A DNA stretch of 28,557 nt from a virus. The notes under the pieces are model-generated. The model worked only from the letters and a program-made list of their open reading frames with translations. It did no database searches and was not told the DNA's origin. Below are positions 1 to 28,557 of this stretch, in pieces. Position numbers and translations under genes: made by a program. The stretch is taken from positions 1-28,557 of the IMG/VR virus record IMGVR_UViG_3300026097_001350. One strand, 5' to 3'. Numbering within the stretch: the stretch's first letter is position 1; the number at the start of each line of letters is the position of its first letter.

Positions 1-435
1 GTTGGTATTTGTGCTGTTCACAGTTTGATCCACGGTTTGATCAATCGTGCTGTCGGTGGTTTGATTGATGGTGCTGTCCGTGGTTTGATTGATCGTGCTA
101 TCGGTGGTATTGTTGATAGTGGAGTTATTGGTATTGTTTGTGGTCTGATCGATCGTAGAGTTGTTTGTGTTTATATTGGTGTTGGTGTTGTCAGTGCCGC
201 CACTTAGGATATTATTGTTGGTATTGACGTTAGTGTTGGTGTTATTAGTGCCACCACTGATCACATTGTTGTTTGTGTTAGTGCTGTTCACCGTGCTGTT
301 GGTTGTGGTGTTGCTTTCTGTCACCACAAGGCTGGAACTATCAGCCTGCCCGTCCGCATCTTCCAAGGCCTGTGCTTTTTGCACACATGCTATTGCGATG
401 ACTATACCTATCGCATACAAACATCTTTTGAACAT
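1..435 (-). CDS. Exported Asn/Thr-rich repeat protein, partial (C-terminus beyond window)
   Basis: The reading frame is open from an ATG at 435 to the left edge (145 codons) without a stop. The N-terminus MFKRCLYAIGIVIAIACVQKAQA has a basic start, a hydrophobic core and a plausible AQA cleavage site, so Sec export is expected. The mature part is almost entirely Asn, Thr, Ser, Asp, Gln and Ile: first NTNTN stretches broken by a repeated LSGGT/ISGGT motif, then eight-residue units of the type TDSTINQT. Such composition suggests an extended or beta-solenoid-like surface protein, but I recognise no family. A GTGGGGG stretch lies about 8 nt before the ATG, and a late-promoter-like box lies at 487-495. 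The plus-strand frames over this region are shadows: the signal peptide and in-register repeats exist only on the minus strand. Confidence 0.75.
   Translation of the reverse strand, partial: MFKRCLYAIGIVIAIACVQKAQALEDADGQADSSSLVVTESNTTTNSTVNSTNTNNNVISGGTNNTNTNVNTNNNILSGGTDNTNTNINTNNSTIDQTTNNTNNSTINNTTDSTINQTTDSTINQTTDSTIDQTVDQTVNSTNTN
34..129 (-). repeat. 24-bp tandem repeat inside the exported repeat protein
   Basis: Three near-identical 24-bp units occupy 34-57, 58-81 and 82-105 (plus strand ggtttgat(c/t)(a/g)atcgtgct...), followed by a degenerate fourth unit at 106-129. The unit is a multiple of three and encodes eight residues, so copy-number change by slippage or recombination would alter protein length without breaking the frame. 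Confidence 0.8.
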
Positions 436-454
436 TTCACAAGCCCCCACTCGT

Positions 455-475
455 AAAAAAGAGCCCTCACGCTCT
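455..475 (-). terminator. Putative Rho-independent terminator
   Basis: On the minus strand AGAGC-GTGAGG-GCTCT forms a 5-bp stem with a 6-nt loop followed directly by six T. It lies between the late-promoter-like box at 487-495 and the ATG at 435, so it would stop minus transcripts arriving from the right or attenuate the repeat-protein gene. The stem is short, hence moderate confidence. Confidence 0.45.
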
Positions 476-486
476 ACTTTTGTATA

Positions 487-495
487 ATATTTATT
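487..495 (-). promoter_or_regulatory. T4-like late promoter box (AATAAATAT)
   Basis: The minus strand reads AATAAATAT, close to the TATAAATA/NATAAATA late promoter of T4-like phages, and lies upstream of the repeat-protein gene that starts at 435. Confidence 0.4.
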
Positions 496-570
496 GCTCT
501 ACAGCAATTGTTAACTGCAAGTATTTATCAGTTTGGTGTAAAAATATTTACATCAGCACTAAATATTGTT

Positions 571-789
571 ATGAACAAAGAAGAACAGGATGCTCTCCGA
601 GCCGTTAATGAAGCAATGCGTGAATTAGATTGCGAGTACACATTACCAAACAAACTAGAGCGATTGGAAAAGAACGATATACAGAATGCCCTGTATGAAA
701 CTGGTGGCAATCAAACACTTGCGGCTAAGAGATTGGGCATAGGTAGAACCTGTTTGATTGCTAAGATGAAAAAGTTGGGTTTATCTTAA
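571..789 (+). CDS. Fis-type helix-turn-helix protein
   Basis: This 72-residue protein is one of only two plus-strand genes. The ATG at 571 was chosen over an upstream ATG at 508 because residues before MNKEEQDALRAV look non-coding. The C-terminal half (about residues 38-72) reads ALYETGGNQTLAAKRLGIGR followed by TCLIAKMKKLGL. That matches the Fis/NtrC C-terminal HTH: the TGGNQTxAAxxLGIxRxxL core with the recognition helix next. It therefore probably binds DNA as a small dimeric regulator or architectural protein. The N-terminal half is charged and helical and matches nothing I know. There is no clear Shine-Dalgarno sequence. It is divergent from the repeat-protein gene at 1-435 and convergent with the gene ending at 808, so it probably has its own promoter, which I could not define. 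Confidence 0.75.
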   Translation: MNKEEQDALRAVNEAMRELDCEYTLPNKLERLEKNDIQNALYETGGNQTLAAKRLGIGRTCLIAKMKKLGLS

Positions 790-807
790 CAAATGTAACA
801 AGAGAGT

Positions 808-1836
808 TTAAATCTTAAAAATCATCTGAGGGTGAACTTGTTGTTCCGGACCGACCACATAAGGCTGTCCAGCCTGTATCACGCCACTAACTGCATTTAT
901 GTCTGTGAAATACAAACTGTGAGAGTTAGATTTAGTTTTGCCCTGTTTTGTATCTAACAATAGCATACCTTCAAATTTACTCATTCGCTGATAATTCACA
1001 AAACTAAGCATACCCCATTCGTGTGCTATTTGACGACTATCTCCGCTTTGTAGTGCCTGTAATAAGGGTCCTTCTTCTGCACTCTCTGTAAAAGAAAATG
1101 CCCCTTTGATTATTTTTTCACATAGTCCTGGTAAGGCTTTTGCTTCTATTTGTGCGCGAATATTTTCAGCCCACATTTTTCCGCTGATTCCTTTGCCAAT
1201 TTCATCAATGCCTGCTTCTTTGAATGCTTCCTCAACCATTCTTTGATTCATTTTTGATTTACGGTTATCTACAAATCTACCACCACTGCTGGTACGAGCC
1301 TTTACCTCAGTCATCACGCCGTTAATTACCAGGTCGCCTGCTAAGTCTGCACTTCTCCCAGATGCTTTAATATCTGGAGATAACACCGCAAGAGCAAATT
1401 CCCCTGCTCCAATACCTTGTGGTGTGTAATTATAGATATTATTGAATACCCGCATCACAAAGTCATCGCCCATTACCCAATCTGAAAAATTATGAACCTG
1501 ATTAGGGGTTGCTAGTTTTTGTACATCGATAAAACCATTTGGATATGCGGCAATGAACTGTTCTTTTTCTGCGAAGGTACCTTCTGTGTTCATTACCAGT
1601 CCTGCGAAAACTCTTAGTTTGTCGCCAACGTCTTCGTCTTGTGCAAGTGCATTGGAAATGCGTTCGTCCAAAGTAGATTTTTCAAGAGCTTGATAAATTC
1701 TGTCAAGCATATCTCTGTCTTCTTCGGTTTTTAGTCTTTTTACAATTAGATCCTTGAGCTGTGTGTCAGAAATATTAGGATCATATTCCAATAAAATATT
1801 TGGATTTTGTGCTACTTTGAATTCGTTGAAACGCAT
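808..1836 (-). CDS. PD-(D/E)XK-like protein with capsid-targeting-like N-terminus
   Basis: A 342-residue protein of no family I can name. Residues 143-146 read GAGE; about 20 residues later GDLVINGVMTEVKA (167-180) places D168 nine residues before E177-x-K179. This is the GxGE...D...ExK layout of PD-(D/E)XK nucleases, with the Asp and ExK on a beta-hairpin, so a nuclease fold is plausible. The N-terminus MRFNEF, followed by NILLE|Y at residues 13-18, resembles T4 internal-head-protein targeting peptides with an (I/L)-x-E protease site. AGGAG precedes the ATG, and a late-promoter box lies at 1853-1860 inside the end of the upstream bilin reductase gene. It could instead be a structural protein that has kept a decayed nuclease fold. 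Confidence 0.6.
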   Translation of the reverse strand: MRFNEFKVAQNPNILLEYDPNISDTQLKDLIVKRLKTEEDRDMLDRIYQALEKSTLDERISNALAQDEDVGDKLRVFAGLVMNTEGTFAEKEQFIAAYPNGFIDVQKLATPNQVHNFSDWVMGDDFVMRVFNNIYNYTPQGIGAGEFALAVLSPDIKASGRSADLAGDLVINGVMTEVKARTSSGGRFVDNRKSKMNQRMVEEAFKEAGIDEIGKGISGKMWAENIRAQIEAKALPGLCEKIIKGAFSFTESAEEGPLLQALQSGDSRQIAHEWGMLSFVNYQRMSKFEGMLLLDTKQGKTKSNSHSLYFTDINAVSGVIQAGQPYVVGPEQQVHPQMIFKI

Positions 1837-1852
1837 CTTAAACTCCTATAGC

Positions 1853-1860
1853 GTATTTAT
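1853..1860 (-). promoter_or_regulatory. T4-like late promoter box (ATAAATAC)
   Basis: The minus strand reads CATAAATAC. By T4 spacing (box at about -13 to -6) transcription would start near 1848, giving a 12-nt leader that still contains the AGGAG ribosome-binding site of the gene starting at 1836. Confidence 0.55.
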
Positions 1861-2549
1861 GCAAGTTTAGGAAACAACATGTCGCGGCAGAAGATATCTA
1901 CATCTTGTTCCGGCAAGCCAAGGCTTTTCATGGTTCTAGGAGTATGCGGATTTTGTTGTTGATTTTCGCAATAGTAATTTTGTGCGGCTGTAATTAATGC
2001 TGTATCACCGTAACCTGTGAATTCGCCTACTTCTGCAAAATAGGCACAGAGATTATTTAACGCTATTTCAATGATGGCCACAGCTTCCTCCTCAGTGTTA
2101 ACATTGCCAGCCGCTAACATTGTATCTGTAAAAATATTCCGAGCCCATTCTGGCAGTTCACGCTGTTTCTTAGGAACAAAGTCTTCCACACTTTCTTTGT
2201 ATCCGATAATCATGGGATGTTCTACATCAAGCGTGGGTGAAAAGTCATGAAAAGCACCAGTCATTTTATTCTTGCCCGCGATAACATCAAAGCCGTATAT
2301 CGGAGCATCGTTATTGAGCACAGGAAAAACACATACATGCATCATCCAAAGCCCTTTTGATTCTCGTGCATCTACAACATCAATATGAGCACGACGCACA
2401 TTTTTGTTGCACCAAACGCGATTAATCCAACCTTTATCTGGCTGGTTGAAATCTGCAAGACCTTGCTCTTCAATTTCCTCTGCGTTTTCATCAAAAATGT
2501 TTATTATTTGATTTTGACATTCAATTAGTTGGTTCCAAATAATGCTCAA
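1857..2549 (-). CDS. pcyX: Ferredoxin-dependent bilin reductase, PcyA/PcyX type
   Basis: This 230-residue protein matches the ferredoxin-dependent bilin reductase family, which reduces biliverdin to phycobilins. The centre reads HIDVVDA (55-61), then MMHVCVFP (69-76), then APIYGFDVIAG (82-92), then TGAFHDFSP. Aligned by eye to Synechocystis PcyA, H71 falls on His88 and D88 on Asp105, the two key catalytic residues; the PcyA Glu76 position appears to be Asp57. The C-terminus, with YYCENQQQNPHTPRTM followed by a LFP motif, also fits PcyA rather than the cyanophage PebS pattern. I infer the PcyX clade of oceanic phages, which makes phycoerythrobilin; product specificity cannot be read from sequence. 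The gene overlaps heme oxygenase by 29 nt, so substrate synthesis and reduction are coupled. No ferredoxin gene is in the window; host ferredoxin would be the electron donor. Confidence 0.8.
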   Translation of the reverse strand: MSIIWNQLIECQNQIINIFDENAEEIEEQGLADFNQPDKGWINRVWCNKNVRRAHIDVVDARESKGLWMMHVCVFPVLNNDAPIYGFDVIAGKNKMTGAFHDFSPTLDVEHPMIIGYKESVEDFVPKKQRELPEWARNIFTDTMLAAGNVNTEEEAVAIIEIALNNLCAYFAEVGEFTGYGDTALITAAQNYYCENQQQNPHTPRTMKSLGLPEQDVDIFCRDMLFPKLA

Positions 2550-3087
2550 TATCTAACTCCATAAGTTCTTGGAAGAGTTTAGTTGCGCTGGAAAAAACGT
2601 ACTTAGCCTCTTCAGCTAATCCATCGTGTGTTTTAGCACGAATTTTTTCTTTCAATTCTTCAATTGGCAAATCAAAATCATACATGGTCGCTTTGCCTGG
2701 TATTTTTTTACGGATCATTTGTCCGCCGCTCAAGTCCCCCATATGTAGAACATATACATGGGCCATCAACGCTTCACTATCAGTCATGATATTTCTCATA
2801 TGCGTAATATAATCATGAGTGCTGGTGACTATGACTGGCGGAGTGTCTTTGCTCCATAATTCTAAAAAGTCATTTTCAATTTTAAGTTTTCTTTTTATTT
2901 GTGGAACGTCGTCCAATAGCCCTTGCGCAGAAGCAAGAGCTTCTAACAGATCATATTTTTTGTGTTGGTTCCAAAGATAGGTAGCATATAGTTCTGGATT
3001 AATTTTACCGCTCATTAACACTTTAACAAACTCTTGGCGTTCCGCTTCCTTATGATGCTCCCAAGTTAATTCTTTGAGATTACTCAT
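2521..3087 (-). CDS. ho1: Heme oxygenase (heme to biliverdin)
   Basis: This 188-residue protein belongs to the HO-1 family, which opens heme to biliverdin IXalpha, iron and CO using reduced ferredoxin. TWEHHKEAER near the N-terminus supplies the proximal ligand; H12 aligns with His25 of human HO-1. HVYVLHMGDLSGGQMIRKKI carries the distal helix with the GDLSGGQ flexible-glycine motif. Length is somewhat below the usual 200-240 residues, as in phage versions. The start overlaps the end of clpS by 4 nt and its 3' end overlaps the bilin reductase gene, so ClpS, heme oxygenase and bilin reductase form one translationally coupled unit. Phage ho1 is established in cyanophages; its role in a host without phycobilisomes is unclear. 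Confidence 0.92.
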   Translation of the reverse strand: MSNLKELTWEHHKEAERQEFVKVLMSGKINPELYATYLWNQHKKYDLLEALASAQGLLDDVPQIKRKLKIENDFLELWSKDTPPVIVTSTHDYITHMRNIMTDSEALMAHVYVLHMGDLSGGQMIRKKIPGKATMYDFDLPIEELKEKIRAKTHDGLAEEAKYVFSSATKLFQELMELDIEHYLEPTN

Positions 3088-3389
3088 TCTTTTTCCATCT
3101 TGATAACCAACGGAAATCCTTGGTCTCTAGTTGCAATAGTCGCTTCTGTTGTTTTTTGTTCTGCTATTTCATATGAGTAAAGACCTACCACCGCTGATCC
3201 TTCATTGTGAATTGTTAAAGTTAAGTATTCTGCGGTTTCACGCGAGTGTCTAAAGAATTTTTGTAAAATTTCAATCACCCATTCCATCGGTGTCAAATTA
3301 TCATTTAAAAACACAACCTTGTATTTTGAAGGCTCCTTTGAAACTTGCTTGATCTTCTCATCTATTTGGATGTCTACATCTGTTGTCAT
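3084..3389 (-). CDS. clpS: ClpS adaptor of the ClpAP protease
   Basis: A 101-residue ClpS homologue. Residues 20-100 follow E. coli ClpS closely: PSKYKVVFLNDNLTPMEWV, then LQKFFRHS, IHNEGSAVVGLYSYEIAEQK and a C-terminal PLVIKMEKE. The N-degron pocket is largely kept: N29-D30 (E. coli N34-D35), T33, M35 and H61 (E. coli H66), with the third acidic position changed to N31. ClpS delivers proteins with Leu, Phe, Tyr or Trp N-termini to ClpAP and inhibits degradation of SsrA-tagged proteins by ClpAP. That matters here because the phage also carries its own tmRNA. The 20-residue N-terminal extension would reach ClpA. It is the first gene of the coupled ClpS-HO-bilin reductase unit. Its own promoter is not obvious, and read-through from hsp20 is likely. 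Confidence 0.92.
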   Translation of the reverse strand: MTTDVDIQIDEKIKQVSKEPSKYKVVFLNDNLTPMEWVIEILQKFFRHSRETAEYLTLTIHNEGSAVVGLYSYEIAEQKTTEATIATRDQGFPLVIKMEKE

Positions 3390-3434
3390 ACTTTCACCTT
3401 ATAAAACGGGGGAGTAAATTCCTCCCCCTAGACT

Positions 3435-3896
3435 TTACTCGCTATCGTGTTCGATTGCTTCAGCTTCTGGCGCACTGATTGCAATCTTCTTAGGTTGTAG
3501 TTCTTCAGGAACTATTCTTTTTAGCTTGATATTCAACATGCCAAGATCAAGAGTAGCACCTTCTACTTCAACATGATCAGCAAGTGTAAACTCTCTACGG
3601 AAGTTGCGTCCGCCAATTCCTTTGTGTAGATAGTTTACTTCTTCATCTCTTTTGGGAGATGTGCCTTCAACACGCAGAGTATTTTTGTCTTTGATGATAT
3701 CCAAGTCTTCCATACTGAAGCCGGCAACAGCAAGAGAGATTACATACTCGTCTTCGTTTTCCTGGACAATATTGTATGGAGGATATCCCTGTGATTGGCT
3801 GTTTGCGAATGTTCGATCTAGTTCGTCGAACAGTCTGTCAAAGCCAACTGTTGCTCTGTGTAGTTGAGGTAGGTCTAGAGTTGATAGTCTTGTCAT
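3435..3896 (-). CDS. hsp20: Small heat-shock protein (Hsp20/IbpA type)
   Basis: This 153-residue protein is an Hsp20 family chaperone. HRATVGFDRLFDEL near the N-terminus and YPPYNIV start the alpha-crystallin domain (about 38-135). The domain shows VISLAVAGFSMEDLDI, LRVEGT, YLHKGI, RNFRREFTLADHVEV and IKLKRIVPEE. The usual C-terminal I-x-I anchor is represented by KKIAIS. It holds unfolding proteins in a refoldable state in the cytoplasm. Hsp20 is a frequent gene of T4-like marine phages. A strong late-promoter box at 3953-3961 and GGAG before the ATG suggest late expression and a role in capsid or tail folding. The ClpS gene follows after 45 nt. Confidence 0.93.
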   Translation of the reverse strand: MTRLSTLDLPQLHRATVGFDRLFDELDRTFANSQSQGYPPYNIVQENEDEYVISLAVAGFSMEDLDIIKDKNTLRVEGTSPKRDEEVNYLHKGIGGRNFRREFTLADHVEVEGATLDLGMLNIKLKRIVPEELQPKKIAISAPEAEAIEHDSE

Positions 3897-3952
3897 TTTG
3901 TTTCTCCTTTAATAAGCAAGATTATTTTAGGACCCATAATTGGCGTCCAATT

Positions 3953-3961
3953 GTATTTATA
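3953..3961 (-). promoter_or_regulatory. T4-like late promoter box (TATAAATAC)
   Basis: The minus strand reads TATAAATAC, an exact match to the T4 late consensus TATAAATA. It lies between the stop of the gene at 3977 and the hsp20 start at 3896 and is the best copy of the motif in the window. Confidence 0.7.
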
Positions 3962-3976
3962 CAGGAATTCATCACA

Positions 3977-4681
3977 CTAGTCAAATTTTTTCTTGGAATG
4001 CATTAAATTTTTATAGACTCTGGTAATTGTATTGATACTTAAATACAAACTTAGGATACTATCCTTATGTTTGTCTACTTGTTGTGTTTCATGTGTCCAT
4101 TCTTCACGTTTAAAAGGAATAACCTGCACTAGAGGATCACCTGGTTTGAGAAAAACTTTGTCTTGTGTTTTTAAATAACCAATCATATTAAAGGTTGAAT
4201 CAAATGTGTCTGTGTCAATTATTCCAGACAGAAATTCAAAACGGTCCTCAAAGCTGTAGCTAGGGTGCGTTATATAACAACTATATCCAGGTGGAGTAAT
4301 TATTTTCCATTCTGTGTTAATTTTAAAGTAATTTTTTCTTTTACCATCTATTTTTATTGGACATTGTTGATGAGGATGATGGGATACCGCACTCTCCCTA
4401 TTTGCTGTATAACCAAAAGTCTCAAGATTTTTCTCCCCAGAGTATTCTGCTTTAAGTTGGATCTCTTCTGGACATCTTAAAATATATCCTGTTGTTATAA
4501 CATCTAACACCGGCATGCAACTTTTTACAGTGGTTAGTCTATTGTCAAAATAATCTGGTAGTTCGTCTATCTCGCTGTCAGTTAATTTTTTATACCACTC
4601 CGGGATCATTTTTTTCGCAGGCAGGGGCGGAAAATGTTTTACTACAGCGTCATTAGTATGTGTAAATTTAATTATATTCAT
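3977..4681 (-). CDS. DUF6065-like phage protein
   Basis: A 234-residue protein of unknown biochemical role. The N-terminus has PPLPAKKMIPEWYKKL, typical of phage proteins in this group. The middle has CMPVLDVITTGYI and WKIITPPGYSCYITHP, and the C-terminal half has FEFLSGIIDTD and KPGDPLVQVIPFKREEW. This order (PEWYKxL, LD..T.GY.., TPPGYS..ITHP, LSG..D.D, G.P..QVIPFKRE) is what I recall for DUF6065 proteins of cyanophages, often found beside 2OG-Fe(II) oxygenases as here. No catalytic motif is evident. It follows the oxygenase gene by 8 nt and is probably co-transcribed with it. Base composition is more AT-rich than the RNR block. Confidence 0.65.
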   Translation of the reverse strand: MNIIKFTHTNDAVVKHFPPLPAKKMIPEWYKKLTDSEIDELPDYFDNRLTTVKSCMPVLDVITTGYILRCPEEIQLKAEYSGEKNLETFGYTANRESAVSHHPHQQCPIKIDGKRKNYFKINTEWKIITPPGYSCYITHPSYSFEDRFEFLSGIIDTDTFDSTFNMIGYLKTQDKVFLKPGDPLVQVIPFKREEWTHETQQVDKHKDSILSLYLSINTITRVYKNLMHSKKKFD

Positions 4682-4689
4682 ATCGTTAC

Positions 4690-5265
4690 CTATTTTATAC
4701 CGTAATTAAAACTAATAGAGATTCTATCAGTGTTTGATTTATTTCCTTGCACACTGTGTTTTAACCAACTAGGAAATATGTACAATGCTCCTGTTTTGGC
4801 GGCATATGTTGCCCGGGTACAAGTAAAGTAAGTCTCTTTGTCAATAATTTCTGGAATATGATATTCGCCGTTGTCAGATCTTTCGAACTGAATATTCCCT
4901 TGATTTTCGTTAGCATCTACATAGTATACACCACTTAAAACACTACCGACATGGTTATGTAAGTTATTATAGCTACCAGGTGGATTTATGTTAATCCAAA
5001 TATTATACAATTGCAATAAAGGTAACCCTACCTGTTTTGTACACTGAGATATTTCTTCATTAAGAGTGTTCACTAAAATATCCATCTGTGCATTCTCATT
5101 AGGTTTTAAATCGTTGCTTTGGTATCCTCCAAAGTTGCTGATAATCCTACCAGAATCAGTTACATGTTTATCATATGCAAACTTTTTTAACTGTTTATTA
5201 TTAACGCTGTGGATTATTGCGCTCCATATGACGCTAGGAAACCACAACTCTGTGTGCATTGCCAT
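4690..5265 (-). CDS. Putative 2OG-Fe(II) oxygenase (TIGR02466-like)
   Basis: A 191-residue protein with the jelly-roll pattern of phage 2-oxoglutarate/Fe(II)-dependent oxygenases. Key stretches are WININPPGSYNNLHNHVGSV, LSGVYYVDA, GNIQFER, YIFPSWLKHSV and DRISISFNYG. The His pair in NLHNHVGS and the distal His in WLKHSV are candidate iron ligands, and the Arg of DRISISFN is the likely 2-oxoglutarate-binding residue. The substrate is unknown; such enzymes in phages are suspected of hydroxylating protein side chains or bases. A second in-frame ATG three codons in is possible. The gene starts 4 nt after the bS21 stop and runs into the DUF6065-like gene. Confidence 0.8.
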   Translation of the reverse strand: MAMHTELWFPSVIWSAIIHSVNNKQLKKFAYDKHVTDSGRIISNFGGYQSNDLKPNENAQMDILVNTLNEEISQCTKQVGLPLLQLYNIWININPPGSYNNLHNHVGSVLSGVYYVDANENQGNIQFERSDNGEYHIPEIIDKETYFTCTRATYAAKTGALYIFPSWLKHSVQGNKSNTDRISISFNYGIK

Positions 5266-5269
5266 TATA

Positions 5270-5512
5270 TCAGCTCGATTTTAACTGCTGTTTTTCCAAT
5301 TTCTTAAGCCAACGAGCACGCCCTGCAGACTTTGCACGGCACCTTTTTACACTGGGTTTTACATATTCTTGGCGTTCTCGAACTTCCTGTAAAATTCCTG
5401 CTTCTTGTACTTTTTTCTTAAATTTTCTTAGTGCACCGTTGACATCGCCGTTACGCACTTCTACACTGAGGCTTGCCTTAAATGGCTGATGTTTTTGATA
5501 GTTTTTGCTCAA
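5270..5512 (-). CDS. rpsU: Ribosomal protein bS21 homologue
   Basis: An 80-residue protein with the bS21 core: VEVRNGDVNGALRKFKKKVQ, then EAGILQEVRERQEYVKPSVK, then a basic tail RCRAKSAGRARWLKKL. bS21 sits on the 30S platform near the anti-Shine-Dalgarno sequence and affects initiation, so a phage copy could bias ribosomes toward phage mRNA. The start is a TTG at 5512, chosen because a perfect AGGAG lies 6 nt upstream and the frame gives the full bS21 N-terminus. It overlaps the end of the upstream gene by 35 nt. Phage-borne bS21 is known in several marine phages. Here it joins tmRNA and ClpS in the same genome. Confidence 0.9.
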   Translation of the reverse strand: MSKNYQKHQPFKASLSVEVRNGDVNGALRKFKKKVQEAGILQEVRERQEYVKPSVKRCRAKSAGRARWLKKLEKQQLKSS

Positions 5513-5897
5513 GTTCTGCTCCTATTTTTTGTTTGAGAAAGTCGAGAGTAAATATTCTGTTATTACTCAGTATATTATAAACATTATCTGCACTGTTTGT
5601 CAACCAGTAGACATTAGAATTGGCAATAATATAACTTGATAGATCTCTTATAATGCTTGGACTGTTATCTATATCTAGAATAACCAAATTACATCTCAGG
5701 CACATGTCAAGTAACCAATTTAAATCATGATCTTGTTTATTTTTTACTTCATACAGATACACATCAAAATCGTCATCAAAATCAAAAACCATGCTTTGGA
5801 ATTCATCTTTGATAATTTTACTCGGGTAAATTAATAAAAAGGTGAGGTTATTTGTATATAATTTATCTGGAGGAGTTATAATCTTAATATGGCTCAT
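5478..5897 (-). CDS. Conserved phage hypothetical protein
   Basis: A 139-residue protein starting MSHIKIITPPDKLY, which I recall from T4-like marine phages without assigned function. I prefer the ATG at 5897 over a TTG four codons earlier. It has alternating hydrophobic strands (FLLIYPS, VYLYEV, LVILDID, VYWLTNS) and helices, like a small alpha/beta receiver-type fold, but no catalytic residues stand out. Its start overlaps by 14 nt the region that would be a -1 frameshift extension of the membrane-protein gene upstream. Its end overlaps the bS21 start. High Asp/Asn content and AT-rich codons resemble those of the DUF6065-like gene. Confidence 0.7.
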   Translation of the reverse strand: MSHIKIITPPDKLYTNNLTFLLIYPSKIIKDEFQSMVFDFDDDFDVYLYEVKNKQDHDLNWLLDMCLRCNLVILDIDNSPSIIRDLSSYIIANSNVYWLTNSADNVYNILSNNRIFTLDFLKQKIGAELEQKLSKTSAI

Positions 5898-6048
5898 CTG
5901 ATGATCCAATGCGCTTCCATAGAGTACCCTGTTGTTGTTCTGCGTTCTGTATATATCCCTCAGGATAAGACACTGTGGTTAGGTCTGGTTTTACTCTTTG
6001 GTTATTTTGCGTATCTGTTGATCTTTGTCCTTCATTATGTATGATCTT
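5884..6048 (-). other. -1 frame extension of the membrane coiled-coil protein (no start codon)
   Basis: Between the A9 run at 6047-6055 and a TAA at 5884-5886 the -1 frame is open for 54 codons. It gives a protein-like sequence, including QRVKPDLTTVSYPEGYIQNA and GTLWKRIGSSDEPY. The frame has no ATG, GTG or TTG between the preceding TGA and this stretch, so it cannot be read independently. A -1 slip on the A9 run (zero frame CAA AAA AAA AGA) joins it after K572, giving a product of about 626 residues. The alternatives are a lost A in the assembly or a decayed C-terminus. Confidence 0.55.
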
Positions 6049-7763
6049 TTTTTTTGATACTCTTCTGCTTTGTCAAGATAATCTTCCCAAGGAAACTTAT
6101 TAATTACGCCTAACAGATATAACCTTTTATATTCCTTAATTGTAGCGTCTGGATGATCTTCCTTCCATAACTTCTTGGCATTTTGCCATGTCACATCTTT
6201 ATCTAATTCGTCTATTTGTTCTTCAGTAAGACGAAATTTTTCTGATGATTCTGTATCTTTTTTTTCGGTGGTATACGACTCTGCTACTTGTTGCTTTGAC
6301 AATTCGTTAGAAACTTCTCGTTCTTCCTTGCTTATGGGATCTTCTTCAGAAAATCTATCATTGAGATCTTCTACGTCATGTTTGGTCTCAGCCGCAGTTG
6401 CATTATCCCATTCATCATACCGCTGTAGTAACTGCTGTGTATCTAAGCCACTGGGCTTTGGCGCATCATAGACAATATCTTCTGTTTCTTTATCTTCCAG
6501 TCTCTGCGCAATTTCTGGATCTCTTCCTGTATCATCTGCTCCTGGGTGGCCGGACGGCCCTGAATCATCTGGGGTGCTTTCTTCCTCGGTGGTAACATTT
6601 TCTTTGCCCTCTCTGTACCAATTGAAAGTGTATTGGCTTGCGATCAACAATAGAACAGCAAGCGGATCAAACACTATGATGATCACGATGATAACCCATC
6701 TCACCGCTTCTTCTAACAGATCTTTGTCTGCTTGATCACCATAGATAAATTCTGCTATGTATTTAATAGGCCCGACCTCCGCCTCTAATTTGCGATATTC
6801 TGCTTCAAGGGTAAATTTATCTTCTGTAAGCCTATCCAGTTCGGTGTTGGCATTGGTAATGCGTTGTGTTTGTTCATCTATCACAGCATCGATGTCAGCA
6901 CCTGTGGTTTGGCCAAGTTGTGCTCTCAACCTACCAATCAAGTCATTGCTGTCATCTATTTCGCTTTCTGCCCTGCTTCTCAGTCTTGCAATTTCTTCCT
7001 GTGCAGTGGCTTTTAATTCCTCAACCTTGGCAAACACATCTTCTCGCTGTGCTTCTAATCCCGCCCTGTACTCTCTCACAGCACGGGCTGTGCCTCCGCC
7101 ATATGCTCCGTCTGGTCTTGCACCTACCAATGTTTGCAGGCGTTTGACCGCTTCTTCGTCGGTGGTGTCAATGTTGCTGAGTGCATCCAATCTATCTAGC
7201 CGATTGTCAATGTCAGGCAGTTGTGCCAAGAAGAATTCTTTGTCGTTTTCCAGTTTTTGATTGGTGGCATCGATTGCGGGTTGCACGCGATCATAGGCAG
7301 TGTCAATGCGCTCCTGCTCTCTGTCGATCTGTGCTTGGATATTTTGGTCGGCGCCTGTGCCGGACGTCTGTGTTTTCTCAATGGTCTGTTCGGCACGCAG
7401 AACTATTGCTTCCTGCCTAGCAATCTCTTTTTCGATCTGTTCTATCTGTGCAACACCTTCACCTGCGGCGGCAGTTTGTTCAATGTGTGCTTTTGATAGG
7501 AAGCCAAAGATACCCATGCTGGTGATGAACATCAGTATCACCACCGCGGCGCTGAGATAGGTTTTAAGCCACCAGTTTGCTCGCTCCCAGTGTTTGTGCA
7601 ACCAAACCGCGGTGACCAGTTTGCCTATTTCCAGTGCACCTCCCATGATAATGATGGGCACGGCTGCCGCGGCAAAGATAGCTACCAAGCCCGCGACAGA
7701 GTAGTATATAGCAACCCCACTGATGGTCAGTGCGGTGATGAGCGATAACAGTGCTAAAAACAT
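5991..7763 (-). CDS. Large membrane coiled-coil protein with a peptidoglycan-binding-like motif
   Basis: The zero frame gives 590 residues. Hydrophobic segments near 2-25, 28-48 and 70-92 form an N-terminal membrane domain. Residues of about 100-340 are Glu/Gln/Arg-rich heptads (a coiled coil), then VRWVIIVIIIVFDPLAVLLL near 355-375 is another membrane segment, followed by a long acidic hydrophilic tail. Inside the coiled coil, VKRLQTLVGARPDGAYGGGT followed by ARAVREY matches the PG_binding_1 pattern (LQ..LG...DG.YG..T..AV..F). This suggests an envelope-spanning protein that contacts peptidoglycan, for example in lysis control or superinfection exclusion. I know no characterised homologue. 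No Shine-Dalgarno precedes the ATG, and a late-promoter box ends 4 nt before it. A -1 slip at 6047-6055 could extend the tail. Confidence 0.75.
   Translation of the reverse strand: MFLALLSLITALTISGVAIYYSVAGLVAIFAAAAVPIIIMGGALEIGKLVTAVWLHKHWERANWWLKTYLSAAVVILMFITSMGIFGFLSKAHIEQTAAAGEGVAQIEQIEKEIARQEAIVLRAEQTIEKTQTSGTGADQNIQAQIDREQERIDTAYDRVQPAIDATNQKLENDKEFFLAQLPDIDNRLDRLDALSNIDTTDEEAVKRLQTLVGARPDGAYGGGTARAVREYRAGLEAQREDVFAKVEELKATAQEEIARLRSRAESEIDDSNDLIGRLRAQLGQTTGADIDAVIDEQTQRITNANTELDRLTEDKFTLEAEYRKLEAEVGPIKYIAEFIYGDQADKDLLEEAVRWVIIVIIIVFDPLAVLLLIASQYTFNWYREGKENVTTEEESTPDDSGPSGHPGADDTGRDPEIAQRLEDKETEDIVYDAPKPSGLDTQQLLQRYDEWDNATAAETKHDVEDLNDRFSEEDPISKEEREVSNELSKQQVAESYTTEKKDTESSEKFRLTEEQIDELDKDVTWQNAKKLWKEDHPDATIKEYKRLYLLGVINKFPWEDYLDKAEEYQKKRSYIMKDKDQQIRKITKE
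6047..6055 (-). promoter_or_regulatory. Candidate -1 slippery site A9 (A AAA AAA)
   Basis: Nine A in the mRNA, in zero frame CAA AAA AAA AGA, contain the heptamer A AAA AAA. A -1 shift enters the open frame at 5884-6048; without it translation ends 19 codons later at 5991. A purine-rich AGAAGAG lies 4-5 nt upstream. No clear downstream hairpin was seen. Confidence 0.45.
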
Positions 7764-7766
7764 AAT

Positions 7767-7774
7767 GTATTTAT
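7767..7774 (-). promoter_or_regulatory. T4-like late promoter box abutting an ATG (ATAAATAC)
   Basis: The minus strand reads GATAAATACATTATG. By T4 spacing transcription would start at about 7762-7763, on the ATG itself, and there is no Shine-Dalgarno sequence. This predicts a leaderless mRNA for the gene starting at 7763. Confidence 0.45.
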
Positions 7775-7777
7775 CTA

Positions 7778-8233
7778 CTATTTGTTAACCCAGTACCAAT
7801 CTTTACCGGGTTTTTTGACGCAGGCAATTTCTTGCCATTCTCTGCTTTTTCCTTTGTACCTCACAGTGTTAAATAAAGTAGTACACCAGCCACTGCCAGA
7901 AGGGCGATGAGCTACAACCTTAACCACGCCACTTGCAGAATTATCATTTGCATACCAGTCACAGGATTCGCCCAGATTTAAGTTGTCTAGAGCAAAGTAA
8001 ACACACATTTCATGTTGTTGTCTACTATGCTCTGGAACGGTATATGCATTGTACTTGCCCCAGTTGTAGGCTATATCCACAACACTTGTCACAGTGTTAT
8101 AATTACCTGCTGTGCTTATTTCACCGTAGTAAGACTTATTTGTGCAACCGCTAGTAAGCAAAAGCACCGTTAACAGGCTCCCAGCGGCCGCCGGGAAATT
8201 TGCAAAGGAATCCTTTAACATTTTTAACTTCAT
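7778..8233 (-). CDS. Putative lipoprotein
   Basis: A 151-residue protein. Its N-terminal 29 residues end in LLTVLLLTSGC, a typical lipobox with Cys30, predicting lipid anchoring after Sec export. The mature part has several Cys and Trp residues, and its C-terminus (CTTLFNTVRYKG...IACVKKPGKDWYWVNK) resembles in layout the C-terminus of the neighbouring lipoprotein: C-x-F/Y, about 15-20 residues, C, PG, then W. This hints at a shared RT0821/Lpp0805-like surface-antigen fold. The start overlaps the upstream lipoprotein gene by 83 nt in another frame, so the signal peptide is encoded over that protein's C-terminus. A start at 8221 (MLKDSF) is also possible. Probable role: host surface modification. 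Confidence 0.7.
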   Translation of the reverse strand: MKLKMLKDSFANFPAAAGSLLTVLLLTSGCTNKSYYGEISTAGNYNTVTSVVDIAYNWGKYNAYTVPEHSRQQHEMCVYFALDNLNLGESCDWYANDNSASGVVKVVAHRPSGSGWCTTLFNTVRYKGKSREWQEIACVKKPGKDWYWVNK

Positions 8234-8474
8234 TGTTGATTACCAATCTCTGTGTGTATTCTCGACACTGCTGTGCTACTCCGGCTGACCTTGTAACATG
8301 ATTAACCTTAGGCTTATCTGAACAGGACACAATTTTTTTTGAACTTACCATACCATTATCGTCAACTATTTGCTCGTCGGTGTAGCAATACTGTCCGTAA
8401 GGAGTGATTGCGGTTTCGGGTGTTGAGGAGCAACCTGCAATTGCAAGTGCTCCTACTAAAACAGCATATCGCAT
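8151..8474 (-). CDS. Putative lipoprotein with surface-antigen-like C-terminus
   Basis: A 107-residue protein. MRYAVLVGALAIAGC is a short signal with a lipobox (AIAGC, Cys15). The C-terminal part reads CREYTQRLVINNEVKNVKGF, then LCKFPGGRWEPVN. This matches the CREYxxxxxxxGxxxxxxGxxCxxPxGxW pattern of bacterial surface antigens related to the rickettsial 17-kDa antigen (RT0821/Lpp0805 type), a family common in Alphaproteobacteria. The glycine-zipper part of those proteins is missing. It probably anchors in the outer membrane. The gene starts 1 nt after the preceding lipoprotein stop, so the three lipoprotein genes form an operon. Confidence 0.7.
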   Translation of the reverse strand: MRYAVLVGALAIAGCSSTPETAITPYGQYCYTDEQIVDDNGMVSSKKIVSCSDKPKVNHVTRSAGVAQQCREYTQRLVINNEVKNVKGFLCKFPGGRWEPVNGAFAY

Positions 8475-8475
8475 A

Positions 8476-8994
8476 TTATTGCGCCTGTTGTGAAATCTGT
8501 TTATCCTGACGTGCTTCCTCTAGTAAGCGATTGAACACTTCAAGCGGCATTTTGATGCGCACATAAGTATGTACACGCCCGGTAGTTTGCAGTTCATACG
8601 AGTGCTTTTTAACTTCGACATGCTGCCGAATTGATGTTTCCCTGGTGGAATGTTCAACAATAGTTTGTGTCACACGGTTTTCGACATTGTTATTGCCTGT
8701 GAGATTAACAGATGTCTTAGAATTCACAACTCCATTGATCCGTTCAGCATATCCCTTCACTGCAAAAGCATAGGCCTGTGACTCGCTAGCCTGTTCATAA
8801 ACACTTTCGCCCATACCACAAGAGTATGCATATTCATCTTGCCAGAATAAAAAACCTTCTGTGCCGATCTGTTCACAGTCTACATACCAATTAGGATGAG
8901 CTTTGGTTTCGCGAACAGTAATTTCTTGCATACCAGAACAGCCTGCAAGAGTGATTGTGGCGCCAATCGCCAATGCCTTAAGTGTGCCTTTCAT
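8476..8994 (-). CDS. Putative lipoprotein
   Basis: A 172-residue protein using the ATG at 8994, which has GGAG 8 nt upstream; an in-frame ATG at 9018 lacks this. MKGTLKALAIGATITLAGC is a signal peptide with lipobox TLAGC (Cys19). The mature part contains a Cys pair (DCEQIGTEG... and YSCGMGES), a Thr/Asn/Val-rich central stretch and a charged helical end (PLEVFNRLLEEARQDKQ). It resembles LPP20-like or spanin-like outer-membrane lipoproteins only in general outline; I do not recognise a family. It is the first gene of the three-lipoprotein operon and has a host-type promoter at 9026-9054, suggesting early expression. Confidence 0.7.
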   Translation of the reverse strand: MKGTLKALAIGATITLAGCSGMQEITVRETKAHPNWYVDCEQIGTEGFLFWQDEYAYSCGMGESVYEQASESQAYAFAVKGYAERINGVVNSKTSVNLTGNNNVENRVTQTIVEHSTRETSIRQHVEVKKHSYELQTTGRVHTYVRIKMPLEVFNRLLEEARQDKQISQQAQ

Positions 8995-9025
8995 TGTTTG
9001 TCTCCATATGATTAACAATAGTATT

Positions 9026-9054
9026 AGTGTATGACAGATTTAAATTGGTGTCAA
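9026..9054 (-). promoter_or_regulatory. Sigma70-type promoter for the lipoprotein operon
   Basis: On the minus strand TTGACA (9049-9054), a 17-nt spacer and TACACT (9026-9031) precede the gene starting at 8994, with a leader of about 25 nt that contains GGAG. Confidence 0.65.
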
Positions 9055-9061
9055 CCGTTTT

Positions 9062-9613
9062 TTATTCGGCTCTGTAAAAAATGTGAGCACCGATGCGGCC
9101 GATTGTAGTATATCTCTTGTTCCAACTGGGATCCACATAGGTTGCGTGATAGTGTGTGGCGCCTTCTGTGATACCACGCATCATATCACGATGAAGGATT
9201 TGATATGCCACAGTCTGTGCCCGTCTCCAGGATTCTGCATCTGTGGGGTTGTCATTCTTTCCGTCACAGAACCACGAAAACTGGCATTTATGTCGAATGG
9301 GCACAAGTTTATTGTGTTCTTCTTTCCACCAGCGAGAAAATTTAGCATCTTGGACCACACCGCAGATTGTGTCAGGCCAACGGTTGTCGCGAACACGGTT
9401 AAGAACAACGTCACTGACGGCAAACTGCCCTGCTAGATTATCTGATCGTGCTTCGTGATATACATTTAATGCCAGGCAATATTCCTGCGGATGGCTTTCC
9501 ATTGTGTAAAGTTCACCTTCCGGAGCGCGAATAGTATCTCCAAAAGATTCCGTGGTTGCAACAGTGGCGGTTGCGAATAGCATTGAACACGCGATCGCTG
9601 TAGTAAATTTCAT
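9062..9613 (-). CDS. SleB-type cell-wall hydrolase with signal peptide (candidate endolysin)
   Basis: A 183-residue protein starting at 9613; an ATG at 9625 is in frame, but GAGGG lies just before the 9613 start. MKFTTAIACSMLFATATVA is a Sec signal. The domain shows CLALNVYHEARSDNLAGQFA with VSDVVLNRV, then CQFSWFCDG, then GATHYHATYVDPSW. These are the Hydrolase_2/SleB motifs: the HEARG-like motif with catalytic Glu, CQFSW and the H-Y-H-A end. The family cleaves peptidoglycan as a lytic transglycosylase or amidase. Export by the host Sec system would make it an endolysin that needs no classic holin, or a muralytic entry enzyme. It lies beside the lipoprotein operon, consistent with an envelope-directed block. 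Confidence 0.85.
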   Translation of the reverse strand: MKFTTAIACSMLFATATVATTESFGDTIRAPEGELYTMESHPQEYCLALNVYHEARSDNLAGQFAVSDVVLNRVRDNRWPDTICGVVQDAKFSRWWKEEHNKLVPIRHKCQFSWFCDGKNDNPTDAESWRRAQTVAYQILHRDMMRGITEGATHYHATYVDPSWNKRYTTIGRIGAHIFYRAE

Positions 9614-9665
9614 TATTGCCCTCATCTATTATTTAAAGGTTAAAGTTTTGAGATAAACTGTAAGT

Positions 9666-10112
9666 TTATCCGCGCCGCATTTTTGCAATGCTTTCTGCTT
9701 CTTCTTGATTGATAACAGGAACAGCATTACTTTTATGAAGTGTAGCGATTCCCTTAACCAAGGTGCCAGTATATTCTTTCTTAGGTTGTTGTAGTGCATT
9801 GCCTGCGCCTAAGTTGCCGCTAGGAATGTGCGCAGTGTTGTCCCTGCGGTAGCCTTTTGTTTCCCACTTGAAGGTTTTGACTTCATTGGCTGTTTTATAT
9901 TGTGCAGGTGTTCGACTTTCAGTTTTGCCATGGACCCAAGCGACATATTGTTCGATTGTCATCATTTCGGAATGACGATGTGCTTGCTTTAACTTCTTAT
10001 TGTAAACGCGGAGTTCATCGCGATACTTTTTCAGTTGTGTTTTTGTGAGTTTGCTAATCTTTGGTTTGCTGGTCCTTAATGTTGACAAACCTTTTTCAAG
10101 ATGCATTGTCAT
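9666..10112 (-). CDS. Conserved phage hypothetical protein
   Basis: A 148-residue, very basic, mostly helical protein (LTKTQLKKYRDELRVYNKKL near residues 22-41). Its C-terminal stretch TLVKGIATLHKSNAVPVINQ I recall as conserved in T4-like cyanophage hypothetical proteins. No catalytic motif is visible; nucleic-acid or ribosome binding is possible from charge alone. It is expressed from its own host-type promoter (10142-10170). Its AGGAG ribosome-binding site is one arm of a 10-bp hairpin that read-through mRNA can form but self-initiated mRNA cannot. Two ATGs (MTM) are available; the first fits the AGGAG best. Confidence 0.7.
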   Translation of the reverse strand: MTMHLEKGLSTLRTSKPKISKLTKTQLKKYRDELRVYNKKLKQAHRHSEMMTIEQYVAWVHGKTESRTPAQYKTANEVKTFKWETKGYRRDNTAHIPSGNLGAGNALQQPKKEYTGTLVKGIATLHKSNAVPVINQEEAESIAKMRRG

Positions 10113-10115
10113 AAA

Positions 10116-10157
10116 AAACTCCTGCTTGTTAGTGTAGTATAACTATAGCAGGAGTTT
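10116..10157 (-). promoter_or_regulatory. Hairpin sequestering the ribosome-binding site
   Basis: On the minus strand AAACTCCTGC (10148-10157) and GCAGGAGTTT (10116-10125) are perfect 10-bp complements around a 22-nt loop. The 3' arm contains the AGGAG of the gene starting at 10112. The -10 box of that gene lies in the loop, so only transcripts initiated upstream contain both arms. The trailing run of T could alternatively make this a terminator. Confidence 0.6.
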
Positions 10158-10170
10158 AATGGTCTGTCAA
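10142..10170 (-). promoter_or_regulatory. Sigma70-type promoter
   Basis: TTGACA (10165-10170), exactly 17 nt, TATAGT (10142-10147) on the minus strand. This is the best host-type promoter in the window and is followed by the gene starting at 10112. Predicted +1 is near 10135. Confidence 0.75.
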
Positions 10171-10174
10171 CAGA

Positions 10175-10648
10175 TTATTTTTGTTCCATTAACTTTACAG
10201 CCGCATCATAGTCTTCACGAGCAATCACACCGCGCTCTAGAAGAACTTCTCTGTTGGCTAGATGTTGTGCTAGGATGTCGTCTTTGCTCTGTCCATGATA
10301 AGGCACAGCATGACCTTCTTCGATAAGTGTTTCGGTAAGTGTCTTTCCTGACGGCAAACGAAAGTCGCCTAGAATGCGTCCGAATTTGCCTTTCATGTCT
10401 TCACCGTGCTTGTTTTCTGTGGTGATCAGTTTGGCTCCGTCTTTCATTAGTTCTTTGACCCTTGACTTTGCGGCTTCGCCGAAAAGATCTTCCACTTTGT
10501 CACTGGTCCTGCTTTCTTCTGTGTCGATGCCCATGACCCGGACCCTTTCATCTCTAAGAGTTACTCCAAACCCTAGATCAATGTCTACATCTACTGTGTC
10601 TCCGTCAACCACATACAAGACGGTGACGTCATATTCATTTTGTGTCAT
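10175..10648 (-). CDS. Staphylococcal-nuclease-like thermonuclease
   Basis: A 157-residue SNase-fold protein. YVVDGDTVDVDIDLGFG carries the first metal and strand motif, RVRVMGIDTEESR supplies the catalytic Arg and Asp region (IDTxE.R), and GKFGRILGDF the second GRxL motif. The C-terminus LIEEGHAVPYHG also fits the family. It has no signal peptide, unlike bacterial secreted thermonucleases, so it probably acts in the infected cytoplasm or in the virion. T4-like cyanophages carry close relatives with the same VDIDLGFGV stretch. GAGGG precedes the ATG, and a late-promoter box at 10672-10679 gives a short leader. It may degrade host DNA or RNA. Confidence 0.88.
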   Translation of the reverse strand: MTQNEYDVTVLYVVDGDTVDVDIDLGFGVTLRDERVRVMGIDTEESRTSDKVEDLFGEAAKSRVKELMKDGAKLITTENKHGEDMKGKFGRILGDFRLPSGKTLTETLIEEGHAVPYHGQSKDDILAQHLANREVLLERGVIAREDYDAAVKLMEQK

Positions 10649-10671
10649 ATTAATGCCCTCTATTAATATGA

Positions 10672-10679
10672 GTATTTAT
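10672..10679 (-). promoter_or_regulatory. T4-like late promoter box (ATAAATAC)
   Basis: The minus strand reads AATAAATACTCAT, 24 nt upstream of the thermonuclease ATG at 10648, overlapping the stop of the previous gene. Confidence 0.55.
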
Positions 10680-10930
10680 TAAATGCTGTCGCCTTCTGTG
10701 TAGGGACGCACACCGTGTTCTTCCAGCTTGTCTTCACGGATGCACACCGAATCGTGTATTTCCCAACCCATAGGATAATAGTATTCCAGTGTGCGAATGA
10801 TTGGTGCGGGATTGTTCTGTGCCCAATACACACACTGTTGTTCATTTTCAAATGTAGGATTGGTCCAAAGAAATCCTTCGTGCATTCCCTGGCTCATCTG
10901 CGTTACCAGAATCATTACATACCAAGTCAT
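10679..10930 (-). CDS. Small hypothetical protein
   Basis: An 83-residue protein of unknown function starting MTWYVMILVTQMSQGM, a short hydrophobic start that could be a weak signal or anchor. It has two Cys (QQCVYWAQ and DSVCIRED) and several aromatics (EYYYPMGWEIHD). This layout (hydrophobic start, E..CVYWAQNN..., C-terminal Cys) resembles small periplasmic phage proteins that form one disulfide. Its start overlaps the previous stop in ATGA, so it is coupled to the gene at 10927-11202. A longer-looking frame at 10663-10851 over the same bases is a shadow. Confidence 0.6.
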   Translation of the reverse strand: MTWYVMILVTQMSQGMHEGFLWTNPTFENEQQCVYWAQNNPAPIIRTLEYYYPMGWEIHDSVCIREDKLEEHGVRPYTEGDSI

Positions 10931-11202
10931 ATCTGCTGTTCTGCCATTTTCCGTTTGAGGTCTTCAGCACTGTAGCATCCACCTCTGAATATCACACCAT
11001 CTATGCTGGCAAACTCAAACTCACCGTTTGCATCCACCACCACCGAGTTAGTGCCGTCGTCTGCTATGCGGTTAACAAACTCCGCACAGGCTTCGCGACT
11101 TTCAAAAAGTGTGTCGCTCACTTTGGGTCCTTCCGTTACTCCCGGTGCCGTCATATTGGTCACAGTGAATACCAAGGCTATCCCTGCCGTGGTTAATGTC
11201 AC
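10927..11202 (-). CDS. Small exported or anchored hypothetical protein
   Basis: A 91-residue protein with a GTG start overlapping the preceding stop (GTGA). The N-terminus TLTTAGIALVFTVTNMTAPG is hydrophobic enough for a signal or anchor. The remainder has two Cys (EACAEFVNRI and RGGCYSAEDL), spaced so that a disulfide could form outside the cytoplasm. The pattern SREACAEFVNRIADD resembles the small Cys-pair proteins next to it, and the three may be related exported factors. Family unknown. It is the middle gene of a three-gene coupled cluster (11528 to 10679). Confidence 0.6.
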   Translation of the reverse strand: MTLTTAGIALVFTVTNMTAPGVTEGPKVSDTLFESREACAEFVNRIADDGTNSVVVDANGEFEFASIDGVIFRGGCYSAEDLKRKMAEQQI

Positions 11203-11528
11203 GCTCCGTCTCCTTGTATTGCTGGTTTGAAATCATCTCCCATCAACAGAATGCAGGCAACATCATCTTCGGGGAACTCTATCACCACAGAAAATCCTTT
11301 TGTTTTGGGATTGACGTATATTGTGCTGTTACCTTCAGCATATTGTTCTTCATTCAGTCTAATAACTGCTGGACCTTGCGAGAAAGGAATCTCTTCGTAT
11401 TCTTGGGTAATAAAGTCGTGAACTCTATCACTCTGCTGACAGGCGGCTGTCATTCTCATTATTTGATTTGCTTGGGCGGGTAAAGCCAGCCCTAACAAAA
11501 AACAAAACGCTAGGGCTTGCTTCTTCAC
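11199..11528 (-). CDS. Small periplasmic hypothetical protein
   Basis: A 109-residue protein with a clear Sec signal: MKKQALAFCFLLGLALPAQA, cut before NQIM. The mature protein has two Cys (TAACQQSD and VACILLMGDD), an acidic stretch EYEEIPFSQG and strands around STIYVNPKTKGFSVVIEFPE. Several bacterial periplasmic proteins and phage homologues share this outline, but I cannot name the family. A GGAG-like ACATCCCGTG context is weak. A late-promoter box at 11548-11555 lies immediately upstream, so the three-gene exported cluster is probably late. Confidence 0.65.
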   Translation of the reverse strand: MKKQALAFCFLLGLALPAQANQIMRMTAACQQSDRVHDFITQEYEEIPFSQGPAVIRLNEEQYAEGNSTIYVNPKTKGFSVVIEFPEDDVACILLMGDDFKPAIQGDGA

Positions 11529-11547
11529 GGGATGTTCTCCTATTTTG

Positions 11548-11555
11548 GTATTTAG
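11548..11555 (-). promoter_or_regulatory. T4-like late promoter box (CTAAATAC)
   Basis: The minus strand reads GGCTAAATACC, overlapping the stop codon of the small basic protein gene and 20 nt upstream of the ATG at 11528. Confidence 0.5.
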
Positions 11556-11692
11556 CCTTGTCCTCTATACTTTTTCTTAGAAGCACCTTTCTTTTTAGGT
11601 CGACTAAAAATACTGTGTCCTATCGAAGTTCTTTTCTTGACCCTTCTTTCTGCTATCGTATCGGAAAGTGTTGCTTTTTTTGAGGCTGCCAT
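11552..11692 (-). CDS. Small very basic protein (46 aa)
   Basis: A 46-residue protein beginning MAASKKATLSDTIAERRVKK, continuing RTSIGHSIFSRPKKKG and ending KKYRGQG. About one third of residues are Lys or Arg, as in ribosome- or DNA-binding peptides. I recall similar KKRTSIG...SRPK...KKYRGQG proteins in T4-like marine phages, function unknown. AAGGA sits 7 nt before the ATG, which supports translation. It is the first gene downstream of the tmRNA terminator. Confidence 0.7.
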   Translation of the reverse strand: MAASKKATLSDTIAERRVKKRTSIGHSIFSRPKKKGASKKKYRGQG

Positions 11693-11733
11693 AAATTTTC
11701 CTTATTAACTGCGCACATTATTTAGCTAAAAGA

Positions 11734-11753
11734 AAAGCACCCGAAGGTGCTTT
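11734..11753 (-). terminator. Rho-independent terminator of the tmRNA gene
   Basis: AAAGCACC-TTCG-GGTGCTTT: an 8-bp stem closed by a C(UUCG)G tetraloop, then TTCTTTTAGC. It ends transcription just after the tmRNA coding piece. Confidence 0.8.
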
Positions 11754-11791
11754 CTTGGTTATTTGGTAACAAGGTAACCAACCCCGTAGCC

Positions 11792-11836
11792 TTATGCGGC
11801 TAGTGCGAACTCATCGTTTGCGTTTATATGTTTTGC
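11792..11836 (-). other. tmRNA proteolysis tag frame (AKHINANDEFALAA)
   Basis: The frame GCA AAA CAT ... GCC GCA TAA encodes AKHINANDEFALAA. I place the resume codon at GCA (11834-11836) because UAGAA just before it aligns with the E. coli UAGUC that positions the ribosome. Two upstream in-frame codons (Val-Glu) could be included if the site differs. The ALAA end is the ClpXP/ClpAP recognition end and resembles alphaproteobacterial tags rather than the APVAA ends of marine cyanobacteria. Confidence 0.85.
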
Positions 11837-11929
11837 TTCTACGACCAGGTACTCCCAATCCTACGGCTTTCACATTGCCGGTAACTCCACTCGCCTAATT
11901 GCATCGCCGTCGAGTCCAATATCTGCCCC

Positions 11930-11994
11930 ATCATAAGGATACCAGAGGAGGCGTTCCCTATGCATCGAGTACCAAGCTGATCATAGTACCCTTA
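11930..11994 (-). other. Excised intervening segment of the pre-tmRNA
   Basis: This 65-nt stretch links the CCA end of the acceptor piece to the 5' end of the coding piece. CATAAGG at its start pairs with CCTTATG at its end, continuing the acceptor helix with one mismatch near the cut sites. It would be removed during maturation. Confidence 0.75.
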
Positions 11995-12060
11995 TGGTGG
12001 AACAGCCGGGATTCGAACCCGGGTCCGTCAACCTTTCGGTCTGCTTCATCGTTACAATAC

Positions 12061-12090
12061 TATTTAACTGTCTTTGTTAGAAATTGTCAA
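12061..12090 (-). promoter_or_regulatory. Sigma70-type promoter of the tmRNA gene
   Basis: TTGACA (12085-12090) is followed after 17-18 nt by TTAAATA (12061-12067), inside the last codons of the upstream gene. Transcription would begin near 12054, just before the acceptor piece. Confidence 0.6.
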
Positions 12091-12397
12091 CCACATATGA
12101 CAATACATCTTCCAAAGGCCAATCTTTCATAGTTTCTGCTATACCTATTACTTTAGCATCAGCTAAATCAGTTTCAATGTTCAAAAACATGAACAGTTCT
12201 TCTTCGGTAAGGACTTCTTCCCGAACAGCCGCTAACCAAAGCAAGCTCATTATCACACAGTTTAGGACGACAACATGATCGTATACTCCGTTCTCTAAAA
12301 CATATTCTTTCGCTCTATTCATTGCGTTAAAATATGCGTTTATGCGTGAACCTATCTTGTCTAGATATCTCTTGGTTTCTAGGCTTGCCTCACTCAT
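12077..12397 (-). CDS. Hypothetical protein
   Basis: A 106-residue, acidic, helical protein I do not recognise. SLETKRYLDKIGSRINAYFN and AMNRAKEYVLENGV form charged helices. HVVVLNCVIMSLLWLAAVRE is hydrophobic but probably a buried helix rather than a membrane span. The C-terminal half is acidic (VLTEEELFMFLNIETDLADA). It overlaps the upstream Cys-rich gene by 8 nt, and its 3' end carries the -35 element of the tmRNA promoter. Confidence 0.6.
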   Translation of the reverse strand: MSEASLETKRYLDKIGSRINAYFNAMNRAKEYVLENGVYDHVVVLNCVIMSLLWLAAVREEVLTEEELFMFLNIETDLADAKVIGIAETMKDWPLEDVLSYVVDNF

Positions 12398-12572
12398 TTG
12401 TATCCTTTATCTTTATTCTATTGATTTCTTTGGTCTTCTTATTATAAAAAGTTTTGTACCAAGGATTGATAGCGGTAAGGTACCAATCCTTGCCCAGATA
12501 TGCTGTATCACATTGCATACAGCATTCTGTGGTTCCGCAGTTTTTGTGATTAGGATCAAACTGCTCAGTCAT
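12390..12572 (-). CDS. Small Cys-rich protein
   Basis: A 60-residue protein with four Cys in its first 21 residues (NCGTTECCMQC), suggesting a small metal-binding knuckle or redox site. It continues DTAYLGKDWYLTAINPWYKT with a basic C-terminal half. No family recognised. It starts 1 nt after the histone H1-like gene stop and is probably translated from the same message. Confidence 0.55.
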   Translation of the reverse strand: MTEQFDPNHKNCGTTECCMQCDTAYLGKDWYLTAINPWYKTFYNKKTKEINRIKIKDTNE

Positions 12573-12573
12573 T

Positions 12574-12750
12574 TTACATCGCGTTCTTTTTGTCTTGAAT
12601 TTCTTTGCGACGCTCTTTGGTTAGTTTGCCGATGTCATTCAGTGCGGCTCTGGCACGGGTTGCCGCGGCCTTTACACCTTTTTCATCGAATGTGCTTGCT
12701 TCTGCAAGATAGTTATTAAATGCTTGAACGATTTGTTCGTGTAGTGTCAT
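12574..12750 (-). CDS. Histone H1-like small basic phage protein
   Basis: A 58-residue protein: MTLHEQIVQAFNNYLAEAST, then FDEKGVKAAATRARAALNDI and GKLTKERRKEIQDKKNAM. It is one continuous amphipathic helix pair with the KGVKAAxxRARxALxDxGKL core seen in the histone H1-like (Hc1-like) proteins annotated in T4-like cyanophages. It probably binds DNA or helps organise the nucleoid, though function is not established. GGAG sits 7-8 nt before the ATG. It lies between the PAAR gene and the Cys-rich gene with almost no spacing. Confidence 0.75.
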   Translation of the reverse strand: MTLHEQIVQAFNNYLAEASTFDEKGVKAAATRARAALNDIGKLTKERRKEIQDKKNAM

Positions 12751-12761
12751 ATTATTTCTCC

Positions 12762-13061
12762 TTAATTACCTACAAATATATTAGGCGAGCCTTGATTTGT
12801 ATGCGGATTGCAATGCGGAGGCCCTACAACAGGACATAATCCGTCTGGATTAGCATTGTCTGGCGTGTTGTTTACAACTAATTTGTTATTTACATACACA
12901 TTGTTAGTAGCCGCTATCAGGTTGCCTGCGCCATGAGTGTTAGGATCACCATTTACAGATACTAGTAAGTTATTTGCAAATACTGTTGCTTGGCCGGTCA
13001 CCGTGGTAGTTGCACCACAGATTCTAGCGTCAGTGTCTCTATGTATAGGATCCGCACTCAT
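12762..13061 (-). CDS. PAAR-type baseplate spike-tip protein
   Basis: A 99-residue protein typical of phage PAAR proteins, which form the pointed zinc-binding tip of the central tail spike (T4 gp5.4 analogue). Candidate metal ligands are in PIHRDTDARICGA, NTHGAG and GPPHCNPHTNQGSPNIFVGN. The last stretch is the classic PAAR-like end with N-x-F-V-x. Short turn-rich beta strands dominate (TVFANNLLVSVNGD, NVYVNNKLVV). It lacks an effector extension. AGGAA precedes the ATG. It is placed beside the RNR block rather than among baseplate genes, as in other T4-like marine phages. Confidence 0.85.
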   Translation of the reverse strand: MSADPIHRDTDARICGATTTVTGQATVFANNLLVSVNGDPNTHGAGNLIAATNNVYVNNKLVVNNTPDNANPDGLCPVVGPPHCNPHTNQGSPNIFVGN

Positions 13062-13069
13062 TTTATTTC

Positions 13070-13357
13070 CTAAACAGCAATTCCTGTTGTGCTTTGGATA
13101 TACTGTTTTGCCATTTCTTCGTCAGTTTTTGCCACAAACACCAGAGTATTCATATTCAACTCGACGTTTGTTTCTGGGTTAACCGTAAAGGTAAACGGCA
13201 CCATGCCTAAACCTTGTTGATTGGCAGTGAGAGCCATTGGCTTACTCACTTTCAGTTTAGTGCCTTTTTCTTCTTCTAGGCGTGCGATAATTTCTTCGCC
13301 TGCCACTGTCTTTGCTGTGATAGTATCCCCTACTTTGTAGGGTGTTTCAATAATCAT
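13070..13357 (-). CDS. Conserved phage protein, possible Sm-like fold
   Basis: A 95-residue protein starting MIIETPYKVGDTITAKTVAG, continuing EEIIARLEEEKGTKLKVSKP and ending KQYIQSTTGIAV. The first half (hydrophobic strand, GD.I..KT..GEE..A.L, then LKVSKP) looks like the two-strand signature of Sm/Hfq-like barrels, and I recall homologues in cyanophages annotated only as hypothetical. The Sm-like idea is inference; no RNA-binding residues can be named. It abuts the glutaredoxin gene by 1 nt and ends 8 nt before the PAAR gene. Confidence 0.65.
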   Translation of the reverse strand: MIIETPYKVGDTITAKTVAGEEIIARLEEEKGTKLKVSKPMALTANQQGLGMVPFTFTVNPETNVELNMNTLVFVAKTDEEMAKQYIQSTTGIAV

Positions 13358-13608
13358 TAAAGTCGTCCTTCTGTTGATCCTGTGTTGGTATCTTCTAGAT
13401 ACCTTTCAAAGTCGTCGCATCCGCCTACGGCAAAGCCGTGAACTTTTATCTGTGGAAATGTTCTTGCGGTCGGAAACTGTTCGAACAATTCTTCTTTTGT
13501 GAAGTCCACGTCTACTAGTTTATACTCATATTGCAATCCGCGCAAGTCACAAATTGCCTTTGCTTTATCGCATTGAGGACACCCGGGCTTTCCAAATATT
13601 TCAATCAT
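13357..13608 (-). CDS. nrdC: Glutaredoxin, probable RNR reductant
   Basis: An 83-residue thioredoxin-fold protein: MIEIFGKPGCPQCDKAKAIC with active-site C10-P-Q-C13, TFPQIKVHG with the cis-Pro loop, and GGCDDFERYL with the GG-C/Y-D glutathione-binding turn. CPQC differs from the CPYC of classical glutaredoxins and from the CVYC of T4 NrdC. The gene overlaps nrdB by 4 nt, so it is expected to supply electrons to the ribonucleotide reductase encoded directly upstream. A short Thr/Ser tail follows the domain. Confidence 0.9.
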   Translation of the reverse strand: MIEIFGKPGCPQCDKAKAICDLRGLQYEYKLVDVDFTKEELFEQFPTARTFPQIKVHGFAVGGCDDFERYLEDTNTGSTEGRL

Positions 13609-14735
13609 AGTGACAGTCCTTTGAATGTGTCTTCTGATACATCCTGTTTTGTTCCGCCGATCACATATGATGTTATTTCAGTTTCTTGAGGGGCGACTTG
13701 CACATCGCCTCCTGAAATCCACTTCTGTGTCCAAGGCAGTGGGTTGTTCTTTTGATTGTACAAGGCTTTGAATCCTAGGCTGGTCATGCGCTTGTTCACA
13801 ATCCATTCCACATAGTCACACAATAACGGAGTATTCAAACCGATCATGCTTCCGTCTTTGAACAGATAGTCTGCCCAGGCCTTTTCTTGATCTGCTGCTT
13901 CTCTGAACATTTCAATGCACTCTGCTTCAGTTTCTAGTGCGATCTTTTCATAATCGAGATCATCTTTCTTGAGAATCTTCAGCATCATCTGTGTGCTACC
14001 TAGGTGCAAGTTTTCGTCACGAGCAACCAGTTTAATGATTTTGGCATTGCCTTCCATCTTCTTTAGTTCTGCGAATGCCCACGAGCAGGCAAAGCTCACA
14101 TAAAAACGAACACCTTCCAGAATATTCACACTCATCAGTGCCAACCAAAGTTTCTTTTTGAGTTCGTACATATCTACTTTGATTTTCTTGCCATTGACTG
14201 TGTGTTCGCCTTCCCCTAGTAGATTGTAATAACTACTGGCTTCGATTAGGTCGTCATAGTATTTGGTAATACCATTGGCACAGTTCACAATCTCATCAAT
14301 GTCCAGCATTTCGTCGAATACTTTTGAGGGATTTGAATACACATTGCGGATGATGTGGGTATAGGAACGGCTGTGAATAGTTTCAGAAAATGTCCAAGTT
14401 TGAATCCAGTTTTCCAGTTCAGGCAAACTCACAATAGGCGCAAAGGCTTCTACTGGTGCGCGACCTTGAACACTGTCCAACAAGATCTGACGCTTGAGGT
14501 TTGAAGTAAAGATGTGCTGTTCGTGTTCCGTAAGAGCCTTAAAATCCTTGGCATCCTGATAGATATCAACTTCTTCCGGTCTCCAAAAGAAACCCAGCTG
14601 TTTGTCAGTAATACTGTCAAACTGCTTGTACTTTAGAGTATCATATCTCTGCAGAGTAGGACCTCCACTTATGTCCAGAAACGCCGATACCTTGGTATGG
14701 TCTGCTCTGTTGGTTACTTCAAACACACTGCTCAT
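13605..14735 (-). CDS. nrdB: Ribonucleotide reductase class Ia small subunit
   Basis: A 376-residue R2 subunit that houses the di-iron tyrosyl radical. By eye D87 (LLDSVQG), E118, H121 and radical Y125 (FSETIHSRSYTHII) match E. coli D84, E115, H118 and Y122. Second-site ligands lie in LEGVRFYVSF and ARDENLHLGSTQ. All ligands and the radical Tyr are present, so this is the canonical iron enzyme rather than a Tyr-less variant. The start is set at 14735 because GGGAG lies 8 nt upstream; an ATG eight codons earlier has no such signal. The gene follows nrdA after 11 nt and is translationally coupled to the glutaredoxin. Confidence 0.95.
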   Translation of the reverse strand: MSSVFEVTNRADHTKVSAFLDISGGPTLQRYDTLKYKQFDSITDKQLGFFWRPEEVDIYQDAKDFKALTEHEQHIFTSNLKRQILLDSVQGRAPVEAFAPIVSLPELENWIQTWTFSETIHSRSYTHIIRNVYSNPSKVFDEMLDIDEIVNCANGITKYYDDLIEASSYYNLLGEGEHTVNGKKIKVDMYELKKKLWLALMSVNILEGVRFYVSFACSWAFAELKKMEGNAKIIKLVARDENLHLGSTQMMLKILKKDDLDYEKIALETEAECIEMFREAADQEKAWADYLFKDGSMIGLNTPLLCDYVEWIVNKRMTSLGFKALYNQKNNPLPWTQKWISGGDVQVAPQETEITSYVIGGTKQDVSEDTFKGLSL

Positions 14736-14746
14736 TCTTGTCTCCC

Positions 14747-17050
14747 TTAAATAGTGCAACTGTCGCAGGCACCGTCATCGTCTTCGCCTGCTGGTAGTGG
14801 TTCTTCTGTTTTGTCAAAACTGTTGACGTCAAGTTCGCCTTGTCCGTCAAAGGTGTTAAAATAGTACAACTGCTTTCCACCGAGCCTATAAAACATAATA
14901 AGGTGTTGTAACATTGCACTCATTGGGATCTTTTCATCCTCAAAGAAAGTAGGATTGTACGAGGTGTTCACACTTATTCCCTGGTCGATGTACTTTTGAA
15001 GCACGGCCATGATTTTCAGGTACCCCTCAGGTGATTTTTGATCCCATAGTAGATCGTATTTATTCTTTAGCTTCTTGTATTCCGGCACTACCTGCTTGAG
15101 CACTCCATGCTTGCTTTGTTTTACAGATATCATGCTCCTGGGCGGTTCAATGCCGTTCGTGGCATTTGCAATCTGTGAACTGGTTTCTGACGGCATAAGG
15201 GCCATTAGCGTGCTATTACGAATACCAGTCTGTCTCAGCTGTGCTCTCAGTCCGGCCCAATCTTTTCGTTCCACATGTGGGAGAACTTCGTCTAGGTTCT
15301 TGGAATAGGTTTGATTGGGTGTGATACCCTGACCATATTTGGTTTCAGTGTTGCCTGGACAGGCTCCGTATTCTTCCGCTAGTTTTGCACTGGCTTTGAT
15401 GAGATAGTAACTCCATGCTTCTGCCCACTCGTCTACTAATTCTAAACCCTGTTGGTCAATATCTTGATAATTGAGGCCTTGCTTGGCCAGCCAGTAGGCA
15501 AAGTTGATTATGCCAATGCCTAACGGTCTGCGTTTTTCTGTGCTGAGTTGTGCTGCCAATACAGGGTAGTCCTGATAGGTTAGCAGAGCATCAAGACCTC
15601 GCACTGCCAGTTCACAAACCCTTTCAAAGTCGTCCGGATGCTTGATGTTACCCCAATTAATGGCTGAAAGTGTGCACAGGCTGATTTCGCCTTCTGCGTC
15701 ATTGAGATCGTTCAGCGGCTTGGTTGGTAGATCAATCTCAGCACATAGATTTGATTGTCTAATGGGCGCGACCTCAGGAATAAAACTGCCGTGTTCGTTG
15801 GCATTGTCAACATTCTGCAAATAGATTCTGCCAGTGTTCTTGCGCTCTTCCATAAACGCACTGAACAGGTCGATTGCTTTCACAGTCTTCTTGCGCAGTT
15901 TGTTGTTGCGTTCTGCCTTTTCATAAAGCTCACGGAACAGTTCCTGATCGGCGAAGAATGCTTCATACAGTCCTGGAACATCGTGCGGAGACAGCAGGGT
16001 GATTTCGCCGCCCTGTATCAGTCTTTCATACATCAGTTTGTTGAACTGTACACCATAGTCCATGTGACGAACGCGATTGTCTTCCGTGCCTTTGTTGTTC
16101 TTCAGCACCAATAGATCTTCTGCTTCATAGTGCCAGATAGGATAATACAGAGTGGCCGCTCCACCGCGCACTCCGCCCTGCGAACATGACTTAACAGCAC
16201 TCTGGAAATGCTTGTAGAAAGGAATCACTCCTGTGTGATACGCATCACCTTTGCGGATAGGCGAACCAATTGCGCGAATGCTGCCTGCGCCTATTCCTAT
16301 GCCTGCCTTCTGGCTTACATACTTGACCACACTGGCCGCGGTGGCATTGATACTGTCAAGGCTGTCATCTGTTTCGATCAACACGCAACTGCTAAACTGT
16401 CTTTGTGGAGTGCGAACACCTGCCATTACAGGAGTAGGTAAACTGATGTCGTGATTGGATATTGCGTCGTAATACTCTTTGATCCAGTGTAATCTTTCCG
16501 CAGGGTCATAATTTATAAACAATGTAGCCGCGATGAGGATGTAGCACATCTGCGGGGTTTCAAAGATTTCTCCTGTTACTCGATTCTGTGCAAGATATTT
16601 GCCGCGTAGCTGCTCCATTGCAACATATGTTAGATTTTCATCTCTTTTGTGATTGATAAAACCGTCAATGCGATTCCAGTCTTCTTCTGTGTATGCAGAT
16701 AGCAGAGCCTCGTCATAGTAGCCACGCTGGACATTTTTCTTTACAAGGTCAAGGACTGTGCTTGGCTGGTAGGATCCGTATACTTGCTTACGCAGAGCAT
16801 AATTAATTAATCTGCCACCAACATACTGGTAGTTGGGAGTATCTTCTGAGATTAAATCACTTGCCGCTTTGATTAGTGTTTCTTGAATTTCGTCAGTGCT
16901 CATGCCGTTATAAAACTGTATTTGACTTTTAAGTTCTACCTCACTTGGACTCACCCCGGTTATATTTTCGCATGCATAAAAAACAACTTTGTGTAATTTG
17001 TCAATATCCAGAGGCTCTTTGCGGCCGTCTCGCTTGGTAACTTGTATCAT
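14747..17050 (-). CDS. nrdA: Ribonucleotide reductase class Ia large subunit
   Basis: A 767-residue R1 subunit that reduces ribonucleoside diphosphates to supply dNTPs for phage DNA synthesis. An ATP-cone (residues 1-92, MIQVTKRDGRKEPLDIDKLH start) implies dATP feedback at the activity site. C222 and C459 form the active-site redox pair, C436 is the thiyl cysteine, and N434 and E438 complete the site (NLCAEID); all are exactly three residues below the E. coli numbers. The C-terminal shuttle pair is C762-x-x-C765 in CDSCTI, closer together than the E. coli CxxxxC. No intein, intron or split is present. AAGGA precedes the ATG, and a late-type box lies at 17092-17099, though RNR would be expected early or middle. 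Confidence 0.96.
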   Translation of the reverse strand: MIQVTKRDGRKEPLDIDKLHKVVFYACENITGVSPSEVELKSQIQFYNGMSTDEIQETLIKAASDLISEDTPNYQYVGGRLINYALRKQVYGSYQPSTVLDLVKKNVQRGYYDEALLSAYTEEDWNRIDGFINHKRDENLTYVAMEQLRGKYLAQNRVTGEIFETPQMCYILIAATLFINYDPAERLHWIKEYYDAISNHDISLPTPVMAGVRTPQRQFSSCVLIETDDSLDSINATAASVVKYVSQKAGIGIGAGSIRAIGSPIRKGDAYHTGVIPFYKHFQSAVKSCSQGGVRGGAATLYYPIWHYEAEDLLVLKNNKGTEDNRVRHMDYGVQFNKLMYERLIQGGEITLLSPHDVPGLYEAFFADQELFRELYEKAERNNKLRKKTVKAIDLFSAFMEERKNTGRIYLQNVDNANEHGSFIPEVAPIRQSNLCAEIDLPTKPLNDLNDAEGEISLCTLSAINWGNIKHPDDFERVCELAVRGLDALLTYQDYPVLAAQLSTEKRRPLGIGIINFAYWLAKQGLNYQDIDQQGLELVDEWAEAWSYYLIKASAKLAEEYGACPGNTETKYGQGITPNQTYSKNLDEVLPHVERKDWAGLRAQLRQTGIRNSTLMALMPSETSSQIANATNGIEPPRSMISVKQSKHGVLKQVVPEYKKLKNKYDLLWDQKSPEGYLKIMAVLQKYIDQGISVNTSYNPTFFEDEKIPMSAMLQHLIMFYRLGGKQLYYFNTFDGQGELDVNSFDKTEEPLPAGEDDDGACDSCTI

Positions 17051-17085
17051 ATCTTGTCCTTTTCTTTCTTTTTGTCGTGGTGTAT

Positions 17086-17514
17086 TTAACGCAGAGGCGG
17101 CATCAAATAACTGTTCTCGAAATATAAATTCTTGGGTAGATCGGCCACTGAAACTGTCTTGTCATAATCATATCCAACACAGATGTCTCCTATGAACAAC
17201 AAAAATATCGTGTCTGAATTATTGCTGTCGCGTACAATATGTATCTCAAACTTTCTATGCTTAAAACGCTCTGTTAATTGTAGACTATAACAAACGCCTA
17301 ATAACTTACAAAATGCACAATACTGATTTTCGTATACTAACTCCCATGGATTTGGCCAAGTAGATTTGTCCCATGGATCGGTATGGATGCTTACAGTAGG
17401 AGCAGGTTCATAAAATCTTATAGCATCAATAAAGGGCGTGTCACTGACTTCTAACTCTCCCCTGAATGATCTCCACAAACTCAGTCTAGTTTCGTAATCT
17501 TTGCCAAACATCAA
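17086..17514 (-). CDS. Tail-spike-coupled hypothetical protein
   Basis: A 142-residue protein I recall as conserved next to tail fibre genes in T4-like marine phages, without known function. DYETRLSLWRSFRGELE is helical, then HTDPWDKSTWPNPWELVYEN is Trp/Pro-rich, followed by AFCKLLGVCYSLQLTERF and strand-rich IFLLFIGDICVGYDYD. The start overlaps the tail-spike stop by 4 nt, so both are made together. A role as spike chaperone or as a small baseplate/tail component is inferred only from this coupling. Confidence 0.65.
   Translation of the reverse strand: MMFGKDYETRLSLWRSFRGELEVSDTPFIDAIRFYEPAPTVSIHTDPWDKSTWPNPWELVYENQYCAFCKLLGVCYSLQLTERFKHRKFEIHIVRDSNNSDTIFLLFIGDICVGYDYDKTVSVADLPKNLYFENSYLMPPLR
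17092..17099 (-). promoter_or_regulatory. T4-like late promoter box (TTAAATAC)
   Basis: The minus strand reads GTTAAATACACC, in the last codons of the gene ending at 17086 and 42 nt upstream of the nrdA ATG. It is weaker than the TATAAATA copies. Confidence 0.35.
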
Positions 17515-19151
17515 ACAATATCTGTTTGTTTATTTTTTATTTTGAATTTAAAAGTAGTGCTATCGTCCCCAGGCATGGTGCTGGTTGCTGAAATATACAC
17601 AGTTTCTAAGTTGCCGTCCATATCTACATCTACTAAATTAGCAGAAAATATCAAATTGTCAAGATAAATTTCGTCGCCATTAAAATGATATTCGTCTGAA
17701 ACTTCAACTGTCTCATTTCTTGAATCTACCACAATTTGCAAAGTTCCGTTCCTTGTGACTTCGTAACTGTTGCTTACGATAATGTAATCTATTTCAAATC
17801 CTTGGTTTATATTCTGCGGAAGTCTAAACAAAGGATTGTTAGAGCCAGAACTGATAGTTAGTTCATGTTCGAAACCCAATGTGCTATTTACTGGGCCTTC
17901 TATCTCTGGGATGTAAGGTGCTGTTGCAATATTAGCTTGATCATAAGATAAGGCGGCGGTTCTGCCGAAAAAATCGTTTTTGGATTCGTTACCTGTGTCT
18001 GAGAATTTGATTACACTGTATACTGGTTCTCCTTCAGTTCCTGCATCATTGCCTACCAAGGTAAAGACATTAGAATCACTGACATTGTAAACGCCATTTT
18101 CTATCCAAATTGCTTGTCTGTCTATATTTTCAAACACAGAGCATTTAACAGTATTATTGGATGGTCCGGTTACCTGTCCAGGAGCACCCAAAGACATATT
18201 TTCGCCAAAAACTATGCCATAACCTAATGAACTAAATTCGCATTCGGACCATGTATTGTAATTGACATCCCAATTTGAAATAACAGCATAATCGAAATTT
18301 TTGATTTTACAATTAATAAACTTGTTCGACGACGATTCAACTGCGCCACTTAAACTGGAAAGCTCGATTGCAGGTTTTTTATCACCAAATCCCGAATCGC
18401 CTTGTGTCCAAGACCCTTGGATAACAAGGTCTTCGAACACGCTGTCTCTGCAACTTTGTAAAACTAAACCTTTGCCTAGACCCATGTTTACTAGGCTTAG
18501 GCCATTAAGTTGGATATTTCTTGCTTGGTTATTAAATGTGCTTGATGCATCGTTAGCAGGAGTACCAGGACTACTAGAATCATTCACAGTCACAAATATA
18601 GGTGCATCCGTTGCTTCTTGTCTAATTACTGTTTTGTCAGATCCTGCGCCAATCAGTGTAACATTAGGCGGAATATATATTGTATCTGTGATTCTGTAAA
18701 CACCGGGTTCAATATGTAACATGACTCTACTGGCTTCACTGCCTTTGGTTGCATCGTTCAGATATAGCTGATCTAATGCCCTTTGAAGTTCAACTGTGGC
18801 ATCTTGGTCAGCTGTGCCTGAGAGTCCAAATGCTTTTACACTAACACGATCGTCCAGCCTATCCTGTAAAGTCCTCGTAACAGGGCTAGTTGCATCAACA
18901 CCAGTAACGATAAACCCATCATCCGAACGATAAGAATAAGTATTTGCTAAAGAAAAAATATCATCATATTCTGTTAATATTTTTGTGTTTCCTACCTGCG
19001 GGGATCCTTCAGATACACTACCGTTTCCTATAAAAAGTTCTCTGGTATCGATTGCCCAACCTATTTCACCTGATGCTAGTTGAGGCAATCCTGAACCTTG
19101 CTGTTTTTGTCCTCTTCTTACTTGGATGCGGCTTATTTGGACCACGGCCAT
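17511..19151 (-). CDS. Beta-helix tail spike / receptor-binding protein
   Basis: A 546-residue protein. Residues 1-70 (MAVVQISRIQVRRGQKQQGS, then LPQLASGEIGWAIDTRELFI) match the N-terminal attachment domain of phage tail fibres related to the major tropism determinant: R-I-Q-x-R-R-G, ASGEIGWAxDTRELFIGNG. Residues 100-400 carry the pectate-lyase-like right-handed beta-helix entry (LQRALDQLYLND, IEPGVYRITDTIYIPPNVTL, IGAGSDKTVI) and repeated N/S-rich rungs. The C-terminal 130 residues are a beta-rich cap. It probably binds and perhaps cleaves a surface glycan; catalytic residues cannot be assigned by eye. It is followed by the coupled 142-residue gene and preceded by a late-promoter box. Confidence 0.87.
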   Translation of the reverse strand: MAVVQISRIQVRRGQKQQGSGLPQLASGEIGWAIDTRELFIGNGSVSEGSPQVGNTKILTEYDDIFSLANTYSYRSDDGFIVTGVDATSPVTRTLQDRLDDRVSVKAFGLSGTADQDATVELQRALDQLYLNDATKGSEASRVMLHIEPGVYRITDTIYIPPNVTLIGAGSDKTVIRQEATDAPIFVTVNDSSSPGTPANDASSTFNNQARNIQLNGLSLVNMGLGKGLVLQSCRDSVFEDLVIQGSWTQGDSGFGDKKPAIELSSLSGAVESSSNKFINCKIKNFDYAVISNWDVNYNTWSECEFSSLGYGIVFGENMSLGAPGQVTGPSNNTVKCSVFENIDRQAIWIENGVYNVSDSNVFTLVGNDAGTEGEPVYSVIKFSDTGNESKNDFFGRTAALSYDQANIATAPYIPEIEGPVNSTLGFEHELTISSGSNNPLFRLPQNINQGFEIDYIIVSNSYEVTRNGTLQIVVDSRNETVEVSDEYHFNGDEIYLDNLIFSANLVDVDMDGNLETVYISATSTMPGDDSTTFKFKIKNKQTDIV

Positions 19152-19174
19152 GCTTATTCTCCTCGCTTTACAGT

Positions 19175-19182
19175 GTATTTAG
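19175..19182 (-). promoter_or_regulatory. T4-like late promoter box (CTAAATAC)
   Basis: The minus strand reads CAGCTAAATACACTG, 24 nt upstream of the tail-spike ATG and overlapping the end of the HNH gene. GAGGAG lies between box and ATG. Confidence 0.6.
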
Positions 19183-19631
19183 CTGTATAGGTTTTGTTTT
19201 TCTTGACGTCTTTTTCGATTTGCTTCTTTTAGGAATTTTTTCACTGCCTTATCGGATATCAAAGTTAAGGGTGACATCATATAAGACATTTCTAAATTAT
19301 TACCTGTTGCCTTAAGGAATTTTCTTCTTATATTTTTCCGTTTATGCAAAATGCTATCTTTTTCTCCGTCAACTGTGCTTCCTTTTGCGCAATTGCAACC
19401 GTTGCATAAAATTTGTAAATTGTTGATCTCTAGACCATATTCAGGAAATAGTTTAAGTGGTAATATATGATCTACCACCGCTTCGCACCATTTTTCAGAA
19501 CTAAGTTTTACCTGGCAGTTTCTGCACCGTCCAGTATTTCTAGTTTCAAGCATCAGTTTTCGCAGTTCTTTCCATTCCTTCGTAGCATAAAACTTCTTTG
19601 CGAGATAATCTAGATCATCCGTGCTGTTCAT
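19179..19631 (-). CDS. HNH endonuclease
   Basis: A 150-residue protein starting at 19631 (MNSTDDLDYLAKKFY); longer readings extend into the upstream gene and look non-coding. The HNH core is clear: GRCRNCQVKL gives the first Cys pair, VVDHILPLKL the catalytic DH, and INNLQILCNGCNCAKGS the second Cys pair and final Asn. The C-terminal part is strongly basic. It could be a homing endonuclease or a packaging-associated nicking HNH; being free-standing between a RecB-like nuclease and the tail spike favours a homing or host-DNA role, but this is undecided. It overlaps the upstream nuclease gene by 17 nt and shares its early promoter. Confidence 0.82.
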   Translation of the reverse strand: MNSTDDLDYLAKKFYATKEWKELRKLMLETRNTGRCRNCQVKLSSEKWCEAVVDHILPLKLFPEYGLEINNLQILCNGCNCAKGSTVDGEKDSILHKRKNIRRKFLKATGNNLEMSYMMSPLTLISDKAVKKFLKEANRKRRQEKQNLYS

Positions 19632-20295
19632 AATATCTGTACAACCTATCATACCATTCTTGACGCCATTCGGAATACTCATCTGGCCAAATGTCAAATT
19701 GCTGATATTCGCAATCTCTTGTACACATGAACACATGACCTTCGCAGATATTTGTGCCATAAATCTCATTGTGTGCTTCTGCGTAGGCTACTAACTGTAA
19801 GAAATAATCAAAAACCCATTCTTCTTTTTTTGGCTTATTTGATTGCTTGAAGTCCATTATCGCAGGTTGCCCTTTGTATTGTCCTACTAGATCTGTAGTG
19901 CCAGCATACATATTAGGCATATACAAAGCTATTTCAGATCCCCATATTTCGTCGACGTCTGAAAGGGCGTTTTCTTTTATTACTTCTGCCATGCTGTGTG
20001 CTTGTTGTGCATACGGATTAGAACCAGGTTGAGGCCATTCTGCAGTTTCTATGTATTTTTCAAGGTAAGAATGCATCCTAGTTCCAACACCGGCTGCTTC
20101 TGTGACAATCTCTTGTGCTTTTTTCTCACCAACCCTTTTCTTCCATGCGATTAAATGAGTCTTATCTTTTGTTGCATCTAGAATTGTAGTGACAGATGCA
20201 ACAGCTCGTCCGTCAGGTGTTTCATACAGTCTCTTTCCGTTTATTTGTTTTCTTGAAATGGGCCTGTAATCAAACTTATTGTTTATTAGCGTCAT
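19615..20295 (-). CDS. PD-(D/E)XK exonuclease (RecB/Cas4-like)
   Basis: A 226-residue protein. GVGTRMHSYLE (about 70-80) is the GxxxH motif, SEIALYMPNMYAGTTDLVGQ supplies the Glu and the catalytic Asp, AIMDFKQSNKPK the D-x-K motif (a variant of ExK), and YFLQLVAYAEA the QxxxY motif. This is the RecB-nuclease/lambda-exonuclease-like set, without helicase. It probably resects DNA ends in recombination-dependent replication or degrades host DNA. Similar exonucleases are usual in T4-like cyanophages. It has a host-type promoter (20316-20344) and AGGAG before the ATG, consistent with early expression. Confidence 0.85.
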   Translation of the reverse strand: MTLINNKFDYRPISRKQINGKRLYETPDGRAVASVTTILDATKDKTHLIAWKKRVGEKKAQEIVTEAAGVGTRMHSYLEKYIETAEWPQPGSNPYAQQAHSMAEVIKENALSDVDEIWGSEIALYMPNMYAGTTDLVGQYKGQPAIMDFKQSNKPKKEEWVFDYFLQLVAYAEAHNEIYGTNICEGHVFMCTRDCEYQQFDIWPDEYSEWRQEWYDRLYRYYEQHG

Positions 20296-20315
20296 TATAA
20301 TTCACTCCTAATAAA

Positions 20316-20344
20316 AGTATAGCACATTTATTTAGGCAAGTCAA
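20316..20344 (-). promoter_or_regulatory. Sigma70-type promoter for the exonuclease-HNH pair
   Basis: TTGACT (20339-20344), 17 nt, TATACT (20316-20321) on the minus strand, with a short leader containing AGGAG before the ATG at 20295. Confidence 0.7.
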
Positions 20345-20345
20345 A

Positions 20346-20726
20346 TTATAATTCAGCACCTACATCTGTGGCTCTTTTTGCCATCTGTGATACTGTTTTG
20401 TCATCTTCACCGCTTTGTGGAGAATCATCAATTTGATTTTTGGTATTAACTTCTATTCCATCCTTGGAAAAATTTTTAACCATTGTTTTTATTCTAGGAT
20501 CTGTCTCGAATGCCGCAACAAATGTGCCATAATCAAAAAACTCGCCGTCAACATTCTGCATAAGTTTGTTCAAATCAAGATTTAATGAATCTGGTTTGGT
20601 ATTTTCTTTGGATGGTTTATCGAAATGTAGAAAGGCACTTTTATTTTTCCTGTCAGCACCTGCAATAACAGTACGAAGAACCTGCACTAATTTAGGCGCG
20701 GTGCTTTGTTCTTCATCTTCTGTTAC
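20346..20726 (-). CDS. C-terminal -1 frame extension of the virion-type protein
   Basis: From GTA at 20726 the -1 frame is open for 126 codons to a stop at 20346. It reads VTEDEEQSTAPKLVQVLRTV, IAGADRKNKSAFLHFDKPSK and further coding-like sequence to the end. The only possible own start is a GTG at 20687, which has no Shine-Dalgarno. The frame runs back without a stop exactly to the A9 run that ends the upstream gene. I therefore read it as the second part of a frameshifted product of about 405 residues with the 279-residue protein. A separate 113-residue protein from GTG, or a missing A in the assembly, are the alternatives. Confidence 0.65.
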   Translation of the reverse strand, partial: VTEDEEQSTAPKLVQVLRTVIAGADRKNKSAFLHFDKPSKENTKPDSLNLDLNKLMQNVDGEFFDYGTFVAAFETDPRIKTMVKNFSKDGIEVNTKNQIDDSPQSGEDDKTVSQMAKRATDVGAEL

Positions 20727-21562
20727 TTTTTTTTTGAAAGAATTCCTGCTAATCTACGAGATGATTCTATCATACTTTTTCTAGATTCAAACGATTCTCT
20801 CTGCGCTCGACCTGCTTCTTCTTCGCCACCTACTGCTGGTTCAGCGGCTGAAAATTCATCATCATCTACTGTGGGCTCCATTTCTTCGCCACCTGCTGGC
20901 AGTTCCTCTTCAGTATCGGCGCCCATTTCTTCTGGTGGTGCACTTTCACCAGTTAAAAGTCCTACCCCACCAGTTAGTGCCTCTCGAGTAGATTCCATTG
21001 AAGTATACATTGCTTCAAGCGCAGGCTTCACAGCATTTGTAAATGCGTCGGCTTGTTCAACACCTAGTTCATCTCTGATAGCATCTGACAATTCAAGCAT
21101 GCTTTCGGTTTGCATTTCTGCAGTATCTTCCATCCAACCTGTAACACGATCCACCATATCTTTGGCGGCCATAACAAGCTCTGCTGTATCTTCAGCACCT
21201 TCTTTGACTGTTTTCTTTTTCTTGTCTTTGGCGGCTTTTTTCATTGGCTCTTTTTTGTCACCGTCCTTGTCAAGGTCCAAAAAGTCTGGTTTAGCTTCTT
21301 TTTCTTCTATAGCATCGCGTTCAGAAATTTCTGCATTTAGAACATCAAGGAAGAGTTTGTTTTTCTGGTAATCTTCTTGGCGGACCGTGTCATAGCTTTC
21401 GTTAGTTTCAATCTGACTGATCTTTGTGCGTAATTTATTTCTTGCATCTTGAAGCTGCTCAGATGTAAAATCTTCAAGTCGGATTCTTGTACCGAATCTT
21501 TTTGCAAGGCTTTCGTTCAATGCCTTTGCTGTCACAGGACGCGATATATCTCTAATGTTCAT
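20723..21562 (-). CDS. Virion-associated protein, T4-like marine phage type
   Basis: The zero frame gives 279 residues. MNIRDISRPVTAKALNESLA with KRFGTRIRLEDFTSEQLQDA at the start, and FLDLDKDGDKKEPMKKAAKD near residues 93-112, recall structural proteins of T4-like cyanophages. DLDKDGDKKE resembles a single calcium-binding loop. The rest is helical and Glu/Ala-rich, with a low-complexity acidic stretch near 215-255. ALNE|S at 15-18 would also be a prohead-protease-like site. The 3' end is a dnaX-type slippery site followed at once by TAA; a -1 slip would add 126 residues. A plus-strand open frame covering 20706-21371 is a low-complexity shadow. Confidence 0.75.
   Translation of the reverse strand: MNIRDISRPVTAKALNESLAKRFGTRIRLEDFTSEQLQDARNKLRTKISQIETNESYDTVRQEDYQKNKLFLDVLNAEISERDAIEEKEAKPDFLDLDKDGDKKEPMKKAAKDKKKKTVKEGAEDTAELVMAAKDMVDRVTGWMEDTAEMQTESMLELSDAIRDELGVEQADAFTNAVKPALEAMYTSMESTREALTGGVGLLTGESAPPEEMGADTEEELPAGGEEMEPTVDDDEFSAAEPAVGGEEEAGRAQRESFESRKSMIESSRRLAGILSKKK
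20727..20735 (-). promoter_or_regulatory. Candidate programmed -1 frameshift site (A AAA AAG, dnaX type)
   Basis: The zero frame is TCA AAA AAA AAG TAA. It contains A AAA AAG, the heptamer used by E. coli dnaX, directly before the stop. AGGA lies about 10 nt upstream of the heptamer, the spacing of the dnaX stimulatory Shine-Dalgarno. No downstream stem-loop was evident. Confidence 0.6.
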
Positions 21563-21608
21563 TGTAACTCTTCCTATTAAGAATATATGTTATATTTATT
21601 TATGCAGA

Positions 21609-22022
21609 TCAAAATATAAATCTATCAAGTTTATGTTTAGCCTCTTGAGTTTTCCTATGAGCTATTTCATAACGAATGCAGATAATATCTCTATCGTTTT
21701 GATCTTGTTTTTCCCGCATGGCATTTTTATAAAAAACACAATCAATATAATTTTTTTCTATAATTCTATCTAATTCTTTTATCCTACGACTAACATCTCT
21801 TCCTGAAGATAATGTTTTAGCTAATGCAACAGCCGATGTTTTACAAAATAAAATTGCAATCTGTTTTTTAGTTTTGACATTGTACACTGTAAAATCATTT
21901 TTCCTTTCTTGCACTAGCACATCGCCAACACGGATACAGTTGCCTTTTTGATAAGGCAAGATGGTATTGTCGATTTTATCGATGAGATCCTTCAGATCTT
22001 GTATGATATTCTTATCAGCCAT
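21609..22022 (-). CDS. Hypothetical protein
   Basis: A 137-residue, Lys/Asp/Ile-rich, AT-rich protein: NIIQDLKDLIDKIDNTILPY, then GNCIRVGDVLVQERKNDFTV, then a helical C-terminal half (DVSRRIKELDRIIEKNYIDC). The middle looks like a small beta barrel and the end like a coiled coil. I recall similar proteins in pelagi- and cyanomyophages beside the internal-protein block but no function. It overlaps the upstream 66-residue gene by 8 nt. It has no capsid-targeting-like N-terminus. Confidence 0.65.
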   Translation of the reverse strand: MADKNIIQDLKDLIDKIDNTILPYQKGNCIRVGDVLVQERKNDFTVYNVKTKKQIAILFCKTSAVALAKTLSSGRDVSRRIKELDRIIEKNYIDCVFYKNAMREKQDQNDRDIICIRYEIAHRKTQEAKHKLDRFIF

Positions 22023-22215
22023 TCCGTACGATCAAAGTCAAATTGTTTTGATTAATTTTACTTACCAAACTTTTTCTAATTAGACTTTCGATCAGGGTTC
22101 GTTCTCTTTCCGTGAAACTGGTTATAGGAGTGGGTTTGTCAAGACTGCCGTACAGCTCTTGTTCTTCATTGCTCATAAAAATTGTAAATTCTTGTATGAG
22201 CTCATTTATCTTCAT
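22015..22215 (-). CDS. Small protein with capsid-targeting-like N-terminus
   Basis: A 66-residue protein beginning MKINELIQE|FTIFMS. MKINELIQE resembles the T4 internal-protein targeting peptide (MKTYQEFIAE), and L-I-Q-E|F fits an (I/L)-x-E prohead-protease site. The rest is TERERTLIESLIRKSLVSKI, helical and charged. No other domain. It overlaps neighbours on both sides by 4-8 nt. If processed in the head, a mature protein of about 57 residues would remain. Packaging is inference from the N-terminus and the row of similar genes. Confidence 0.6.
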   Translation of the reverse strand: MKINELIQEFTIFMSNEEQELYGSLDKPTPITSFTERERTLIESLIRKSLVSKINQNNLTLIVRNG

Positions 22216-22457
22216 TTTACAGCGACCTTGTCACCTGGCTTTATACTTTTATCCACTGTGCCGTTTGTTTTTGTTGACATAGTAAGTTTGCCTTGATCAT
22301 CTTTTTGAATAAACCCAGGCTTGTTAGGATCTTTAGGTACGACAGTTTTTACTTTGGTTTTGGGATCGATTAAAACTGTTTCTTTATCGTTATCATCCAT
22401 CACATCAAGCATTTGACCAGGAGCCATCTGTTCGTTGACAATTTCATAAATTTTCAT
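22212..22457 (-). CDS. Small protein with capsid-targeting-like N-terminus
   Basis: An 81-residue protein beginning MKIYEIVNE|QMAPGQ, again M-K-I-x-E-I followed by I-V-N-E, an (I/L)-x-E site. The remainder is Lys/Asp/Thr-rich with short strands (ETVLIDPKTKVKTVVPKDPN) and ends KSIKPGDKVAVK, a composition expected of a small beta protein. No family recognised. It overlaps the next gene start by 4 nt. Confidence 0.6.
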   Translation of the reverse strand: MKIYEIVNEQMAPGQMLDVMDDNDKETVLIDPKTKVKTVVPKDPNKPGFIQKDDQGKLTMSTKTNGTVDKSIKPGDKVAVK

Positions 22458-22762
22458 CTTATTTTCCTTCCTCTGACTGTTGGTCTGCTGGGCTTGTTTA
22501 GAGTCTTTAACCTGCGACTTGCCACATTGCTTCTTTTGGTTAACTTGCTCTGCGTTGAGATTGATTGACCTTTTTTAAGTTTAGTGGTTTTCATGCCCAT
22601 GCTTTTGTGAATGTTTATTGGTTTGTTGCAACTTGCAGGACTGGCCATCACTCGACCTTTGCGGGGTCCGCTAGTACAGCGATACTTCCTTACATTTTGC
22701 GTGCCTTTTCTACTGTAAGCCATTGAGGCTTTTCCTTCCGAAATAATTTCCTGTACCAGCAT
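22454..22762 (-). CDS. Basic protein, RKYRCT paralogue 2, capsid-targeting-like N-terminus
   Basis: A 102-residue protein: MLVQEIISE|GKASMAYSRK at the start (I-I-S-E|G site), VRKYRCTSGPRKGRVMASPA near residues 24-43, and a strongly basic tail with repeated RR/KR (TKRSNVASRRLKTLNKPSRP). About 30% Lys+Arg, so DNA or RNA binding is expected. The motif VRKYRCTxGxRKGRxxxxxxxC is shared with the neighbouring gene at 22762-23046, so the pair arose by duplication. The two conserved Cys could bind metal. Best guess: internal head protein packaged with DNA. Confidence 0.65.
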   Translation of the reverse strand: MLVQEIISEGKASMAYSRKGTQNVRKYRCTSGPRKGRVMASPASCNKPINIHKSMGMKTTKLKKGQSISTQSKLTKRSNVASRRLKTLNKPSRPTVRGRKIR

Positions 22763-23046
22763 TACCTTCTAGCCTTATTCATAGCTTGTACTCTACGACT
22801 CGCAGGATTAATTCTTTTGGTTCTTTTGGCTTTCCTTGCCATGCGAGAGCCAAGTCTGGCCTTGGTTTTTTTAAGCACAGCCCGTTTTTTGAAGTCTGGT
22901 GCAGCAAAGCATTGTTGTATCTTGGACACAATTCTGCCTTTTCTGGCGCCGCCGGTGCATCTATACTTCCGTACAACTTTGTGTCCGGATCTAGCCCAGA
23001 CCTGTTTTTCGTCAATAGGAGTTTGTATTATTTCTGTTACTAACAT
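22762..23046 (-). CDS. Basic protein, RKYRCT paralogue 1, capsid-targeting-like N-terminus
   Basis: A 94-residue protein: MLVTEIIQTPIDE|KQVWAR (P-I-D-E site), VVRKYRCTGGARKGRIVSKI with a conserved Cys pair (YRCT and QQCF), then a very basic helical tail (RAVLKKTKARLGSRMARKAK). Its ends and motif align with the adjacent paralogue. No Shine-Dalgarno precedes the ATG; a late-promoter-like box ends 4 nt upstream, predicting a start of transcription at the ATG. The role is inferred as a DNA-associated internal virion protein. Confidence 0.65.
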   Translation of the reverse strand: MLVTEIIQTPIDEKQVWARSGHKVVRKYRCTGGARKGRIVSKIQQCFAAPDFKKRAVLKKTKARLGSRMARKAKRTKRINPASRRVQAMNKARR

Positions 23047-23050
23047 AAAA

Positions 23051-23058
23051 GTATTTAG
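23051..23058 (-). promoter_or_regulatory. T4-like late promoter box abutting an ATG (CTAAATAC)
   Basis: The minus strand reads ACTAAATACTTTTATG. T4 spacing puts +1 at about 23046, the A of the ATG, and there is no Shine-Dalgarno, so a leaderless mRNA is predicted. Confidence 0.45.
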
Positions 23059-23069
23059 TTTAGATAGAC

Positions 23070-23312
23070 TTAAGTGAAACTCATTAATAGAACCACTATG
23101 GTAGAAAGAAGGCCAGCAACTATAGTGCCTGTAGCTCCAATAAGCACCTTGGTCATTGACTTGTTGCCGTCATGAATATCTTTGTGAATGTCATCTACTT
23201 TTTCTTCGATGTTGGTTAATCTTCTATCCAAAGACTCATAGCGAAGCGCACACAAATCAACATGTGCTTCAAGACTTTCTTTTTCTAGTTCTGTGGTTGG
23301 ATGGGCTGCCAT
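23070..23312 (-). CDS. Coiled-coil protein with C-terminal membrane anchor (XhlA/holin-like)
   Basis: An 80-residue protein. Residues 20-55 form a coiled coil (ALRYESLDRRLTNIEEKVDD, IHKDIHDG), then a Lys, then VLIGATGTIVAGLLSTIVVL as a single C-terminal membrane span. This N-out coiled coil plus terminal span is the layout of haemolysin XhlA-type proteins, which act with holins in lysis, and of some class III holin-like phage proteins. No lysozyme is adjacent; the SleB hydrolase lies 14 kb away. AGGAG precedes the ATG. Confidence 0.65.
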   Translation of the reverse strand: MAAHPTTELEKESLEAHVDLCALRYESLDRRLTNIEEKVDDIHKDIHDGNKSMTKVLIGATGTIVAGLLSTIVVLLMSFT

Positions 23313-23440
23313 CTTTTCTCCTAATAACCTTTGCTCAAAAGGTAATAAAGTAAACTCTTGCGTTGGCCTTTATTTGCAGTGTAAAAGATAGCCTGTGTTG
23401 TTCTTGATTAATGCCTTCAAATATATTTAGTTAGTGCTAT

Positions 23441-23836
23441 TCAATTGTTATCTACTAAGTTAAAGATGATGTTTTTTTCTTGAGTATTTTGCGTCCTAAC
23501 TACATTGTTATTTATCGCAACTGTTTCATCTAGCTGTGTTATTATTGGTATTAAATCAAAGTCTTGAATTAACATTTCCTCAGATAAACCGCCTTCATAT
23601 TCATATGAAAATACAAATTCCCAATATCTTTGCTTGCCGCTAAAATTTGTTCCAAAACCAAGGCCATCGATATTTCCTGTTTGCACCGCAATCGATTCTG
23701 GATATGGGTTAACTCTTAATCCAGCAGTTTGTAAGAACACCATGTAATTTGATTGTTGATTACGCTTTTTAACATCGTCATCTCGTCTAGCATTAGTTTC
23801 AGTTATATCAATCAAAGTACATATTTTTACTATCAT
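23441..23836 (-). CDS. Conserved phage hypothetical protein
   Basis: A 131-residue protein: MIVKICTLIDITETNARRDD, then QQSNYMVFLQTAGLRVNPYP, then strand-rich GKQRYWEFVFSYEYEGGLSE. I recall the MIVK..TL.DITET...R and LQT.GLR.NP patterns from cyanophages, with no function. It follows the terminator of the 127-residue gene by about 15 nt, so it needs its own promoter or read-through; I saw no strong box. Confidence 0.65.
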   Translation of the reverse strand: MIVKICTLIDITETNARRDDDVKKRNQQSNYMVFLQTAGLRVNPYPESIAVQTGNIDGLGFGTNFSGKQRYWEFVFSYEYEGGLSEEMLIQDFDLIPIITQLDETVAINNNVVRTQNTQEKNIIFNLVDNN

Positions 23837-23851
23837 CAGTTATTTACAGGG

Positions 23852-23882
23852 ATAAAAAAAGGCCACTTAAGAAAGTGGCCTT
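23852..23882 (-). terminator. Rho-independent terminator
   Basis: On the minus strand AAGGCCACTT-TCTT-AAGTGGCCTT, a perfect 10-bp stem with a 4-nt loop, followed by TTTTTATCCC. It closes the gene at 23907-24290 and is the strongest terminator in the window. Confidence 0.85.
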
Positions 23883-23906
23883 TGGTCCTAAGGTAGTTAG
23901 GATTCT

Positions 23907-24290
23907 TTACGCTACAAGGCTACCAAATGATTCTGGCTCAGTAACTGTTACCAAAGCCGTTACACCAGTGTTGGTTAAAACGCCTGTGCCGCCTAGGATC
24001 AAATCCACACGGCGTGCTACTGTGTCTACATCTAATGCATGACCATCGCCAACAATTACCATTTCTTCGCCATCTGCGGCAATTTCAAATAGTGCACCTG
24101 TTGTGCCAAGGTCCTGTGCTACTTTACGAGCAGTTCCTTCTGTGATAGCTGTGCCTTCACCACCAGCTTGTGTGTCTGAAGTCAATGCTACAGAATTGTC
24201 GATGACAATCTTAAGAAGCTTAAGTTGTAGTGTGCTGTAAAACTCTCCACGAGTAATAAGGGTACTGTTTACTTTTGATACGTCTGCCAT
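23907..24290 (-). CDS. Abundant-type phage protein of unknown function (possible structural)
   Basis: A 127-residue protein: MADVSKVNSTLITRGEFYST, LQLKLLKIVIDNS, then an Ala/Gly/Thr-rich beta-like part (TAITEGTARKVAQDLGTTGA, MVIVGDGHALDVDTVARRVD) and GVTALVTVTEPESFGSLVA at the end. Composition (Ala, Thr, Val, Gly, few Cys or Trp) is like capsid decoration or other virion proteins. It is the only gene here with its own late-type promoter (24345-24352), a 5' leader hairpin (TTCGCG-GAG-CGCGAA, 24318-24332), a strong AAGGAG and its own terminator. This arrangement suits a highly expressed single-gene message. Confidence 0.7.
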   Translation of the reverse strand: MADVSKVNSTLITRGEFYSTLQLKLLKIVIDNSVALTSDTQAGGEGTAITEGTARKVAQDLGTTGALFEIAADGEEMVIVGDGHALDVDTVARRVDLILGGTGVLTNTGVTALVTVTEPESFGSLVA

Positions 24291-24317
24291 TTTATTTCTC
24301 CTTCTCTAATGACATAA

Positions 24318-24332
24318 TTCGCGCTCCGCGAA
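24318..24332 (-). other. Leader hairpin in the mRNA of the 127-residue gene
   Basis: TTCGCG-GAG-CGCGAA, a 6-bp GC-rich stem close to the predicted 5' end (+1 near 24340). It could protect the message from 5'-end-dependent decay. Confidence 0.5.
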
Positions 24333-24344
24333 CTTTTTACAATT

Positions 24345-24352
24345 GTATTTAG
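24345..24352 (-). promoter_or_regulatory. T4-like late promoter box (CTAAATAC)
   Basis: The minus strand reads CTGCTAAATACAATTG, giving a predicted +1 at about 24340 and a 50-nt leader with a hairpin and AAGGAG before the ATG at 24290. Confidence 0.6.
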
Positions 24353-24375
24353 CAGATTAAGGAGAAATTAAGGCT

Positions 24376-24696
24376 TTACCCTTTCTTTTTGGCTCTCTGA
24401 TGAAGGGCTTTCAGTTGTGAAATATAAGACGGACCTGCCGTAATAATATCATCCATCATTTCTATCAGCGGTAGATATCCACGCACATAATTGCTGGATA
24501 TGCTTTTGTTGTTTTGAGCAAGTTCCAAGAAAATCTTGCATCTAGCAGCTTTGTCTTTGCCTACTATCATTGCATACAGGGCGAATTCTCTGGCATTTAC
24601 CCTTTTCTGAATGCGTTCTAATGCGTCTTCTCCTAGATATTGTTCAATTAACTTATCATCATAGAGACTTTTTATAAAATCTAAGTCTTTGCTCAT
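24376..24696 (-). CDS. Hypothetical protein
   Basis: A 106-residue helical protein: MSKDLDFIKSLYDDKLIEQY, then RIQKRVNAREFALYAMIVGK, then YLPLIEMMDDIITAGPSYIS and a basic end HQRAKKKG. I recall similar proteins beside the gene upstream in T4-like cyanophages, function unknown. It overlaps the upstream stop by 1 nt and probably shares a message with 24696-25121 and 25131-26396. Confidence 0.65.
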   Translation of the reverse strand: MSKDLDFIKSLYDDKLIEQYLGEDALERIQKRVNAREFALYAMIVGKDKAARCKIFLELAQNNKSISSNYVRGYLPLIEMMDDIITAGPSYISQLKALHQRAKKKG

Positions 24697-25121
24697 TAAC
24701 CTAAATATCTCTTCACAAATAATTGAGCCATTTCATGGTAGTCCTGGATATCTAAAAAATCTTGTAGACCATGTGAATGCTGAATATCTTTTTGGAACTG
24801 AGATCTTACCTGAGGTTTGACTTTTTCAGTTGTGGCAAACATACGCAGTGCACGGGCCTGATCCGGCGTAACTTCAAATTCCTTGCCATCATCTGTGGTC
24901 ACGGTTCTAACCGGATTTTTAATGTCGTCGCCCTGACTCTGAACAACCTTTTCTAATTGATCTGTCATTGGATCTTGTTCAAATCCCTTGCCCATTTTTT
25001 CGTTATCGTCCTGATCTGGATCTCCGAAATCATATTCAGGACTTATTTCATCTACTACTCCTTCGGTTAGTTCATCCAATGATTTGACTAAACTTTTCAA
25101 TTCTTTGGGTAATCTTTTCAT
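24696..25121 (-). CDS. Hypothetical acidic protein
   Basis: A 141-residue protein: MKRLPKELKSLVKSLDELTE, an acidic linker (ISPEYDFGDPDQDDNEKMGK), then TVTTDDGKEFEVTPDQARAL with RMFATTEKVKPQ and a helical end FLDIQDYHEMAQLFVKRYLG. The second half is the better conserved part in related phages as I remember them. LTE|G at residues 18-21 is a prohead-protease-like site after a basic N-terminus, but it lacks the MKIxEI form. GGAGAT precedes the ATG. Confidence 0.65.
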   Translation of the reverse strand: MKRLPKELKSLVKSLDELTEGVVDEISPEYDFGDPDQDDNEKMGKGFEQDPMTDQLEKVVQSQGDDIKNPVRTVTTDDGKEFEVTPDQARALRMFATTEKVKPQVRSQFQKDIQHSHGLQDFLDIQDYHEMAQLFVKRYLG

Positions 25122-25130
25122 TTACATCTC

Positions 25131-26396
25131 CTATCTCGCTACTGCTCTGTTGTATTTACTGAATGTTTGTCTTGGTACCAATTTAATGTCACCCTCTGGA
25201 TGTGCCAGCACATAACCTTCTCCCCCTTCTGCAGAGTCGTCTGTGCTAGACATAGTTTGCTTTACCGGAGCACCAGGCTGATTGTCTAGTTGATTAATTA
25301 CATCATCTTTAACTTCCTGTATTTTTGCAACCACTTCCCACAGTGCATTGAATCCTTGCTGATTGTCGGCAACATATTGTGCAATTTTCTGCTTTGCCTG
25401 TTCGCTAAGTTGATTTCTGCTTTTTGTCCATTCTATAAAATCAGCACCAAGATTTTCCATTCCTGTGTCAACTTTGCTATTCATATAGGCATAAAAAACT
25501 TCAGGCAATTTTTTAAGTTTCAGTTGAGTAAGTGTTTCAATATTCAATAGGTTATCCATGGCCGCTGCATCTTTTGATATAATCGCTTTGAGTTCTTTGA
25601 TGCTGGTATCGTCTAGTTCAGGTGCACTAGATACCGTAACTGGAGGAATTACCAATACCTCGTTGCCTTGTAAAATATCAGCATTTCTCAGCGGACCTTC
25701 GTTTCCTTGTGCGTCAACTTCTCTGTGTATAACAATTCCAGTTTTGCTTGCGCCAATCTTTTTCCCAAGCTCTGAATCTTGTTTTACTCTGTACTCAACA
25801 ATGTTTGGTTTGAACACATAGTCGCCGCCTTCTGTGACAGGAGTGTTAAAGTACAACAAATCTCCTTTGAAAAAACCTCTATAGTCTTTTGGGGTTGCTT
25901 TTTCGTACTCATCAAAAATATCTGCCATTCTGCCTGCAAACGCTTTGTAATCTTCTGCCTTCTTGGGATCCGGATTATTTGCACCCGGGCGATTCATTAG
26001 CATTTTTTCGAGGTCTTTTGCGCTGGTTGCTTTTCCGTCATATCCCTTAGCAGTGAATCCAGATTTATCTGTAAGTACAAAATTGCCATTACTGTCACGG
26101 CCGAAAATAATAGCAGGAGATCCATCCCATTTAACTGTAACATCTTTGTGTCCTCCTTTTTCAAGGTTAATCAAACTTTGTAGAGCTCTGTTAGCACCTT
26201 TGCTAGGTGGCAGTTCTCTAAACACTAGATCTTCTAGGTGTTCAATACGAGCTCCTTCGTTGATTAAATTTTCCCCTACTAATTTGCCTTGCAACGGATG
26301 TTTTGTTCGGCCTAATTTAGCCTTGGGCATTTTATCTTTGCCTTTGGCCTGTGCCGCTACACCTGTTTTATGGGTTTTAATTTCGCAGAATCTCAT
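25131..26396 (-). CDS. Ligase-like nucleotidyltransferase (DUF6267-like), capsid-targeting-like N-terminus
   Basis: A 421-residue protein. DVTVKWDGSPAIIFGRDSNG (85-104) carries K89-x-D-G, the lysine-adenylation motif of the ATP-dependent ligase/capping superfamily. FFKGDLLYFN (175-184) fits motif III (the GE/GD after a strand) and KTGIVIHR (218-225) motif IV. DUF6267 proteins of T4-like marine phages have this layout as I recall. The N-terminus MRFCEI is followed by an unusually basic stretch and then NLINE|GARIEH (43-52), where homologues usually begin; LINE|G fits a prohead-protease site. So about 47 residues look like a removable head-targeting leader. It overlaps the polymerase-beta-like gene by 4 nt. 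Substrate unknown: DNA, RNA or protein AMPylation are all possible. Confidence 0.7.
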   Translation of the reverse strand: MRFCEIKTHKTGVAAQAKGKDKMPKAKLGRTKHPLQGKLVGENLINEGARIEHLEDLVFRELPPSKGANRALQSLINLEKGGHKDVTVKWDGSPAIIFGRDSNGNFVLTDKSGFTAKGYDGKATSAKDLEKMLMNRPGANNPDPKKAEDYKAFAGRMADIFDEYEKATPKDYRGFFKGDLLYFNTPVTEGGDYVFKPNIVEYRVKQDSELGKKIGASKTGIVIHREVDAQGNEGPLRNADILQGNEVLVIPPVTVSSAPELDDTSIKELKAIISKDAAAMDNLLNIETLTQLKLKKLPEVFYAYMNSKVDTGMENLGADFIEWTKSRNQLSEQAKQKIAQYVADNQQGFNALWEVVAKIQEVKDDVINQLDNQPGAPVKQTMSSTDDSAEGGEGYVLAHPEGDIKLVPRQTFSKYNRAVAR

Positions 26397-27121
26397 AGGG
26401 CCTTAACGCCTGCAAGTTTTCTGATTCTATTCAGTTCTGTGTTTTCTGGTAACTCTAGCTCGTATTTTTGAGCATAGTCTCTAAAATCAGAAAGTTTTGA
26501 TTCTTTGTTAGGGTCATTTGCCAATGCCTGGAAAATTTTTTCAACACTGCCTAGGGCATCTTTACTGGCACCTTTTCCTAACAACATAACCGCAGTTTCG
26601 TCAGGATCAAAAGTTACCAATTCATTGCTATCTCTGCTGAACAATCCTTTGTCGTTGATCTTAAGATTTGCAGCTTTTGCCAGACTGCTCAATAAAACAT
26701 TACGAATCATGCCTTTGTATTGACTGTCTGCATCTGCTCTGTAGAAAAATTTCAACCAATCCGGATTGCCAAACATGAAATCTGTTTGAACAAAACCTAG
26801 GCTTTCGTCACCGTTAATCGGAGTTTTGAAATGTACACTGATTCCGCTTTTTTTGATCCACTGTTTTGGATCTTCGTCTGGTTTGTTTTGTTTTACCCAA
26901 GCCAGTAGATTCTTTACTAACTCTTCTTTTGAAATACTTTCAGGATTAACAGCTATGTCTAAATCACCGCTGGTGTCTTTGAGACCTGTGCTCCCTAGTT
27001 TGAAGTCTACATGATCTAAGCCAGTAACTTTTTCTAGCCAGGCTAGGGTAGGATCTACATCTGCGCGATTAATTCTCTGAGTTTGGTCTGCCCAAATATT
27101 GCCGCCTTCATTCAGAGTCAT
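26393..27121 (-). CDS. Polymerase-beta-type nucleotidyltransferase
   Basis: A 242-residue protein from the ATG at 27121; an in-frame ATG at 27205 would overlap the upstream gene by 98 nt and add an unlikely N-terminus. KLGSTGLKDTSGDLDIAVNP (41-60) is the GS-x8-D-x-D signature (G43-S44, D53, D55), and FVQTDFMFGN supplies the third carboxylate, D114. These are the catalytic residues of polymerase-beta/CCA-adding-type nucleotidyltransferases. The C-terminal half is helical and ends RIRKLAGV, a repeated phage C-terminal motif. Coupled by a 4-nt overlap to the ligase-like gene, so the two enzymes probably act in one pathway. Target unknown. Confidence 0.75.
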   Translation of the reverse strand: MTLNEGGNIWADQTQRINRADVDPTLAWLEKVTGLDHVDFKLGSTGLKDTSGDLDIAVNPESISKEELVKNLLAWVKQNKPDEDPKQWIKKSGISVHFKTPINGDESLGFVQTDFMFGNPDWLKFFYRADADSQYKGMIRNVLLSSLAKAANLKINDKGLFSRDSNELVTFDPDETAVMLLGKGASKDALGSVEKIFQALANDPNKESKLSDFRDYAQKYELELPENTELNRIRKLAGVKAL

Positions 27122-27380
27122 TGTTGTTGTTCCGTTTTGCTTCCATGATTTTATCAACACCTCTCTTGAATTTTTTTGGGTCGCCGCTTTTAATACTATT
27201 GACAAATCTTCTTTCTAATTCTGAAGCTGTTGCTTCATCGTAGGTCCTACTGATACGATTAAGCAAGTTGATTGCACTTTCAATTATATTAGAGCCAGTG
27301 CTCTCTATCAATAGATCTTCATCTCTGCTAGTCCTAATACTGTTCAATTCTTCAAGAATACTTCTAGTGCGTTTTTTCAT
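27108..27380 (-). CDS. Conserved phage hypothetical protein
   Basis: A 90-residue helical basic/acidic protein: MKKRTRSILEELNSIRTSRD, then IIESAINLLNRISRTYDEAT, then RRFVNSIKSGDPKKFKRGVD. The MKKRxRSxLEELNxI start and SAINLL..I...(Y/F)DEExxxxLxRR pattern recur in T4-like cyanophages as I remember, without known function. It is the first gene of a long minus-strand unit, with a late-type box at 27401-27408 and CGGAG before the ATG. It ends 14 nt inside the nucleotidyltransferase gene. Confidence 0.7.
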   Translation of the reverse strand: MKKRTRSILEELNSIRTSRDEDLLIESTGSNIIESAINLLNRISRTYDEATASELERRFVNSIKSGDPKKFKRGVDKIMEAKRNNNNDSE

Positions 27381-27400
27381 ATCTGTAACACTCCGTTAAA

Positions 27401-27428
27401 GTATTTATCGCAAGGAACCGGTAAATAC
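27401..27428. promoter_or_regulatory. Divergent pair of T4-like late promoter boxes
   Basis: The minus-strand box ATAAATAC (27401-27408) faces the 90-residue gene at 27380; the plus-strand box TAAATAC (27422-27428) faces the lipase at 27453, followed by GGAGGAGGG. The two are 13 nt apart, so both genes would be switched on together. Confidence 0.55.
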
Positions 27429-27452
27429 GCTAGTAGATGGAGGAGGGCTAGC

Positions 27453-28214
27453 ATGTCTATTATTAACCTTACTCTCGGTGAGAGAGGATTGTTGTTTGCT
27501 AAATTATCAAGTATCGCTTATTGTAACAGCAAAGAAGCAAAAAAGCAAGCAAAAACTTTAAGATTTACCACCGTAGAATTTTATGACAAAGCAGGAGCGC
27601 AGGCTTATCGCTTTCAAAATAAGACAGATATGGTAATTATTTGTAGAGGAACAGAGCCAACAGAATGGAACGATATCAAAGCTGATTTAGATGCTGTTCC
27701 TGTAATGGCAGAAACTGTGAGCAGGGTGCACAGAGGATTCAAAGCAGAAGTTGACGAACTATGGCCCATGGTTATAGATGATGTCAAGCGCGATGCGCCG
27801 GTCCGAGACTTGTGGTTCTGCGGACATTCACTGGGTGCGGCAATGACAACCATTATGGCTTCAAGATGTTTCCACGATCCAGATTTAGCAGACCCAGTTG
27901 AAGTACACACTTACGGATCACCTCGAGTGGGCTGGCCCGGTTATGCCAAAAGTTTAGGTATGACTCATCATCGTTGGGTGAACAACAATGACATAGTAAC
28001 AAAAGTACCTCTGTGGATCATGGGCTACAGACATCATGGCACTGAGCATTACATTGACAGCGAAGGTGATGTTGATCAAGAAAAGGGGTTGGCACGGTTT
28101 TGGGACGGCTTCCAAGGTACATTTAGAGGCTTAGTAACAGGTTCAGTAGATCAAATTTCGGATCACAATATGAGCGAATACATTGCTCATTTAGAACGCT
28201 TCGCCCAAAAGTAA
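27453..28214 (+). CDS. Class 3 lipase
   Basis: A 253-residue alpha/beta hydrolase on the plus strand. DLWFCGHSLGAAMTTIMASR holds the G-H-S-L-G nucleophile elbow. HRWVNNNDIVTKVPLWIMGY holds the candidate acid Asp (NNNDIVTKVP), and SDHNMSEYIAHL the candidate His. MVIICRGTEPTEWNDIKADL is the oxyanion-hole strand and lid start (RGT) of fungal-type class 3 lipases. No signal peptide, so it acts inside the cell or in the virion, perhaps on membrane phospholipid during lysis or release. Strong GGAGGAGGG ribosome-binding site. It overlaps the end of a convergent small membrane-protein gene by 28 nt. Confidence 0.9.
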   Translation: MSIINLTLGERGLLFAKLSSIAYCNSKEAKKQAKTLRFTTVEFYDKAGAQAYRFQNKTDMVIICRGTEPTEWNDIKADLDAVPVMAETVSRVHRGFKAEVDELWPMVIDDVKRDAPVRDLWFCGHSLGAAMTTIMASRCFHDPDLADPVEVHTYGSPRVGWPGYAKSLGMTHHRWVNNNDIVTKVPLWIMGYRHHGTEHYIDSEGDVDQEKGLARFWDGFQGTFRGLVTGSVDQISDHNMSEYIAHLERFAQK

Positions 28215-28405
28215 CGGAGCAACACAGCGAAAGACAATATGCCTACCCAGAGTAGGTATATTGTCAGCCCGCTACCTCCTGTCATATCAAGCAATTCCTT
28301 TCTTTCAAAGATACTTCCCGCCACGGCCAATGACACTATCATCAGAAGCCAGCTGGCAAACCAACACATCAATAACTGTTTAGCGAGTTTTATCCCGTCA
28401 TTCAT
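28187..28405 (-). CDS. Small membrane protein, two spans
   Basis: A 72-residue protein: LLMCWFASWLLMIVSLAVAG (about 11-30) and TIYLLWVGILSFAVLLRYFW (about 48-67) are clear membrane helices, separated by a short charged loop (SIFERKELLDMTGG). The end AKRSK is basic and probably cytoplasmic. This size and topology suit a holin or an inner-membrane accessory protein; no family is recognised. It is convergent with the lipase gene, and the ATG lies 6 nt after the preceding stop. Confidence 0.55.
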   Translation of the reverse strand: MNDGIKLAKQLLMCWFASWLLMIVSLAVAGSIFERKELLDMTGGSGLTIYLLWVGILSFAVLLRYFWAKRSK

Positions 28406-28411
28406 TTGCGT

Positions 28412-28557
28412 TCAACTCCAATATCTTGAACCGTCTATGTTACGCCAATACCGTTCGTTGTTGCGGTTCCAGAAGTTTTTGATCAAATACCAAGCCATTC
28501 CAAAGTATCCCATTTTTTTGAATCGTCTGCTGTCCTGTCCGAAGTGATGATCTATCA
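28412..28557 (-). CDS. Hypothetical protein, partial (N-terminus beyond window)
   Basis: The frame is open from the right edge to a TGA at 28412-28414: IDHHFGQDSRRFKKMGYFGM, then AWYLIKNFWNRNNERYWRNI and DGSRYWS. It is rich in Trp, Tyr, Asn and Arg and reads as real coding sequence. No family recognised from 47 residues. An internal ATG is possible, but the upstream residues look coding. It ends 6 nt before the small membrane-protein gene. Confidence 0.55.
   Translation of the reverse strand, partial: IDHHFGQDSRRFKKMGYFGMAWYLIKNFWNRNNERYWRNIDGSRYWS

Follow-up and report, generated by a model that had tools for sequence, protein, structure and literature searches.

A predicted programmed −1 frameshift site joins a conserved C-terminal domain to a virion-type protein in a group of marine giant phages

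In a 28.6-kb stretch of viral DNA (28,557 nucleotides; the whole of this stretch is referred to here as the window), a gene for a 279-aa virion-type protein (the N-part) ends in a run of adenines that is, in all likelihood, a programmed −1 frameshift site. One mRNA would be read as the 279-aa protein, of virion or prohead type, and a fraction of these readings would shift −1 on A AAA AAG, adding a conserved C-terminal domain (the C-domain) to give a 405-aa protein. Taken as a whole, the best explanation, to which we give a probability of about 0.8, is a programmed −1 frameshift that is mainly ribosomal and by which the C-domain would be carried into the prohead. A −1 frameshift is a known kind of event, and this site is widespread in a large group of marine giant phages; no earlier description of it was found in the literature searched, which covered few subscription papers. 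Members of the group are probably annotated as having one short gene with a missing neighbor.

The junction in the window and its conservation

On the minus strand of the window, the 279-codon frame starts with ATG at 21562 and ends TCA AAA AAA AAG TAA (Table 1). An earlier reading of the same DNA from its letters (hereafter the sequence-only reading) had described this gene end, followed by a −1 frame open for 126 codons; both were confirmed in the sequence, and the stop of the −1 frame was placed at 20346-20348. The earlier prediction of a 279/405-residue pair of products was also reached here (279 + 126 = 405 aa, with the junction SKKKVTEDEE), and its choice of A AAA AAG as the −1 site is borne out by a heptamer that is in phase, directly followed by TAA, and conserved in relatives. 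The −1 frame of the window has no ATG near the junction; its first start-type codons lie 38 nt (GTG), 152 nt (TTG), and 164 nt (ATG) past the 0-frame stop.

Table 1. Features of the frameshift locus in the window
Feature	Position	Strand	Basis
0-frame gene, 279 aa	20723..21562	-	ORF; phrog_14154 match; kept in >50 relatives; AF2
Slippery run, A9 (20727-20735) and G (20726), with in-phase A AAA AAG at 20726-20732	20726..20735	-	Sequence; conserved in relatives
0-frame stop TAA, abutting the heptamer	20723..20725	-	Sequence
Predicted −1 extension of 126 aa that begins at V280 of the fusion; C-domain, predicted to be winged-helix-like	20346..20726	-	ORF, family alignment, model
V-T-E, i.e. [hydrophobic]-x-E straight after the slip; candidate prohead-protease site	20718..20726	-	52/53 non-redundant junctions
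Predicted stem-loop directly 3' of the heptamer; inner 9-bp stem pairs 20708-20716 with 20673-20681	20666..20725	-	-18.6 kcal/mol, z about -3.6
AGGA, Shine-Dalgarno-like; doubtful stimulator	20744..20747	-	Not conserved in relatives
N-terminal leader MNIRDISRPVTAKALNE; candidate capsid-targeting/processing sequence	21512..21562	-	L15-N16-E17 nearly invariant; inference from T4 CTS (PMC9026906)
Exonuclease gene, downstream	19615..20295	-	Same neighbor in RaK2, Vibrio 2.275.O, Salicola SCTP-2

The window contains T4-type and giant-phage genes, among them nrdA, nrdB, the exonuclease gene, a tail-spike-like gene, and genes for virion-type proteins. Several other features of its minus strand were observed: a predicted permuted, phage-borne tmRNA gene with the tag ANDEFALAA (11701-12087; ARAGORN, and Rfam tmRNA_permuted at 85.7 bits); overlapping genes for heme oxygenase (PF01126) and a ferredoxin-dependent bilin reductase (PF05996), a pigment pathway pair (1857-3087), no gene for photosynthesis having been noticed in the window; and, by sequence look only, adjacent ClpS-like and Hsp20-like genes (3084-3896).

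A scan of IMG/VR proteins yielded 554 confirmed relatives, the best 80 of which were kept for reading of the junction. Among these best 80 of 554, nearly every first frame closed with A8-A10 and was followed by an open −1 frame of 97-129 codons, a layout that was also kept in relatives whose proteins were 50-60% identical. The −1 extension exceeded 90 codons at 63 distinct junctions, and an in-phase slippery heptamer was found inside the frame overlap in 61 of them; in the other two, which lack the heptamer, the C-domain starts at its own ATG. A9G was used by about 60 of 70 junctions, and outside the junction AAAAAAAAG accounted for only 4 of the 61 KKK triplets in the same genes.

After further scans, a tree was built from 95 related loci from independent metagenomes. 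The frameshift layout, defined by an in-phase A AAA AAG (or A AAA AAA/C), a −1 extension of 97-129 codons, and no junction ATG, was present in 75 loci, and in 20 the C-domain was a separate gene with its own ATG. The two layouts were mutually exclusive, and a single fused frame was never met in the classified loci. The frameshift form was spread over the whole tree; the separate form represented two independent switches, both nested among A9G loci and both accompanied by loss of the A-run, so that the run appears to vanish once it is no longer needed. The sequence-only reading had proposed that homologues be compared for conserved A-runs at the junction and had named separate genes with proper starts as evidence against it. 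Conserved runs were found across a deep phage clade; separate genes occur in the 20 loci, but a slippery run before the stop was present in none of these, which strengthens the case for a frameshift.

These data bear directly on the possibility that A9 is a sequencing error for A10, homopolymer runs being prone to errors, or that the gene has decayed. The same layout recurs in tens of contigs that are diverged and come from different metagenomes, including contigs of 357 kb and 335 kb, and the −1 extensions evolve as protein, aligning as one family in which an M and two A residues close to the end are invariant (a family whose profile alignment, A1, was too diverse for contig scanning). We regard error or decay as having next to no chance, conservation having ruled out sequencing error, and error together with chance is excluded as the cause. 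The 335-kb contig (L155; PBPT01000016.1), which has the locus and its frameshift, is binned as a Neomarinimicrobiota bacterium and looks like a giant phage genome inside a bacterial bin.

The C-domain could alternatively be translated alone through termination-reinitiation. In four loci (L043, L084, L115, and L118) the stop is a TGA within GTGA that is followed by a leader-like VKISEV, as reinitiation would have it; in the window and most relatives, however, the overlapping codon is GTA, which is not a start, no ATG is nearby, and the A-run is gone from all 20 loci that do have a proper ATG. Reinitiation is considered very improbable. The four loci themselves, with leader-like VKISEV/VRIAEI after GTGA, look as if they stood between the frameshift and a separate start.

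Ribosomal versus transcriptional slippage

The frameshift is probably mainly ribosomal and of the dnaX type. In E. coli, A_AAA_AAG ranks within the top three heptamers for shifting, a property attributed to Lys-tRNA on AAG (PMC4066793). Alternatively, RNA polymerase would add an A on A9, and the part of the mRNA carrying A10 would be read straight through. Nine adenines is the classical length for bacterial transcriptional slippage, as in Thermus dnaX (PMC1088944), and A9 is retained in most junctions even though A6G would be enough for a ribosome. Nevertheless, the run is not about nine in all homologues but varies from A6 to A10: A9G is found in most, A8G, A10T, and A9C occur elsewhere, and one clade has only A6G (GGA AAA AAG TCG TAA), too short for usual transcriptional slippage. 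Moreover, in two loci (L048 and L053) A9G lies in a different reading phase and is accompanied by extra downstream structure, a feature that affects ribosomes but has no evident bearing on polymerase; these two loci matter most, since phase is irrelevant to RNA polymerase. Although transcriptional slippage on A9 may contribute, and the two kinds of slippage are not fully separable by sequence, we consider it unlikely to be the principal mechanism. The series from A6G to A10T, together with the phase-shifted A9G loci, provides natural variants for telling ribosomal from transcriptional slippage.

Downstream structure was compared in 52 non-redundant loci. As a group, the 8 loci with non-canonical sites (mean z -3.7) had much stronger structure than the 44 with canonical sites (mean z -0.7; Mann-Whitney p 5e-5), and a control region 60-120 nt downstream gave p 0.5 for the same comparison. 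Strong structure was found at L048, L053, and most A10T, A9C, A8G, and A6G loci, and structure was weak at most A9G sites. Because this association was noticed post hoc, and because only a sign test p of 0.125 was obtained when the tree was considered (4 concordant and 0 discordant independent pairs), compensation of non-canonical sites by extra structure is suggestive only. Downstream structure was discarded as a general, conserved mark of the frameshift form, since separate-gene relatives have it with similar scores. In the window itself, a stem-loop absent from the sequence-only account is predicted downstream of the junction, and it would help the ribosomal slip in this phage. The AGGA that the sequence-only reading had pointed to is indeed present, 11 nt upstream of A AAA AAG, but it is not a conserved element: AGGA precedes 41% of junctions and 50% of control stretches, and an upstream Shine-Dalgarno stimulator, neither conserved nor enriched in relatives, was rejected. 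Such a stimulator, like a downstream structure, is optional at dnaX/IS-type sites, and its lack does not speak against a −1 site of this type.

The two protein parts and a possible route into the head

The N-part consists of a leader (consensus MNIREISKPVTAKALNE, with L15-N16-E17 almost invariant), a helical core with an invariant WMEDTAEM region, a disordered acidic tail, and the SKKK end; its AF2 model is all-helical. No Pfam family was found for it, and its VIA-align matches were set aside as generic helical hairpins. The window protein matched phrog_14154, a virion structural protein, at 3e-9, and 48 of 53 members of the N-part family matched the same group (best 6e-17). The earlier description of the product as virion-type is supported by this similarity to gp044 of Atu_ph07 (phrog_14154), whose annotation is virion structural protein and whose gene lies within a cluster of virion proteins. 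That cluster (CDS 31-76 of Atu_ph07) was defined by mass spectrometry (PMC6102473).

For the C-domain, the AF2 model had a pLDDT of about 90 for residues 10-95 and a topology fitting the winged-helix order H-B-H-H-B-B. Weak structural matches included many winged-helix chains (Z 3-5), which makes a winged helix a lead for this predicted fold rather than an assignment. Foldseek found nothing in the PDB below E 0.001, Pfam had no family for the domain, and no sequence-level relative in the PDB was convincing.

When the two frames of the window were compared with cultured phages by tblastn, no match was obtained, and a consensus core was required; profile searches then detected an N-part in five giant phages in culture. 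Three of them, RaK2, Vibrio phage 2.275.O, and Salicola phage SCTP-2, have genes for the N-part, a protein of 116-122 aa, and the exonuclease in the same order as the window. Similarity of the small protein to the extension profile was weak (best E 1e-5 against 13 sequences); in RaK2 (ORF136) and the Vibrio phage (026) it shares a VxxMA end with the extension. From gene order and these profile matches we conclude that the C-domain is a separate gene in these three phages. In Atu_ph07 (gp043) and Phosso (459), the gene in the same place beside the N-part hardly matches the profile, and its identity with the C-domain is probable only. The comparison ruled out that the extension is contained in frame within gp044 of Atu_ph07 or the Phosso homologue of gp044.

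The small proteins of all five cultured phages begin with a short leader (e.g., MRYKDLCEG, MRINDLFEK, or MRLSEIINES), as do the products of separate C-domain genes in the marine group (MKISDIINEG, MKVSEILKEQ, or MKIFELYEAG). By their sequences, these leaders resemble the capsid-targeting sequences (CTS) of T4. In T4, targeting resides in the N-terminal half of the CTS and processing at residues 8 and 10, and the prohead protease gp21 cuts after L/I-x-E (PMC9026906). The leader pattern of separate C-domain proteins was also seen in two small neighboring genes of the window (22015-22457, minus strand), whose products start MKINELIQEF and MKIYEIVNEQ; the order of this gene pair is conserved in the 357-kb relative (L154).

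Of the C-domain leader, the fused form retains just the last three residues, [hydrophobic]-x-E. Of 53 non-redundant junctions, 52 carry [VILMF]-x-E no more than 13 residues from the slip, compared with 4.4% of control stretches. The hydrophobic residue is often forced, since a 0-frame TAA, TAG, or TGA is overlapped by an NTA or NTG codon in the −1 frame, and only the E is free; when sequences were shuffled with the hydrophobic residue held fixed, a mean of 21.9 and a maximum of 32 of the 53 junctions had the motif. V is the commonest hydrophobic residue at the junction (P3), where the T4 consensus has L/I. Genes for Gp23 and Peptidase_S77 are present in the 357-kb relative with the same locus, and a protease gene is absent from the window itself.

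From the junction motif, the leaders, the parallels with T4 gp21 and CTS, and the Gp23 and S77 genes of the 357-kb relative, we infer a possible route into the head. The C-domain, elsewhere a separate leader-bearing gene, would here have lost the targeting half of its leader and kept the cleavage-like end [VIL]-x-E, a step that has moderate support. The 279-aa part would then bring the C-domain along into the prohead in a low, fixed proportion, and a T4-type prohead protease might free it there. Delivery and cleavage taken jointly remain a tentative proposal. A serious rival, which we hold to be just as plausible, is that the 405-aa protein stays uncut and serves as a stable minor component of the virion, extended at its C-terminus as T7 gp10B and the phage A2 capsid are. 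Such use of frameshifts is known in phage coat genes (PMC5009743), and the occurrence of both fused and separate forms is in keeping with it; against it stand the near-invariant E after the junction within an otherwise variable linker, and the leaders of the separate forms, which end in the same motif. Either way, frameshift fusion versus a separate leader-bearing gene constitutes a natural experiment on the loading of passengers into phage heads.

Comparison with known systems

The −1 sites of E. coli dnaX and the IS3 family share with the window the in-phase A AAA AAG, a stop just after it, and a downstream stem-loop, which is a predicted one in the window. The dnaX slip shortens its protein, however, whereas that of the window would add a domain, and the present family differs from dnaX and IS3 sites in lacking a conserved upstream Shine-Dalgarno sequence and in keeping a long A9. 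Thermus thermophilus dnaX, where transcriptional slippage occurs on A9, is resembled by the present family in that most homologues conserve an A9 run; the A6 to A10 variants and the phase-dependent extra structure seen here point instead to the ribosome.

As in the capsid genes of T7/T3 (gene 10), Lactobacillus A2, and Listeria PSA, a minor, C-terminally extended virion-type protein would be made from one gene. Unlike those genes, that of the window does not encode the major capsid protein, and its C-domain is a separate gene in relatives; moreover, the T3/A2 extension is Ig-like and that of the window is not. The lambda G/G-T chaperones are likewise made in short and long forms by a −1 frameshift, but their site lies between tail tube and tape measure genes, and that of the window lies beside an exonuclease gene and genes for small proteins, a location by which a tail assembly chaperone of the G/GT type was rejected.

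Atu_ph07 gp044 and RaK2 ORF135/ORF136 have the homologous N-part core and an adjoining C-domain gene (only probably so in Atu_ph07), with the exonuclease next in RaK2; unlike in the window, the genes there are separate and have no slippery run. Finally, in retroviral Gag-Pol, too, frameshifting attaches a passenger to a protein targeted to the particle, and a protease-like site follows the junction. The analogy is one of logic only, the site here being a candidate cleavage motif. Such logic may operate in this group of tailed DNA phages, where a frameshift would fuse a leader-less passenger to a prohead protein, a protease would free the passenger at [VIL]-x-E, and frameshift and separate leader-bearing gene would be interchangeable in evolution.
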